From contig JAOACS010000025.1 in the NCBI GenBank assembly GCA_026417655.1, positions 1-64,000 of the forward strand: DNA of 64,000 bases, written 5' to 3'. The first letter of the stretch is position 1. Each line of letters opens with the position of its first letter. Source of the DNA: Syntrophobacterales bacterium. GTDB taxonomy: Bacteria > Desulfobacterota > Syntrophobacteria > Syntrophobacterales > Thermodesulforhabdaceae. The translations under genes were made by a program, and so were the position numbers. Positions 1 to 64,000 of the stretch are shown here, in pieces. The notes beneath the pieces were generated by a model. That model was given only the letters and a program-made list of their open reading frames with translations, had not been told where the DNA came from and ran no database searches.

Positions 1-19
1 AGATGTGTATAAGAGACAG
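1..19 (+). other. Tn5/Nextera mosaic-end adapter remnant
   Basis: The first 19 bases read AGATGTGTATAAGAGACAG, the exact 19-bp Tn5 mosaic end used in Nextera libraries. It is untrimmed adapter, not genomic DNA. Translated in the frame of the following gene it gives the residues MYKRQ, a known artefact at the ends of draft contigs. Real sequence starts at base 20. Confidence 0.97.
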
Positions 20-730
20 GCCCTTGCCTACCGTAATCTTATGCGGGAAAGGTTTGGAACGAGTGGAGGTGATGAGCCTTACGAATATGCCTTGATGTAT
101 CTATCCCCAATGGAAGATCCAGGTTTGGTAATACTCCCTACCCACAGGCTCTTCCCTTCATTTCCTGTAAACCTTGTGGAGTCCTTTTTCGACAGGGTTG
201 GAGAATTCTTCGACCTAGAGTTTTTCTCGTCCTCCAGCGATGGGGAACGTTATCTATGGATGGATGCTCTAGCGAGAGAAGGTCGGGAGCGTCGAAATGC
301 CTTCGGACTCGCATTTCACGGTTGGGATAAGTTAGTTTTACTTAGAGCCAAAACCGAAAAGGTCCAACCTTTTCTTTTAGACACCGGGGTTGCAGAAGAA
401 CTTCTTGACATTGATGTAGTAATTTTGGATAGCCTTATCTTTGGCCATCTCATGAATTTAGATCGGACCATGTTGGAAGACGAATTGAAAATCTGTTTTT
501 CCCACAACACACCAGAAGCTCTCGAAAATGTGCTTAGCGGCTCTAAGGCGGCGGGATTTTTCATAAACCCCACAAGGATTGACCAGGTTCGACGTGTGGC
601 TTCCCGATGCCTTGTTATGCCTCACAAATCTACGTATTTCTACCCTAAGGTGGTAAGTGGACTCGTAATATATCCAATGAATATTGGTGATGAGAATCTA
701 TCTGGACCAGGGCAAATCAGTTTCACATAA
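20..730 (+). CDS. DUF1015 family protein, 5' truncated
   Basis: This is the C-terminal part (about 236 residues) of a DUF1015 protein; family members are usually 400 residues or more, so the N-terminal part is missing beyond the contig edge. The segment MYLSPMEDPGLVILPTHRLF is typical of the family, as is the C-terminal stretch with FFINPT and MPHKSTYFYPK. The apparent GTG start at base 5 lies inside adapter sequence and is false; the frame happens to be open across the junction. The family is conserved, often sits near serine or housekeeping genes, and has no firmly established biochemical role that I can cite. It ends 3 bases before the next gene, so the two are probably co-transcribed. Confidence 0.85.
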   Translation, partial: ALAYRNLMRERFGTSGGDEPYEYALMYLSPMEDPGLVILPTHRLFPSFPVNLVESFFDRVGEFFDLEFFSSSSDGERYLWMDALAREGRERRNAFGLAFHGWDKLVLLRAKTEKVQPFLLDTGVAEELLDIDVVILDSLIFGHLMNLDRTMLEDELKICFSHNTPEALENVLSGSKAAGFFINPTRIDQVRRVASRCLVMPHKSTYFYPKVVSGLVIYPMNIGDENLSGPGQISFT

Positions 731-733
731 AAC

Positions 734-1471
734 ATGGTGGTCTCTTCGAACATTTTTACTAAAGATACCCTATTTCATGGGAAACTTGTAGTCTATCAAT
801 ACAGTAGGGGATACCGTTTTTCAATCGATGCAGTAATTCTTGCAGGACTTACCAATTCCACATCCCAGGACATCGTCATAGACCTAGGAACAGGATGTGC
901 GGTTATCCCTCTCATTATGGCTTGTCGAGGAAAGGCAAAAAAGATTATAGGCGTAGAAATCCAGGAGGATCTAGTTAATATTGCAAGAAGAAATGTCGAA
1001 GAAAACGGCCTTAATCAAATAGTGGAAATTAGACACGTGGACATCCGAAAAGTTAGAGATTACTTCGAACCAGAGTCCTTTGATGTGGTAGTAAGTAATC
1101 CTCCCTATCGTCCTGTAAAAACAGGGAGGGTTAATCCCGAGACGCAAAAAGCTATAGCCCGTCACGAACTTCTTTTGACTTTAAGCGAACTAATGGAAGC
1201 TTCAGCTTATCTCCTAAAAGACGGAGGGAGCCTTTCCATCATATATCCAGCCTGGAGATTGGATGATCTAATTATCACAGCTTCATTATATTATCTTCGT
1301 CCCAAAAGACTTACCTGTGTCCACTCTAGTGCCGAAAGCCCTGCCCAACTAGTTCACATGATAGCGAAGAAAAAGGGGGGACGGGAAATGTTTATTGCTC
1401 CACCCCTTTTCGTTTACGAAACGGGTGAAAAACGGTATACACCACAGATGGCGAAATTTTATGAACTTTAG
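734..1471 (+). CDS. TrmN6/YfiC-like N6-adenine methyltransferase
   Basis: A 245-residue SAM-dependent methyltransferase of the YfiC/TrmN6 type, which in Enterobacteria methylates A37 of tRNA-Val. Visible features are the SAM-binding motif I VIDLGTGCAVIPL near residue 50, the acidic residue after strand 2 (VEIQ) and the catalytic NPPY motif near residue 122, typical of N6-adenine or exocyclic-amine methylation. The N-terminal segment with the GYRFSIDAVILA block matches this family, which binds nucleic acid through it. The length is normal. The ATG starts 3 bases after the DUF1015 stop, and a ribosome site and SDR gene follow closely. The exact RNA substrate cannot be read from the sequence. 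Confidence 0.8.
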   Translation: MVVSSNIFTKDTLFHGKLVVYQYSRGYRFSIDAVILAGLTNSTSQDIVIDLGTGCAVIPLIMACRGKAKKIIGVEIQEDLVNIARRNVEENGLNQIVEIRHVDIRKVRDYFEPESFDVVVSNPPYRPVKTGRVNPETQKAIARHELLLTLSELMEASAYLLKDGGSLSIIYPAWRLDDLIITASLYYLRPKRLTCVHSSAESPAQLVHMIAKKKGGREMFIAPPLFVYETGEKRYTPQMAKFYEL

Positions 1472-1480
1472 GAGGGACAA

Positions 1481-2272
1481 ATGGATCTCGGACTCAAAGG
1501 AAAGGTTGCTTTTATTGCTGGAGGAAGTCAAGGTCTTGGAAAAGCTGTAGCCATGGAGATGGGACGCGAAGGCGCAAGGCTTGCAATATGCGCTCTCGAC
1601 GATCCTGAGCTACCAAAGGCCGTTGAAGAGATAAAGGCTAGGACTGGAGCTGAAATTATAGGAATTCCTGCTGACGTAAGTATTCCAGAGGAGGCAAGAA
1701 AATTCATTAAAAAAGCTCTTGAATACTACGGCACTGTGGATATCCTAGTAAACAACGCAGGAGGGCCCCCATCAAAAACCTTTTTAGAAATAGACGATGA
1801 ACTTTGGTCTTACGGTTTTCGTCTTAACCTTCTTAGCACTATCGTCATGACTAAAGAGGTTGTACCCATAATGAAGGAAAAAAGATGGGGACGAATCATC
1901 AACATGACATCCATATCTGTAAAGCAACCCATAGATGGACTAATCCTTTCAAATACTATCCGAGCGGGTGTTGTTGGTTTTGCTAAGACCCTCTCTAATG
2001 AACTTGCTCCCTACAATATTACCGTAAACAATGTCTGTCCAGGTTATACTATGACAGACCGAGTTCGCAATCTTGCAAAGGTTACGGCAGAGAAAGAAGG
2101 GGTAACACCAGAAGAGATTATCAAACGTTGGGAGTCTCAAATTCCCATGGGAAGGCTTGGAACTCCAGAAGAATTTGCTGCCCTAGTAACCTTCCTTGCA
2201 TCTGAAAGAGCCGGCTACATTACGGGGGCGTCTATACAAATTGATGGAGGTTGGTATAAAGGGGTAATGTAG
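1481..2272 (+). CDS. SDR-family oxidoreductase with altered catalytic motif
   Basis: A 263-residue short-chain dehydrogenase/reductase close in overall sequence to FabG-type reductases. The Rossmann motif GGSQGLG (residues 14-20), the NNAG motif (91-94) and the conserved Asn region are present. The catalytic Ser is at about residue 144. However, the usual YxxxK is replaced by S157-N-T-I-R161, so both the catalytic Tyr and Lys are absent. I have a general memory of a subgroup of SDR proteins carrying a SNxxR version, so this is probably a real subfamily and not an error. GGAGG precedes the ATG by a good distance. The next gene is fabH, suggesting a role in acyl-thioester or lipid metabolism, but the reaction is unknown. 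Confidence 0.8.
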   Translation: MDLGLKGKVAFIAGGSQGLGKAVAMEMGREGARLAICALDDPELPKAVEEIKARTGAEIIGIPADVSIPEEARKFIKKALEYYGTVDILVNNAGGPPSKTFLEIDDELWSYGFRLNLLSTIVMTKEVVPIMKEKRWGRIINMTSISVKQPIDGLILSNTIRAGVVGFAKTLSNELAPYNITVNNVCPGYTMTDRVRNLAKVTAEKEGVTPEEIIKRWESQIPMGRLGTPEEFAALVTFLASERAGYITGASIQIDGGWYKGVM

Positions 2273-2295
2273 AATCTCATTTCAAGGATAAAAGA

Positions 2296-3297
2296 ATGAA
2301 GCTATACAGGAAGGCCCATATAAGATCGGTTGGTAGGTTCCTTCCAGAAAAGGTTCTTACTAACAAGGATCTAGAAAAGATTGTGAATACAACTGACGAA
2401 TGGATTGTTACCAGAACAGGGATACGGGAAAGGCGTATTCTTGAGCCGGGCGTTGGAAATTCTTATATGGCAACTAGAGCAGCCATAGAATGTCTTGATC
2501 GAGCTGGTGTAGCTCCAGAAGCAATCGATGCGATTATAGTCGCCACCGTTACGCCAGATATGTTTTTCCCCTCAACTGCCTGTCTTGTTCAAAGAGATAT
2601 AGGAGCCAAGAAGGCTTGGGGATTTGACCTTTCGGCAGGTTGCTCAGGCTTTGTCTTCGCCCTTGCAACAGCAGCCCAATTTATTGAATCAGGCCGATAC
2701 GAGCGAGTTCTTGCTATTGGAAGCGACGTTATGAGCTCTATCATAGATTACACCGACAGAAACACCTGTGTTCTCTTTGGTGATGCTGCCGGGGCGGCTT
2801 TAGTAGAACCTTGTCCTGAGGAGGGCTACGGAATTTTAGACTTTATCCTCCACTGTGACGGCTCTGGTGAGCCATATCTTCACATGAAGGCAGGAGGGAG
2901 TAGAAAACCTCCCTCTATTGAAACAGTTCAAAAGAGGGAACATTATGTTTATCAAGAGGGAAGAGCCGTTTTTAAGGTCGCCGTAACAGAGATGGCAGCA
3001 GTCACAGAGGCGATTATAAAAAAGAACGGTTTGAGGGGAGACGATATCGCCTTTCTCCTTCCCCATCAGGCTAACCTTCGCATCATTCAAGCCTGTGCGG
3101 AGAGAGCAGGTATCCCTATGGATAAGGTGGTGATAAATATAGACCGTTATGCAAATACTACAGCCGCTACAATACCCCTTTGCCTCTACGACATCCTCTA
3201 CGACACTAAAAGAATTAACAAGGGTGACTATATTGTAATGTCAGCCTTTGGAGCTGGCTTTACCTGGGGAAGTATTCTGATTAAATGGTGGGAATAG
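2296..3297 (+). CDS. fabH: 3-oxoacyl-ACP synthase III (KASIII)
   Basis: FabH condenses acetyl-CoA (or another acyl-CoA primer) with malonyl-ACP to start fatty-acid synthesis in the cytosol. The 333-residue product has the full thiolase-fold triad: Cys116 in SAGCSGF, His257 in LPHQAN and Asn287 in YANTTAATIP. The N-terminal TNxDLE...TxDEWI..RTGI signature is also present. Length is normal. It follows an SDR reductase by 23 bases, and the two could work in the same pathway. Primer specificity (acetyl or branched) cannot be told. The stop codon is 50 bases before the next start. Confidence 0.95.
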   Translation: MKLYRKAHIRSVGRFLPEKVLTNKDLEKIVNTTDEWIVTRTGIRERRILEPGVGNSYMATRAAIECLDRAGVAPEAIDAIIVATVTPDMFFPSTACLVQRDIGAKKAWGFDLSAGCSGFVFALATAAQFIESGRYERVLAIGSDVMSSIIDYTDRNTCVLFGDAAGAALVEPCPEEGYGILDFILHCDGSGEPYLHMKAGGSRKPPSIETVQKREHYVYQEGRAVFKVAVTEMAAVTEAIIKKNGLRGDDIAFLLPHQANLRIIQACAERAGIPMDKVVINIDRYANTTAATIPLCLYDILYDTKRINKGDYIVMSAFGAGFTWGSILIKWWE

Positions 3298-3347
3298 ATG
3301 GCGATAGGAGGTCGCCAAATACCATAGTCAATTTGATGGAGGTTCTA

Positions 3348-4145
3348 ATGAGCTATGTAATTTCTCTTGGTGGAAAGGGTGGCACGGGGAAAACAACGGT
3401 TGCAGGGCTCCTCATTCGATACATGCTCAAAAGAGGCATGAAACCAATTCTTGCGGTAGATGCGGATCCAAACACCAATCTTAACGAAGTCCTCGGCATA
3501 AAAATAAAAACAACTCTTTCCGATGCCCGGGAACGTATGAAAAAGGACGTTCCCACCGGGATGACGAAAGACATTTTCATGGAACTCCAAATGGAAGAAG
3601 CCCTCGTGGAGGCCGACGGGGTTGACCTGATTGCTATGGGGCATCCGGAAGGGCCAGGCTGTTACTGTGCTGCAAACAGCATCCTTTCAAATCTTCTAGA
3701 TAAGCTTATGGCAAATTATCCCTACCTCGTAGTGGACAACGAAGCGGGAATGGAACACTTTAATAGGCTAACCCAAAAAGATATAGATCTTTTACTCCTT
3801 GTCTCCGATGGAAGCAAACGGGGGCTTACCGCCGCTTGCCGTATTTCTGACCTTGTAAGATCCCTTCCCATTAGGCTGGGAAGACAATATCTTATTGTTA
3901 ATCAATGGTCGGGCGATCCCGATATGTTTCTTGCAAATCTTCCAGAAGAGGTGGCTCAAACATTTGAAAAAAATGTTACTGTTTTCCCCATAGACCCGCT
4001 AATTGCCCAATACGATATCCAAGGGAAACCAACTATATCCCTTCCTGACGATTCAGCCATAGTTAGGGCGAGTGAAGGCTTTTTTGAAACAATCTTTGCC
4101 GATCTAAAACCGGTAGCTCAAAAGGCCCGAAAGGCTGTCATATAG
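3348..4145 (+). CDS. cooC: CooC-type Ni-insertion ATPase (CODH/ACS maturation)
   Basis: A ParA/MinD-like ATPase of the CooC/AcsF group, which delivers nickel to the C-cluster of carbon monoxide dehydrogenase or to acetyl-CoA synthase. It has the deviant Walker A GGKGGTGKTT near the N-terminus, the VDADPNTNL switch, a CYC motif (GPGCYCAAN), which in CooC proteins forms the metal-binding site at the dimer interface, and VVDNEAGMEH. An ATG at 3285 is also in frame, but 3348 has GGAGG 5 bases upstream and gives the normal 265-residue protein starting directly at the nucleotide-binding strand. No CODH structural gene lies nearby. CooC implies that the organism has CODH/ACS elsewhere and so probably a Wood-Ljungdahl pathway. 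Confidence 0.9.
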   Translation: MSYVISLGGKGGTGKTTVAGLLIRYMLKRGMKPILAVDADPNTNLNEVLGIKIKTTLSDARERMKKDVPTGMTKDIFMELQMEEALVEADGVDLIAMGHPEGPGCYCAANSILSNLLDKLMANYPYLVVDNEAGMEHFNRLTQKDIDLLLLVSDGSKRGLTAACRISDLVRSLPIRLGRQYLIVNQWSGDPDMFLANLPEEVAQTFEKNVTVFPIDPLIAQYDIQGKPTISLPDDSAIVRASEGFFETIFADLKPVAQKARKAVI

Positions 4146-4163
4146 AGAGCAAAAGGAGAAGCT

Positions 4164-4760
4164 ATGATAATCATAACCAGGGCTCTCATAAGTGTAACCG
4201 ATAAGGCTGGGATAGTGGAGCTTGCTGATGGGCTTACAAGATATGGAGTCTCTATTCTATCAACAGGTGGAACCGCGAAAGTGCTTAGAAAGGTAGGTAT
4301 TCCCATAACCGATGTTTCCGATTTTACCGGCTTTCCTGAGATACTCGATGGCCGCGTGAAAACGCTTCATCCTAAAATCCACGGGGGTATTCTTGCTCGA
4401 CGTGATAATGACAAGCATATGAATACAATAATAGCTTACGGCTTACAGCTAATTGATATGGTAGTGGTAAACCTATACGCTTTTGAATCGACCGTCTCTC
4501 GAGAGGGATGTTCCCTTGAGGAGGCGATTGAAAATATCGACATAGGTGGACCAACACTTATTCGAGCTGCAGCCAAAAACTTTCGGCATGTGGTGGTTGT
4601 TACAGACCCATCCGACTACTCAAGCATTCTAGAAGAAATGAACAGGGAAGGTGGAAGAATTTCAGAGAAAACCAGCTTCGCATTGGCAAAAAAGGCGTTT
4701 TGTCTGACCCATCGGTATGATGGTGCAATTTGTGACTATTTAAATAAGCAAAGCCTATAA
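4164..4760 (+). CDS. purH: IMP cyclohydrolase, stand-alone PurH N-terminal domain
   Basis: This 198-residue protein matches the MGS-like N-terminal domain of bifunctional PurH, which closes FAICAR to IMP, the last step of de novo purine synthesis. Family signatures are [64 protein letters not shown] and a C-terminal HRYDGAI segment. The AICAR formyltransferase domain is absent. The ORF ends cleanly with no frameshifted remnant before purD, so this is a genuine single-domain enzyme, as reported in some deltaproteobacteria and other anaerobes, and a separate formyltransferase is expected elsewhere. A GGAG ribosome site precedes the ATG. It is followed by purD and purE. Confidence 0.9.
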
Positions 4761-4789
4761 TAACGAAACAATGGAGGATTCTCGAGATA

Positions 4790-6082
4790 ATGAAGGTCCT
4801 TGTCGTTGGAAGTGGCGGTCGAGATCATGCTATAGCGTGGAAATTTCTTCAAAGCCCTAGAGTTAAAAAGGTCTATGTAGCCCATGGGAACGCTGGAATC
4901 GCCAAAATGGCAGAATGCGTTAATCTTCAGGATATAGAGGAAATTGCAGACTTTGCGGAAAGGGAAAGGGTAGATCTTACCTTCGTTGGACCCGAAAAGC
5001 CCCTTTCTGCAGGTATTGTAGATGTTTTCAGGGCTAGAGGACTCCCTATTGTGGGTCCCGACAAACGAGCGAGTCGTCTTGAATCGAGCAAATGCGATAC
5101 AAAGGTTCTTCTTAGAGAACTGGGAATACCTGTTGCCGAATTCGCCATATTTGATGACCCTGATAAGGCAAAGAAATATGTGAAATCCGTAGGCTATCCT
5201 GTTGTGGTTAAGGCCGATGGGCTTGCGGCTGGAAAAGGTTCCATAGTATGTAATAGTCCAGAGGAGGCCGAAGAAGCCATTCACTCTATCATGGTAGAAA
5301 GGATCTTTGGTGATGCTGGAAATCGAGTGGATATAGAAAAAAGGCTTTATGGAAGAGAACTTTCCTTCTTCTGCTTTACCGACGGAGAAACAGTTCTTCC
5401 CATGGTTGCAGCTCAGGATTATAAGCGGGCCTACGATGGAGATCGAGGAAAAAACACAGGTGGTATGGGCTCCTATAGTCCCCATCCATGGCTTACAGAG
5501 GAACTTAGTGAACGCATAATGGAACAAGTTGCTAGACCCCTTGTAAAGGGAATAAAAGATCGTGGTATTCGTTATGAAGGAATTATTTACTTGGGTCTAA
5601 TGCTTGTCGAAGAAAGGGGATCCATTACCCCCTACGTCCTTGAAATAAATATTCGACTTGGTGATCCCGAAGCTCAGGTTATCTTACCAAGACTTAAGAC
5701 AGACCTTGTGGATATCTGCGAAGCCATTTCGGAACAACGTCTAAAAGATATTAAACTCGAATGGGATCCTTCCTATTACCTTTGTCTTATTGCTGTGAGC
5801 GGACGGTGCAAAGGTAGGAAGGGGTGGTATAAGGGATACCCCGATCGATATAAGATTGGTGTGCCCATAAAGGGGTTAGAAGATATTGATCCATCCTGCA
5901 TTGTATTTCACTCGGGAACTGGTATCGGGGAAAATGGTGAGTTCATTACTACAGGAGGAAGAGTTTTTGGTATTGTCAGCCGAGGCGACACCTTAGCAAA
6001 AGCCCGTGAAATCGCCTATAGGGAAATGAAAAAGGTAAGCTTTGAAGGGATGTATTACCGAAGTGACATAGGCAGAGAATAA
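4790..6082 (+). CDS. purD: Phosphoribosylamine--glycine ligase (GAR synthetase)
   Basis: PurD joins phosphoribosylamine and glycine with ATP to make GAR, step 2 of purine synthesis. The 430-residue protein has normal family length and an ATP-grasp fold. Visible motifs are VLVVGSGGRDHAIAWK at the N-terminus, FVGPEKPLSAGIVD, PVVVKADGLAAGKG (ATP-grasp lysine region), MGSYSP and the metal-site ending EINIRLGDPEAQVILP. The Asn-x-Arg in EINIRLGDPE is the conserved metal and phosphate site (EFNARFGDPE in E. coli, so Ile replaces Ala). It belongs to the purH-purD-purE run. Confidence 0.96.
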   Translation: MKVLVVGSGGRDHAIAWKFLQSPRVKKVYVAHGNAGIAKMAECVNLQDIEEIADFAERERVDLTFVGPEKPLSAGIVDVFRARGLPIVGPDKRASRLESSKCDTKVLLRELGIPVAEFAIFDDPDKAKKYVKSVGYPVVVKADGLAAGKGSIVCNSPEEAEEAIHSIMVERIFGDAGNRVDIEKRLYGRELSFFCFTDGETVLPMVAAQDYKRAYDGDRGKNTGGMGSYSPHPWLTEELSERIMEQVARPLVKGIKDRGIRYEGIIYLGLMLVEERGSITPYVLEINIRLGDPEAQVILPRLKTDLVDICEAISEQRLKDIKLEWDPSYYLCLIAVSGRCKGRKGWYKGYPDRYKIGVPIKGLEDIDPSCIVFHSGTGIGENGEFITTGGRVFGIVSRGDTLAKAREIAYREMKKVSFEGMYYRSDIGRE

Positions 6083-6095
6083 GGGAGGGGTTGAC

Positions 6096-6599
6096 ATGAC
6101 AAATCCGGTAGTAGCCGTCCTTATGGGAAGTGATTCCGATATGAAGGTTATGGAAGGAGCGCTGGAAGTGCTGAAATCTTTTGGTGTGCCCTACGAAGTA
6201 AAAATACTTTCTGCCCATAGAGTGCCCGACGAGGTGGCTTCCTTTGCAAGGGGGGCTGAAGCTCGTGGTATTAAAGTGATCATTGCAGGAGCAGGCTGGG
6301 CAGCTCATCTTGCGGGAGCCATAGCCGCCAATACAATCCTTCCTGTAATAGGGGTCCCCATAGATTCATCGCCCCTTCAGGGCTGGGATGCCCTTCTTTC
6401 AACGGTCCAAATGCCACCAGGTATACCGGTTGCTACGGTCTCTGTAGGCAAAGGGGGAGCGAAAAATGCAGCCTTTTTGGCTATAGAAATTCTAGGACTT
6501 GAGAATAAATCTCTTAGAGAAAAACTCATCTCCTACCGTACCTCCATGAAGGAAGAGATAATGAAAAAGAACGAAGAGCTTTCTAACAAACTTGAATAG
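6096..6599 (+). CDS. purE: N5-carboxyaminoimidazole ribonucleotide mutase (PurE)
   Basis: A 167-residue PurE that converts N5-CAIR to CAIR (class I) in purine synthesis. The N-terminal VLMGSDSD phosphate-binding motif, LSAHRVPDE with the catalytic His, the AGAGWAAHLAG loop and GVPIDSSPLQGWDALLSTVQ are all present. AGWAAHL is a small change from the commoner AGGAAHLPG. No PurK is adjacent, so either a separate PurK exists or this is a class II enzyme; I cannot decide from sequence alone. It lies 13 bases after purD with GGAGGGG upstream. Confidence 0.95.
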   Translation: MTNPVVAVLMGSDSDMKVMEGALEVLKSFGVPYEVKILSAHRVPDEVASFARGAEARGIKVIIAGAGWAAHLAGAIAANTILPVIGVPIDSSPLQGWDALLSTVQMPPGIPVATVSVGKGGAKNAAFLAIEILGLENKSLREKLISYRTSMKEEIMKKNEELSNKLE

Positions 6600-6611
6600 A
6601 TCTTTACCGTC

Positions 6612-7256
6612 ATGGAACCTCTATACTGGCGCTTTGAAAAAGGCGAAAAGATCCCTCGAGAAGTAAGAGATCTTTGGAGAAGACTTCTAGGGGAGGGAAA
6701 AATCTTTTTCTATCCCACCGAAACTATTTATGGTCTTGGGGTAGCACCTTATCAAGAAAAGTGGGTTCAAGATCTTTACGAAGCCAAAGGTCGCCCGGAA
6801 ACAAAACCCCTTCCTATAATCGCTTCTTCATTAGAGCATGCCAAGAAGGTCTGGGCGGAATGGAACCCCATAGCCGAGCGACTTATCAAAGCCTTTTGGC
6901 CAGGGCCCCTTACAATTGTCCTCGAAGCCAATACTGAACTCCCAGAGATTGTTCATGCAAAAACAGGAAAGCTTGGAATCCGCGTCTCGCCCCATCCCCT
7001 AGCAAGACTCCTTGCAGAACTTTCGGGAGGTCTAATCATCGCAACAAGTGCAAACCCTTCAGGTGATGCTCCCATATCCGATCCATCCCTTATCCCAGAA
7101 AGTATAAAGAAATCCATCGCCGTTATTATTGACAGCGGAACCATCTTGGGCCTTCCATCAACGGTGGTCGATTGTTCTAAAGGAAAATTTAGGATTCTGC
7201 GGGAGGGAGCAATCTCCATCAAATCACTCACGTTAGCTTTGGAGGAAAAAATATAG
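6612..7256 (+). CDS. tsaC: Threonylcarbamoyl-AMP synthase (Sua5/YrdC/TsaC family)
   Basis: A 214-residue YrdC-domain protein that makes threonylcarbamoyl-AMP from Thr, bicarbonate and ATP for t6A37 of ANN-decoding tRNAs. Signature blocks are FFYPTETIYGLG, the KGRPETKPLPII site with basic nucleotide-binding residues, the FWPGPLTIVL motif, KLGIRVSPHPLA and ATSANPSGDAPISD. It has the short TsaC length, without the extra C-terminal Sua5 domain. It starts 12 bases after purE and ends 6 bases before the MurG-like gene, so it appears to belong to the same transcription unit. Confidence 0.93.
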   Translation: MEPLYWRFEKGEKIPREVRDLWRRLLGEGKIFFYPTETIYGLGVAPYQEKWVQDLYEAKGRPETKPLPIIASSLEHAKKVWAEWNPIAERLIKAFWPGPLTIVLEANTELPEIVHAKTGKLGIRVSPHPLARLLAELSGGLIIATSANPSGDAPISDPSLIPESIKKSIAVIIDSGTILGLPSTVVDCSKGKFRILREGAISIKSLTLALEEKI

Positions 7257-7262
7257 AAAGTT

Positions 7263-9428
7263 ATGACAACGTTTCTAGTTGGCGTTATAATTACCATTTT
7301 CTTTGTTTTCGGAGCCATCTGGTTTTTAGTAAACAAACGGATGGCAATTTTTAGGAAAAATCCAATAGTTATCCTTTCAGGGGGTGGCACGGGAGGGCAT
7401 GTCTACCCCCTTCTTGCAATATTGGAAGAGATCAAGCGTAGGCATCCCAATTACCGGATTATATACATAGGAAAAGCCGGCAAAGCGGAAGATCATATTA
7501 TCCCAAAGGAAGGGCTTCAGCTAATCCATACCTGGGCACATCCCTTTGAAGGAATAAGAAATCCTGCAAAACTTATCTTGTGCCTAGTAATCACAGCCTT
7601 TGGAACCCTTAGATGTATGATCTATTTTTTGAAGTTTCCTCCCCTATGGGTAATTTCCACCGGAGGTTACGTAAGTGCTCCAACAATTCTTGCAGCAATT
7701 GTATTTAAAGGGCTTTTCAGAGCTCCCATAGGGATCTTTCTCCATGAGCAAAACACCATACCGGGACGGGTAAACCTTCTGTTTGGAAAGTGGGTAGACC
7801 GGGTATTTGTAAGTTTCGAGCAAACTCTTGCTTTTTTCCCAGAAAATGGCGTTGTAAGCGGGTATCCTGTAAGGCAATCTATTTACTGCGGGGAGAAAAA
7901 AGACTCTCCTACTTCCCTTCCCTTTTCCGTCCCTTCAGGTAGGAAGGTTGTCTTTATATTTGGTGGGTCCCAGGGTGCTAGGACCATAAATCGTGCGGTC
8001 GTTGAGGCTCTCCCCTACCTTTTTCCCTATCGTCATAAGATCTTTATCATTCATGGAAGAGGGCTCTCCAAAACCGAAGTCTATGATGCTCAACGGGATA
8101 CGGAGGCTCGCATCGCCAGACTCGATGAGGAAATTAGGCGAGAACTACCTAACTTCTACTACGCCCAAGATTACTTTTATAATATCCAAAGAATCTACGC
8201 CATATCCGATCTAGTGGTAGCAAGAAGTGGTGCCGGAACTATTAGCGAAATAGCTGCTATGGGAAAGCCCTCCATCCTTATCCCCAAAAGTGGTCTTCCT
8301 GGGGATCACCAGGTTATGAATGCAAGAGCTATGAAACAGGCAGGAGCGGCCTACGTGCTCTATGAGAACACTACCCATGATGAAGGTGGCAATTTAACTG
8401 AGCGCATTGATGGTCAGGTTCTGGCCCAGATGATTTTAAGAATTATTCAGGATAGTGTATTACTTTCAACAATGTCACTCTGCGCTAAATCCTTCTTTCG
8501 TCGTAACGCATCGAAAATCATTATTGACGTTATAGAGGGAAAAGCTGTGCCCCTGGATCCAAAAAAAGTTTTAGCCTCCGTTGAAACTCCTCCTATATGG
8601 ACAAACGGTAGACTCCTTCGATCTTTGCAGGCAGCTTATGCTAAAAATTCATCGGCCTATACACCCCTTGAGGTTCTAAAAGATGAGGATGAACTGGAAT
8701 ATTTTAGATACCGGGTCGGACGTCTTCTTTACGATCCAAACTGGGAAATAAGAAATATAGGGGTTAAATTGGTTGGCTACCTGCTACATAGAGATAAGAT
8801 CCCCCATCTAGCCAAAATGATAGAAGATCGAACCCCTGTTCCTTGGTGGCAGAGGCTTTTAGGAGGCGATTACAAGGAGGTTGGCTTCATCCGCCGAAAC
8901 GCTCTCACCTCTATAAGAATACTTGGTGTTTTTGATACAACCGTAGAAAGGGCAGTCCAGAAGGCCCTTGAGGATCCCTATTATGAAGTTCGAGCTGAGG
9001 CTTGCCGTGTAATAGCCCACTTTTCAGATATGCTAGCCGGGAAAGAGATCTGGTTGAAAAAGTTACTCGAAAGACTTAAGGATCCATCCTTTGAGGTGGT
9101 AGCTGAAGCCGCCGTTGCAATAGGACGCATCGGGATAGATAATCGGGCGTTGGAAGCTCTCTTTTCCTTGGGAACACATCATTTCTGGCAGGTCCGTGAA
9201 GCTGCACTAAGAGGTATCCTAAGCATGCTGGAAAGACACGTAATCTGTCCCTCTATAGAACTTTACAGGGGACTTCAAGGATTTATCTTGACATCAACGG
9301 ATTTTGTTCCCCACTTTCCTATAAGAAACACCTATAGCGCCATATTAGCTCTCTGCGAGGAAAGAATACGTAGACGTCAATGCCCATCAATAACCGATCG
9401 GGAAAAACTCTTCGAGGAGAATAACTGA
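7263..9428 (+). CDS. MurG-like glycosyltransferase fused to C-terminal HEAT repeats
   Basis: A 721-residue protein with three parts. Residues 4-24 form a hydrophobic segment, probably a membrane anchor. Residues of about 35-430 form a complete MurG-type GT28 fold: GGGTGGHVYPLLA, TGGYVSAP, HEQNTIPGRVN, FGGSQGARTIN and the UDP-GlcNAc site SGAGTISEIAAMGKPSILIP with the downstream HQVMNA. Residues of about 460-715 contain HEAT/PBS-like helical repeats (for example EVRAEACRVIAHF, EVVAEAAVAIGRIG, QVREAALRGIL). Ordinary MurG is about 360 residues with no repeats. MurG adds GlcNAc to lipid I at the inner membrane face. The next gene, overlapping by one base (TGATG), is an MraY homologue, so the two should act in sequence. 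Whether this is the housekeeping MurG or a paralogue cannot be told here; no mur or fts cluster surrounds it. Confidence 0.85.
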   Translation: MTTFLVGVIITIFFVFGAIWFLVNKRMAIFRKNPIVILSGGGTGGHVYPLLAILEEIKRRHPNYRIIYIGKAGKAEDHIIPKEGLQLIHTWAHPFEGIRNPAKLILCLVITAFGTLRCMIYFLKFPPLWVISTGGYVSAPTILAAIVFKGLFRAPIGIFLHEQNTIPGRVNLLFGKWVDRVFVSFEQTLAFFPENGVVSGYPVRQSIYCGEKKDSPTSLPFSVPSGRKVVFIFGGSQGARTINRAVVEALPYLFPYRHKIFIIHGRGLSKTEVYDAQRDTEARIARLDEEIRRELPNFYYAQDYFYNIQRIYAISDLVVARSGAGTISEIAAMGKPSILIPKSGLPGDHQVMNARAMKQAGAAYVLYENTTHDEGGNLTERIDGQVLAQMILRIIQDSVLLSTMSLCAKSFFRRNASKIIIDVIEGKAVPLDPKKVLASVETPPIWTNGRLLRSLQAAYAKNSSAYTPLEVLKDEDELEYFRYRVGRLLYDPNWEIRNIGVKLVGYLLHRDKIPHLAKMIEDRTPVPWWQRLLGGDYKEVGFIRRNALTSIRILGVFDTTVERAVQKALEDPYYEVRAEACRVIAHFSDMLAGKEIWLKKLLERLKDPSFEVVAEAAVAIGRIGIDNRALEALFSLGTHHFWQVREAALRGILSMLERHVICPSIELYRGLQGFILTSTDFVPHFPIRNTYSAILALCEERIRRRQCPSITDREKLFEENN

Positions 9429-10537
9429 TGCTTTATTGGCTTGGAAACATTCTAATGTCTCTTTCTGACATCTTCTCATTTTGCCGCCTCGTAAATTATA
9501 TAACCTTCAGAGCTATCATGGCGGCTCTTACTGCGGTTATTCTGGTTTTGATCTGCAGTAAACCCTACATCATGTTTCTCCATCGTAGAAGAATTCTCGA
9601 TCAGCAACGCAATACGGGTCTCGGGTTAGCTTTGGGAAAGAGCGATACACCAACTATGGGAGGAATCCTTATTATTGGAGGAGCCTTTTTTTCTCTTTTC
9701 CTCTGGGGAAACTTGTCGAGTTCCTTTCTATGGAGCGTTGTTTTTGCCACGACCTGGTTTGGGGCTTTAGGGTTTATTGATGACCTAAAAAAACTAAGGA
9801 AGCGAAGTGGTGATAAGGGTCTTTCGGAAAAGACCAAACTTATTGCCCAGGCAGCCTTTGCTGTAGGTTTTGCCTGTTATGTCACCAGCTCTTTGAGTCC
9901 TCTCCATCCAAGGGAGGCAACACTTTTATATGTGCCCTTTTTAAAAACCCCCCTTCTAGACCTTGGTCATGGGTTTTACACAATCTTTATCATTCTTTTT
10001 GTCATGTTCGTCACCAACGCTGTCAATATAACCGACGGATTAGATGGACTTGCAATTATGCCCTCAATCTTTACTATCTCCGTCTTGGGGGTATTTGCCT
10101 ACGTTTTAGGAAATAAAATCTACTCTGCCTATCTTTATTACCCCTACATCCCAGGATCGGGAGAACTTGCTATTGTGGCTGCTGCTTTAGGTGGAGCTGG
10201 CCTTGGGTTTTTATGGTATAATACCTATCCAGCTCAAATCTTTATGGGAGATACGGGCTCCTTGGCTCTTGGTGGGGCTATCTCTACCATGTGTGTTCTT
10301 CTAAAGCAGGAAATGCTATTTCCAATCCTGGGAGGGCTCTTCGTTGCAGAAGCTCTCTCCAGCCAGATTCAGGATAAGATAGGCGTAAAATTCATTGGAA
10401 AGCGCCTTTTTACAAGAGCTCCCCTCCATCATGCCCTGCAGTATAGAGGACTCGCAGAACCTAAGGTCGTGGTCAGATTGTGGATTGTGTCGGGAATTCT
10501 TGCTTTAATCGCTCTTGCCACCCTTAAGATAAGATAG
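9428..10537 (+). CDS. MraY-family phospho-sugar-peptide transferase
   Basis: A 369-residue polytopic protein of the MraY family, which transfers phospho-MurNAc-pentapeptide to undecaprenyl phosphate. N-terminal MLYWLG, DTPTMGGILI, the catalytic Asp pair in GFIDDLKKL (near residue 117), NITDGLDGLA and FMGDTGSLALGG are all present. The loop near the C-terminus reads RAPLHHALQYRGLAEP where E. coli MraY has HHHYELKGWPEP. The third His is therefore Ala, the Glu is Gln and the Trp is Leu, changes near the active site. About ten membrane segments are visible. It is coupled to the upstream MurG-HEAT gene. It is either a diverged MraY or a paralogue with another UDP-sugar substrate. Confidence 0.88.
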   Translation: MLYWLGNILMSLSDIFSFCRLVNYITFRAIMAALTAVILVLICSKPYIMFLHRRRILDQQRNTGLGLALGKSDTPTMGGILIIGGAFFSLFLWGNLSSSFLWSVVFATTWFGALGFIDDLKKLRKRSGDKGLSEKTKLIAQAAFAVGFACYVTSSLSPLHPREATLLYVPFLKTPLLDLGHGFYTIFIILFVMFVTNAVNITDGLDGLAIMPSIFTISVLGVFAYVLGNKIYSAYLYYPYIPGSGELAIVAAALGGAGLGFLWYNTYPAQIFMGDTGSLALGGAISTMCVLLKQEMLFPILGGLFVAEALSSQIQDKIGVKFIGKRLFTRAPLHHALQYRGLAEPKVVVRLWIVSGILALIALATLKIR

Positions 10538-10544
10538 GGATTTC

Positions 10545-11342
10545 ATGATCGAGATATCCGAAAGAGATCTCCTCAAGTTAGCGCAAGATCTTAAGATATC
10601 AGTTGGGGAGGCAACAGCGATCGCCATAGAATCGGGAAAAATCCCTAGGCGGTATATAAAAAACCTAGGTGCAATATCGGCGCTTGAACAGGCTTCAATA
10701 TGCAGAAGCCGCGTTCTTGTTTGTGGCTGTGGAGGACTGGGAGGACATGTTATATTGCTTCTTGCTAGGCTTGGTTTTGGATTTTTAAGAATTGTCGATC
10801 CCGATAGCTTTGATCCCTCAAACCTCAATCGTCAACCCTTCTGTATGGAAGACACTCTTCATCGTCCAAAGGCTATTGCCACAAAGGAGATCCTCAGTCA
10901 TATCAATCCTTTAATTGACGTGGAAACCTTCGTGGGATCGCTTTCTCCATCCCATTTCGTAGATGTTCATTTTGTAATTGACGGCCTTGACAGCCCCCAA
11001 GACCGCATTATGGCAGAGAAGGAAGCTATAAAAAGGGGAGTGCCTTTTATTCATGGGGCAGTTCGGGGATGGTGGGGACAGGTAACTACTATCATGCCCC
11101 ATGAGGGTCCCAAATTGGGTCTTCTCTACGGAGAAATCAATGAGGAGATTCAAAAATTTGAAGAACAAACCGGAACTCTTGTTCCAGTAGTATCGCTAAT
11201 CGCCTCCCTTCAAGTTCATGAGGCCATGAGGCTTGCTATTTCAAAAACTCCACTTTATGCTGGAAAACTTCTTTATTGGGACGGGGAAACTGGAACCGCT
11301 ATGGTTCTACCCTTTGACTATTTTAAAACAGCTCAATACTAA
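10545..11342 (+). CDS. ThiF/MoeB/HesA-family E1-like adenylating protein
   Basis: A 265-residue E1-like protein. These enzymes adenylate the C-terminal Gly of ubiquitin-like sulfur carriers or similar carboxylates. The nucleotide-binding motif VCGCGGLGGH (near residue 65), the Asp and Arg contacts in DPDSFDPSNLNRQPF, the KA of RPKAIAT and the DGLD crossover are visible. A helical N-terminal segment of about 50 residues precedes the fold. I see no paired CxxC zinc site and no Cys at the usual catalytic position (TGTLVPVVSLIASLQ), so it is not a typical MoeB. No carrier protein gene is adjacent. The partner is unknown. Confidence 0.82.
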   Translation: MIEISERDLLKLAQDLKISVGEATAIAIESGKIPRRYIKNLGAISALEQASICRSRVLVCGCGGLGGHVILLLARLGFGFLRIVDPDSFDPSNLNRQPFCMEDTLHRPKAIATKEILSHINPLIDVETFVGSLSPSHFVDVHFVIDGLDSPQDRIMAEKEAIKRGVPFIHGAVRGWWGQVTTIMPHEGPKLGLLYGEINEEIQKFEEQTGTLVPVVSLIASLQVHEAMRLAISKTPLYAGKLLYWDGETGTAMVLPFDYFKTAQY

Positions 11343-11356
11343 AGGAGGGGAAAGTC

Positions 11357-12853
11357 ATGGAATTTTCCTGGAAGAATGCCCCCTATGAAGATTGTGCCGA
11401 TACCTTGATGCTTCTCTCCCTTGAGGAAACGAGAAATGATTTAATACAACATCTATGGATAAAAAAACACTTCCCCTGGCTGATAGAAACACCCCTATGG
11501 AGTGATTTCGAAGCCAAAAAAGAGCAGGTAATTTTAGGCTACAGTCCTTTCGGACATCCCTTTAGAAAGATTATGCTTGTAGGTCTTGGAAAAAGAGAGG
11601 ATCTATCCCAGGATACTCTCTATTCCACCTGGGCTAAGGCTTTTAAAGAGGCGGCGGAAAAGGGCAGTTCGAAGATAGCTTTACCCTTTCCAACCTTTGG
11701 ACTTATTACAGAGGAGGTCACGTGGTTTCTTAGGGAGTTGTTATTTACCGGTTTTTCGGTTTGCTACGAATACACCGAATTCAAAACAAAAATTTCAGAA
11801 CCTAGGAAACAGATCGAAGAACAGGTAGTACTTCTTGAATCGGAGCCTGATGGGGCTATATTGGACGTTCTTTCTTACTTAAAATACCTTCAGGGAGGAA
11901 TGGTTCGGGCAAGGAATCTAATTAATGCCCCATCTAACGAGGTCACTCCCGAGCGGCTTGTAAAGGAAGCAAAAGCCATTTCTGAGGCATGGGACCTCAA
12001 AATAACAATCATAGATCAGGACGAAGCAGAAAGAATGGGTATGGGAGCCTTTGTTGGTGTGGCAAAGGGAAGTGCCAACCCTGGTTACATAATCGTTCTG
12101 GAATATTGTCCTAAAGGATGCGAAAGCGAAAAACCCCTTCTATTTGTAGGAAAGGGGATAACCTTTGACACGGGAGGTATCTCTATAAAACCTGCATCCG
12201 GTATGGAGCTTATGAAGCACGACATGGCAGGAGCTGCTACGGTCCTTGGCGCCATGGAGGTTGTGGGTACCCTAAAACCTGCCAGAAGAGTTGTAGGTGT
12301 AATGCCCTGTGCTGAAAATATGCCAGACGGCAAAGCCTACAGACCCGGCGATGTTCTAAAGACACTTTCAGGTCAAACGGTGGAAGTAATCACTACAGAT
12401 GCGGAAGGGAGACTTATTCTCTGTGATGCCATAACCTATGCTATAAAAACCTTCTCACCGGCTCTTATTGTCGATCTCGCAACCCTTACTGGGGCCTGTA
12501 TCATAGCCCTTGGAGATCGAGTCGCCGGCATCCTTGGAAATAATGATGAGACGGTAGAGAAGGTGCGACTTATTGGAAATCGGGTTGGTGAGAAACTCTG
12601 GCCCCTTCCCCTTTGGGATTTCTACGCAGAGGATATAAAAAGTGACGTTGCCGATTTCAAAAACGTAGGAAATCGAAAGGCAGGAACTATTATTGGTGGA
12701 ATCTTTCTTAAACAGTTTGTTCCTAAGGAAATCCCCTGGGTTCATATAGACATAGCTGGACCAGCCTGGGCAGAAAAACCTTGGTTTCAAATGCCAAAGG
12801 GTGCAACGGCCTTTGGATTACGAACTCTTATTGAGTTAGTAAGGACATGGTAG
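11357..12853 (+). CDS. pepA: Leucyl aminopeptidase, M17 family
   Basis: A 498-residue cytosolic M17 metallo-aminopeptidase that removes N-terminal residues from peptides and forms hexamers. The two-metal catalytic domain is complete: GKGITFDTGGISIKP (Lys and Asp ligands), MKHDMAGAATVLG (Asp ligand) and TTDAEGRLILCDA (Asp-x-Glu ligands plus the catalytic Arg). The N-terminal domain with LGLGKRE-like VGLGKRE is present and length is normal. GGAGG lies just upstream of the ATG. Its end overlaps the start of nth by 7 bases, implying coupled translation. Confidence 0.95.
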   Translation: MEFSWKNAPYEDCADTLMLLSLEETRNDLIQHLWIKKHFPWLIETPLWSDFEAKKEQVILGYSPFGHPFRKIMLVGLGKREDLSQDTLYSTWAKAFKEAAEKGSSKIALPFPTFGLITEEVTWFLRELLFTGFSVCYEYTEFKTKISEPRKQIEEQVVLLESEPDGAILDVLSYLKYLQGGMVRARNLINAPSNEVTPERLVKEAKAISEAWDLKITIIDQDEAERMGMGAFVGVAKGSANPGYIIVLEYCPKGCESEKPLLFVGKGITFDTGGISIKPASGMELMKHDMAGAATVLGAMEVVGTLKPARRVVGVMPCAENMPDGKAYRPGDVLKTLSGQTVEVITTDAEGRLILCDAITYAIKTFSPALIVDLATLTGACIIALGDRVAGILGNNDETVEKVRLIGNRVGEKLWPLPLWDFYAEDIKSDVADFKNVGNRKAGTIIGGIFLKQFVPKEIPWVHIDIAGPAWAEKPWFQMPKGATAFGLRTLIELVRTW

Positions 12854-13497
12854 GGTCGAAAGAAAGAAAAATTCAGGGAATTATTGAGGGGCTCAAGAAA
12901 ATCTATCCTGAGGCCCCTCTCGAACTTAGGTTTTCTAATCCATTCGAACTTCTGGTCGCCACAATTCTTTCTGCCCAATGTAAGGACGAGCGGGTAAACC
13001 AAGTAACGGAGAAGTTATTTGCCCTTATCAAAGGGCCTTTGGATCTAATTTCAATACCCCTTGAACGGCTCGAGGAGTTGATCCGTCCTACAGGATTTTT
13101 TAGGCAAAAGGCGAAGATTCTTAAGGGTTGTGCTGAAATACTTGAAAGGGACTTTGGTGGTGAAGTCCCTAGGAAAATCGAAAAACTTACAAAACTTCCT
13201 GGAGTTGGCAGAAAAACGGCAGCAATGGTTTTGGGAAATGCATACGGTATTGAAGAAGGTATTGCCATCGATCGCCATGTTCACCGAGTAATCGGTAGGC
13301 TTGGGTTGAGTAAATCCGATCAGCCTGAAGCTATGGAAAGAGAACTTATGGCATTAGTTCCTCGCTCTCTGTGGACATGGTTTAGTAACGCCCTTATTCT
13401 TCATGGACGGAGGGTATGTACTGCTAAAAATCCAAAGTGCGATGTTTGTGCATTGAGACCATGGTGCGATTACGGACAGGGTATAAACAGAGGCTGA
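12847..13497 (+). CDS. nth: Endonuclease III (DNA glycosylase/AP lyase)
   Basis: A 216-residue base-excision repair enzyme that removes oxidised pyrimidines and nicks AP sites. The helix-hairpin-helix LPGVGRKTA with the catalytic Lys region, the catalytic Asp in AIDRHVHRV, and the C-terminal [4Fe-4S] site Cys-x6-Cys-x2-Cys-x5-Cys (CTAKNPKCDVCALRPWC) are all present. The start codon lies within pepA's end. Length is normal for bacterial Nth. Function is confident; regulation is not visible. Confidence 0.95.
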   Translation: MVGSKERKIQGIIEGLKKIYPEAPLELRFSNPFELLVATILSAQCKDERVNQVTEKLFALIKGPLDLISIPLERLEELIRPTGFFRQKAKILKGCAEILERDFGGEVPRKIEKLTKLPGVGRKTAAMVLGNAYGIEEGIAIDRHVHRVIGRLGLSKSDQPEAMERELMALVPRSLWTWFSNALILHGRRVCTAKNPKCDVCALRPWCDYGQGINRG

Positions 13498-13498
13498 C

Positions 13499-14431
13499 AT
13501 GGAAAGGGATATTTTGATAGGTGGCATCAAAAAGGGGTTTTCTAGTTTCATTTGGATGATAAAAATAATTCTCCCTATATCCTACATAACAGCGATCCTA
13601 TCATGGACAGGTATACTCGAAACTCTTACAGCTCTTCTCTCACCCCTAATGAACCTCCTGGGACTTCCAGGAATAAGTGCCATACCAATCCTGGTTGGAG
13701 CTCTAACGAGTGTCTATGGAGGAATCGCTGCCATGTCCGTTCTACCATTCTCCACAGCCGAAATGACTCTTATAGCCAACTTTATCCTCATTTGCCACAA
13801 TATGATCCAGGAGACCGTCATTCAGGCCCAATCCGGTATAAGGGCCTGGAAAGCGATAACCGTGCGCCTAATCGCTGCAGTTACCACTGTTTATGTCCTG
13901 GGATTTTTCATTAAAACGGATCATCAAAACTTAGGAATCGACCTAGGTGTTATAAGTCTTACCAAAAATTATGGATTCTGGGACGTATCTCTAAACTGGT
14001 TAATGACCACCGGTAAACTATGTTTAAAAATCTTCTTTATAATTATGGCCATTATGATCTTCCTTGAAATCGCTAAAGCTAAACAATGGATTAACCCAAT
14101 TGTAAAGATAACAAGCCCTATTTTAAAAATGCTCGGTCTTTCTGAAAGAGTTGGTCTTCTGTGGATGACAGCAGTCCTTTTTGGCCTCGCCTATGGGGGT
14201 GCCGTAATCATTGAAGAGGTGAAAAACGGTAATATCCCCCCCGAAGAACTCGAAGCACTTCAGCTTTCTATTGGGATTAACCATTCCATGGTAGAGGATC
14301 CCCTTCTTTTCATACCCCTGGGACTTCCCCCTTTATGGTTATGGCTTCCTAGGATCATTGTTGCGATGATAACTACTCGAATCTTTTATTTTTATCTTAA
14401 AACAAGGCATCTTTGGTTAACCACAGGCTAA
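13499..14431 (+). CDS. Nucleoside-recognition (Gate) domain membrane protein
   Basis: A 310-residue integral membrane protein with about eight hydrophobic segments. Two related halves each have the Gate/nucleoside-recognition pattern seen in SpmA/SpmB and nucleoside transporters. Examples are ILPISYITAILSWTG with the VGALTSVYGGIAAMSVLP block in the first half, and WMTAVLFGLAYGGAVIIEE with SIGINHSMVEDPLLFIPLG in the second. Bacteria that do not sporulate also carry such genes, so a spore role need not be implied; substrate is unknown. It starts 1 base after nth and converges with, and overlaps by 15 bases, the minus-strand activator gene. Confidence 0.75.
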   Translation: MERDILIGGIKKGFSSFIWMIKIILPISYITAILSWTGILETLTALLSPLMNLLGLPGISAIPILVGALTSVYGGIAAMSVLPFSTAEMTLIANFILICHNMIQETVIQAQSGIRAWKAITVRLIAAVTTVYVLGFFIKTDHQNLGIDLGVISLTKNYGFWDVSLNWLMTTGKLCLKIFFIIMAIMIFLEIAKAKQWINPIVKITSPILKMLGLSERVGLLWMTAVLFGLAYGGAVIIEEVKNGNIPPEELEALQLSIGINHSMVEDPLLFIPLGLPPLWLWLPRIIVAMITTRIFYFYLKTRHLWLTTG

Positions 14432-15202
14432 AGCTGGAGAAAACTTTTCCATAGCTATCATAGCAGCCCCAAGGGCTCCTACTATTTCTGGATACTCTGG
14501 AACAATCACCTCTGAACCAATGACCTCCTCTATGAGAAACCTCACACATCGATTCTTAGCAACCCCACCGGCAAAAAACACTGGATATCTAAAACCAACC
14601 CGCCTCAACATAGCTAAGGTTCTAGAAACTATAGCCTCGTGAAGAGCCATAGCAATATCCTCGGCCCGCTCTCCCCTTGCCATAAGAGATGTAGCCTCTG
14701 TTTCAGCAAAGACGGCACACATGCTCGTCACCTTGAGTCTTTTTGTGGCCTTCAGAGCAAAGTCTCCAAATCCCTCAAGGGGGACCTGCAGAATTGTAGC
14801 CATGAATTCCAAAAATTTTCCTGTTCCCGCTGCACAACGATCATTCATTTCAAATCTTATGATCCGTCCCCTTTCATCTAGAGCAATCGCCTTAGTATCT
14901 TGACCCCCTATGTCTAAAACGGTCCTAACTCCGGGACAGAGAACCAAAGCTCCCCTGGCACAGGCTTGAATTTCTGTAACCGAACTCTTCAACCCTTCCC
15001 AATGAACATAGTCCAAGAAGAGGGTCCTTCCATAACCGGTAGAAACAATAGGACCCTTCGAGGGGATGTCCTCTATAATGCATTTAACTTGCTGCAAGGG
15101 ATCAAAAGTGGTAGGAAGTATCCGTTTTAACCTAATTTCCCCATCTTCCCCTAGGCCTACAAGTTCTATGCTTCTAGAACCTATGTCAATTCCAAAAAAC
15201 AT
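14417..15202 (-). CDS. BadF/HgdC-type activator ATPase (YjiL/DCCR-like)
   Basis: A 261-residue ASKHA-fold ATPase of the 2-hydroxyglutaryl-CoA dehydratase activator family. The phosphate-binding GIDIGSRSIELV, the second nucleotide motif TVLDIGGQDTKAI, and both Cys motifs for the subunit-bridging [4Fe-4S] cluster (DRCAAGTGKFLEF and MCAVFAETEA) are visible. FAGGVAKN is the adenosine site. Such proteins use ATP hydrolysis to fire low-potential electrons into a partner. The partner is almost certainly the next gene upstream (8 bases away), which resembles YjiM and double-cubane cluster protein. Single-domain length is normal. Confidence 0.88.
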   Translation of the reverse strand: MFFGIDIGSRSIELVGLGEDGEIRLKRILPTTFDPLQQVKCIIEDIPSKGPIVSTGYGRTLFLDYVHWEGLKSSVTEIQACARGALVLCPGVRTVLDIGGQDTKAIALDERGRIIRFEMNDRCAAGTGKFLEFMATILQVPLEGFGDFALKATKRLKVTSMCAVFAETEATSLMARGERAEDIAMALHEAIVSRTLAMLRRVGFRYPVFFAGGVAKNRCVRFLIEEVIGSEVIVPEYPEIVGALGAAMIAMEKFSPALACG

Positions 15203-15210
15203 TTCAATAC

Positions 15211-16488
15211 TTAGGTCCTCAAAATTTCCAAAAAAGCTTCAATTCTAGTCCTGAGCTGCTCTATATCTTCCATGTTATAGTCAGTTCCAACACTTATGAA
15301 TGGTATTCCTTCCTTGGCGAGAATCCTTCCTATTTTGAAACTTTCAATTTCATAAGGTTGGCAAAAGTTAAGGTGATAATGTATCACACCTTTAACTTCC
15401 CACTCCTTCGCCGCCTGAATTATGTTATCGATACGCTCCTCATTTGGAGTAAAGCATGCACAGTTTATACGACTATAGCGATCTACAAGGGCATCTATCC
15501 ATTCATCTAGACTTTTTGATGATTCCTCAACAAGGTCCCTAGTGTTTCGGCTACCCACACAGGATTCTTCGAACACTATAACGGCCCCAGAAGATTCAAC
15601 AACATAATGAAGTTTCCAGTTAGGAATCGCCATAGGGCATCCAGAAACCATAATCCTTACAGCTTCCGATGGAACAATGCTATCACCTCGCTTTACACGA
15701 TCTTCAATTTCATCACAGAGTTTATTGATCTGCTGAGTGAACCTTTTGGGGTCATCATAAAAACTTATCTGATTTACAAGTAACGCATCTCGACCAGAAA
15801 TGGGTGCAGGATGGTGGCGACGGAGGTTGTTAAGTCTCTGAAGGGCTCGCCTTCGATCATTTATTATTCTTACAGCCTTTCCTAAGTTCTCTGCCGTAAT
15901 TTCTCTACCTGTAAGCGATTCTATCTTATCTTTGAACCGAACTATTTCCTTGCGCCAGAGCTCCTTATCAATACTACGTTTCATTTGGGGAATTTCCATC
16001 ACATACATAGGAACATAGTCCCCAAAAATCTCATACGCTTTCTTTTTACCATCACAGGTCGTTTCTCCTACAATGAGATCGCAGGATTCAAAAAAGGGAC
16101 ACAACCGCGATAACTTAAATCCTACAAAGGATTTTATCAAAGAACATAGATTCCTTGGAAGAATTTCTTCAGCTTTTTCTTTGCCCGCCTCCGCTCCAGC
16201 ACAGAGTCCAATAGCAATAGCGTCCGCTGCCCAAATGATCTCCTCAGGAACGAAAATACAAAAGGTTCCAACAACTTTTTGCCCATTAGCTTTGGCCTCT
16301 TGAAGTTCCCTTATACGTAACCCGTGAATTTCAGAGATTACGAAATCGATATACTCCATTCCCTTCAGACGTTTCTCTTGGCTAAGATAAATGTCTCCGT
16401 AAAATTTTCCAAGGACTTCCAACAATGCAGCATGGGCATCAAGATCAAGATTAAGCTTCTCCCACATAGAATTGTAAAGATCTGTCAT
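15211..16488 (-). CDS. 2-hydroxyacyl-CoA dehydratase-family, double-cubane-type protein (YjiM-like)
   Basis: A 425-residue protein of the HgdB/FldBC superfamily. It carries 12 Cys, including the family sites GTFCIFVPEE, LCPFFESCD, GETTCDGKKK, VSGCPM, EESCVG and NFCQPYE. Only one subunit is present next to a single activator, as in E. coli YjiM/YjiL and the double-cubane cluster protein/reductase pair of Carboxydothermus. True dehydratases have two subunits plus CoA-transferase genes, which are missing here. It therefore more likely binds an [Fe8S9]-type double-cubane cluster and performs an ATP-driven low-potential reduction of an unknown substrate. An AGGAGG ribosome site precedes the ATG. 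Confidence 0.82.
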   Translation of the reverse strand: MTDLYNSMWEKLNLDLDAHAALLEVLGKFYGDIYLSQEKRLKGMEYIDFVISEIHGLRIRELQEAKANGQKVVGTFCIFVPEEIIWAADAIAIGLCAGAEAGKEKAEEILPRNLCSLIKSFVGFKLSRLCPFFESCDLIVGETTCDGKKKAYEIFGDYVPMYVMEIPQMKRSIDKELWRKEIVRFKDKIESLTGREITAENLGKAVRIINDRRRALQRLNNLRRHHPAPISGRDALLVNQISFYDDPKRFTQQINKLCDEIEDRVKRGDSIVPSEAVRIMVSGCPMAIPNWKLHYVVESSGAVIVFEESCVGSRNTRDLVEESSKSLDEWIDALVDRYSRINCACFTPNEERIDNIIQAAKEWEVKGVIHYHLNFCQPYEIESFKIGRILAKEGIPFISVGTDYNMEDIEQLRTRIEAFLEILRT

Positions 16489-16602
16489 AGATCTTCCTCC
16501 TTTATTAGGGTCGTTACCAAGGTGAACTTCTAAGTATCAACGGGTAATGGGGTTTGCAAATAGATTATCGTGATAATAAAGGTCCGATCTCATAGCTGTT
16601 TG

Positions 16603-17535
16603 CTATCTGTATAAGCCAATTACTACACTATAAGAAATGGCGCAAACTATGGTCTGAACGGAAATAACAGCTGAGGCTAACGAAGGAGAACCTCCAAGCT
16701 GAGTTGCCATAACGTAAGTTATGGTCGCCGAAGGAGAGGCGAGAAGAATTAAAAGAGGAAGTAAAAACCGATTTTGCAGTCCCACCATACCAGCTATTGC
16801 AACCCCCAAAGCGGGCATGATGGCAAGTTTTAAAATCCCTATGACCGTTATCTCCTTCCACATGTGACGAATATTATCAAATGTAAGCCCAGCACCAACA
16901 AGTAGAAGCCCTGTTGGTAGCCCCATGTCTGCGAAGATCTTTATAAGTCTTGAGAAAAATACCGGTAGCTTTATACCCGAAATTCCCACCATAATGCCGA
17001 GAAAGACCGATATAATAATTGGATTGGTAACAACCATTATAAATATCATCCTCAATGAATCCCTATAAGACCAGGATCGCCTATGGAGCGTAAGGATTAC
17101 CACACCTAGGATGTTTTGAACAATAATAAGTATTGAACTCAAGATAACCACATTAGAAAAGAGTTTCTCCCCAAGAGCATAATATGAAACGGCATAGGCC
17201 ATGTAACCCACGTTTCCATGGATGCTCGAATGAATAAAGGTTCCTCTAGAGTTATTTGCTAGGCCTTTAAAAAAGATTAAAACTAAAAGCCATCCAAGTA
17301 TAGCTGTAATAAAAAGGGGCATTATAACAGCTATGAACAGCTCGAATGAGAGAAAGGCTTTAATGTTTTGTTCCGCTACTGACTTAAAAAGAATGGCAGG
17401 AACAGCTATATAGTAGGTGACTCTATTAGCTGGGCCGGCCCAGCTCTCATTTAATATACCCTTTGTGGTCAGTGCATAACCAGCCATAATCACAAGAAAA
17501 AGAGGAAGAATCGTATCCACGAAGACTTGTAGCAT
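16603..17535 (-). CDS. AEC-family (auxin efflux carrier-like) permease
   Basis: A 310-residue inner-membrane transporter with about ten hydrophobic segments in two five-helix halves, typical of AEC carriers that move organic anions such as malate or malonate, or amino-acid-like solutes. Family-like features are the N-terminal FVDTILPLFLVIMAGYAL, the conserved PTGLLLVGAGL segment in the central region and LLASPSATITYVMATQLGG near the C-terminus. No metabolic gene is coupled that would reveal the substrate; the double-cubane operon lies 115 bases downstream on the same strand and cheZ 40 bases upstream. Confidence 0.85.
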   Translation of the reverse strand: MLQVFVDTILPLFLVIMAGYALTTKGILNESWAGPANRVTYYIAVPAILFKSVAEQNIKAFLSFELFIAVIMPLFITAILGWLLVLIFFKGLANNSRGTFIHSSIHGNVGYMAYAVSYYALGEKLFSNVVILSSILIIVQNILGVVILTLHRRSWSYRDSLRMIFIMVVTNPIIISVFLGIMVGISGIKLPVFFSRLIKIFADMGLPTGLLLVGAGLTFDNIRHMWKEITVIGILKLAIMPALGVAIAGMVGLQNRFLLPLLILLASPSATITYVMATQLGGSPSLASAVISVQTIVCAISYSVVIGLYR

Positions 17536-17575
17536 AGGATCTTTTCCTTCTAGAAATAGGTAAAGAATCTTCTAG

Positions 17576-18946
17576 TTAGAAACCAAATTGAGCCAGTAAG
17601 GCATCTACCTCGTCTTGGGAACGAAGTGCATCTTCTATCTTTTCATGGGCTGGACCATAAAGTTCATCCTTCCTCTTACCTCTCTTCTCAGCCTTAATTC
17701 CAAAGGTTTTTATTATCCCTATAAGTCGATCCTGAAGATTTCTCATAATGTCCATAACCTTCATAACCGTTTGTCCACTAAGATCTTGGAAGTTTTGAGC
17801 AGAGAGAATAGTATTTATATCATTTTTGTCCGAAGATATTGATTCCTCAAGTTTTGCAAGAATCACTTCAATGTCGCTAAGTCGTTCTTCAGCTCCTTTT
17901 CCTATGGGTTTCAACCTGGAAATATGTCCTTTTAGCTTTTCGATGAGTTCCATATCTTGAGCATTCCTCTCATTCATCCGCTCCGTACAGTCCAAGGTGG
18001 TATTGGCTGCCTCTTCCGTAAGCTTTAGAAGATGTTTAAGCCGACTCTCAGAATCAGGAAGGTAGTCTAAAGCAAGTTCCTTTAAAGCAGGATCGAGGGC
18101 CTCCATAAATTCCCTGAAGGCAGAGTGAAGCTGCCTAGCGATCTGCCCTATCTCCTTAAATATTTCGCTACCTTCCTTGACCTGGGATAGATCTTCAAGG
18201 ATTTCCTGAGCCTTCTCAAAATCCCCCTGTGAAAAGGCTGCCATAAATTCCTTTATACGACTGAGGACCTCCTTTTCTGTCTCTGTCTCAGCGGGAATAG
18301 TCTCAGAAAAATCTATTTCTGGATCGGCAGGAGCTACCAAACGTTGAAGCTTCGGAACCTGATCTGGCGGAAGAGTGATCGTTACATTCCCCTTTTCATC
18401 CGTCATTACCATCCCACCGAGATTCTTCACTGCCCGATCAACAGATCTAACCTCCCTCTCGATCTCCTTGGGTGGTAATGCCTCCTTTTCTGGCTTTTCA
18501 TCCTTTACTCCCTTGGAAGTAGGTCTCGAAACCACCTTGGGAGCCGATTCCTCTTTAGGCTTTTCCTCAACTACTACGAAAGTGCTCGTCTGCCAATCTG
18601 TCGGAACGGGTAGATTGAGAATTTCAAAGGATTCTAATACAGCAACTCTTATATCCTCTATGGTCTCTGCTTCGAGGCCACCCCTTATGGTGGGAAAAAC
18701 AAAGGCGAGAGCTGTAAGATCTTCAGCGCTTAAACTCCGATTCTTCATGAACTTCTCGATCTCTCTTCCTAATCTCCTGAGAGCTACAAGACCCGCCTGT
18801 TCCGAAATCTTCTGAAAATGCACCATAAGCTTTACTAGTTGCGTTAGAGCTTCACTACTTCCCAATTCTCCCTTTTCTACTTTGCCCATAATATCTTCGC
18901 ATCGCTTGATTACTTCGATAAGCTGAGGAACTCCTTTAATTGGCAT
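17576..18946 (-). CDS. cheZ: CheZ-type CheY-P phosphatase with N-terminal extension
   Basis: The C-terminal half of this 456-residue protein is CheZ. A long helical hairpin carries SAQNFQDLSGQTVMKVM, in which the Asp and Gln of DLSGQ match the catalytic D143 and Q147 of E. coli CheZ. The C-terminus DEVDALLAQFGF is the CheY-binding tail. It speeds CheY-P dephosphorylation in chemotaxis. E. coli CheZ is 214 residues; here about 110 extra N-terminal residues form a helical domain, followed by a Pro/Lys/Glu-rich linker (about 125-170). The extension contains HFQKISEQAG followed by a leucine-rich helix, faintly like an Hpt domain around His43. No other che gene is in the window. Confidence 0.85.
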   Translation of the reverse strand: MPIKGVPQLIEVIKRCEDIMGKVEKGELGSSEALTQLVKLMVHFQKISEQAGLVALRRLGREIEKFMKNRSLSAEDLTALAFVFPTIRGGLEAETIEDIRVAVLESFEILNLPVPTDWQTSTFVVVEEKPKEESAPKVVSRPTSKGVKDEKPEKEALPPKEIEREVRSVDRAVKNLGGMVMTDEKGNVTITLPPDQVPKLQRLVAPADPEIDFSETIPAETETEKEVLSRIKEFMAAFSQGDFEKAQEILEDLSQVKEGSEIFKEIGQIARQLHSAFREFMEALDPALKELALDYLPDSESRLKHLLKLTEEAANTTLDCTERMNERNAQDMELIEKLKGHISRLKPIGKGAEERLSDIEVILAKLEESISSDKNDINTILSAQNFQDLSGQTVMKVMDIMRNLQDRLIGIIKTFGIKAEKRGKRKDELYGPAHEKIEDALRSQDEVDALLAQFGF

Positions 18947-19015
18947 ATTTTACCTCCCAAGATTTTTCAGAAAATACCGTTATTTTTAAAAACATTACCT
19001 ACTCTTCGGAAAAAT

Positions 19016-22000
19016 TTAACAAAGGTAGAGCCATCTTGCCGTTCTCGATACATCAACAAAGGCTTTCATCTCTTCTGGTGTCCCGCAGGCTACAATTCTT
19101 CCACCATTGGACCCGCTCCCTGGACCTATATCTATAACATAGTCGCTAAGTCTTATAAAATCCATGTTATGTTCTATCACAAGAACCGTGTGTCCTAGAT
19201 CGACAAGCTCCCGGAGCACAGAAAGGAGCTTTAAAACATCCGCCCGATGGAGTCCAGTAGTGGGTTCATCGAGCATAAAGATCGTTGGACGGCTTTGTTT
19301 TTGAAGCTCCTTTACAAGCTTTATCCGCTGAGCTTCCCCACCAGATAAAGTTGAGCTAGACTGTCCCAGAATGAGATAGCCCAATCCCAATTTCTTTACA
19401 AGCTCAATGGGCTTTGAAACGAACCCATAGGCCTTAAAAAGCTCTCCTGCCTCGTCGAAGGTCATGGACAAAACGTCAGCAATGGAGTAGCCCTTATAAT
19501 GAACCAGGAGCACCTCTGGTATAAACCTAGCTCCACTGCAGGACGGACAGGTTCTTGTGACATCCGGAAGAAACCCCATTTTTTCAACAATGATCCCCTG
19601 TCCTTTGCAAAATTCACACCGCCCGACTTCGAGATTAAAGGAAAAATGAGATGGGGTAAAACCTAGAGCTTTAGCCTCAGGAAGGGATGCAAAAATTCTT
19701 CGAATCTCATCCCATATACCAATGTATGTTGCTGGAATGGAGCGAGATGTTCGACCGATGGGTTGATGATCTACCTCCTTAACCCGGGAGATCCCTTCAT
19801 ATCCATCAATTGAAGAAAAGGGAAGATCCTTTAAGGCGGATCGACCCTTAAGAAGGATCTTTTCAAGCCCTACTTTAATAACATCAAAAAGTAATGTGCT
19901 TTTTCCCGAGCCCGAAACACCCGTAATACAGGTAAGAGTCTTTAGAGGGATGGAAACATCCACATTATGAAAATTTCTTATGGATATGGATTTAATACTG
20001 AGCCAATCCTTATGAGATCCTACTAACTGTCTTCTCGACTCTAACTCTTCAAAAGGCTCCACAGTTCCAAAAAACTTTTTTGTAAGAGTTCCATCCCTCC
20101 TAACAAGCTTATCAAAGCTCCCCTGAAAAACAATACGACCGCCATTACGTCCCGCTCCTGGTCCCATTTCGATTACCATATCGGAGGCCCTCAAGGTATC
20201 AAGATCATGTTCCACAATGAGCACCGTATTACCCCTATCACGGAGCTTTTTAAGACATAAAAGAAGTTTCTCATTGTCCGATGGATGAAGGCCTACGGTT
20301 GGCTCATCCAGAATGTAAAAAACTCCACAAAGATTAGATCCAAGATGGGCAGCAAGCCTTATTCTCTGCACTTCTCCACCTGAAAGGGTATCACCCGATC
20401 GGTCAAGGGTAAGATAACCAAGTCCCACATCCATTAAAAATCGAAGTCTGGTAAGAATCTCAGCTCGGATAGGTTTCAATACATCACGCCATCTAGAAAA
20501 ATCCCCAACTTTAAGTCTTTCTCCCAATTGATCCCAAAAATCTAAAGACTCCTCAACGGTAAGGGCTGTCCATTCGTGGATCGCCCTCGACGCCCATTTG
20601 ACCGATCGGGCCTGTTCATTCAAACGACTCCCCTTACAGGCTATACACTTTTGGCCATCTTCATCTAGCCCCGCTCCCCCACACTCAGGACAAGCTCCAT
20701 AGGAACTGTTGAAGGAAAAAAGCCTTGGTTCAAGAGGGACAAAACTCCGGCCGCATCTAGGACAGTTAAAATGAAGGCTCAGGATCTCTTCCCTACCATC
20801 TTTATGAACTAAAATAAGAAGTCCATTACTTATTCTAAGAGCCTTCCGTAGTAGCTCTATCCCCTCTTTCCCAATTGGTGCAGAAAGTGGAAGCCTACAC
20901 TCAATAGTATGATCTGAAAATCGAGAAAGAGGTCCTCCAGAGGATGCAAACTCTGAGGCCTTTATCCACTTTCCGTTTACCCGAAGATCGTTAAATCCCA
21001 TGCGATTCAGTCTCTGAGCTAAATCACGATAGAGACCCTTTCGTCTAAAGACCACTTGAACTAAGACCGAGGGAGGATTAGATCTCCGAAGGGCCCTTTC
21101 AACACGTTCAATAACCTCATCCTCGGTAAGGCTTTCTACAAGCTGTTCGCATTTAGGACAATACTGTTCTCCAGCTCTAGCAAAGAGTACTCGCAGAAAA
21201 TGGTAAATCTCCGTAACTGTCCCAACGGTAGATTTATTACCGAGTCGGCTCAAAGGCTGCTCAACAGCAACCGTTGGTGGAAGCCCCTCCAAGAGATCAA
21301 CTGTTGGTCTTTCAGGAAGGGGAAAATAATTTCTAACATAGTTAGAAAGACACTCTAGATAACGCCTCTGTCCTTCGATAAAGAGCACATCAAAGGCAAG
21401 GCTCGATTTTCCTGATCCACTCAAACCGGTAATAGCTATCATCGAACCAAGGGGAAGTCTTGCTTCATCAATATTCAAAGTATGATGTCTCACACCCTTC
21501 ATAAGGATTTCCCTTGATGGGGAACCTTGACTGCAACCTAAAAGTCTAGGGGGCTCTGAAACAGAAGAGGTCTCAAGTACACCCCTTATAACTCTTCCGG
21601 TAACGCTCTCTTGACATTTTATAAGCCCCAAGGGAGGACCTTCGTATATCAATCTTCCTCCCTCCTCTCCAGAACCAGGACCAAGATCTATAATCCAATC
21701 GCAACGTAGAAGAAGAGAGATGTTATGCTCCACTATTACTACTGTGTGTCCTTTGCCGGTGATAAGTTTCAACACCTCTAATAGATTCTCTAAATCTCGA
21801 AGATGAAGCCCCTTCGATGGCTCATCTAGGATAAAAAAGAAATGATGGCCACGATCAACAGAATTACCTTCCTTCTTCAAAACGTCATGGATAAAGGGGA
21901 CAAGTTTCAAACGTTGAGACTCTCCAGCCGAAAGGGTCGCTAAGGGTTGACCAAGTTTTAGGTGATCCAGCCTAAGTAGAAAAAAGGGTTGGAGCGCTTT

Positions 22001-24361
22001 AACAATGCTAGGGTGGTCGTTAAAATGGGTCACAAGATCATGGGCTGTTGCGTCCAAAAAGTCGGCTATATTCCAGCCCCTGTAGCGAATCTTTAGAGCC
22101 TCTTCTTTAAACCGCTTCCCACGGCAGGCAGGACATTCAGAATAAACATCGGCAAGAAATTGCATTTCATGATGTTCGTAACCTTCTCCTTGACAAACTT
22201 CACATCGACCACCAGGTTGATTGAAAGAAAAAAAACCCGGTCCATAACCCTTCTCTCGAGCTTCCTCGGTATTGGCAAAGATACTTCTCACAGTGGACAT
22301 AATTCCCGAATAGGTTAGAAGATTAGCTCTAGGAGTCCGAGTAAGAGGACGGTGATCAACAAACATCATCTGATTAACAAGTTGTAAACCCTCCACTTTC
22401 CAGTTCCCTGGAGGAATTTCATCATCCACAGGGAGCCCCCTATGACGAAGCCAACTAGAATAAAGCACTGTCCGAACAAGAGTTGTTTTACCAGCTCCCG
22501 ACACACCACTTACACCTATAAGCCGTCCAAGGGGGAAGGTTGCAGAAATAGTTTTCAGATTATGGACCTGGGCCTCTTTTACAACTATAGCATTAGGCGA
22601 TATTGTAACCTCTTCGGTTTGAGACACCTTGAAGGAGGCCACATCGCCTCTTCGTAGATAGGGTCCTGTAATACTATGGGGGTTAAGGGCCAATTCTTTA
22701 GGGGTTCCCCGGGCGATTATTTTTCCCCCCTTCCTTCCTCCACCTGGTCCAAGTTCGATAAGTTCGTCGCAGGCTCTCAAAATTTCGGGATCGTGATCTA
22801 CAACCAAAACCGTATTACCCTGTTCTACAAAACGCCTCAAAGCTTTAACAAGGTGTTCTAGATCCTGAGAATGAAGCCCTGTGCTAGGTTCATCTATGAT
22901 ATAAAGCACGTTACTTAAACCACTTCCAAGAACTCTGACAAGGTGGACTCTCTGAACCTCACCACCAGAAAGGGTCCTGGAGGGGCGATCTAGAGAAAGA
23001 TAGCCTAGGCGAAGTAAAACCAGAAGCTCAAGACGTCGAATAATCTCTTCTGTGAGGATAGCCGACGATTTTGTAAAAGATAAAAGATTTCGATGTTTCT
23101 CAAAAAAATCTAAACACCTTCCTATACTCCAGCTCTGGAGTTCATATATTGGAACCCCAAGGAGCCTAAAAATTTCGGCTTCTTTACGATAACGGGTCCC
23201 ATGACAGACCGGACATGGAATAAAGGCTCGATAACGGGAAAGAAAAACCCTCACATGCACCTTGTAACGTTTTTCCTCTAACCATTCAAAGAATCCTTTG
23301 ACACCATAAAAATCATCGGTTCCATTAAATATTTTGTCCTTTGCGTCCTGAGGAAGCTTCTCATAGGGAACGTCCGTGGGAATCCCTTCTCTCCAGCAAA
23401 ATTTCATAAGATCCTTGTATTCGTAACTACCAGGGGGCCAAGGTTTTATCGCGCCTTCGGAAAGGCTAAGAGTCCGATCAGGCACAACCAGATTAGGATT
23501 GACACCAATAATCCTTCCAAAACCCTTACACTCGGGACAGGCACCTATGGGGCTATTGAAGGAGAAAAGCTCTGGACGCTTATCAGGCACGTTAAAACCA
23601 CACTTAGGGCAGCATTTTTTAGTATGAAATAACTGGGTTGTTCCATCGGAAAAAACAAGCTCTACAGTACCGTTTCCTAAATCTATAGCAACTCGAAGAG
23701 CTTCAGTAATACGAGCTTCTTCATTGGCGGTATGAACCAAGCGATCCACAACAACCGACACGGGAGAGGTAAAGTTATTAGGAATAGGCTCCTCCTCAAG
23801 ATGAATCTGCCGTCCCTCAACATAAATCCTAACAAATCCCCTGTAGATTAGCTCTTTAGGATCGAAGCTACCCATGTTGAGAGGAGCAAGGATAAGAAAT
23901 CGTTCACCCCTTCTGAGAGATCGAATCCACGACAGGATGGACTCTACTGTTTCTGAGCGAATTGGGACTTGGCAATTTGGACAGTAAGCCTCTACGAGCG
24001 GATTTGAATTAGAGGAAGTATCCATAGAGTAAAGAAGCTTAAGGTAATCGTTTAGATCGGTCAAGGTGCCTACAGTAGAACGGGCATTCTTTACTGTAGT
24101 TCCAGACTCGAGGGCTATAGTAGGTGGGATGTTTTCAATAGATTCAGCCGAGGGAGCAGCAAGTCTTTCTAAAAATTGGCGCACATAGGGAGAAAAGGTT
24201 TCCACGTAGCGCCGCTGTCCCTCTGCATGAATGACATGGAAAGCAAGGGAAGATTTACCTGAGCCGCTTACGCCACATAATCCGATCATCTTCCCTAGGG
24301 GAATATCAAGATCTATGTTAGAGAGATTATGTTGAGTTACACCTCGAAGCCTAATTACCAT
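19016..24361 (-). CDS. uvrA: UvrA, tandem (dimeric) form
   Basis: A 1781-residue protein consisting of two complete UvrA units in one chain. Four Walker A motifs are visible: GVSGSGKSS near residue 32, GVSGAGKTT near 619, GLSGSGKSS near 975 and GVSGSGKST near 1482. Four ABC signatures (LSGGEVQR, LSAGESQR, LSGGEVQR, LSGGEAQR) and several zinc-binding CxxC pairs accompany them. UvrA finds DNA damage and loads UvrB in nucleotide-excision repair. Normal UvrA is about 940 residues. The halves are clearly diverged, so this is not an assembly duplication; a dimeric form is known in some deltaproteobacteria. A canonical UvrA may also exist elsewhere. Confidence 0.93.
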   Translation of the reverse strand: MVIRLRGVTQHNLSNIDLDIPLGKMIGLCGVSGSGKSSLAFHVIHAEGQRRYVETFSPYVRQFLERLAAPSAESIENIPPTIALESGTTVKNARSTVGTLTDLNDYLKLLYSMDTSSNSNPLVEAYCPNCQVPIRSETVESILSWIRSLRRGERFLILAPLNMGSFDPKELIYRGFVRIYVEGRQIHLEEEPIPNNFTSPVSVVVDRLVHTANEEARITEALRVAIDLGNGTVELVFSDGTTQLFHTKKCCPKCGFNVPDKRPELFSFNSPIGACPECKGFGRIIGVNPNLVVPDRTLSLSEGAIKPWPPGSYEYKDLMKFCWREGIPTDVPYEKLPQDAKDKIFNGTDDFYGVKGFFEWLEEKRYKVHVRVFLSRYRAFIPCPVCHGTRYRKEAEIFRLLGVPIYELQSWSIGRCLDFFEKHRNLLSFTKSSAILTEEIIRRLELLVLLRLGYLSLDRPSRTLSGGEVQRVHLVRVLGSGLSNVLYIIDEPSTGLHSQDLEHLVKALRRFVEQGNTVLVVDHDPEILRACDELIELGPGGGRKGGKIIARGTPKELALNPHSITGPYLRRGDVASFKVSQTEEVTISPNAIVVKEAQVHNLKTISATFPLGRLIGVSGVSGAGKTTLVRTVLYSSWLRHRGLPVDDEIPPGNWKVEGLQLVNQMMFVDHRPLTRTPRANLLTYSGIMSTVRSIFANTEEAREKGYGPGFFSFNQPGGRCEVCQGEGYEHHEMQFLADVYSECPACRGKRFKEEALKIRYRGWNIADFLDATAHDLVTHFNDHPSIVKALQPFFLLRLDHLKLGQPLATLSAGESQRLKLVPFIHDVLKKEGNSVDRGHHFFFILDEPSKGLHLRDLENLLEVLKLITGKGHTVVIVEHNISLLLRCDWIIDLGPGSGEEGGRLIYEGPPLGLIKCQESVTGRVIRGVLETSSVSEPPRLLGCSQGSPSREILMKGVRHHTLNIDEARLPLGSMIAITGLSGSGKSSLAFDVLFIEGQRRYLECLSNYVRNYFPLPERPTVDLLEGLPPTVAVEQPLSRLGNKSTVGTVTEIYHFLRVLFARAGEQYCPKCEQLVESLTEDEVIERVERALRRSNPPSVLVQVVFRRKGLYRDLAQRLNRMGFNDLRVNGKWIKASEFASSGGPLSRFSDHTIECRLPLSAPIGKEGIELLRKALRISNGLLILVHKDGREEILSLHFNCPRCGRSFVPLEPRLFSFNSSYGACPECGGAGLDEDGQKCIACKGSRLNEQARSVKWASRAIHEWTALTVEESLDFWDQLGERLKVGDFSRWRDVLKPIRAEILTRLRFLMDVGLGYLTLDRSGDTLSGGEVQRIRLAAHLGSNLCGVFYILDEPTVGLHPSDNEKLLLCLKKLRDRGNTVLIVEHDLDTLRASDMVIEMGPGAGRNGGRIVFQGSFDKLVRRDGTLTKKFFGTVEPFEELESRRQLVGSHKDWLSIKSISIRNFHNVDVSIPLKTLTCITGVSGSGKSTLLFDVIKVGLEKILLKGRSALKDLPFSSIDGYEGISRVKEVDHQPIGRTSRSIPATYIGIWDEIRRIFASLPEAKALGFTPSHFSFNLEVGRCEFCKGQGIIVEKMGFLPDVTRTCPSCSGARFIPEVLLVHYKGYSIADVLSMTFDEAGELFKAYGFVSKPIELVKKLGLGYLILGQSSSTLSGGEAQRIKLVKELQKQSRPTIFMLDEPTTGLHRADVLKLLSVLRELVDLGHTVLVIEHNMDFIRLSDYVIDIGPGSGSNGGRIVACGTPEEMKAFVDVSRTARWLYLC

Positions 24362-24371
24362 ATCTACCTAA

Positions 24372-25433
24372 TTATTTCTTCACCGTTGAAGAAGCGGCTC
24401 CAAAACGAATGTGGAGAATGTCACCGTCATGAACAACATAATCCTTGCCTTCTAAGCGAACAAGGCCCTCCCTTTTAGCTGCATTATAACTACCGGTCTT
24501 CCTTAAATCGTCATAGGCCACAACCTCCGCTCTAATGAAGCCCTTTTCCATGTCTGAATGGATTGTCCCAGCAGCCTTAAGAGCCGTTGTTCCTTCTGGA
24601 ATAGTCCAAGCTCTAACCTCATCTTCTCCTATCGTGAAGAAGGTTATGAGCCGTAGAAGCGAATAGGATCTTTTTATAAGGAGATCCCTAGCCAAAATCT
24701 TTAGACCAAAGCTTTCTTTGAAGGATTCAACCTCCTCTTGAGGAAGTTGAAGAATCTCCATTTCAAGCCTTGCTCTCACAGCGATAGCATCTACATTTTT
24801 AAAATCGACATTTGGCAAAACCTCCTCGAAATCTTCATTATTTACCACCACAAGCAAAGGTTTTGCCGTAAGAAATGTAAAACCCCGTAACTCTGGAACT
24901 ACCGCAATCGCTGGGTAATTTCTCAAAGGTTCTTCTCGGCTAAGAATGTTATTACATTCGTAAAGCAGCTCCGCCTCACGGTCGAGGCCCCTTCGTCCCT
25001 TTTTCCGTTCCTGTTCAATCCTTTCGAGACGTTTCTCTACAGTGGAGAGATCGGCTATAAGAAATTCTTCCTCAAGTCTTCTAAAATCCCGAATAACATC
25101 TGGCGCCCCAAGGACCGGATCATTAAAGTTTCTAACTACCATAATAAGAGCGTCTAGGGGACGAATGCTTGTAAGAAGCATAGATATATAACTTCTTTTG
25201 TCCTCCGTGTCAGTTCCACCATGAAAATCAAAATAGGTCACCATCGCTGGCACCGCCCTTTTTGGATGGTATCTTTCAGCAAGCCATTCAAGTCTTTCAT
25301 CGGGGACAGGAACGACCCCCTGGATGCTTCCAGATTTACTAAAGGCTACAAGTTCCTCATATGGACGTCCCGTTAGAGCAGAAAAAAGAGTAGTTTTTCC
25401 CGACCTTGGAAGCCCAACTATACCAAGTTTCAT
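24372..25433 (-). CDS. YchF-like GTP/ATPase with TGS-like C-terminal domain
   Basis: A 353-residue P-loop protein related to YchF/OLA1. The C-terminal third (IPEGTTALKAAGTIHSDMEK...RLEGKDYVVHDGDILHIRF) is very like the YchF TGS/DUF933 domain. The N-terminal P-loop reads GLPRSGKTTLF in place of YchF's NVGKST, and the G3 site is DFHG. These changes separate it from the standard YchF. An in-frame ATG lies 7 codons upstream, but AGGAGAGG lies just before the ATG at 25433, which also gives the expected MKLGIVG beginning, so 25433 was chosen. It lies 10 bases from uvrA. Function is unknown, possibly ribosome-linked. Confidence 0.85.
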   Translation of the reverse strand: MKLGIVGLPRSGKTTLFSALTGRPYEELVAFSKSGSIQGVVPVPDERLEWLAERYHPKRAVPAMVTYFDFHGGTDTEDKRSYISMLLTSIRPLDALIMVVRNFNDPVLGAPDVIRDFRRLEEEFLIADLSTVEKRLERIEQERKKGRRGLDREAELLYECNNILSREEPLRNYPAIAVVPELRGFTFLTAKPLLVVVNNEDFEEVLPNVDFKNVDAIAVRARLEMEILQLPQEEVESFKESFGLKILARDLLIKRSYSLLRLITFFTIGEDEVRAWTIPEGTTALKAAGTIHSDMEKGFIRAEVVAYDDLRKTGSYNAAKREGLVRLEGKDYVVHDGDILHIRFGAASSTVKK

Positions 25434-25512
25434 TACCCCTCTCCTTGTATTCAAAAGTATTTTAAGCGAAACTAGAATAGATTTTTTTTACGGAGCTGGA
25501 AAGAGGGCATAT

Positions 25513-27009
25513 CTACTTTAATTCGGATTCCTTCCAAGGATTAGACTTTACGCCCATACTATAATACCTAAAAAGCCAAAGCCCTATCATAAGGATTACA
25601 AAATCTCTAAAAACCTCAAGCCACATTGTGGCAGTAGATACATTTTCGATCTCTGTAAAAAAACAACCACAACTTATATCGATCCCCCGGATTATATTGA
25701 AAATAATAAGCCCTATAAATATCATGAGAAGACTGTTGAGAACCGCAAGGGCTCCCATAACTCCCCATCCACCTACCAGAGAGGAACCGGTTACAAACTC
25801 AACCCATGGAAGAGTCACCGCAACAAAATTTATAAGAACATCTGGAAGGACATGATAATTGAAGATAACCTCAGCAAAGGATTTTGGATTAAGGATCTTG
25901 TCAAGGCTTGCAAAGATAAACACTCCCCCGAATAAAACTCTAAGAAGTAGAGCTAGCTTTTCCTTGAAAGCAGGTGATTTAATAAAACTCGTATAGGAAG
26001 ATATAGACCGATCCCTGGGTGTTCCGTCATGATTAGAAGCCTGGTATTCAGTGCAAGCCAACTCGCAGATCATTGCCCCTGTACCGCATGGAGCAGTTTC
26101 AAACTGTAAAATAGGGTGGTTGATTTGGAAGCGGACATTTAACATATCTTCAATGTTTTTCCTTAGAGAAGCTACACTACTAAGAGGCTGGTCCTCTACT
26201 ACCACATGGCATGAGAAGGCCACATTGGAGGGGTGAACCATCCAAGCATGCAGATAGTGAGCTCCTAAAACACCCTGTATACCTTCGATAGCTTCCTTGA
26301 CCTTACATAGATCAACATTAGGAGGGGTCGCTTCCATAAGAATCCTTAGAGCATCCCGAAATATTCTCCAACAACCTTTAATGATAAGGACTACTATGGC
26401 AAATGACAAAAGGGGGTCAATCCAATACCAAGGTTTAAAAAGAAGCACAATACCTCCTAAAAGCACACCAAGAGATGTCAAAAAATCCCCTAAGAGATGA
26501 ATAAAGGCACTTTTTATGTTCATGTTGCCCTCGGTATGGCGATGAAGAAGGAATACCGAAATCCCGTTTCCTATCATGCCTACCAAGGCAAGACCCACGA
26601 CCCACTCTCCCAGAATGGGTTTTGGATGCAAGAACCTTTCAACGGCCTCTGCTAAAATTAGAGCCGAAGCACCTACTATAATCATGGTATTAAAGAAGGC
26701 CGCAATGACTTCCGCACGCTTATAACCAAAGGTATGGGTAGCTGTTGCCGTTTTTCTCGCCGCGATGAAGGCTATGTAGGTAAGTATCAAGGTTATAGAA
26801 TCGCCAAGATTATGGAGGGCGTCCGAAAGAATAGCGGTGCTGTTTGCGTAAATCCCACCAATAATCTGGAAGATAGGAATAAGGAGGTTGAAAATTATTG
26901 AGATGGCAAGAGAACGTTTTACTACGGTGTAACAATGACTAGAATGTTCCCCTCTGGGGCTTATAGTAGAAATGTTTGATTGAAAACTACAGCAATTGCT
27001 CCCACTCAT
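25513..27009 (-). CDS. CDF metal efflux transporter fused to MauE/DoxX-like domain
   Basis: A 498-residue membrane protein. Residues 28-310 are a cation diffusion facilitator like ZitB/CzcD, with metal-site residues in SDALHNLGD (62-70) and His171-x3-Asp175, six helices and a cytosolic C-terminal domain; these export Zn2+ or similar ions by proton exchange. Residues of about 345-485 form a separate four-helix MauE/DoxX-type domain, with LLRVLFGGVFIFASLDKI, PWVEFV and a CGC motif (C447, C449), as in redox-associated MauE proteins. A Cys-rich linker lies between (CGTGAMICELAC). I see no frameshift or internal start, so the fusion appears genuine. Its combined role is unknown. Confidence 0.85.
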   Translation of the reverse strand: MSGSNCCSFQSNISTISPRGEHSSHCYTVVKRSLAISIIFNLLIPIFQIIGGIYANSTAILSDALHNLGDSITLILTYIAFIAARKTATATHTFGYKRAEVIAAFFNTMIIVGASALILAEAVERFLHPKPILGEWVVGLALVGMIGNGISVFLLHRHTEGNMNIKSAFIHLLGDFLTSLGVLLGGIVLLFKPWYWIDPLLSFAIVVLIIKGCWRIFRDALRILMEATPPNVDLCKVKEAIEGIQGVLGAHYLHAWMVHPSNVAFSCHVVVEDQPLSSVASLRKNIEDMLNVRFQINHPILQFETAPCGTGAMICELACTEYQASNHDGTPRDRSISSYTSFIKSPAFKEKLALLLRVLFGGVFIFASLDKILNPKSFAEVIFNYHVLPDVLINFVAVTLPWVEFVTGSSLVGGWGVMGALAVLNSLLMIFIGLIIFNIIRGIDISCGCFFTEIENVSTATMWLEVFRDFVILMIGLWLFRYYSMGVKSNPWKESELK

Positions 27010-27182
27010 TTTTCCCTGTTATCCAACATGAGAATCTTTCCTGCAAAAATTTTAAATACCAAAAAAACTCTAGGATGGAAAGTAAAGGTTAATAGAAACT
27101 GTTGTTGCCATAACATCGATTTTTCAATAGGATTTAAAGGATTTTTAAGCGCACAAAAATTACACCGAAGGGATAGGGACCT

Positions 27183-28826
27183 ATGAAAATTGGGTTAGCT
27201 CAGATCAATCCCCTCATTGGAGATTTTTATGGAAATGTAGAGCTAACAGCTCGGATGGCAGAAGAGGCCAAACAGAGAGGTTGTAGCCTAGTTATCTTTC
27301 CTGAACTTTCCCTCATAGGTTATCCACCAAGAGATCTTCTAGATAAACCTTCCTTTGTCGATTCAAGCATGAAGGTCCTTCCGTATCTTGAAAGGATAAG
27401 TGAGAAGATAGGCATAGTTTTTGGACTGATTACTCGAAATGAGCTCCCCTCTGGAAAACCCTATCGAAACACGGCAATATTTATGAATAAGGGAAAAATA
27501 ATTCTCAAAGCCCACAAAAGACTCCTACCTTTTTACGATGTCTTCGATGAAGAACGATACTTTGAACCAGGGATCGAAACAGCCACCTTTTCCTTTGAAG
27601 GATTTCATTTTGGATTGACCATTTGCGAGGACATTTGGAATCGAGAAGGGATATTGCCTCGTAGGTTCTATCCTGTAGATCCCGTTGAGGATCTTAAGAA
27701 ACATAGGATCTCGGCCGCTATCAATATAGCAGCCTCACCGTATTTCGTAGGAAAGATGGAACAGGTGATGGTACCACTTCTTTCAAGAGTTGCTAACGAA
27801 ATTGAGGCTCCTGTGATTTACGTAAACCAGGTAGGAGGCAATGACGAGCTCATCTTCCAGGGACACAGCATGGTGGTAACCCCAAAGGGGGAAATAGTCT
27901 GTAGAGGAGCCTCCTTCGAAGAAGATCTCATCGTGTTTGACTTAAAAGAGATAAAGGGAGATTTACGAATAGATTATTCACTTAGGATAGATCAACTAAT
28001 AGATGCCCTCGTTTTGGGTATAAGAGACTATGTTAGAAAATGCGGATTTCCCGGTGTTGTTATAGGACTGAGCGGGGGGATAGATTCAGCCGTTACAGCT
28101 TCTCTTGCGGTTATTGCTCTAGGAGCAGAGAGGGTTTGGGGAATTGCTATGCCAGGCCCCTACAGCTCCCCTGAAAGCCTTGAAGATGCAGAGCAACTAT
28201 CTATGCGGCTTGGGATTAGATTTTCCGTAGTCCCAATAGTTGAAATGTATAAAGCCACCTGCGATGGACTCTCTGAAATTTTTAAGGGAATGGCTCCCGA
28301 CGTTACGGAAGAAAACATTCAGGCGCGACTCAGAGGTTTAGTTCTTATGGCAATATCTAACAAATTTGGACTGCTACTGTTATCCACCGGAAATAAATCA
28401 GAACTCGCCGTCGGATACTGCACTCTATACGGCGATATGAATGGGGGACTTGCCGTTATTGGCGACGTACCAAAGAGCCTCGTTTATCAAATCGCTCAAA
28501 GGATTAACTCCCACCATGACTGGATTCCTAAAAGAATCATTGAAAAACCTCCATCAGCAGAGCTTAGACCAAACCAAAAAGATCAGGATACCCTGCCTCC
28601 TTATGATATACTAGACTCTATCCTAGAGCTCTATGTAGGTGAAAATCTTTCATTTGAAGATATTGTAGGCCGTGGATTTGATAAGGCCACTACCGAACAG
28701 GTAATTCGAATGGTGGTAAAAAATGAATACAAAAGGAGACAGGCTCCCCCAGTGCTTAAAGTAACGTCTAAAGCCTTCGGTTTAGGACGCCGTATGCCAA
28801 TCGCTCATGGTTACAAAGAGGTTTAA
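27183..28826 (+). CDS. nadE: Glutamine-dependent NAD+ synthetase
   Basis: A 547-residue two-domain enzyme that amidates nicotinic acid adenine dinucleotide to NAD+. The N-terminal nitrilase-type glutaminase has Glu in FPELSLIGYPP, Lys in LKAHKRLLP and the nucleophile Cys in LTICEDIW. The C-terminal synthetase has the PPi-loop GLSGGIDSAVT and STGNKSELAVGYCTLYGD. Length is normal for the glutamine-using form. It starts after a 173-base leader in which I see no riboswitch. glnB begins 21 bases after the stop, so PII-linked control of NAD synthesis is plausible. Confidence 0.96.
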   Translation: MKIGLAQINPLIGDFYGNVELTARMAEEAKQRGCSLVIFPELSLIGYPPRDLLDKPSFVDSSMKVLPYLERISEKIGIVFGLITRNELPSGKPYRNTAIFMNKGKIILKAHKRLLPFYDVFDEERYFEPGIETATFSFEGFHFGLTICEDIWNREGILPRRFYPVDPVEDLKKHRISAAINIAASPYFVGKMEQVMVPLLSRVANEIEAPVIYVNQVGGNDELIFQGHSMVVTPKGEIVCRGASFEEDLIVFDLKEIKGDLRIDYSLRIDQLIDALVLGIRDYVRKCGFPGVVIGLSGGIDSAVTASLAVIALGAERVWGIAMPGPYSSPESLEDAEQLSMRLGIRFSVVPIVEMYKATCDGLSEIFKGMAPDVTEENIQARLRGLVLMAISNKFGLLLLSTGNKSELAVGYCTLYGDMNGGLAVIGDVPKSLVYQIAQRINSHHDWIPKRIIEKPPSAELRPNQKDQDTLPPYDILDSILELYVGENLSFEDIVGRGFDKATTEQVIRMVVKNEYKRRQAPPVLKVTSKAFGLGRRMPIAHGYKEV

Positions 28827-28835
28827 ATAGTTTAG

Positions 28836-31881
<3,046 letters not shown>

Positions 31882-31913
31882 CCCTAACTTCCCCCATCCA
31901 AGTTCATCACCAT

Positions 31914-31940
31914 AATAGGCAACCCAAAGGGTCGCCTATT
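31914..31940. terminator. Hairpin between convergent glnD and katG
   Basis: A 7-bp stem AATAGGC/GCCTATT, one mismatch, then a 4-bp ACCC/GGGT stem with an AAA loop. It sits 33 bases after the glnD stop and 24 bases past the katG stop, in the 82-base convergent gap. There is no clear T-run on either side, so it is a weak or factor-assisted bidirectional terminator. Confidence 0.5.
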
Positions 31941-31963
31941 ACACCTACTAGCCAATGGATTTA

Positions 31964-34177
<2,214 letters not shown>

Positions 34178-34287
34178 TTACTTTTATTAAAGGGACCCTA
34201 TTTTAGGATCCTAGCTCCACCTAACCCACTGATAATTGAAACCCTTCCTGCGATGTCACCCGGGGGACTTTTAGTCAGCACCCTTCG

Positions 34288-34746
34288 CTAAAGGCTCTCT
34301 GATTGCTGACACTCGGGGCAAATTCCAAAGAAGTCAACCCTATGGGAAAGTATTAGAAATCCCGTCTTATGCCTGATCTCTCGCTCTAGCTCTGGCACTC
34401 TTTCTAGTTCTGGATCAATTATCTTTCTACATCGAAGGCATATCACATGGGGATGAGGGTAGGGCTTCCTCGCATCGTAACGATTGCTCATATCTGGAAA
34501 TCCCAATTCAAGAATCTCTCCAAGATCTTTCAGAAGAGCTACCGTTTTATATACGGTGGCTATGCTTGTTGTAGGAAATTGTTCTCTAACCTGGTGGAAA
34601 ACATCCTCTACACTAGGATGAATATCCGAAAAGACTAAGGCTCTAAGAACCGCTATACGTTGAGGTGTAAATCTAAATTGGTGCTCCTTCAGCTTCTCCA
34701 TAAGCTTATGAAATCTAGTCTCTAAGTCCTCGGAAGCCTCTTTCAT
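34288..34746 (-). CDS. perR: Fur-family regulator, PerR-like
   Basis: A 152-residue Fur-superfamily repressor. The winged-helix DNA-binding part contains RFTPQRIAVLRAL and TTSIATVYKTVALL. The metal and dimerisation part has HPHVICLRCRKI and GICPECQQ, two CxxC pairs that form the structural zinc site. The gene lies directly upstream of katG on the same strand, which favours a PerR-type peroxide sensor over an iron-uptake Fur. The adjacent ZIP transporter gene, further upstream on the same strand, leaves a Zur-like role as a less likely alternative. Confidence 0.85.
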   Translation of the reverse strand: MKEASEDLETRFHKLMEKLKEHQFRFTPQRIAVLRALVFSDIHPSVEDVFHQVREQFPTTSIATVYKTVALLKDLGEILELGFPDMSNRYDARKPYPHPHVICLRCRKIIDPELERVPELEREIRHKTGFLILSHRVDFFGICPECQQSESL

Positions 34747-34780
34747 GAGGTTTATCCTTATTAAAAAATTCTCAACAGAA

Positions 34781-34794
34781 AATCATTATCATGT
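34781..34794 (-). promoter_or_regulatory. Candidate Fur/PerR box upstream of perR
   Basis: On the minus strand, about 35 bases before the perR start, the sequence reads ACATGATAATGATT. It contains GATAATGAT, matching the first nine bases of the classical Fur-box 19-mer. This fits autoregulation of the perR-katG unit. No position-weight search could be run. Confidence 0.4.
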
Positions 34795-34838
34795 AGAATA
34801 AAATCTTAAAAAAATATCTCTGTCAACTAAAAACTTTA

Positions 34839-35687
34839 TTACTTTAAAATAGTAAGCCCCACCGCTGTAATCCCCATTCCTATTATAAACCCAACAAGGC
34901 TATCATGCCCTTTACCGTAAGCTCGACTTATTGGAAGAAGCTCGTCAACACTTACATAAACCATTATACCTGCAACCATTGCTAGTATATATCCAAGGAC
35001 ATTCGAAAAAAGCGCACTGTCCTGAAGGATCAAATTAAGGATAACGTAAAAGAATAAGGCACCAACTGGTTCCGCAAGACCAGTTAAAGCAGAGTAGATA
35101 AAAGCCTTCCAGCGCCTTCCTGTGGCATAAAAGATTGGAACTGACACAGTTATACCCTCTGGAATATTATGGAGGGCAACGGCCAGGGCAATTGTTAATC
35201 CCATCTGGAAATTCTCGAGAGTAGAAAAGAAGGTAGTGAGACCCTCGGGAAAGTTATGAATCCCTATAGCAATTGCAGCAAATACCCCAGCTCGAGAAAC
35301 CATGTTCTTAGAAATTATCTTGTCCGCTTCCCCTTCTCCACAGGTAACTTTAAGGGCCTTGAAACTAGTCTCGCTTCTGGTTTCATGGGGGTTCTCTTCA
35401 GAGGGAACTATGATATCGATCACCCCAATTAAAGCTATCCCAGCGAAAAAAGCTAAGAGATGAAACCACCTACCGGAGATCTCCCCGTATTGGGCCACAA
35501 AATATGAAGCACTTCTTGGAAGGAGCTCCGAAAAAGAAACATAGAGCATGGCTCCAGCAGAAAAGCCTGTTGAGATAGAGAGGAAGCGATAATTTGTTAC
35601 TGTAGCAAAGAAAGCGATAGCGCTTCCTATGGCTGTAGCCATCCCAGAAAAAAAGGTCATGCCTAGAGCTACAAAAAGATTCTCCAT
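34839..35687 (-). CDS. ZIP-family metal transporter (ZupT-like)
   Basis: A 282-residue divalent-metal uptake permease of the ZIP family with eight predicted helices. The paired metal-site helices are clear: GIHNFPEGLTTFFS and ALHNIPEGITVSVPI, the signatures of ZupT-type Zn2+/Fe2+ importers. A longer frame begins at 35756, but that would overlap the ROK gene by 60 bases; the ATG at 35687 begins a typical membrane start (MENLFVALGMTF) 8 bases after the ROK stop. Adjacent perR may hint at metal-responsive regulation. Confidence 0.9.
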   Translation of the reverse strand: MENLFVALGMTFFSGMATAIGSAIAFFATVTNYRFLSISTGFSAGAMLYVSFSELLPRSASYFVAQYGEISGRWFHLLAFFAGIALIGVIDIIVPSEENPHETRSETSFKALKVTCGEGEADKIISKNMVSRAGVFAAIAIGIHNFPEGLTTFFSTLENFQMGLTIALAVALHNIPEGITVSVPIFYATGRRWKAFIYSALTGLAEPVGALFFYVILNLILQDSALFSNVLGYILAMVAGIMVYVSVDELLPISRAYGKGHDSLVGFIIGMGITAVGLTILK

Positions 35688-35694
35688 ATAAGAG

Positions 35695-36708
35695 TTACTT
35701 AGGCGCTTCTTTAAGGTTATCGAAGGCACACCTTGCTGCACCAAGTATGGCAGCACTATCAGCCAAGGGACTCTTAACGATTAAAATCTTTTGAAATTCT
35801 ACCATTGAACAATTGTCCTTCAGAGCTTCATAAAGCGATGGAACAAATAGATCCCAGGCATTACTTACTCCACCACCAATAACTACCCTATGGATTCCAA
35901 GAGTTGTGAATACATTGGAAATGGAAATCCCTAGCATTCTTCCGAGTTGATCAAAAAGATATCTAGCATAGGCATCATCCTCCTCTAATGCCCTCTTAAA
36001 GAGTATCTTCGCAGTAAGATTAGACACGTTTTTAATATAAAAGTCAGGATCCGAGGGCCTAACCGGAGAACCCTTCCATCCCTCTTTTACGTCAATAAAA
36101 ACCTGTCTTCTTAGTCCTCCCTCAGAAGAGTAGGCCTCTAAACACCCCTTTTTACCGCAAGCACAGACGAGTCCTCCAGGAATGACCGTGGTGTGGCCTA
36201 TTTCCCCTGCAAAACCTGCCTCTTCATCCCCTCTCCAAAGTTTCCCATTCAGAAAAATGCATCCTCCTACCCCAGTTCCCAGCGTTATCCCTAACCAGCT
36301 CTTCCATTCCCTTGCACCCCCCATCCAAGCCTCACCGAGACCAAAAGCATTGGCATCATTTTCTATAAATACGGGAAGAGAAAGGGAGGAGGACAGTTCA
36401 GAAACTAGGGAAATATTGTGTGATACCGGAAGATTGGGAGAGAAGAGAATAAGTCCTCGACGATAGTCAATCTTCCCGGCTACGCCAAGTCCTACCCCCA
36501 GAACAGAAAGTCTAGATTCTTTAGCATATTCAAATAGTTCTATACACCAGGCCTTAACGGAGGCTAGAAAAACATGGGCATCATCTCTAGAAGTTTCATT
36601 AATTTCCCTTTTTACCATTGAATAGATTCGACCATCCTTCCCCACGAGGGAAAGTCTAATATGGGTTCCACCAATATCTCCCGAAATAACAACTTCGGAA
36701 CAGCCCAT
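35695..36708 (-). CDS. ROK-family sugar kinase (glucokinase-like)
   Basis: A 337-residue ASKHA-fold kinase. N-terminal SGDIGGTHIRLSLV binds ATP phosphate, ENDANAFGLGE and LGTGVGGCIFL form the sugar and phosphate sites, and the His plus CACGKKGCLEAYSS motif is the ROK zinc signature. These enzymes phosphorylate glucose or related hexoses and amino sugars. There is no helix-turn-helix region, so it is an enzyme rather than a repressor. The GHTTVIPGG plus zinc-motif pattern is compatible with glucokinase, but the substrate is not provable here. It lies after a strong terminator that separates it from metF. Confidence 0.88.
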   Translation of the reverse strand: MGCSEVVISGDIGGTHIRLSLVGKDGRIYSMVKREINETSRDDAHVFLASVKAWCIELFEYAKESRLSVLGVGLGVAGKIDYRRGLILFSPNLPVSHNISLVSELSSSLSLPVFIENDANAFGLGEAWMGGAREWKSWLGITLGTGVGGCIFLNGKLWRGDEEAGFAGEIGHTTVIPGGLVCACGKKGCLEAYSSEGGLRRQVFIDVKEGWKGSPVRPSDPDFYIKNVSNLTAKILFKRALEEDDAYARYLFDQLGRMLGISISNVFTTLGIHRVVIGGGVSNAWDLFVPSLYEALKDNCSMVEFQKILIVKSPLADSAAILGAARCAFDNLKEAPK

Positions 36709-36731
36709 GGGATATCGCTCCGAAAGGTTAT

Positions 36732-36762
36732 CAAAAAGCCCTCTATGGACTTCATAGAGGGC
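36732..36762 (-). terminator. Intrinsic terminator after metF
   Basis: A perfect 10-bp stem GCCCTCTATG/CATAGAGGGC with a 5-base loop at 36738-36762. On the minus strand it is followed by TTTTTGA. It lies 49 bases past the metF stop and ends the mvhD-metV-metF unit before the ROK gene. Confidence 0.85.
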
Positions 36763-36810
36763 CTATTTCTACGCTATTAGAACCTACTACTATCCGGTCA
36801 AAAAAGAAAG

Positions 36811-37737
36811 CTAATTTACTTCAGGTCTTGGCAGCAATCCTGCCCTTTCAAGAATCTCCTTGGCCTTGTGTTCCCACTCTATAGCCATGAGATGGATACC
36901 TGCGACCCCTGGGATTTCCCTAATCTCTTGGATCTGCTCAACGGCCATCTTAATACCCTCTTCGGCCTGCTTATCTTTGGGAACACCCTGGAGACGCTTT
37001 ATATAGTAATCGGGAACATCAAGTCCAGGAACCGATTTAGCCATATACCTTGCCATGCCAAGAGATTTTAAGGGTGTAATCCCCGCCAATATATAGCATT
37101 TTTCGGCAAGTCCCATATCAACAACTCTTCTCATGTATTCTTTGAATTTGTCCATGTTGTAGATGCACTGGGTCTGAACAAAATCAACTCCTGCTGCTAC
37201 CTTCTTTGCAAGACGTATGGGTCTGAAATCGAAGGGATCTCCAAAGGGGTTCACTGCCGCCCCTATAAAAAAGGAGGCCTTTCCTTCACACTCCTGCCCA
37301 TTCAAAAGCTTTCCTTCATCCCTCATCTTTCTCACGACCTGGATAAGCTGCATAGAATCGAGATCGAAAACGTTCTTAGCTTGAGGATGATCCCCAAACT
37401 TATTATGGTCGCCAGAAAGACATAGCACATTTCTAATTCCCAAGGCATAAGCTCCTAGGAGATCACTCTGGATGGCAATACGGTTTCTGTCTCGGCAGGT
37501 CATTTGAAGATTAGGTTCAAGACCCATATCTACAAGAAGCTTACAAACCGCCATGCTACACATTCTCACAACCGAAGTCTGGTTATCCGTTACGTTTATA
37601 GAATCCACAATCCCTCTTAGATGTTCAGCCTTTTTACGTATCACCTCTACATCGGCACCTCTAGGGGGGCCAAGCTCTCCCGTTACAGCAAAATGCCCAG
37701 CAGCCAATACCTTTTCAAGCTTGCTTCCTACTTTCAT
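36811..37737 (-). CDS. metF: Methylenetetrahydrofolate reductase, catalytic subunit
   Basis: A 308-residue TIM-barrel flavoprotein that interconverts 5,10-methylene-THF and 5-methyl-THF. Characteristic segments are VTGELGPPRGADVE, SINVTDNQTSVVRM, LQMTCRDRNRIAIQSDLLGA with the following NVLCLSGDH, and FVQTQCIYN. Coupling to MetV by a 4-base overlap identifies the acetogen/sulfate-reducer type of the methyl branch of the Wood-Ljungdahl pathway rather than the NADH enzyme of E. coli. Electrons probably come by way of MetV and the MvhD-like protein upstream in the operon. Confidence 0.94.
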   Translation of the reverse strand: MKVGSKLEKVLAAGHFAVTGELGPPRGADVEVIRKKAEHLRGIVDSINVTDNQTSVVRMCSMAVCKLLVDMGLEPNLQMTCRDRNRIAIQSDLLGAYALGIRNVLCLSGDHNKFGDHPQAKNVFDLDSMQLIQVVRKMRDEGKLLNGQECEGKASFFIGAAVNPFGDPFDFRPIRLAKKVAAGVDFVQTQCIYNMDKFKEYMRRVVDMGLAEKCYILAGITPLKSLGMARYMAKSVPGLDVPDYYIKRLQGVPKDKQAEEGIKMAVEQIQEIREIPGVAGIHLMAIEWEHKAKEILERAGLLPRPEVN

Positions 37738-38405
37738 AGCCTCATATCCTCCCTGACCACCTTGCGTGGTCCACCGTCTCTACTGGTTGACCAATCCTTT
37801 ACAGGAAACACCTTCGTAAGTTCATCAAGTTTTCCAAGGGCTATCATGCGATCATAGATAAGTTGCCATGCACAATCTATTTCGGAGCTAACTTCGCACT
37901 TACCTTTAGACGAACCGCCGCAAGGTCCATTGAAAAGGCTCTTTGAACATCTTGAGACCGGACAGATGCCACCAAAATGATGAATCACACAGTTTCCACA
38001 GGCTTGACAGAATTCAGCCCATACACCATGTTCTAAAGAACCGCCTATGAAGGTGGTATTTAGCGATGGATACACAGGGATATTATACCTCTTAGCCATA
38101 TATTGAGGACCAACACTACAGGCCATTGAAAGAACAGCCTCAACACCGTCCCTTTCAACCACATCCGCTACCTGCTCTATATACTCCGGGTCACATTGGC
38201 GCTCAAGGGTGCGTTCTACAATTTCAATAGGTTTTCCTTCCTTTTTTCTCGCAATCCTTAAAGTCGAAGCGAGAATGCCTACTTCCTTTGTGCCGCCAGC
38301 ACAACAAACGGTAACACAACCCTTACAACCCACTAGTAAAATCTTGTTGTAACCGGCGACCATTTCCATGATTTCTTGTATAGGTTTTCTTTCTGCAACA
38401 ACCAT
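37734..38405 (-). CDS. metV: MetV, MTHFR zinc/Fe-S partner subunit
   Basis: A 223-residue protein of the methylene-THF reductase C-terminal-domain family (MetV), the usual partner of MetF in acetogens and sulfate reducers. It is Cys-rich: VGCKGCVTVCCAGG near the N-terminus, SMACSVGPQ, CQACGNC and the C-terminal GGICPVSRCSKSLFNGPCGGS. These Cys are expected to bind zinc or Fe-S clusters and pass electrons to the MetF flavin. It overlaps metF by 4 bases, so the two should be made in equal amounts. Confidence 0.92.
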   Translation of the reverse strand: MVVAERKPIQEIMEMVAGYNKILLVGCKGCVTVCCAGGTKEVGILASTLRIARKKEGKPIEIVERTLERQCDPEYIEQVADVVERDGVEAVLSMACSVGPQYMAKRYNIPVYPSLNTTFIGGSLEHGVWAEFCQACGNCVIHHFGGICPVSRCSKSLFNGPCGGSSKGKCEVSSEIDCAWQLIYDRMIALGKLDELTKVFPVKDWSTSRDGGPRKVVREDMRL

Positions 38406-38468
38406 TAGATGGTTCCTCCCTCTAAGAAGGCAACGGTTCTTTTTCCTTGCGACCCAAGCCGCCCCTTG

Positions 38469-38906
38469 TTAAGATTTGTTCCATTTAATAATACCAAGTA
38501 ACCTTACCTTTTCGGTCATCTCCTTTGCTACTCTAGCAAAAAGCCCTCCCTGAGATGCGCTTATATGAAACATTTCAAGCCTCTCAGGCTCAATACCTAT
38601 TTCTTCTAAGATTCTCTTCAGAAAAAAAACTCTCCTTTTCGCTCTAAGATTTCCGCTTACAAAATGACAAGAACCCTCTTCACATCCCGCTATATACACG
38701 CCGTCAGCTCCGCTCTCAAAGGCTTTCAAAATAAAGAGATCATCAACCCTTCCAGAACAGGGCATAAGAACGATATGAACATTTGGTGGATAGTTTAGCC
38801 TCATCGATCCTGCTGCATCCGCTGCCGCATAAGCACAATACATGCAACAGAAGGCGATAATCCTTGGTTCTTCAACAGGAGAAGTTCCACCATTTTGGAA
38901 TTCCAC
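38469..38906 (-). CDS. mvhD: MvhD/FlpD-type hydrogenase iron-sulfur subunit
   Basis: A roughly 145-residue [2Fe-2S] electron-transfer protein of the MvhD/FlpD family, which in methanogens links hydrogenase or formate dehydrogenase to HdrA. Cys motifs AFCCMYCAYAAADAAG, VLMPCSGRV and IAGCEEGSCHF are as expected. An ATG at 38954 is in frame but lacks a ribosome site; the GTG at 38906 has AGAGG 8 bases upstream and gives the usual short N-terminus before the first Cys pair. The gene lies with metV and metF, but no hdrA is present, so the electron donor must come from elsewhere. Confidence 0.85.
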   Translation of the reverse strand: MEFQNGGTSPVEEPRIIAFCCMYCAYAAADAAGSMRLNYPPNVHIVLMPCSGRVDDLFILKAFESGADGVYIAGCEEGSCHFVSGNLRAKRRVFFLKRILEEIGIEPERLEMFHISASQGGLFARVAKEMTEKVRLLGIIKWNKS

Positions 38907-39129
38907 AGAAACAACCTCTGCTAATAGTGCAATGGGATAGCTGAAGACCACCATAGAAAACTATTAGGATATTCGAACATAGGGTACCTCTTAGTTGCCG
39001 ATTTGGAAGAAGAATTTCACAATCACATTGACTCTTTACTACGTTTATGCACATATCTAAAGCGTGATTTATTGTCAATCGCTTTCTTCCTGAAACCCCG
39101 TTGAGACAAGGATCACAAGGAGAAAAGAG

Positions 39130-39507
39130 ATGGAATTTTTAAGAAGTAGCAAAGCTCCACAACCGGTAGGCCCCTACAGCCACGCTGTTAAAGCAGGGGA
39201 TTTTATCTTCATCTCTGGTCAAATAGGCATGGATCCAAAAACTGGTGAATTAGTCTCCCATGATATTCGCGATCAAACAGCCGTGGCTCTTTCTAACATT
39301 AAGGCGATCCTTGAAGAGGTTGGACTTCCCATAGAATCCATAGTAAAAACTACCGTATTTTTAACAGACATGAAATACTTTACCTCCATGAATGAAATCT
39401 ACTCCGGCTTTTTCGGATCTCACAAACCAGCTCGCTCATGCGTTGCTGTAGCCCAACTTCCAAAGAACGCTCTTGTGGAAATAGAAGCTGTGGCCTATGT
39501 TAGCTAG
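39130..39507 (+). CDS. ridA: RidA family imine/enamine deaminase
   Basis: A 125-residue RidA (YjgF/YER057c/UK114) that hydrolyses reactive 2-aminoacrylate and related imines made by PLP enzymes. N-terminal PQPVGPYSHAV, ISGQIGMDPKTG, and the catalytic Arg in KPARSCVAVAQLP followed by VEIEAVA are all present. It forms trimers in the cytosol. An AAGGAGA site precedes the ATG. It is divergent from mvhD with a 222-base shared upstream region and ends 6 bases before the end of dnaN on the other strand. Confidence 0.95.
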   Translation: MEFLRSSKAPQPVGPYSHAVKAGDFIFISGQIGMDPKTGELVSHDIRDQTAVALSNIKAILEEVGLPIESIVKTTVFLTDMKYFTSMNEIYSGFFGSHKPARSCVAVAQLPKNALVEIEAVAYVS

Positions 39508-39512
39508 AGATA

Positions 39513-40622
39513 TCACGCCACCATGGGCATAAAGAAGGCCATGTAGCCAGGATCTTCAGGGTCGGTAACAAATCCACCTTCCATATCTGGGCTCCACTCA
39601 AATCTAAAAATATCCCCAGAAACTACATTTACAGCATCTCCTAGGTATTTAATATTAAAAGAGGCTGAAAAGGAGGCTTTTCCACCATAGTTTATGGGTA
39701 TCTCTTCCCGTCCAATGCCAATCTCTGGATTTCCTGCAGAAATTTCAAGGACCCCTTCATGGAGAAAAAGGTTTACGTGTCTCAATACCTGGTTAGTAAA
39801 TACAGACATTCTTTTAAGAACCTGCTGAAAAGTTGCTACCGGAATCTCGGCTACATAGGGACGCTCTTTGGGAATAACAGCGTCAAAGGCAGGAAATGTC
39901 GCGTCGAGAAGTCTCATAGAAACAATCATTCTATCACTTTTAGCATAGAACACGTTCTCATGGATCCCAAGAAACACTTCGTTCCCTTCAGCATCATCAA
40001 TAACTCTAATAACCTCCTGGACACCCTTTCTCGGAATCACAATTTCCTCGGAGATAAAGCCTAGACCAACCTTTTCTATAGGCACCTGATATTTTGCTAG
40101 TCTAAAGGCATCGCAGGATATGAATTTAATGTCTTCAGAATCCTTCGACAGACATAGTCCTGAAATACCGATCGAACTTGCTGTAACGGGGATGGCGTAA
40201 AAGGTTTTGGTGAGAGACTTTTTAAGAATTTCCCCATTACAGGGACTATAATCAACTTCTTCTTCCAGTTGATCCACAGGAAAATCTGACACATCAAGGC
40301 TTGGAAGTTGAAAGTGGGCTCTTTCAGTTGAAATATTTAGCCTTCCTAAATGATCGAACACAAGCTCTATCTCTTTTCCTGGAAACTCCCTCGCTATCTC
40401 GAGAAAGCTTCTCGCAGGCGCTGTTGTCTTACCCTTTTCCATTACTAGAGCATCGACAAGTACCTGAATTGTCAAGTCAAAGTCTGTGGCAAACAACCTA
40501 AGCCTTCCATCCTCCGCTTCAAGAAGAACATGGGACAGGATAGGTGGTCCCTTCTTTTCTACAACCGACTGAATAGAACTTAGAGCCTTTACAAGAGCTT
40601 CTTTCGTTATCTGAAGCTTCAT
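39513..40622 (-). CDS. dnaN: DNA polymerase III beta sliding clamp
   Basis: A 369-residue ring-forming clamp that tethers DNA polymerase III. Three-fold repeat structure is visible: N-terminal MKLQITKEALVKALSSIQSVVEKK, then LSHVLLEAEDGRLRLFATDFDL, middle VTASSIGISGLCLS with FISCDAFRLAKY, and the C-terminal YMAFFMPMVA tail that forms the client-binding pocket. Length is standard. dnaA and recF are not next to it; ridA converges from the other side. The 313-base region directly upstream is the AT-rich block described as a candidate origin. Confidence 0.96.
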   Translation of the reverse strand: MKLQITKEALVKALSSIQSVVEKKGPPILSHVLLEAEDGRLRLFATDFDLTIQVLVDALVMEKGKTTAPARSFLEIAREFPGKEIELVFDHLGRLNISTERAHFQLPSLDVSDFPVDQLEEEVDYSPCNGEILKKSLTKTFYAIPVTASSIGISGLCLSKDSEDIKFISCDAFRLAKYQVPIEKVGLGFISEEIVIPRKGVQEVIRVIDDAEGNEVFLGIHENVFYAKSDRMIVSMRLLDATFPAFDAVIPKERPYVAEIPVATFQQVLKRMSVFTNQVLRHVNLFLHEGVLEISAGNPEIGIGREEIPINYGGKASFSASFNIKYLGDAVNVVSGDIFRFEWSPDMEGGFVTDPEDPGYMAFFMPMVA

Positions 40623-40671
40623 TCGTTCCTCCAGGGTGTTTGTGTTGCTCCTCTATTGTTGTTCTAAAAAA

Positions 40672-40680
40672 TTATACACA
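40672..40680 (+). promoter_or_regulatory. DnaA box
   Basis: TTATACACA matches the TTATNCACA consensus for DnaA binding. It is 50 bases upstream of the dnaN start, so it could act in origin function or in DnaA control of dnaN. Confidence 0.6.
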
Positions 40681-40754
40681 AAAGGATAGTAACCTCAATA
40701 AGGGATGTTGAAAATGTTCAAAACTAAGTTAAGTTACTGTAAATTCAAGAAAAG

Positions 40755-40867
40755 TTTTCGACAGACTTTTCGACAAGTTTTCGACATTTTCGACAAAAAA
40801 CACTGTTTCATTTTTCGATTGTCGAAAACTCGGGAGTTTTGAACATGTTTTCGACAAGTTTTCGACA
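40755..40867 (+). repeat. Seven 9-mer repeats TTTTCGACA (iteron-like array)
   Basis: Direct copies lie at 40755-40763, 40767-40775, 40778-40786, 40787-40795, 40848-40856 and 40859-40867; one inverted copy lies at 40820-40828. Start-to-start steps of 12, 11, 9 and 11 bases keep several copies near one helical turn apart. Degenerate relatives are TTTTGAACA (40837-40845) and, inverted, TGTTGAAAA (40706-40714) and TGTTCAAAA (40715-40723). The array is probably a cooperative protein-binding site, most likely for DnaA. Confidence 0.9.
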
Positions 40868-40935
40868 TTTTAGGAATTATTATCAATTAGTTTAAACATT
40901 ATGTTAAAAGCATTCCGTCTTTACTTTTCTTTTTA

Positions 40936-41733
40936 TTATCTTTGGACTAGCTGAAATCGTATAGGAATTTTAACGTAACAGGGGATTGGCACCCCCTTTT
41001 CCCTGGCTGGATAAAAGGAGGATTTTTTTATAGCCTCAACTGCTGCTTCATCAAAAGCCTTTCCTCCACTTTTTATTACCTCTACTCTTCTTGGTCGTCC
41101 TGCTTCGTCCACAAGAACCTTTAGAAGCACATAACCTTCTTGGCCTAGACGTCTTGCGAACTCAGGGTATTCTGGCTTTACCATGTCTTTAAAGGATGGT
41201 CCTTGATTTCCGCCTAACGCCATCTCCTTTATTGTGCTTGAGACGTCTTCACTAGCTCCTGTTCCCTTATCGGGTGTCGTACCCATTACGGGTTCGGGGA
41301 TGATAGCAGGGGGAGCCTTATCTAATTTTTTATCGGCGGATAGGAGCGGCACCTGAGGAGCATCGGAATCTTTTCTATCGTATTGTTTTGTAATTAAAGG
41401 AGAGATACGGGAAGTTTTTCCTTTCTTTTCTGCTATGGGCGCCTTTTTAGTGACCTCCTTTGGGAGTGGAGGAGGAGGGAGAGAGACGGCTTTTTCAAGT
41501 TCCCGTTCCACTACGGGCTCGGTGGGTATGGGAGGCTCTTCAGCTTTAGGAATTTCTTGATGGGACCTTTCCTCTTTTAGAGTTACAAGTTCTATAGGAA
41601 TAGGGTCACTGATTTGTTCTTTCCAGCTTTTATGAGAAGTGATTACACCAAATATTAAAGTGTGAAAACTAATGGAAATAGTAAAGGCTAAAAGGCTTAT
41701 ACTTTTTTCACTTAGGTTGGACCTGAAGAGCAA
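40936..41733 (-). CDS. tonB: TonB family energy transducer
   Basis: A 265-residue TonB: one N-terminal membrane segment (residues 12-32), a Pro/Glu/Lys-rich periplasmic linker (about 45-100) and a C-terminal TonB domain with YPEFARRLGQEGYVLLKVLVD, GRPRRVEVIKSGG and FDEAAVEAIKKSSFYPA. It transmits proton-motive force from ExbB/ExbD to outer-membrane receptors, so the cell has an outer membrane. It overlaps exbD by 26 bases. No TonB-dependent receptor is in the window. Confidence 0.92.
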   Translation of the reverse strand: MLFRSNLSEKSISLLAFTISISFHTLIFGVITSHKSWKEQISDPIPIELVTLKEERSHQEIPKAEEPPIPTEPVVERELEKAVSLPPPPLPKEVTKKAPIAEKKGKTSRISPLITKQYDRKDSDAPQVPLLSADKKLDKAPPAIIPEPVMGTTPDKGTGASEDVSSTIKEMALGGNQGPSFKDMVKPEYPEFARRLGQEGYVLLKVLVDEAGRPRRVEVIKSGGKAFDEAAVEAIKKSSFYPAREKGVPIPCYVKIPIRFQLVQR

Positions 41734-42103
41734 GCTTCTTCACCCCCTCTTTCTTTAGTATATCTAAGACCCTTACGGCGTCGCCATAAAAGACCCGTTC
41801 ATCGGCGGAGAGAATCACCTGAAGGTCACTATCTTCTCCCAACCATTTTCTAACACTTTCCAAAAGCTCACTTTCCGTTACGATGTAACCGTTTAAAGCA
41901 AGCTTTCCCTCTTGATTTATCCAAACGGTAACAGGCGATCCTTTGGATTGGTCTGGGTTTCCAGCTTCTGGTAGTTTGATTTTAAAAACGGAGGGCCCCA
42001 TAATCTGGGCTACGAGAAGAAATATGATGAGAATGACAAGAACTATATCAACGAGAGGTATTACGTTGATTTCAGTTATCAGTCCTTCATCATCTTGTTT
42101 CAT
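41708..42103 (-). CDS. exbD: ExbD/TolR-type proton channel subunit
   Basis: A 131-residue biopolymer transport protein with one membrane helix (INVIPLVDIVLVILIIFLLVAQ) holding the conserved Asp of PLVDIVL, essential for proton use, and a periplasmic domain ending VKKLALQVQP. It partners ExbB in powering TonB. The operon partner TonB, and the lack of tolA, tolB or pal genes, favour ExbD over TolR. Its start overlaps the exbB stop by 4 bases. Confidence 0.92.
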   Translation of the reverse strand: MKQDDEGLITEINVIPLVDIVLVILIIFLLVAQIMGPSVFKIKLPEAGNPDQSKGSPVTVWINQEGKLALNGYIVTESELLESVRKWLGEDSDLQVILSADERVFYGDAVRVLDILKKEGVKKLALQVQPK

Positions 42104-42717
42104 TGTTGCACCTCCTTAAGAATAAGGCGTGTCATTGCATCGGCATAGGCCATAAGATGAACTTCCTTTTTTTTGAAGTAATTGTAGGAGATAGTGCAGG
42201 GGATAGCTACAAAAAGCCCTAAAGCTGTTGCTATAAGGGCTTCCGCGATTGCAGACATAATCTGGGCGCCACCATGGCCTGTGGTTCCTAAGACTCGAAA
42301 GGCATGGACAATACCAATTACTGTTCCGAAGAGACCTATAAAGGGAGCATTTGAACCCAAAGTTCCTAGGAAGGATAACCGCTTATTTAAGGTTAGTCTT
42401 ATAAAGATCTTTTCAGCTTCAAGAGCTCCCTCTATTTTTTGATAGCCAGAGGGAAGAGTTTCAATAGCCACATTTATTAGGTTTATAAGGGGTGTTTGAA
42501 AATTGTATAAACTTTTTTGAATATCTTCAAGCCTTCTGTTACATAGGCACCGATTAAAGGTTTTCCATAGTTTTTCCGTCTCCTTCCCCCAACGGTAAAA
42601 AATGATATATCGCTCGATTATAAAGGCGATGGATATACAACTTAAAATTAGAAGTAGTAGTAAGACCCAGTTTCCCCCAATGATAGCAAAGTTCATAAGA
42701 AAGTTTGTCATATTCAT
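42100..42717 (-). CDS. exbB: ExbB/TolQ-type proton channel subunit
   Basis: A roughly 205-residue MotA/TolQ/ExbB proton-channel protein with three membrane helices. Conserved blocks are LGSNAPFIGLFGTVIGIVHAF and GGAQIMSAIAEALIATALGLFVAIPCTISYNYF. It forms the channel pentamer around ExbD. A GTG one codon earlier is possible; the ATG at 42717 has AAGGG 8 bases upstream. Its roughly 95-base leader contains a promoter followed directly by an intrinsic terminator, suggesting regulated read-through into exbB-exbD-tonB. Confidence 0.92.
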   Translation of the reverse strand: MNMTNFLMNFAIIGGNWVLLLLLILSCISIAFIIERYIIFYRWGKETEKLWKTFNRCLCNRRLEDIQKSLYNFQTPLINLINVAIETLPSGYQKIEGALEAEKIFIRLTLNKRLSFLGTLGSNAPFIGLFGTVIGIVHAFRVLGTTGHGGAQIMSAIAEALIATALGLFVAIPCTISYNYFKKKEVHLMAYADAMTRLILKEVQQ

Positions 42718-42757
42718 CACTTCGACCCTTGTGTTTCATTTTGCTTGTTTTTTTGCC

Positions 42758-42803
42758 AAAAAAATAAAGCCATGAAGCGCTTTTTGTAAAGCCTTCATGG
42801 CTT
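42758..42803 (-). terminator. Leader terminator/attenuator before exbB
   Basis: On the minus strand an 11-bp perfect stem (AAGCCATGAAG/CTTCATGGCTT, outer limits 42767 and 42803) is followed by TATTTTTTT. This is a textbook intrinsic terminator. It sits about 10 bases past the predicted transcription start and about 40 bases before exbB, so it would end most transcripts as an RNA of about 55 bases unless read-through occurs. Confidence 0.7.
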
Positions 42804-42819
42804 CGTTTTAGACGCGTAA

Positions 42820-42848
42820 AGAATAGTCCTTTGATTTTTCCTAGTCAA
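42820..42848 (-). promoter_or_regulatory. Sigma-70-type promoter for exbB-exbD-tonB
   Basis: On the minus strand TTGACT (42848-42843) and TATTCT (42825-42820) are separated by exactly 17 bases: five and four matches to the two consensus hexamers. The start point would be near 42813. Confidence 0.55.
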
Positions 42849-42961
42849 GAGTGAACAGAGCTTTTTTACTTTAAACCTAACTTCACAAATTTTTAAATTT
42901 TACTCATTAAATTAGTGACAAGAGTTTTAAAATTTGTTAAATTGTAATCGAAAGCACAAGG

Positions 42962-42967
42962 TATACT
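42962..42967 (+). promoter_or_regulatory. Possible -10 element for the small selenoprotein gene
   Basis: TATACT, five of six matches to the -10 consensus, lies 35 bases upstream of the ATG at 43003. No good -35 hexamer sits at 16-18 bases, so this is weak evidence. Confidence 0.3.
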
Positions 42968-43002
42968 GTAAGGGCTTTTAAAATCTTGAGGGAGGATAGA
43001 AA

Positions 43003-43170
43003 ATGGTTTGTAGGTATTGCGGCGGAATAATTGTTCTGGTAAGAACATGACGAGCTATCTTCTGGCGCTGCAAGGAATGCGGCGAAAAATTTAAACTTGA
43101 GCAGATCAGAGAGGCCATTACAGAAGAGCTAGAAGAGCTTGTAGGATGGTGTCGGGTTGATAGATTGTGA
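43003..43170 (+). CDS. Small dual-CxxC protein with in-frame UGA (predicted selenoprotein)
   Basis: An ATG with GGGAGGA upstream opens MVCRYCGGIIVLVRT, then TGA at 43048-43050, then the same frame continues RAIFWRCKECGEKFK and a helical, Glu-rich tail to TGA at 43168-43170. Read through, the 55-residue product has two CxxC pairs (residues 3-6 and 23-26), a zinc-ribbon-like layout with the UGA codon (residue 16) between them. I recall a family of small dual-CxxC proteins in Desulfobacterota in which this position, after VRT, is Cys or selenocysteine. The second stop overlaps the rlmH GTG by GTGA, the usual coupled-gene arrangement, which supports full-length translation. A hairpin lies 15 bases after the UGA. 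Function unknown; probably redox or metal binding. Confidence 0.75.
43066..43084 (+). promoter_or_regulatory. Candidate bacterial SECIS hairpin
   Basis: A 7-bp stem CGCTGCA/TGCGGCG (one T-G wobble) with loop AGGAA begins 15 bases after the in-frame UGA. Bacterial SECIS upper stems lie at about this distance (11 bases in E. coli fdhF). The usual bulged U is not clear, so this is moderate evidence. Confidence 0.45.
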
Positions 43171-43649
43171 ACCAAGAGATGGAACTTAATTTTGTCTTTG
43201 TAGGTAAAACGGCTTTTACCGATGTTGAGCAAACAATTAGGCGGTATCTAAAGAAAATCAGAGGTTTTGTCCCCGTCCACGTCAATATCGTGAGGGAGGA
43301 AAGGGAGGCAAAGCATCGGAATCCCGAAGAGGTTATGGATAAGGAGGCCGAGCGGATTCTGAGAGCCATAGGGAAGAACGCCTATTTGGTTTCTTGGGAT
43401 CGCTCGGGAAAATTGATGACATCAGAGGAATATGCTCTCCTTTTAAGAAATTGGTTGGATCGGGGAATAAGGTCTGTTTATATGGTTGTAGGAGGGCAAT
43501 TAGGGCTTTCCCCTATTGTCCTTAAGGTGTCGCAGGAGATAATCTCCCTATCCCCCATGACCTTTCCCCACGATCTAGTAAGGGCTATAATAGCCGAACA
43601 AACATATAGAGCAATGACAATTATCCACGGTGTCCCCTACCATAGGTAA
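43167..43649 (+). CDS. rlmH: 23S rRNA pseudouridine-1915 N3-methyltransferase
   Basis: A 160-residue SPOUT methyltransferase (RlmH/YbeA) that methylates pseudouridine 1915 in helix 69 of the 70S ribosome. The family pattern is clear: LNFVFVGKTAF start, AYLVSWDRSGKLMTSEEYALLL, VYMVVGGQLGLSP knot motif, and the C-terminal LSPMTFPHDLVRAIIAEQTYRAMTII with a final GVPYHR. GTG start overlaps the upstream small gene by 4 bases (GTGA). The length is near the usual 155-160. Confidence 0.95.
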   Translation: MNQEMELNFVFVGKTAFTDVEQTIRRYLKKIRGFVPVHVNIVREEREAKHRNPEEVMDKEAERILRAIGKNAYLVSWDRSGKLMTSEEYALLLRNWLDRGIRSVYMVVGGQLGLSPIVLKVSQEIISLSPMTFPHDLVRAIIAEQTYRAMTIIHGVPYHR

Positions 43650-43745
43650 AATATAACGTTCTTGATTAGCTTATTGGTTTGATCTAATATAACCTCTGGT
43701 TTTGCTAGTCTTTCCAAGGAAGCCAAAACTTGGCGAGGGATTCCA

Positions 43746-46700
43746 ATGTATATCATAGGATTAGACATAGGCTCAGTTAGCATCAACAGTGTGATTATAC
43801 GTAACAGTGGGTCTTCCTCAAAAGAAGTCGAGGAGATATTGGTAGAAGAGCTTCCCTACAGAAGACATTTTGGTCTGGTGAGAGAAGAGACCTTTAAGAT
43901 ACTAGATGATGTTATATCTCGTTATAGGGCGGAAAACATCACGGCTATAGCCATCACTGGCTCCCATGGAGAAAAGATCGCTAAAGAACTTGGGGCCTTC
44001 TACGAAGTAGAGACTATCGCTCAGGTAGTTGGAACCATTCACGTTGCTCCGGGGGTAAGGACCATTATAAGCATCGGTGGTCAAGATGCGATGCTATTTC
44101 AAATTGGTTATAACGAAGATGGAAGATGGTTTCTGGAGGGTTTTAATATAAATGGCCCCTGCGCTGCCGGGACAGGTTCTTTCATAGATCAGCAGGCTGA
44201 GCGATTAGCCCAGGTTATGTATGGAGGTAGTTCCTCTCAAGAACACCTTCAAAAGATCCTTGAAGACTTTATCTCTCTTGGACTTGAAAGCTCCTCTCCT
44301 TCACCGGTGGCCTGTCGCTGCACGGTCTTTACGAAGTCCGATATGATCCATCTTCAAAATAAGGGAGAACCTCTTCCTAATATTATTGCGGGTCTTCATT
44401 ACGGGAATGCGGCAAATTACATAAGCACAATTGTTGGAAACAGGGAAATTTTTGAACCCCTAGTGTTCGTTGGAGGCATGGCTTCTAACAAGCTACAGGT
44501 TCAGGCCTTTCGTTCCTATTTTCCTTCCCTTATTGTTCCCCCCTTTCATACCTCTGTGGGTGCCCTGGGGGTGGCCTTAATTGCCAAGGAACGAATGGCT
44601 AGTCACAAGATCGAGCTTAATGTCCTTAGAAATTACTCTGAAGGCAGTGAAGTCTTCGACCGTGCAGAACCTCTTAGGCTGGAATGGACAGTTTTTCCCA
44701 CCGATAATAAACTCCCACCGATAAAGAAATCTAAAAACAAACGTTACAGAGGGTTTCTTGGAATCGATATCGGTTCTACCACAACAAAGTATGCCTTCGT
44801 TGATGAAAGGGGTCTAATCATCCATAAAAACTATGTTCCCACTAGGGGACGTCCGATAGAGGTTACTCAGAATCTTCTAAAGGAGCTTTTTGAAACCTTT
44901 GGGGGTCGATGTAGCATCTTCGCTGTAGCGACGACGGGATCAGGGCGAAACGTTGTAGGTGATTTCCTCAATGCCGATCTTATAATAGATGAGATAACTG
45001 CCCACGCCAGGGGAGCGGTTGAGATAGATCCATCGGTTGACACGGTATTTGAAATTGGGGGTCAGGACTCCAAGTATATCTTTCTTCAGAATACCCATCC
45101 TATTGATTTCGATATGAATAAAGTCTGTGCAGCAGGAACTGGGAGTTTCCTCCATGAATTGGCTAATAAGATGAAAATAAATATTGTGGGAGAGTTTCAG
45201 GAGATTGCTCTATCGTCGAAATCTCCTCTAAATCTTGCAGATCGTTGCACTGTTTTCATGGAATCGGATCTAATAAGTTATGCCCAGAAGGGGGCTCGGC
45301 GCGAAGATCTAATCGCTGGATTATGCTATGCAATAGTTTATAATTATCTTAATCGAGTAATTGGGAAGAGATCGATAGGCGAAAGGATTATGTTCCTCGG
45401 GGGTCCTTCGCTAAATAAAGGGATTGTAGCGGCCTTCGAAAGAGTTATCAAAAAGCCGATCATTGTTCCGAAGCACCGAGAGGTAATGGGTGCCTTTGGA
45501 GCTGCTCTTTTAGTAAAGGAGCAGTGGGAGCAAAGGGGACTAAATTATAATTCCCCCGAGGTTAAGAGAAAAGTAGACATTAGAACCCAATCTATCTTTG
45601 AACTGATTGGGAATAGAGTGGAACACAAAGAAACTATATGTCGTGCCGATTCTAAGTGTCATAATGAGTGTAAACTCAAAATCTATAGTTTCGGTGGTAG
45701 AAAAAGCATTTGGGGAGGGGACTGCGGAAGATATGAGATCACCCATTACGATGGTCCAGCGGAAGTGGATTACGTAGCTGAACGGAATAGGCTCTTTTGG
45801 ACCCTCCTTAGTGAGTGGGATGTAGAGCCAGGAAAACTTTCCCAGGGTAGGTCGGATTTTCCTGTGATTGGTCTTCCCCTGGGACTTCATTTTTGGGAAT
45901 GGGCTGTATTTTGGATTCCAATTCTTAAACAGCTAGGATTTTCGGTGGTTCTTAGTCCTAAGACAGATCATGCTATAACTCGGGCAGGGATTGAATCGGT
46001 AACGGCAGAGATATGTTTTCCCGTTAAGGTTTTTCACGGTCACGTCAAATGGGTAGCGGAACGTTCGGACATGATTTTCCTTCCCACAGTCATAAACATG
46101 CCGGCTCTTCATGAAAGAGAGGTCAGCTTTTTCTGTCCACTTGTTCAGAGTAGCCGTTACGTTAGCGTCCAAGCCCTTTCCATTGAAAGATCAAGGCTAA
46201 TAGATCCAACGGTTTATCTCAAGGAGGGGTATGAACGGGTTGCCCATGTTTTAGCAAAATCTCTTCCCTCTTCCCTGAGGATTCCTCAGGATACGGTTCA
46301 GAAGGCGGTGTTATCTTCTTGGAAGCGGTATTGGAAGTTTAGGGATGATTTGAAGACTATGGGAGAGTCTATTATAGATAAGTCCCTTGAAGAATCTAAA
46401 CCGGTTTGGATCATCTCTGGAAGGCCCTATAACCTATATGATGGTCGTCTTAATCTCCAACTTGGTCAACACCTTGCCAAGAGGGGTATTAGGGCTCTCA
46501 CCATAGATATGCTCGATCTTGCCACTGAAGACATAAGTGATTTCCCCCGTATGTATTGGGGATTTGGATCAAGGATCATCCGAGCAGCCAAAAAAATTGC
46601 AAGGACTCCTCACCTTTACGGTTTACATATTACAAACTTTAGCTGTGGTCCCGATTCTTTTATTGAACATTTCTATAGACATGTCCTTCAAAATAAACCA

Positions 46701-46850
46701 GCTCTCATTCTAGAGTTCGATGAACATACCGCTGTAGCTGGAATCCTTACCAGGGTTGAGGCATACCAAAATGTGGTGAAGAATATTGAGAGGGGTCTCA
46801 CTACATCAGCCTCTGTAGAGGAAGTTTCCTTTGAGCAACTTAGCAATTAG
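43746..46850 (+). CDS. Large acyl-CoA dehydratase activase: two BadF/HgdC domains plus DUF2229
   Basis: A 1034-residue protein. Domain 1 (about 1-285) and domain 2 (about 337-605) are both ASKHA ATPase domains of the HgdC/BadF type: GLDIGSVSINS, GGQDAM and CAAGTGSF near residue 139, then GIDIGSTTTKYA, GGQDSKYI and a second CAAGTGSF. A DUF2229-type region follows (about 700-1030), with IGLPLGLHFWEWAVFW, EICFPVKVFHGHV and GRPYNLYD. A RCTVF Cys motif occurs in each ATPase domain. In many bacteria this fold continues into one chain of about 1400 residues; here the remainder is the next gene. The physiological target is not known. GAGGGA precedes the ATG. Confidence 0.88.
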   Translation: MYIIGLDIGSVSINSVIIRNSGSSSKEVEEILVEELPYRRHFGLVREETFKILDDVISRYRAENITAIAITGSHGEKIAKELGAFYEVETIAQVVGTIHVAPGVRTIISIGGQDAMLFQIGYNEDGRWFLEGFNINGPCAAGTGSFIDQQAERLAQVMYGGSSSQEHLQKILEDFISLGLESSSPSPVACRCTVFTKSDMIHLQNKGEPLPNIIAGLHYGNAANYISTIVGNREIFEPLVFVGGMASNKLQVQAFRSYFPSLIVPPFHTSVGALGVALIAKERMASHKIELNVLRNYSEGSEVFDRAEPLRLEWTVFPTDNKLPPIKKSKNKRYRGFLGIDIGSTTTKYAFVDERGLIIHKNYVPTRGRPIEVTQNLLKELFETFGGRCSIFAVATTGSGRNVVGDFLNADLIIDEITAHARGAVEIDPSVDTVFEIGGQDSKYIFLQNTHPIDFDMNKVCAAGTGSFLHELANKMKINIVGEFQEIALSSKSPLNLADRCTVFMESDLISYAQKGARREDLIAGLCYAIVYNYLNRVIGKRSIGERIMFLGGPSLNKGIVAAFERVIKKPIIVPKHREVMGAFGAALLVKEQWEQRGLNYNSPEVKRKVDIRTQSIFELIGNRVEHKETICRADSKCHNECKLKIYSFGGRKSIWGGDCGRYEITHYDGPAEVDYVAERNRLFWTLLSEWDVEPGKLSQGRSDFPVIGLPLGLHFWEWAVFWIPILKQLGFSVVLSPKTDHAITRAGIESVTAEICFPVKVFHGHVKWVAERSDMIFLPTVINMPALHEREVSFFCPLVQSSRYVSVQALSIERSRLIDPTVYLKEGYERVAHVLAKSLPSSLRIPQDTVQKAVLSSWKRYWKFRDDLKTMGESIIDKSLEESKPVWIISGRPYNLYDGRLNLQLGQHLAKRGIRALTIDMLDLATEDISDFPRMYWGFGSRIIRAAKKIARTPHLYGLHITNFSCGPDSFIEHFYRHVLQNKPALILEFDEHTAVAGILTRVEAYQNVVKNIERGLTTSASVEEVSFEQLSN

Positions 46851-46863
46851 AGGGGATAGGAAG

Positions 46864-48219
46864 GTGACGAATGTTCTTGAACACCCAACATTCAAACGTA
46901 TCACCGATCGGGTAGGGAAATTCAACCTAAAGGGTAAAAAATTACTGATCCCGGACATGGCACCTATTGGAGCTAGACTGTTTGCGGCCTCTTTCAGATC
47001 CTTTGGGGTTGATGCAGAGGTTATGGAGACCTGCAAAGGGCTTGATCTGGGAAAGGCCTTTACTTCTGGAAAAGAATGTTACCCCTGTCAGGTAACGCTA
47101 GGAGATGTGCTCTTTCATCTAAACCGTGAAAAGGAAAGGTTGGGAAAGGATTTTTCTCCTGAAAATTATGTTTATTTTCTACCGGAAGCCGATGGGCCCT
47201 GCCGATTTGGTATGTATAACAAGTTCCAGCGTCTTGTGTTGGATAGATTTCCTCAATTTGCTGATGTAAGGATCGCCTATCTATCCACTGCGGATGCCTA
47301 TTCGACCGAGGGAATTCTTCCTCCTGAAGAGGCTTCTCTTTTTAGGAAGCTTTCCTATGTGGGTATGGTCGTTGTTGACGTCTTAGATAGGATCACCTGG
47401 AGAGTAAGACCCTATGAACGTATTCCTGGATCGACCGATAGGCTCATAGAGGAAGCTGTGAGAAAACTTGAAGCTCTTCTCTCTGAGAGGGGAAGGAAGT
47501 TACCATTTAAGGAAATGTATGAAATTGTCGAGGACACAGCGGAAAAGGCTAAAGCCCTTATTGACTATCGGATACCTCGTAAGCCTAAGATAGGTATAGT
47601 TGGGGAGATTTATCTTCGGACTCACCCTGGATCAAATCAAAACCTCATCCGTCTTATAGAGCGCTTTGGTGGCGAAGTGGTCAATGCCTCACTTTCCGAG
47701 TGGTTTAATTTCGTGAGCTATGAGGGGCTTAGAAAGCTTTCTAGAGAGATTAGACTTGCCTGGCATCTTCGGTATCATCGTTCTTTATGGCCTTTTACCA
47801 AAAGACTTATCGCTCAGGGGCTAGAGGTCGGTTATCAAACTATAAGGCAGAGACAAGTTTACAGGAGGGTCCTTGATAAGCTCGATATACAACCGGATCA
47901 TTCTGTGTGGAGGATCGAGAGCCACTTAAGGAAATCGGGGCTCTTTTCTTTTCAAATAGGTACAGAGGCTGCCCTCAGTATAGGGGGAGCCATTGAGTAT
48001 ATCCTTGAGGGCTTCGATGGTATTGTAAATGTCTTTCCCTTTACCTGTATGCCCAGTACAGTTTGTGCGGCAATTCTTAGGCCTATTCTCGCAAGATACC
48101 GTATTCCCTATCTCGATGTGGCCTATGACGACTCGATCCAACCCAATAGAGAGATGGCTATAAGGACCTTCGTCTATCAAGCTTCTCAGAGGAGATTTCA
48201 AAAGGCAAAAGGGGCATGA
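46864..48219 (+). CDS. Second half of split activase (HgdB/DUF2229-related)
   Basis: A 451-residue protein homologous to the C-terminal part of the large activase-type proteins, related to 2-hydroxyacyl-CoA dehydratase beta-like folds. Cys-containing segments LLIPDMAPIGARLFAASF, TSGKECYPCQVTLGD and FPFTCMPSTVCAA are typical. A TTG start at 46831 is in frame, but the GTG at 46864 has GAGGGG 8 bases upstream and leaves no overlap with the activase. It is 13 bases after the activase stop and ends with an ATGA overlap into RNase G. It probably forms a complex with the preceding protein. Confidence 0.85.
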   Translation: MTNVLEHPTFKRITDRVGKFNLKGKKLLIPDMAPIGARLFAASFRSFGVDAEVMETCKGLDLGKAFTSGKECYPCQVTLGDVLFHLNREKERLGKDFSPENYVYFLPEADGPCRFGMYNKFQRLVLDRFPQFADVRIAYLSTADAYSTEGILPPEEASLFRKLSYVGMVVVDVLDRITWRVRPYERIPGSTDRLIEEAVRKLEALLSERGRKLPFKEMYEIVEDTAEKAKALIDYRIPRKPKIGIVGEIYLRTHPGSNQNLIRLIERFGGEVVNASLSEWFNFVSYEGLRKLSREIRLAWHLRYHRSLWPFTKRLIAQGLEVGYQTIRQRQVYRRVLDKLDIQPDHSVWRIESHLRKSGLFSFQIGTEAALSIGGAIEYILEGFDGIVNVFPFTCMPSTVCAAILRPILARYRIPYLDVAYDDSIQPNREMAIRTFVYQASQRRFQKAKGA

Positions 48220-49703
48220 GTAATCAGATCTTACTAATTAACGCTATTCATCCTGAGGAATTTCGTATCGCCCTTTTGGAAGGTTCCAGCCTGGAGGGTT
48301 TCTTCATAGAGACGACATCGAGAGCCAGCTACATCGGTAATATTTACAAAGGCGTTGTAGAGCAGGTTCAACCGTCATTACAGGCTGCCTTCGTAAACTA
48401 TGGTGCTGACCGAAATGGGTTTCTCCCTATCGATGAAATCCATCCCGAGTATTTCTTCCAAGAACCCGAAGGTGAACTACGCATACAGGATCTTATTCAA
48501 CCTGGACAGGAGGTTCTTGTGCAGGTTACTAAGGATGCGGGAAATCATAAAGGTGCAGCCCTTACAACGTATATATCCCTTGCAGGAAGATATATTGTAT
48601 TAATGCCGGGGCGAGACAATAGGGCTATATCAAGAAAAATTCTGGATGAGGAGCAAAGGGAACGTTTGAAGAGGATAGCTCAGGAGATGCCCCTTCCCGA
48701 CGAGTTTGGGATTATAATAAGAACTGCTGCTGCGAACCAAACCAAGAAGGAGATTTTCAAAGATCTACGCCGCCTTCTACTGATATGGGAAAGCATCAAG
48801 GAGAGGGCCTCCTCCCAGCCTGCACCGTCTTTAATTTATCAGGAGCGGGGGCTGGCCATTAGGGTAATAAGAGATTATTTTACGCCGGATATTAAGCGCA
48901 TTGTGGTGGATCATAAGGACGTTTATCGGGAGGTCAAAGATTTTATAAGAATCATCAGCCCGAAACATCAAGGTTGTGTAGAACTCCATCGTCATACAAC
49001 CCCTCTTTTTACTCACTATAGGATTGAGGATCAGATCGAGCGGATCTTCGACAAAAGGGTTCCTCTCAAATCGGGTGGATATCTAATAATAGAGCAGACC
49101 GAGGCATTAGTAGCCATCGATGTCAATTCTGGGGGCGCCACGTCAGAGAAGGATATCGAAGAGACGGCTTTTAGAGTCAATATGGAGGCTGCGGCGGAGA
49201 TCCCACGGCAGTTACGTCTCAGGGACCTTGGTGGGTTAATTGTTATCGATTTTATTGATATGAGCCATCCGAGTCGGAGGGCGAGAGTGGAGCAGGAACT
49301 AAGGAGAATGGCTCGCAAAGACAAGGCGAAAATAACTATTGGCAAAATCTCCCGTTTTGGTCTCCTTGAGATGTCTAGGCAACATCTTGGCATGGGTATT
49401 CAAATGGGGTCATACCGGGAATGTCCCTATTGTAACGGAACAGGAATGGTAAGGACAGCAGAGGCGGCGGCTTTGTCTTTTTTGAGAAGAATTTGGTCAA
49501 GGCTTGCAATGGATGATGAGATCCAAGGTCTTCGCATAAAGGTTTCACCGGAGGTAGCTTTTTATCTTCTCAATAGAAAGCGCCCAGACATTATGGACCT
49601 AGAGGAGAGATACCGGGTAACCATATTTGTTGAGGGTGATCCATCTCTTAGGCATGATGATGCGGTAATCGAAGAACTAAACGGTAAGAGGTGTGACCTT
49701 TAG
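48216..49703 (+). CDS. rng: Ribonuclease G/E family endoribonuclease
   Basis: A 495-residue Rne/Rng nuclease that trims 16S rRNA 5' ends and initiates mRNA decay. It has an S1-like RNA-binding domain (GNIYKGVVEQVQPSLQAAFVNYG through residue 125 or so), the catalytic DNase-I-like region with VAIDVNSGGATSEKDIEETAFRVN metal-site Asp residues, RQLRLRDLGGLIVIDFIDM, and the Zn-link ECPYCNGTG. It lacks the long C-terminal scaffold of RNase E, so the G form is likely. The ATG overlaps the previous stop. Confidence 0.95.
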   Translation: MSNQILLINAIHPEEFRIALLEGSSLEGFFIETTSRASYIGNIYKGVVEQVQPSLQAAFVNYGADRNGFLPIDEIHPEYFFQEPEGELRIQDLIQPGQEVLVQVTKDAGNHKGAALTTYISLAGRYIVLMPGRDNRAISRKILDEEQRERLKRIAQEMPLPDEFGIIIRTAAANQTKKEIFKDLRRLLLIWESIKERASSQPAPSLIYQERGLAIRVIRDYFTPDIKRIVVDHKDVYREVKDFIRIISPKHQGCVELHRHTTPLFTHYRIEDQIERIFDKRVPLKSGGYLIIEQTEALVAIDVNSGGATSEKDIEETAFRVNMEAAAEIPRQLRLRDLGGLIVIDFIDMSHPSRRARVEQELRRMARKDKAKITIGKISRFGLLEMSRQHLGMGIQMGSYRECPYCNGTGMVRTAEAAALSFLRRIWSRLAMDDEIQGLRIKVSPEVAFYLLNRKRPDIMDLEERYRVTIFVEGDPSLRHDDAVIEELNGKRCDL

Positions 49704-49705
49704 GA

Positions 49706-51133
49706 TTATTTTTTTTCTATAAAAGCTCTGTTGGGGACAAAGATCTTCCCCGGATTTAATATGTTATATGGGTCAAGAGAGCATTTTATTCGCCACATGG
49801 TTTCCAATGTCTCGGGGGAGATTTCCCATCTTATGAAGGGGGATTTGGCAAGACCTATACCGTGCTCTCCGGAAATGGATCCCCTTAACTCAATAACCGC
49901 CTGAAAGAGGGATTCGGTGGCTTTTATGGCGGCCTTTCGTTCCCCTTCATCCTCGGGATTGTAAAGGATGTTTACATGGAGATTCCCATCTCCTGCATGT
50001 CCAAAACTCACAATAGGAAGGCTAAACCGTTTGGATATGGCTTGGACAGCCTTTACAAGGTGAGGAAGTTTTGACCTGGGAACAACAACATCTTCGTTGA
50101 TTTTTGCAGGTCTTATTCTTGCTAGACTCGGAGAAATCGCTCTTCTAACCGACCAAAGTGATTCACTTTCTTTTTCATCGTAGGATGCCGATACCAACAA
50201 TGCACCGTTATCAATACATATTTGACGCACAGCATCGGTGTTTCTATCTAAGAGTGGTTGGGGATCATCTAACTCTATAAGGAGAATGCTTCCAGTTTCA
50301 TCAGGTATGTTGGGCTTTGGTTCTTCCCTTGTATCTCTTAAATAGGAAGAGACCAGGGATATTATAGCCCCGTCCATAAATTCTATCGCCGAAGGAAGGA
50401 TCCGGCTCTTTAGGATGCCTACCACAGCTTTTGCAGCGTCTTCTTCGTTACGGAATGGCACAAAAAGTAGGTACCGCTCCTTTGGCATTGGGATAAGTCT
50501 TAAAAGAATTTTTGTGATTATTCCCAAGGTTCCTTCAGAGCCCACCATGAGCCGCGTAAGATCATAGCCTACAGCCCGTTTTACAGTCGACCCCCCTGTC
50601 TTAATAATCTCTCCCGAGGCCAGGACCACCTCAAGTCCAAGCACGTAATCCTTCGTTACACCGTATTTTACCGCCCTTGGACCGCCAGCCCCAGTAGCCA
50701 CATTTCCACCTATTGTTGAAAATGCAAGGCTTGATGGGTCGGGAGGATAAAACAATCCATGGGAAGCTACAGCCCTTTGAAGTGTTCCTGTTACCACTCC
50801 TGGCTCCACAAGGACAGTGAAGTTATCATCATCGATTTCGATAATCCGATTCATCCGCTCTGTAGAAAGAACAACACCCCCCTCTGTTGGGACAGCTCCA
50901 CCGACCATCCCACTTCCGGCCCCTCTTGGGTAGATTGGTATTCGTTCACGAGAGGCTTCTTTGAGGATGAGGGAAACCTCTTCAGAAGAGCTCGGCATAA
51001 TAACACAGGCTGGCATAGCTTCTAATCTGCTAGCGTCAAAGCCATAGGCCAGTCTGTCTTCAGGATCTAGCAGAAGATTTTGGTGACCTACTATTTGGGC
51101 GCATTTCAAAAGGAAGCCGTCTTTTTCTACCAT
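49706..51133 (-). CDS. FAD-binding 2-hydroxyacid oxidase/dehydrogenase (GlcD/D-LDH-like)
   Basis: A 475-residue flavoprotein of the VAO/PCMH family. The FAD-binding part has IPIYPRGAGSGMVGGAVP, ILVEPGVVTGTLQRAV-like sequence, SLAFSTIGGNVATGAGGPRAVKYGVTKDYV and GSEGTLGIITK. The C-terminal domain has the catalytic His in FGHAGDGNLHVNI and ISGEHGIG. It oxidises glycolate or D-lactate, passing electrons to a quinone or Fe-S partner. The GlcE/GlcF or LutAB partners are absent from the window. It overlaps the PBP gene by 7 bases and converges with rng 2 bases away. Confidence 0.9.
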   Translation of the reverse strand: MVEKDGFLLKCAQIVGHQNLLLDPEDRLAYGFDASRLEAMPACVIMPSSSEEVSLILKEASRERIPIYPRGAGSGMVGGAVPTEGGVVLSTERMNRIIEIDDDNFTVLVEPGVVTGTLQRAVASHGLFYPPDPSSLAFSTIGGNVATGAGGPRAVKYGVTKDYVLGLEVVLASGEIIKTGGSTVKRAVGYDLTRLMVGSEGTLGIITKILLRLIPMPKERYLLFVPFRNEEDAAKAVVGILKSRILPSAIEFMDGAIISLVSSYLRDTREEPKPNIPDETGSILLIELDDPQPLLDRNTDAVRQICIDNGALLVSASYDEKESESLWSVRRAISPSLARIRPAKINEDVVVPRSKLPHLVKAVQAISKRFSLPIVSFGHAGDGNLHVNILYNPEDEGERKAAIKATESLFQAVIELRGSISGEHGIGLAKSPFIRWEISPETLETMWRIKCSLDPYNILNPGKIFVPNRAFIEKK

Positions 51134-53442
51134 GAGCTTTCCTTCCCTTTTTCCAGTTCGTAGGATTTTTTAATATTGGAACCATGAATAGGGCAAGGTT
51201 TTGTAGGTTCATGGACCTTTATAAAATGCTCCGTGTAAACGTAGGAGCAATTGTCTGTGGAAAGGGCTCCAGAGTCTCCGCATATAGGTCTTTCAACGAT
51301 ATTTGAAGGGGGATGGAAGGGTTGGGGATTTAGGAGATAGGATATACGTTTCATGAAATTTCCCCAGACAGGCATAGCCCCTGTTGCTCCAGTAAGTCCC
51401 ATAGGATAGTCTTTATCGAAGCCTACCCACACGAGGGCCACCATATCGGTTGTATAGCCTACAAACCAAGCGTCCTGTAATTGGTTGGTTGTTCCAGTCT
51501 TGGCAGCACAGGGGAAGGTTATTCCCATTTCGGAAAGGGACTTAGCGGTACCTCGTTTTACAACACCTTCTAGGGCGCTGGTTATGAGGAAAGCCTCCTC
51601 ACTGGAGGCGATCTTGAGCCATTCTATGTGGTGCTGTTGTTGAAGGACGCCATTGGCATCATAAACCTCCTTTACAGTTATAAGATAGGGTTTATCGCCA
51701 TTGTTGGCTAGAGCTGTATAGGCCGATGCAAGATTTAACGGTGTGACCTCCATTGTCCCTAAAGCTATCGATGGATAGGGGGTTAGCTGGTTGTAGAGGT
51801 TAATTTTCCGAAGGAGGTAACCAATATCCTCAAGTCCTACATCTATAGCGAGCCTTACTGTTGGAACATCGAGGGACTGTTCCAATGCTTCCCTAAGGGT
51901 TACGCTCCCTCGAAAGTTACGATCGTAATTTTCAAGAATCCATGGGGTTCCATTTATGGAGATTGTGAACGGCCTATCTTCAAGGCGGCTAGCAAGAGTC
52001 CAGCCCTTTTTAATAGCTTCAAGATATATGAAGGGCTTTATTACGGAGCCTGGCTGCCTCATCGCTTTGGTTGCCCTATTGAAGATACTTACCGAATAAT
52101 CCCTTCCTCCAACTAGGGCTCTGACCATACCAGTTTTAGGCTGAACAGATATTATGACGCCCTGGAGAAGTTCTCCTTCAGGATCTTTTAAATGCGGGTT
52201 TGAGGCCTCTATCTTTTGAAGCTCCTCTCTTAAGGCCTGTTCGGCTTCATCTTCTATTTCTGGGATGAGGCTTGTGTAAATTACTAAGCCTTCGGATTCG
52301 AGAACTTTCGGATCGTAAAGTTGTTTTAGTTGTTCAAAGACCAAGTCCACAAAATAGGGGGCCTTTTTGATAGGGATACTGAGGCCGTGGAATGTCTCAA
52401 TAGGCTTATTTTTTATTGTTTTCATGGTTTCCTGGTCAATTTTTCCCTGTTCTGCCATAGCTTCTAGGACAACATCGCGCCTAGCTTTGGCGCGGTCCGG
52501 GTGAAGTATTGGATTATATAGATTTGGAGCCTTTATCATACCAGCAAGGGTAGCCGCTTCCGAAAGGTTCAAATCCTCTACGTTCTTTCCAAAATAAATT
52601 CTAGCCGCTTCACCCATGCCTCGGATTTCGATGCCGCCTCTTTGCCCCATGTAAATCTCGTTAAGATACATTTCCATGATCTCGTCTTTAGTGTAACGCA
52701 GTTCAATTATCAAAGAGATAATCGCCTCAAGAAGTTTTCTCCTAAAAGTTCTTTCCGGTTCTAGAAAATAGTTTTTCACTAATTGCTGTGTTATGGTTGA
52801 TCCTCCTTGAACGATCTTCTTAGCTCGTAGATCCACTATGAGCGCCCTTATTATTCCCAGAATATCCAAACCAGGGTGTCCGTAAAATCGTTTGTCTTCT
52901 ATAGCTACAACGGCATCCTTAAGGAAGGGTGAGACATTACGGATACTTATGAGTAATCGTTGTTTTTTCTCTGTGCCAAAAAGTCTAGAGAGCTCTACCG
53001 GTTCTAGTTCCCAATAGGGTAGAGACTCTCCTTCTGAAAATATTTCCTTTAAAAGATCGTTTTTAATTTTAAAGTGAACCTTCCTTTCCTTAATATTTTT
53101 TCCAGGGAACTTAAAAGCTCGGAACCATACTACACATTCGCCCCTGGTTTTATCTATCCAATATTCTCCAGGGCGAATGGACGGTTGGAAACCCTTTCGA
53201 TAGAATCGCCTCTCAAGCATCTTAGAGAGCGTTTCTAAACTAAGAGGTATGCCTGGGAAGAGGATGACCGTGTCTGAGAAGATGTAGGATGGAATGCTCC
53301 ATCGCTGGCCGGAAAAACGTTTTTCTACCTGCCAGGAAAAGTAAAAAAATATACCCGCCATGAAAACCAGGACAGAGACTAAACATCCTACAAAGACATA
53401 AAAAACTCTAAGCCGTCTTTTCCTGTATAACCTAAATGACAA
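51127..53442 (-). CDS. mrcB: Bifunctional penicillin-binding protein 1B-like
   Basis: A 771-residue class A PBP that polymerises and crosslinks peptidoglycan in the periplasm. Order: cytosolic Arg-rich tail, one membrane helix (about 12-34), a UB2H-like domain (about 60-140), the GT51 glycosyltransferase with AIEDKRFYGHPGLD and GGSTITQQLVKN (catalytic Glu in the first), and a transpeptidase with the acyl Ser in RQPGSVIKPF, and KTGTTN. The UB2H-like segment is what separates PBP1b from PBP1a. Five CxxC-independent Cys at the end (CPIHGS and others) are unusual but not decisive. The end shares 7 bases with the oxidase gene. Confidence 0.93.
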   Translation of the reverse strand: MSFRLYRKRRLRVFYVFVGCLVSVLVFMAGIFFYFSWQVEKRFSGQRWSIPSYIFSDTVILFPGIPLSLETLSKMLERRFYRKGFQPSIRPGEYWIDKTRGECVVWFRAFKFPGKNIKERKVHFKIKNDLLKEIFSEGESLPYWELEPVELSRLFGTEKKQRLLISIRNVSPFLKDAVVAIEDKRFYGHPGLDILGIIRALIVDLRAKKIVQGGSTITQQLVKNYFLEPERTFRRKLLEAIISLIIELRYTKDEIMEMYLNEIYMGQRGGIEIRGMGEAARIYFGKNVEDLNLSEAATLAGMIKAPNLYNPILHPDRAKARRDVVLEAMAEQGKIDQETMKTIKNKPIETFHGLSIPIKKAPYFVDLVFEQLKQLYDPKVLESEGLVIYTSLIPEIEDEAEQALREELQKIEASNPHLKDPEGELLQGVIISVQPKTGMVRALVGGRDYSVSIFNRATKAMRQPGSVIKPFIYLEAIKKGWTLASRLEDRPFTISINGTPWILENYDRNFRGSVTLREALEQSLDVPTVRLAIDVGLEDIGYLLRKINLYNQLTPYPSIALGTMEVTPLNLASAYTALANNGDKPYLITVKEVYDANGVLQQQHHIEWLKIASSEEAFLITSALEGVVKRGTAKSLSEMGITFPCAAKTGTTNQLQDAWFVGYTTDMVALVWVGFDKDYPMGLTGATGAMPVWGNFMKRISYLLNPQPFHPPSNIVERPICGDSGALSTDNCSYVYTEHFIKVHEPTKPCPIHGSNIKKSYELEKGKESSW

Positions 53443-53457
53443 ATAACATAACCCTAT

Positions 53458-54270
53458 CTATTTACTAATCCAGAGGGCACCATTTTCGAAATCACTGAGC
53501 ATCTTGGAACTGCAGGATCCGGTAAGCCAGCTCCAGATTGTTCCCTCCTTAGGTTTGCTCCTTCCTATGGCCATTACCATTGCGCTGGAATCGCGGGCTT
53601 TTTTAAGTAGTATCTCTGCGGGCTTTCTTCCGGGAATAATTTCAGTAGTAATGCGTTCCTTGTCAACACCATTGGCAACTATTGCTTCTACCGCCTCATC
53701 TACAATTTTCTGACTTTGGAAGGAGGGGTCGCCAACATGACATACTGTAATTGTATGGTCCTCATCCTTTATCATGAATCCTACGTGATCCGCTATTCTG
53801 AAACTAGCTTCTGAGCCATCTGTAGCTACAATAATATGTCGTTTAAGGGCTTTTGTATGTTTACACACCCAAACTGGGAAGTCTATGCGGGCATCTAAGA
53901 TCTCGCGACTAGTGCTTGTGCCTAAAAGTCCTTCGAAGGCGAGGTAACCTCTTCGACCAAGCACCACCGCATCATAGAGTCCTTTGTGCCCTTCTCTTAC
54001 AATATCCTGAACGATGCCGAAACGTTTTTCAGCTATTTTAGTCTCGATATTGGAAGTAGCAAAACCGGCCATTGTGAGGAGTTCTGTTGCTACCTTTTGA
54101 GCTTCCAAGACATCTTGGTCTCTAAAGTTGTTACGATCCTTTGAAGGTGAACCCACGTAAAATAAGGTTATCCGAACATTTCTTTTGTTGGAAAAGAACA
54201 TAGCTACAAATCGCACCCCATAAAAACAGCTAGGTTCGTTGCTCATAGTGATAAGCAGGTGTTTATTCAT
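53458..54270 (-). CDS. Tandem universal stress protein (UspA-like)
   Basis: A 270-residue protein of two UspA-type Rossmann domains. The first (about 1-140) includes a VVLGRRGYLAFEGLLGTSTSREIL segment; the second (about 146-270) begins RHIIVATDGSEASFRIADHV, with VMAIGRSKPK and WSWLTGSCSSKML. The GxxGxxxG(S/T) nucleotide-binding loop is only partly recognisable (GRRGYLAFEGLLGTST; GRSKPKEGTIWSWLTGS). These proteins accumulate under stress or starvation; targets are usually unknown. Its 5' side faces panE across a 225-base divergent region. Confidence 0.82.
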   Translation of the reverse strand: MNKHLLITMSNEPSCFYGVRFVAMFFSNKRNVRITLFYVGSPSKDRNNFRDQDVLEAQKVATELLTMAGFATSNIETKIAEKRFGIVQDIVREGHKGLYDAVVLGRRGYLAFEGLLGTSTSREILDARIDFPVWVCKHTKALKRHIIVATDGSEASFRIADHVGFMIKDEDHTITVCHVGDPSFQSQKIVDEAVEAIVANGVDKERITTEIIPGRKPAEILLKKARDSSAMVMAIGRSKPKEGTIWSWLTGSCSSKMLSDFENGALWISK

Positions 54271-54495
54271 TTTTAGGGCTCCTTCTTGTCCTTGGGTTCT
54301 CTTTATCTTTCGTGGATTCTTGTAAACTTTAGATTACTTCCAGAGGGTTGACAAGTCCAAGGTGAGATTATTTAGAGCTCATCAGTTTTATGTTTTCAAA
54401 TGATCAAGACTTTTCTATTATGATCTACGATAATAGGGGTTATCTTCTAAAATACCACAGAAGTTAATTGACCGCTTTTCAAAGGGAGCGAGACC
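54271..54495. promoter_or_regulatory. Divergent usp-panE intergenic region
   Basis: The 225 bases hold no gene I can support. TTGACA at 54348-54353 (plus strand) is a perfect -35 hexamer but the best -10 at 17 bases (TTTAGA) is poor. TATGAT at 54418-54423 is a possible separate -10. Promoters for both genes must lie here. Confidence 0.35.
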
Positions 54496-55449
54496 ATGAA
54501 GGTTGGAGTAGTAGGAACTGGCGGTGTTGGTGGATATTTTGGTGGCCTTATCGCTATGTCGGGCAATGTAGATATTCATTTTTTAGCTCGAGGGAAACAT
54601 CTTCAGGTTATTGAAGAGGAGGGTCTTACGGTAGTTTCAAATGATAAAAGCACGACGGTTTTTGTCCATGCTACTTCTGAACCCCAAGATATAGGGTATG
54701 TTGATCTTATCCTTTTTTGCGTAAAGTCCTATGATACGGAATACACGGCTCGTTTTATGGAACCTATGGTTGGTCCTGATACTGTGATCCTTACATTGCA
54801 AAACGGCCTCGATAATGTGGACAAACTTGCTCAGTTCTATGATCTATCCCAGATTATGGCCGGTACCACTTACATAGAGTCCAGAGTAGCCTCTCCTGGT
54901 GTGATTGTCCACCGAGGACATCCTGGTCGTATCGTTTTTGGTGAGCTTAACGGTGAGATTACTGAGAGGGCGAAGAAGATATTAGACATGTTTATTAAGG
55001 CCAAAATAGAGGCAGTCTTGAGTGACCATATTTACCAGGTGCTTTGGGAAAAGTTCCTTTTAATATGTGCTATCCATGGGGTATGTACTGTTTCACGTTC
55101 CTCGATAGGTCAGGTTCTCGCCTGTGAAGAAACGAGGGAGCTGTTAAAGGGGGTTATGGAGGAGGTGAAGAAGATCGCCTTTCTTAAAGATGTAGGGCTT
55201 CCTGATGATATTGTAGATAGGTCGGTGATTATAGCCGAATCTTACGATGGAGCCTTCAAGCCTTCGATGTTAAGGGACCTAGAATGGAAACAACCCCTTG
55301 AAGTTGACGCTCTTAACGGGTTAGTGGTTAAAATGGGTCGGGAGCTTGGAGTGAGCACCCCTCTTAACTTCGCCATTTATGCAACTCTTAAGTTAGAGGA
55401 TCTTAAAATTCAAAATCCCTACTGGGCTTCGGTAGTTGAAAAGAGATAA
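54496..55449 (+). CDS. panE: 2-dehydropantoate 2-reductase (ketopantoate reductase)
   Basis: A 317-residue NADPH enzyme that reduces ketopantoate to pantoate for CoA synthesis. The Rossmann motif GVVGTGGVGGYFGG opens the protein; LFCVKSYDTE and TLQNGLDN form the second conserved block, and the catalytic Lys lies in VLWEKFLLICAIHG, with NGLVVKMGRELGVSTP near the C-terminus. Length is normal. GGGAGCG precedes the ATG. No panB or panC is nearby, and related ApbA/PanE paralogues can have other substrates. Confidence 0.9.
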   Translation: MKVGVVGTGGVGGYFGGLIAMSGNVDIHFLARGKHLQVIEEEGLTVVSNDKSTTVFVHATSEPQDIGYVDLILFCVKSYDTEYTARFMEPMVGPDTVILTLQNGLDNVDKLAQFYDLSQIMAGTTYIESRVASPGVIVHRGHPGRIVFGELNGEITERAKKILDMFIKAKIEAVLSDHIYQVLWEKFLLICAIHGVCTVSRSSIGQVLACEETRELLKGVMEEVKKIAFLKDVGLPDDIVDRSVIIAESYDGAFKPSMLRDLEWKQPLEVDALNGLVVKMGRELGVSTPLNFAIYATLKLEDLKIQNPYWASVVEKR

Positions 55450-55484
55450 GGAGTAAAAAGGGAGATAGGGGGAATACGTAGGGT

Positions 55485-56045
55485 ATGAAGGATTATTATA
55501 AGATTCTTGGTGTGCCCCGTAATGCTTCCCATGAAAGTATATGCGAAGCCTATCGTAGAGCCGCTAAGAAGTATCATCCCGATGTGGTAGGTACGGGTGA
55601 TCATGAACGATTTTTGGAAATTAGGGAGGCCTATGAAGTATTAGGGAATCCTGAGCGTAGAAGGCAATATGATCGTATTAGAGAAAAAAGTAGCCAGAGA
55701 TTCAATAAATTGTATTCTAAGAGGGAAGGATATTCTCGAGTATTTAGAGAATGTAGCACTGTTAGGGCCGAGCTCATTTTATCTCGATCAGAAGCCTATT
55801 ATGGGGGGCTCTTTACCGTTAATGTTCCCTTTAATATTCTCTGTACTTCTTGTAATGGTCTGTGGTGGCACTCTTGGTATTGTCGACAATGTCACGGTAA
55901 CGGTATAGTCAACATGTTAATGCCAATTACGGTTAAGGTGCCTCCTAGAACTATTCCTGGAACTGTCATTATTCTTAAGTGTACTGACCCCTGGGGAAGA
56001 CTGGTTCAGGTCGAATTTTTTTGCAGGATAGAAAGTCTCTTATAG
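55485..56045 (+). CDS. Short DnaJ-like protein with one zinc-type CxxC pair
   Basis: A 186-residue protein. Residues 1-65 are a J domain with the HPD motif (KYHPDVVG) and the [13 protein letters not shown] start, which stimulates a DnaK ATPase. The central part has [21 protein letters not shown]: only two CxxC(x)G repeats instead of the four in DnaJ, and a shortened beta-rich region follows. It lacks the second client-binding domain and dimerisation tail. It is therefore a small specialised co-chaperone rather than the main DnaJ. It may act with products of adjacent genes, but nothing shows this. Confidence 0.85.
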
Positions 56046-56057
56046 AGAGGGTAACAA

Positions 56058-57146
56058 ATGAGTTTTACCATTATGGCTGGAGGTTCGGGAACTCGATTTT
56101 GGCCTGTGAGTCGCCGAAAATGCCCGAAGCAGTTTCTCAAAATTGTGAGCGAAGAGCCGATGGTGGTTGATACCTACAATAGAATAAGGCCCTTGGCGAA
56201 AGATGATAGGGAAATTTTTATAGTAGTTGGATCTGAACACGAAGAGATCGCTAAAGAATTTTTTGCTGGTACAAAGGTAAACATTGTCGTAGAGCCTATC
56301 GGTAGAAACACAGCCCCCTGTATAGGGCTTGCCGCAATTGTTGCCCAGTCTAAAGGACTTGATGAGGCTATGGCAATTCTTCCCTCAGATCATTATGTAG
56401 CCCTGCCGGATGTGTTTCGAAGGGATCTTTCAATGGCTATGGACCTTGCCAACAAAGAAAGTTGTATTGTAACTTTGGGAATCCTTCCCACAAGACCGGA
56501 GACAGGTTACGGCTATATCGAAGTTGTTGTAGAGGGGGGAGCCCTGGAAGTGGGAAAGGCCTTTTCTGTAAGGAGTTTTAAGGAAAAGCCAGATCTTAGC
56601 ACTGCTAGGCACTATATTGCATCCGGTAGGTATCTATGGAACGCAGGGATATTTGTGGCCAAGCCGTCCGTGATTCTTAACGAACTATCCCATTCCTTGC
56701 CAGATTTTTACCTAGGTTTGGAAAAACTCAAAACTGCTATGGACTCCCCCAATTTCTATGCATTACTGAACTCTCTCTACCAGCAGGCTCCAAATATCTC
56801 CTTCGACTATGCCGTTATGGAAAGGGCTAAGGTGCCTATCTTTGTCATCCCCTCTTCGTGCGGCTGGAGTGACGTGGGATCATGGTTCAGTTGTTATGAG
56901 CTTAAGTGTCAACTAAAGAAACATTCCGAAGATGGAAATATTTCGGAAGGAGAGGTTTGGTTTTTCAGCGCAAGGGAAAATTTTGTTCATTCCCAGACCT
57001 CCCGATCTATAGTATTACTTGGAGTTTCTAGGCTTTTGGTTGTAGATACTAATGATGCCCTTCTTATTGCCGATTTGGATCGACATCAGGAGATTAGGAA
57101 GATAACGGAACACTTTAGTAAGAGCGAAAAACACCATCTGATATAG
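56058..57146 (+). CDS. manC: Mannose-1-phosphate guanylyltransferase
   Basis: A 362-residue nucleotidyltransferase that makes GDP-mannose from GTP and mannose-1-phosphate for polysaccharide or glycan synthesis. The signature AGGSGTRFWPVSRRKCPKQFLKI is complete; ILPSDHY, RPETGYGYIE, the FKEKPD lysine motif, YLWNAGIFV and SFDYAVMERA follow. It has only the transferase unit and no C-terminal phosphomannose isomerase cupin. It is 12 bases after the DnaJ-like gene and 18 bases before the Nudix gene. Confidence 0.94.
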   Translation: MSFTIMAGGSGTRFWPVSRRKCPKQFLKIVSEEPMVVDTYNRIRPLAKDDREIFIVVGSEHEEIAKEFFAGTKVNIVVEPIGRNTAPCIGLAAIVAQSKGLDEAMAILPSDHYVALPDVFRRDLSMAMDLANKESCIVTLGILPTRPETGYGYIEVVVEGGALEVGKAFSVRSFKEKPDLSTARHYIASGRYLWNAGIFVAKPSVILNELSHSLPDFYLGLEKLKTAMDSPNFYALLNSLYQQAPNISFDYAVMERAKVPIFVIPSSCGWSDVGSWFSCYELKCQLKKHSEDGNISEGEVWFFSARENFVHSQTSRSIVLLGVSRLLVVDTNDALLIADLDRHQEIRKITEHFSKSEKHHLI

Positions 57147-57164
57147 GAGATTAGGATTCGTTGG

Positions 57165-57683
57165 ATGAACTGGGGACTATGGCGTTATTGTCCTAAGTGT
57201 GGGGGGAATATAGTTAGAAACCTTAGGTCGGTAAATTCCTCTACAAGGTTCATTTGTCCATTTTGCAGAGGAATTTTTTATAGAAATCCAACTGTAGGTG
57301 TAGCGGTTATTGTTTTGGAAAGGGATAAAATTCTTCTGGTGAAACGAAAAGGTTCCTATGAAGGCATGTGGTGCATTCCCTGCGGTCACGTGGATTGGGG
57401 AGAGGACATAAGGGATGCTGCAAAGCGGGAAGTGTTTGAGGAAACGGGGTTAACAGTTGAGGTGGGCCCTGTTTTTGACGTTCAGTCTAATTTCCATGAT
57501 CCACTTCATCTTACCGTAGGGGTGTGGTTCTTGGGATGGGTTAGGGGAGGAACTCTTAGACCAGGGTCCGATGCTAGCGAGGTAGAATTTTTTAGCCTCG
57601 ATAGCCTTCCAGAGCCTATGGCATTCCCAACCGATAGGATAATTTGTCATAAGCTTAAAGAACACCTAGAAATCCTGCCATAA
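57165..57683 (+). CDS. Nudix hydrolase with N-terminal zinc ribbon
   Basis: A 172-residue protein. Residues 9-36 form a zinc ribbon (YCPKCGG and FICPFCRG), then a Nudix domain with the complete box G-x5-E-x7-REVFEETGL starting in CGHVDWGED. This layout resembles NudC- and ADP-ribose-type Nudix enzymes that have an N-terminal metal ribbon, but there is no NudC SQPWPFP motif, so it is not NudC. Substrate is unknown (a nucleoside diphosphate derivative). The short spacing to manC suggests, without proof, a GDP-sugar or nucleotide clean-up function. Confidence 0.88.
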   Translation: MNWGLWRYCPKCGGNIVRNLRSVNSSTRFICPFCRGIFYRNPTVGVAVIVLERDKILLVKRKGSYEGMWCIPCGHVDWGEDIRDAAKREVFEETGLTVEVGPVFDVQSNFHDPLHLTVGVWFLGWVRGGTLRPGSDASEVEFFSLDSLPEPMAFPTDRIICHKLKEHLEILP

Positions 57684-57895
57684 TTTTACACCACCTTAGC
57701 GGTTTCCTGCGTGCATATAAAAAGGATTGAAAGGCAGGATGAAAGCTAGATGGAAAACCTTTAGCTTGATCTAAGAGCTCAAGTAATTATTCGACTAGGT
57801 TGAAAAAGTGGAAATGTTTCTTTAAAATAGGCACTATAAAAAAATGTTATGGTTTTATTATTGCTACAAACTGGGTAAAGGAGGAGGTCTACTTT

Positions 57896-58480
57896 ATGAG
57901 AAAACATAGTCAAAGGGGTTTTACCATCGTGGAACTTGCCATTGTCTTAGTAATAATTGGCATTATTCTTGGTGCAGTTCTTAAAGGTCAGGAGTTAATA
58001 AATAACGCGAAGATCAAAAGAGTATATAACCAATATCGCGAGATCTTAGCTGCTGTATACACCTATTATGACAAATATGGTAAGTATCCAGGTGATGATC
58101 CAAATGCCAAAGCTAGGTGGGGAAATGCGGAAAATGGTAATGATAACGGTTTGATAGATGGTTTTACCCTTGGATGTACGGACCAAAACACTAATGTAGA
58201 AAGTTGCCAAGTCTGGAATCATTTACGCCTTGCAAATATTCTTACTGGCTCCGGAACTCAGGCACCATCTAATGCCTTTGGTGGAACTATCGGTATAGGA
58301 TATGGAACCGTCCAGGGGCTTGCCACTATGTGGATTGGTCTTAACAACTTACCAGGGGATGTATGCGCTAGTCTAGATCAGCAATACGATGATGGAGTTT
58401 ATAATACGGGGAGTATAAGAGGTTCTGGGGATTATGGAACGAATCCTAATGCTATGTACATCTTGTATATAAGGCTTTAA
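57896..58480 (+). CDS. Type IV prepilin-like protein
   Basis: A 194-residue pseudopilin. The leader MRKHSQRG is cleaved before Phe9 in RGFTIVELAIVLVIIG, with Glu at +5, the standard prepilin peptidase and N-methylation site, followed by the hydrophobic assembly helix. The globular part has YYDKYGKYPGDDPNAKARWG, common in minor pilins and pseudopilins, and at least three Cys. An upstream in-frame start at 57800 is rejected; ATG 57896 has GGAGGAGG upstream. It lies in tandem with the large pilin-adhesin and opposite the MSHA assembly genes. Confidence 0.9.
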   Translation: MRKHSQRGFTIVELAIVLVIIGIILGAVLKGQELINNAKIKRVYNQYREILAAVYTYYDKYGKYPGDDPNAKARWGNAENGNDNGLIDGFTLGCTDQNTNVESCQVWNHLRLANILTGSGTQAPSNAFGGTIGIGYGTVQGLATMWIGLNNLPGDVCASLDQQYDDGVYNTGSIRGSGDYGTNPNAMYILYIRL

Positions 58481-58515
58481 GGTATTCTCAGTACCTAATA
58501 ATATGCGAAGCGAAG

Positions 58516-58534
58516 GAAGGGGATTTTCCCCTTC
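58516..58534 (+). promoter_or_regulatory. Hairpin between the two pilin genes
   Basis: Perfect 7-bp stem GAAGGGG/CCCCTTC with loop ATTTT in the 72-base gap, ending about 5 bases before the ribosome site of the second gene. It is not followed by a T-run. It may lower read-through or translation of the large gene, or stabilise the upstream pilin message. Confidence 0.55.
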
Positions 58535-58552
58535 ATCAAGGAAATGCAAACT

Positions 58553-60817
58553 ATGAGCGGCGAGGGATCTAAATTTGGGTGCCGCTTTTATGGTTTTACC
58601 CTGATAGAGATTGCTATAGCGCTTGTTATAGTAGGGATTTTAATTGGGTCTGGAGTTAGTCTTGTAGCCTTTCTTACAAAGAGAGCCAAGTTTTCTGAAA
58701 ATAAAGAGAGACTAAAAGAGGCTTACGAATCAGTTCTAGCCTACGCCGTCCAAAGAAATACGTTGCCTTCCAGCATCGCCGATGCTGGAGGGCCTAGCCG
58801 AGATGTTTATGGTAATGAATTCCTTTATGTTTCAGTAGCTAATTGGGTTGGAAAAGACATTTGCACCACAGATCCTTTGATGCTTCTTACCGTTAATAAT
58901 ATCTCAGAGGGAGTGTCTTCCTCAGAGGTTGCCTTTATTATCATATCTAGGGGGGAAAATTACTGTAATCAAACAGGCTTAAATTCACCGTTTTCTATTT
59001 ACCCTAGGGGTGCTAGTGGAAATTGTTGCTCTCCCCATCCACCTGTGCCACCCTGTCCAGCTTCGAACGAATATGACGATTTAGTGATCTATATCGATAA
59101 AGGCAAGTTAAGACAAAGGGTATGTGATGCCTTTAAGATAGTAACTGAAGTCCTACCAACCGGTGAGGAGTATAAGGAATATCCAAGGGTCACTTTTGAA
59201 GCAGCCAATGGAACCCCTTTATACACCTGGTCGATCTCATCAGGTAGACTTCCTAATGGAATAGAATTGACCCCCTCAGGTGTTATTAGTGGAAGTCCTA
59301 CCGAATCGGGAACTTTTCCTTTCACAGTTCAGGTAAAAGATGCTGAAGGAAGAGTAGCCACCAAAGGTTTTTCTATTACGGTAGAATCTAACAAGCCCCG
59401 TATAACTACGGAGTTTTTACCTATAGGCTATGTAGGAGAACCGTATCCCTACGCCCAATTAAGTGCAACGGGAGGTAGTGGTGGATATAGCTTTTCGGGG
59501 GTATTACCCCAGGATTTGGGTTTGTCTATTGACGCAGACGGAAAAATTGGGGGAATTCCCACACGGGAAGGCACTTATTCAGTATTGTTTACGGTGATCG
59601 ATTCTTCGGGAAATAAAAGTCATAAAACTCTTTCAGTTACCATATATCCTGCACGTTCGGGTGGTCTTATTCTGAGTCCTCCCTCTGGTACATCTTGGAG
59701 TGCTACGATTGGTCAGAGCTTTTCTGCTGTTATTTCTGTGTCGGGAGGAGCTCCACCCTATTCTAATACACAATGTAGTCCTTCAGCCTGTGCTGGCCTT
59801 ACACTTTCCTGTTCTTCAGATAGAGGGACTATCTCGGGAACCTATACTGGAGGATCCTGCACTTTTTCGATAGGATGGAAGGATTCGCTGCAGCAAAATG
59901 CAATAGGGACTTATTATGTCAACCAGTCCTGTTTACCCCTCGCTATTACGCCTTCTTCTGGAACAAGTTGGAATGCTACCGTTGGACAGAGTTTTTCTCA
60001 GACAATTAACATCTCTGGCGGGAAACCACCTCTTTACAATACTCAATGTGGACCTTTAGGTGGAACCTGTTCTGGATTAAATCTAAGCTGCACTGCGAAC
60101 TCGGGAGTTATATCAGGGACACCCACCGCTTCGGGAAGTTGCACAGCTAATGTGGCATGGAGAGATTCCTGTTCACCAAATCAGCAAACAATTAGTGGAA
60201 CATATACTATTAACATAAGTCAACCTTGCCCTTCTATGACACTTGATCCTACATCGGGAACCGTATTTTTGGCCTATGATGGAGAGTTTTTTTCTAAAAA
60301 TATTACCGTCTTAGGTGGCTACGGGACGAGATTTAATACCTTTTGTAGCTTAGTATGTTCTAAAAGTGTAGAAGGATTGACCGCAAATTGTACAGGAGAT
60401 GGAGCAACAATTTCTGGAAAACCCTACTCTTTAAAAACTGGTGAGCCTCAAGAATGTAATTTCAATGCTACGTGGGTGGATAGTTGTCCAAGCGGTAAAC
60501 AATCAATAGGTGGCAATTACAAAATAAATGTAATCTCTCCCCAGCTAGCTGTGGTTCCGGAAAGTAGCATTTATTACAAAAAAAATAACGACGCCTCCTG
60601 TTATCAAGCAGCCCCTAGGAGCTGCATTGTGGTAAGTTCAGGAGAGGTTATAAGTTTTTATCAAAACCTTAACATGTGTACTCGAGGATTATATGCCTGT
60701 CAGATCGATTACATGGGGCTAACGCAATACGACTTCAATAAGGATGGAAATATTGGGTTGCAGATCTTGCAGGGTTCATGCTATTTTAACGACTCTCCAT
60801 CGGCGCTTTGTATGTGA
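58553..60817 (+). CDS. Prepilin-anchored protein with Ig-like repeats (putative pilus-tip adhesin)
   Basis: A 754-residue product from the ATG at 58553 (an ATG at 58544 is in frame, but AAGGA is only 2 bases away from it). A prepilin peptidase site YG/FTLIEIAIALVIVG opens it: Glu at +5 and one hydrophobic helix. A pilin-type domain of roughly 200 residues follows. Then five repeats of about 80-95 residues resembling He_PIG/Ig-like folds occupy about 201-660; three of them share SGTSW.A.(I/V)GQSFS, (I)SGG..P and TQC.P elements. A C-terminal Cys-rich part has DFNKDGNIG, resembling a calcium-binding loop. Twenty or more Cys suggest disulfides. Likely a low-abundance surface adhesin carried by the pilus. 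No export other than pilus assembly is needed. Confidence 0.85.
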   Translation: MSGEGSKFGCRFYGFTLIEIAIALVIVGILIGSGVSLVAFLTKRAKFSENKERLKEAYESVLAYAVQRNTLPSSIADAGGPSRDVYGNEFLYVSVANWVGKDICTTDPLMLLTVNNISEGVSSSEVAFIIISRGENYCNQTGLNSPFSIYPRGASGNCCSPHPPVPPCPASNEYDDLVIYIDKGKLRQRVCDAFKIVTEVLPTGEEYKEYPRVTFEAANGTPLYTWSISSGRLPNGIELTPSGVISGSPTESGTFPFTVQVKDAEGRVATKGFSITVESNKPRITTEFLPIGYVGEPYPYAQLSATGGSGGYSFSGVLPQDLGLSIDADGKIGGIPTREGTYSVLFTVIDSSGNKSHKTLSVTIYPARSGGLILSPPSGTSWSATIGQSFSAVISVSGGAPPYSNTQCSPSACAGLTLSCSSDRGTISGTYTGGSCTFSIGWKDSLQQNAIGTYYVNQSCLPLAITPSSGTSWNATVGQSFSQTINISGGKPPLYNTQCGPLGGTCSGLNLSCTANSGVISGTPTASGSCTANVAWRDSCSPNQQTISGTYTINISQPCPSMTLDPTSGTVFLAYDGEFFSKNITVLGGYGTRFNTFCSLVCSKSVEGLTANCTGDGATISGKPYSLKTGEPQECNFNATWVDSCPSGKQSIGGNYKINVISPQLAVVPESSIYYKKNNDASCYQAAPRSCIVVSSGEVISFYQNLNMCTRGLYACQIDYMGLTQYDFNKDGNIGLQILQGSCYFNDSPSALCM

Positions 60818-60827
60818 TGAAGGAAAG

Positions 60828-61778
60828 TTACTCGAAGCTACAAAATTTAGTCTCCAAGTCCTTAAAGGAGGATGGTAGCTCAGACTTAATTTTCTTCACT
60901 TGATGTAACACCTCACAGGCTCTTTTTCTTTTTCCAAGGATTACTTCAACACCGATAAGATTAAAGGCGATATCTTCATCGGGTCTGATTTGAAAGGCCT
61001 CTTGAAGTATCTGTTCAGCTTCGCTGAAACGTCCTTTTGTAATAAGAAGAGCTCCTAGATTATTCATTACCGACGGGTCTCGGTATAAAGAAAGGTATTT
61101 TCTATAAAGATGTATAGCTTCTTCAGTATCCCCTTTTTTCCTGGCTTCTTCAGCTATAATTATTATTCCACTTTGGGTTGGTGAGACTGATGTAGTTATA
61201 AATTTTTCACCGGGATTTGGAGTCTTTTCTTCTGAATTCTTAGGAGACATCGGTTTCCCTTTATTCGTAACACGGGCAGGAGACTGTTCCTTAATGGGGG
61301 AATCATTTTTTTTGGAGGATAACCGATTTTCCAATGAAGCCTTTTCCGGCTTTTTCGTTGATTCGGGACTAGAATCGGCATCTTGAGGCTTATCTGGCTC
61401 TTTAAGATTATTACTGGTGTTAACAAAAAACTTACCTTCTGTGTGGTTATTTATAATTGGCGGTTCCGATGGAGTAACAGGTAAAGTATTTGTGGATGAA
61501 GCTAAATGGTAGGATGGGGAGTTCTTCGTTTGGACGGAAGGAACTGAAGGGATTTGGGATTTATGGTTTCTAGTTGAATAAAATCCATGGGGACCTAGAG
61601 TGATTCCTAGGGTAACGAGTAGGGTTACCATGCCTATGATAATAACAATTCTATAGGGCCGCCATCGACTACTCTTTGAGTCGCGCTCTCCCCCATTCAG
61701 CAAGACTATCTCCTGGTGTGGTAAGTTCAACTGAGATCGCTCTTCCATTTGACGTATAATCTCGTAGAGCTTACTCAT
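60828..61778 (-). CDS. TPR-containing pilus biogenesis protein, MshN-like
   Basis: A 316-residue inner-membrane protein with a cytosolic N-terminus (LYEIIRQMEERSQ), one membrane helix at about 43-62, a long Ser/Pro/Lys-rich linker (70-200) and about three TPR repeats (EARKKGDTEEAIHLYRKYL, NNLGALLITKGRFSEAEQIL, AFNLIGVEVILGKRKRACEVL). It follows the MshL-like secretin with a 4-base overlap. The architecture fits MshN of MSHA pili, but it is low in sequence identity to any one family member by eye. Confidence 0.65.
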   Translation of the reverse strand: MSKLYEIIRQMEERSQLNLPHQEIVLLNGGERDSKSSRWRPYRIVIIIGMVTLLVTLGITLGPHGFYSTRNHKSQIPSVPSVQTKNSPSYHLASSTNTLPVTPSEPPIINNHTEGKFFVNTSNNLKEPDKPQDADSSPESTKKPEKASLENRLSSKKNDSPIKEQSPARVTNKGKPMSPKNSEEKTPNPGEKFITTSVSPTQSGIIIIAEEARKKGDTEEAIHLYRKYLSLYRDPSVMNNLGALLITKGRFSEAEQILQEAFQIRPDEDIAFNLIGVEVILGKRKRACEVLHQVKKIKSELPSSFKDLETKFCSFE

Positions 61779-63292
61779 ACCATAGTCCTTGCTCTTAAAA
61801 GAATAATTAGCTCTACCTTGTTTTGACTTCCGCTTTTTTGACCAAAGAGAGAACCAAGAATTGGAATTTGGCCAAGAACTGGCACTCGAGAGTTCGCCTC
61901 TTTACGCTTATCCGTGATAATACCTCCAATGATAACCATATCTTCAGGGTTTACCTTGACTACTGTGCTGGTTTCTCTGAGGTTAACTGTTGGGAGAGTG
62001 ATGGTATTTTCTTCTATTACTTTTTCTGCCAGAGAGACCACATCGCTTTTTATGGGAACCAATTGAAGAATAATACTCCCTCCCTGGGTTACGTAGGGAA
62101 CAACACCGAAGATAAGCCCGTCAAAGACAGCTGACGTTTCTACCGTGGTTTCCCTAGTCTCGGATCCAGTGCCTGTGGTAACTTCTCGTTTAATGGATTT
62201 TACATAGGCAATGGATGTACCAGCGCTTATTAGAGCAGGTTGTCCGTGCATTACTCTTATTTTTGGATTTGAGATAATATTTACGGTTCCATAGTTTTCT
62301 ATCATTTTAAGAATTGCATCGAAATATGGGGCTGCTGTTACATGAGCAATAAGAGCTTTTGTCTCTTCACCGGATCCAAAAAACAGATTGGTCACACTAG
62401 AAATGTTCGGCTTTTTCCCTATCTCTTCACTCAGAACTGTCTGCCACTGAACACCGAACTCGTGGGATTTGCTCAATTCTACTTCTACAATTCTTGCTTC
62501 TATAATGACCTGTTTAGTATAGCGGGATTCTAGGTTTTCTATGAAGGCCTTTAGATTTCGTAGATTCCTGGGATGATCTCTTACCATTAGGGTTCCAGTA
62601 AAACGATCGAAAAAGAAGGTTCCATCCTTAGATAAGAGTCCTCCCCTTAGGTTCCTTTCTATCATAGTGTAGATATCGTTTGCCTCTTCGGAGGTTTTTC
62701 CACTAAGCTCGAAAAGCCCAGTAAGGGGACTTATAATCTCCTTCGTACCTTCACCTCCTGTTGTTCTCCCTCCTAACACATCTCCTCCTAAAGTGAACTT
62801 TGAAGATCTGAGGGTAAGGAGAAAACTCAGGTTAAATATTTCTTCCTTTGTCGCCTGAATTCTAAGGACACCACCACTTATCGTGTATCCCACATCAAGA
62901 GAATCGGTGATAGCTTCAATCGCTTGCCTTAAAGGAAAATTTTGAAGCTCGAGAGTGATAAGACGTTTCTCTGGTGGTATAGCTTGTTCTGCCTCTTTAT
63001 CTATAATGAGATTGAGACCAGCTTCTCTCGCAAGATAAAATAACACATTGTGATAATCCTCCTGAACAACGGAGATAGAAACTATTTTGGAATCAAGGGG
63101 AGAAAGATTCTTGAAAACAGGTAAAAAAATGTTCTGTTCCTGTTTCGTTGGGTTTTCACTACTAGGGTAAGTTGTAACCCTGGGTAACGAGTTTTTCTTC
63201 CCTTCCATTGAAGAACACCCAAACGATGCAACAATGATCGCTAGTAGGCTATATTTCACTATCCTTTCCAACCAAAAGAACCCTTTCTTCAT
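61775..63292 (-). CDS. mshL: MSHA-type secretin (MshL/PilQ family)
   Basis: A 505-residue secretin forming the outer-membrane channel for the pilus. Signal peptide with Cys26 in VASFGCSS suggests lipidation, though the lipobox is imperfect. An N-terminal STN-like segment (AREAGLNLIIDKEAEQAI) and DUF/N-domain (RSSKFTLGGDVLGG) precede the secretin core: EARIVEVELSKSHEFGVQWQ, LRETSTVVKV, MVIIGGIITDK and VPVLGQIPILGSLFGQK, the conserved C-terminal signature. A TTG at 63298 is in frame; ATG 63292 has AAGGA 6 bases upstream. It overlaps mshK-like by 44 bases. Confidence 0.88.
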   Translation of the reverse strand: MKKGFFWLERIVKYSLLAIIVASFGCSSMEGKKNSLPRVTTYPSSENPTKQEQNIFLPVFKNLSPLDSKIVSISVVQEDYHNVLFYLAREAGLNLIIDKEAEQAIPPEKRLITLELQNFPLRQAIEAITDSLDVGYTISGGVLRIQATKEEIFNLSFLLTLRSSKFTLGGDVLGGRTTGGEGTKEIISPLTGLFELSGKTSEEANDIYTMIERNLRGGLLSKDGTFFFDRFTGTLMVRDHPRNLRNLKAFIENLESRYTKQVIIEARIVEVELSKSHEFGVQWQTVLSEEIGKKPNISSVTNLFFGSGEETKALIAHVTAAPYFDAILKMIENYGTVNIISNPKIRVMHGQPALISAGTSIAYVKSIKREVTTGTGSETRETTVETSAVFDGLIFGVVPYVTQGGSIILQLVPIKSDVVSLAEKVIEENTITLPTVNLRETSTVVKVNPEDMVIIGGIITDKRKEANSRVPVLGQIPILGSLFGQKSGSQNKVELIILLRARTMV

Positions 63293-63725
63293 CTCCAATC
63301 CTTATTTTTACTTTATGGGTATCGATATGGATGATCGTAGCCTTTTGAAGTAAATTGTTACCCTCTTTGTAGGGCATACCATTTATCAAACAAAGCTTAT
63401 GGCCGTTCACTATGAAGACCGAGCTAACACGAACTTTTTCTTTTGAGACAATAGGGGATTCTTGAGGGACTATAGAAATGGGCTGCTCCTTCCTCATTAA
63501 GAAGGGGTTTGCAATAGATTTTTCTCGCTGAATTTCTATTTCCTTATTACTTTGAACTGTCTCAAGATGAGGGAAAAATACTTGGGGGATTTGACCTACT
63601 ATGATAGGAGGGGCTGGTGGTTTGGACTTGAAGACTTCTAGGATCCCTAGGGCTAGGCAGGCTGTTAGTGTCATAAAGGGTAACCACAGTACAAGCCATG
63701 GAAGAACATGTTCAAGGCGTTTCAT
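63249..63725 (-). CDS. MshK/PilP-like periplasmic pilus protein
   Basis: A 158-residue protein with one N-terminal membrane helix (about 9-30), a Pro-rich linker and a small C-terminal domain, VRVSSVFIVNGHKLCLINGMPYKEGN followed by KVKIRIGDEERVLLVG. This is the GspC/PilP/MshK pattern of a short beta domain linking the inner-membrane platform to the secretin. The gene is between a partial MshJ-like gene and mshL, matching MSHA operon order (J-K-L). Start ATG overlaps the previous gene's end. Confidence 0.72.
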   Translation of the reverse strand: MKRLEHVLPWLVLWLPFMTLTACLALGILEVFKSKPPAPPIIVGQIPQVFFPHLETVQSNKEIEIQREKSIANPFLMRKEQPISIVPQESPIVSKEKVRVSSVFIVNGHKLCLINGMPYKEGNNLLQKATIIHIDTHKVKIRIGDEERVLLVGKDSEI

Positions 63726-64000
63726 GGGTAAGATACACCTTTTTGCCCTTTATGTTTACCATTGGGATGCAGTTGGTCTTTTCGGATATCTTCATGTCTT
63801 TTATCTCTAGACACGTCGAGATATTCATGGATTCCAAAAAGAAGAAACCCTTACCATTATAGATCGTAGAAATCTTTTTTAACATTTCGTTAAGAGGCTC
63901 TGGCATTATATACTCCTCTATCATGACCTCCTTCGGATATGTGAGTTGACTAAGAAACGTTTGATAACGATCTATATCTTCAACGAGCTTTTTCAGTGAA
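63712..64000 (-). CDS. Partial PilO/MshJ-like pilus protein (5' end beyond window)
   Basis: The minus-strand frame is open from the right edge down to the TGA at 63712 and codes for at least 95 residues. The ATG at 63924 is internal: in-frame codons continue upstream as far as the window goes. Segments such as MPEPLNEMLKKISTIYNGKGFFFLE resemble the PilO/MshJ pattern that precedes its ferredoxin-like fold. Position directly upstream of mshK supports MshJ. The C-terminal end (KGKKVYLTHETP) is shorter than I expect for MshJ, so identity is tentative. Confidence 0.55.
   Translation of the reverse strand, partial: SLKKLVEDIDRYQTFLSQLTYPKEVMIEEYIMPEPLNEMLKKISTIYNGKGFFFLESMNISTCLEIKDMKISEKTNCIPMVNIKGKKVYLTHETP

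Follow-up and report, generated by a model that had tools for sequence, protein, structure and literature searches.

The segment at 43003-43170 of the window (the whole 64,000-nucleotide stretch analyzed here) is very probably a true bacterial selenoprotein gene, in which the UGA at 43048 is predicted to be read as selenocysteine between two CxxC pairs. Chance is a very poor explanation for it, in view of a family profile score of 52.9 bits, of the retention of the UGA in relatives, and of synonymous-codon shuffling of the window sequence, which gave an equally stable bSECIS-type hairpin in a fraction of 0.00 of 300 shuffles. As sequence-based predictions, the gene, the position of the UGA, the SECIS element and the decoding machinery are all well supported. 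The selenoprotein adds one more member to a family described before and does not found a new one; the finding is in this sense an ordinary one and reveals no new kind of system.

A sequence-only reading of this DNA had proposed a single 55-codon frame that opens with an ATG behind a ribosome site, runs through CxxC, UGA and CxxC, and carries a hairpin 15 bases after the UGA. Direct reading and translation confirmed the frame, and the placement of the hairpin proved exact, its stem beginning 15 nt past the UGA at 43066. The product reads MVCRYCGGIIVLVRT-U-RAIFWRCKECGEKF...CRVDRL-stop, in full MVCRYCGGIIVLVRTURAIFWRCKECGEKFKLEQIREAITEELEELVGWCRVDRL, where U stands for the TGA at 43048-43050. This is the only internal TGA of the frame, and the terminal TGA lies at 43168-43170. 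The putative ribosome site is purine-rich and AGGGAGG-like, and a GGGAGA is found at a similar place in the sister species. The coordinates of all features are collected in Table 1.

Table 1. Coordinates, within the window, of the predicted selenoprotein gene, its elements and its downstream neighbor
Feature	Position	Strand	Description and evidence
Putative Shine-Dalgarno (GAGGGAGG region) 5' of ATG 43003	42989..42996	+	Direct sequence reading
CxxC-Sec-CxxC small selenoprotein gene (predicted)	43003..43170	+	55 aa + stop TGA; translation, NF041197 match, orthologues
First CxxC codons (C3-x-x-C6)	43009..43020	+	Each Cys identical across the 52-member alignment
UGA codon in frame (residue 16), predicted to encode selenocysteine	43048..43050	+	UGA or Cys in all aligned members
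Predicted bSECIS hairpin CGCUGCA-AGGAA-UGCGGCG	43066..43084	+	7 bp, 5-nt loop, loop 22 nt after UGA, G at loop position 2
Second CxxC codons (C23-x-x-C26)	43069..43080	+	Each Cys identical across the 52-member alignment
Codons of C-terminal motif CRVDRL	43150..43167	+	In most members unchanged or altered conservatively; D53 conserved at 90% or more
rlmH (SPOUT methyltransferase) from its probable start, downstream neighbor, not part of the selenoprotein	43179..43649	+	PF02590, 144.9 bits, aligned from residue 1

The translated protein matches NCBIfam model NF041197, "dual CXXC motif small (seleno)protein" (CxxC_Se_CxxC, alias OS_HP3), with an E-value of 2.9e-14 over profile positions 1-53 of 53, at a score above the curated cut-off of 40 bits, and it has the two CxxC pairs flanking a Sec/Cys position that characterize this family. 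The model is now included in NCBI's annotation library, and a search of Pfam returned no family at its cut-off for the same protein. A 2026 review of prokaryotic selenoproteomes lists NF041197 as "Dual CXXC motif small protein (hypothetical protein OS_HP3)" with the motif RxU (PMC13188914), and OS_HP3 also appears in a 2022 review, credited to the work of Zhang and Gladyshev 2007 on the Olavius algarvensis symbiont (PMC9312934). The small dual-CxxC proteins, Cys- or Sec-containing, to which the first reading had referred are this family, as shown by the profile match and the 2026 review. Window protein and family share their length, the two CxxC pairs, the intervening Sec/Cys in an RxU context and the C-terminal DR(L/I). 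There is no essential difference between them; the window member has Sec and precedes rlmH in its genus.

Two other groups of small proteins invite comparison. The Lar family (TIGR03655 / PF14354) is likewise small, dual-CxxC and zinc-ribbon-like, and some NF041197 members show weak profile similarity to it, but their Lar scores lie under the cut-off. The window protein matched no Lar model in NCBIfam, and we do not place it in that family; we know of no selenocysteine site that is part of the Lar family. The FmdB-family selenoproteins (putative regulatory proteins with UxxU or CxxU) are also small Cys-pair selenoproteins described in the same literature, but their Sec lies inside a Cys-pair-type motif, whereas the window protein has a lone Sec between two intact CxxC pairs. 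Many genomes of the phylum carry, in addition, a second dual-CxxC gene with a mid-gene UGA and the pattern C-x-x-CGG-x-A...G-x-U...ARV-x-C...CG (L081, L083, L085). Read with U as C, these second copies score 42-46 bits against NF041197, just over its cut-off, and 16.7-22.5 bits against Lar (cut-off 39.6); they look like a distinct subfamily.

The AlphaFold2 model of the product (pLDDT 82, pTM 0.56) places a beta-hairpin (strands 9-14 and 19-23) between the CxxC pairs and Sec16 at the turn of this hairpin; the C-terminal part is helical. Fold searches gave weak matches to zinc ribbons such as RPB9, with a best Z of 3.4 and no Foldseek E-value below 0.001. The model and these weak matches lead us to propose a protein with Cys-bound zinc and a reactive selenol. 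At the decoding step, SelB carrying Sec-tRNA(Sec) very probably binds the hairpin at 43066-43084, and selenocysteine is inserted at the UGA at 43048. The resulting 55-residue product, probably cytosolic and zinc-ribbon-like, would hold zinc (probably one Zn) through the four Cys of its two CxxC knuckles, and would display Sec16 at the turn of the beta-hairpin, ahead of an acidic helix ending in CRVDRL. Exposed at the hairpin tip, the lone selenol would most likely serve as a reactive nucleophile in thiol, peroxide or metal chemistry, or as a switch. We hold the chances to be about even that Sec16 plays such a redox or metal-nucleophile role. A further conserved Cys able to pair with Sec is absent from some members (those with IRADRL and some with IIYD tails), so that a simple redox couple between Sec and a C-terminal Cys is not universal in the family.

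The same gene might instead encode a zinc-ribbon regulator that binds nucleic acids or proteins, with Sec/Cys acting as a switch or as an extra metal ligand and not as a catalytic redox center. In favor of this function are the zinc-ribbon-like character of the sequence, its weak similarities in Pfam to Zn_ribbon_6 and Lar, and a fold that weakly resembles zinc ribbons of the RPB9 type. The retention of Sec in many lineages, however, suggests a need for selenol reactivity, and we consider the regulator a serious possibility, though not a probable one.

The identification of the gene itself draws on its relatives. Of the 40 nearest genomes, a set that includes the one from which the window comes, 34 have the gene, with exactly one TGA per orthologous match, and 81 of 297 genomes of the phylum gave a match at E ≤ 0.001. 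All 60 loci that we retrieved, 43 with UGA and 17 with Cys, align at the same position between the CxxC pairs, so the alignment of the UGA with Cys in homologues, which had been put forward as a check, is borne out by the 17 Cys-form members. Among 52 aligned members, C3, C6, U/C16, C23 and C26 never vary, and E44, like D53, is at least 90% conserved. Between the window and a sister species, whose protein is about 75% identical, nucleotide changes fall at codon positions 1, 2 and 3 in the numbers 3/1/7 before the UGA and 8/4/20 after it. Third positions thus account for 7 of 11 and 20 of 32 changes, respectively, and this bias on both sides of the UGA indicates that the frame is under protein-level constraint either side of it. 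Around the hairpin, the two species share the 21 bases TGGCGCTGCAAGGAATGCGGC without change.

These comparisons bear on the suggestion that the UGA is a true stop, whether in a pseudogene, through a sequencing error, or at the end of a 15-residue leader peptide regulating rlmH. UGA is after all a normal stop codon and rlmH lies directly downstream, but the same UGA recurs in those 34 of 40 related genomes, the CxxC pair and CRVDRL beyond it are conserved, the codon-position-3 bias persists past it, and rlmH is the neighbor in only 2 of the 60 loci examined. We regard a true stop as highly improbable.

Decoding as selenocysteine is further indicated by the genome as a whole (2.3 Mb in 31 contigs, 96% complete). 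The sequence-only reading implied that the organism has selA, selB, selC and selD, and all four were found: profile matches gave 627.9 bits for SelA, 403.6 bits for SelB and 370 bits for SelD, and a tRNA-Sec with a TCA anticodon scored 75.9 bits. The genome therefore has the complete Sec machinery (SelA, SelB, tRNA-Sec and SelD) expected alongside a bacterial selenoprotein gene. The SelD gene (G000:C11:37019-37942, L089) has an in-frame TGA of its own near the N-terminus (...RAAG-TGA-AAKIG...), and is presumably one of the known kind of SelD selenoproteins.

The hairpin downstream of the UGA, to whose stem the second CxxC codons contribute, was compared with a published model of the bacterial SECIS, which calls for a stem of 4-16 bp, a loop of 3-9 nt, a G in the first two loop positions and a loop lying 16-37 nt after the UGA (PMC13188914). 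The hairpin at 43066-43084 satisfies this model, which answers the bSECIS prediction that had been suggested at the outset. In both synonymous-shuffle tests of the hairpin, on the window sequence and across the family, the encoded protein was kept constant. A stem of at least 6 bp in the same register is present in 33 of the 43 UGA members, as against 7.4 on average (sd 2.3, maximum 15) over 1000 synonymous-shuffled sets, and in 1 of the 17 Cys members, as chance predicts; the sequences are related, and these numbers overstate their independence. Sec and Cys forms nonetheless differ clearly, and a stem that is a feature of the UGA members but not of the Cys members means that the recoding signal tracks the UGA. 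A G occupies one of the first two loop positions in 41 of the 43 UGA members. The folding energy of the hairpin is unremarkable against dinucleotide shuffles (z of -0.9 to -1.6), and support for the element comes from its register, the synonymous codon choice and the family comparison, not from folding energy. A search of the locus against Rfam gave no match over threshold.

Reading of the UGA as another amino acid, such as Trp, through a changed code or a suppressor finds little room next to these data, since every non-UGA member examined has Cys at the site and never Trp, the genome holds the complete Sec apparatus, and the SECIS hairpin accompanies UGA members and not Cys members; we give it almost no weight. 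Equally remote is a real gene on the opposite strand (ORF 42978-43232, minus strand), for although this minus-strand frame runs uninterrupted over the gene in the window, the three antisense frames are open in 22, 7 and 11 of the 43 UGA members, with the window's open frame in only 7, and it is the sense frame that family homology and the pattern of substitutions track.

We also considered whether the Cys form, if confined to Sec-using genomes, might hint at a role in selenium metabolism, and rejected this idea. All 17 of the 17 genomes with the Cys form have SelA, but so do 273 of the 297 sampled genomes of the phylum (92%), which makes the presence of SelA uninformative. In one genus (family f10; G044, G080 and G115), two incomplete genomes carry a UGA member and gave no SelA match, and G115, the third genome of that genus, is also without one. 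SelB matches above the cut-off in G044 and G115 suggest that the missing SelA likely reflects genome incompleteness.

The neighborhood of the selenoprotein gene varies among relatives. In the window, the final stop had been described as overlapping rlmH by GTGA, with an rlmH start at GTG 43167. This start is probably wrong: both the profile alignment and the sister species, in which the rlmH ATG lies at the same offset, with its own GAGG site and past the TAA stop of the selenoprotein gene, point to ATG 43179. We conclude that rlmH probably starts at this ATG, past the selenoprotein stop, and the GTGA overlap is then likely due to chance. Across the 60 loci examined, rlmH was the neighbor in only 2 genomes of one genus, and the linkage appears incidental and confined to that genus as far as examined. 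One may speculate that the family is a zinc ribbon whose lone hairpin-tip selenol senses or effects selenium or redox state, and that in this genus decoding of the UGA makes expression of the adjacent rlmH selenium-dependent via translational coupling, but we consider this combination very unlikely.

Elsewhere in the order, 15 loci have a TGS-domain GTPase nearby in divergent orientation and 18 loci an alanyl-tRNA synthetase in convergent orientation. Among the Cys forms, the gene is in many cases (10 loci) preceded by a phosphoribosyltransferase reading as pyrE. The search for a functional link through the neighborhood yielded no consistent partner, and the arrangement looks like synteny. In the Cys-form loci L058-L064 and L068-L070, the phosphoribosyltransferase lies upstream by a few bases or overlaps the gene, and in four of the Cys-form loci (L058, L059, L061 and L064) a PilZ-type protein is encoded downstream on the same strand. 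The Cys-form gene and the phosphoribosyltransferase, together with the PilZ-type protein in those four loci, form a probable operon.

A scan of the window for other TGA-interrupted frames, with at least 60 codons on each side, returned three candidates that look chance-like by eye. Downstream of rlmH, positions 43746-46850 of the window encode a large fusion protein, a BadF/BcrA-type CoA enzyme activase (BcrAD_BadFG + DUF2229), followed on the same strand by another long ORF at 46831-48219.
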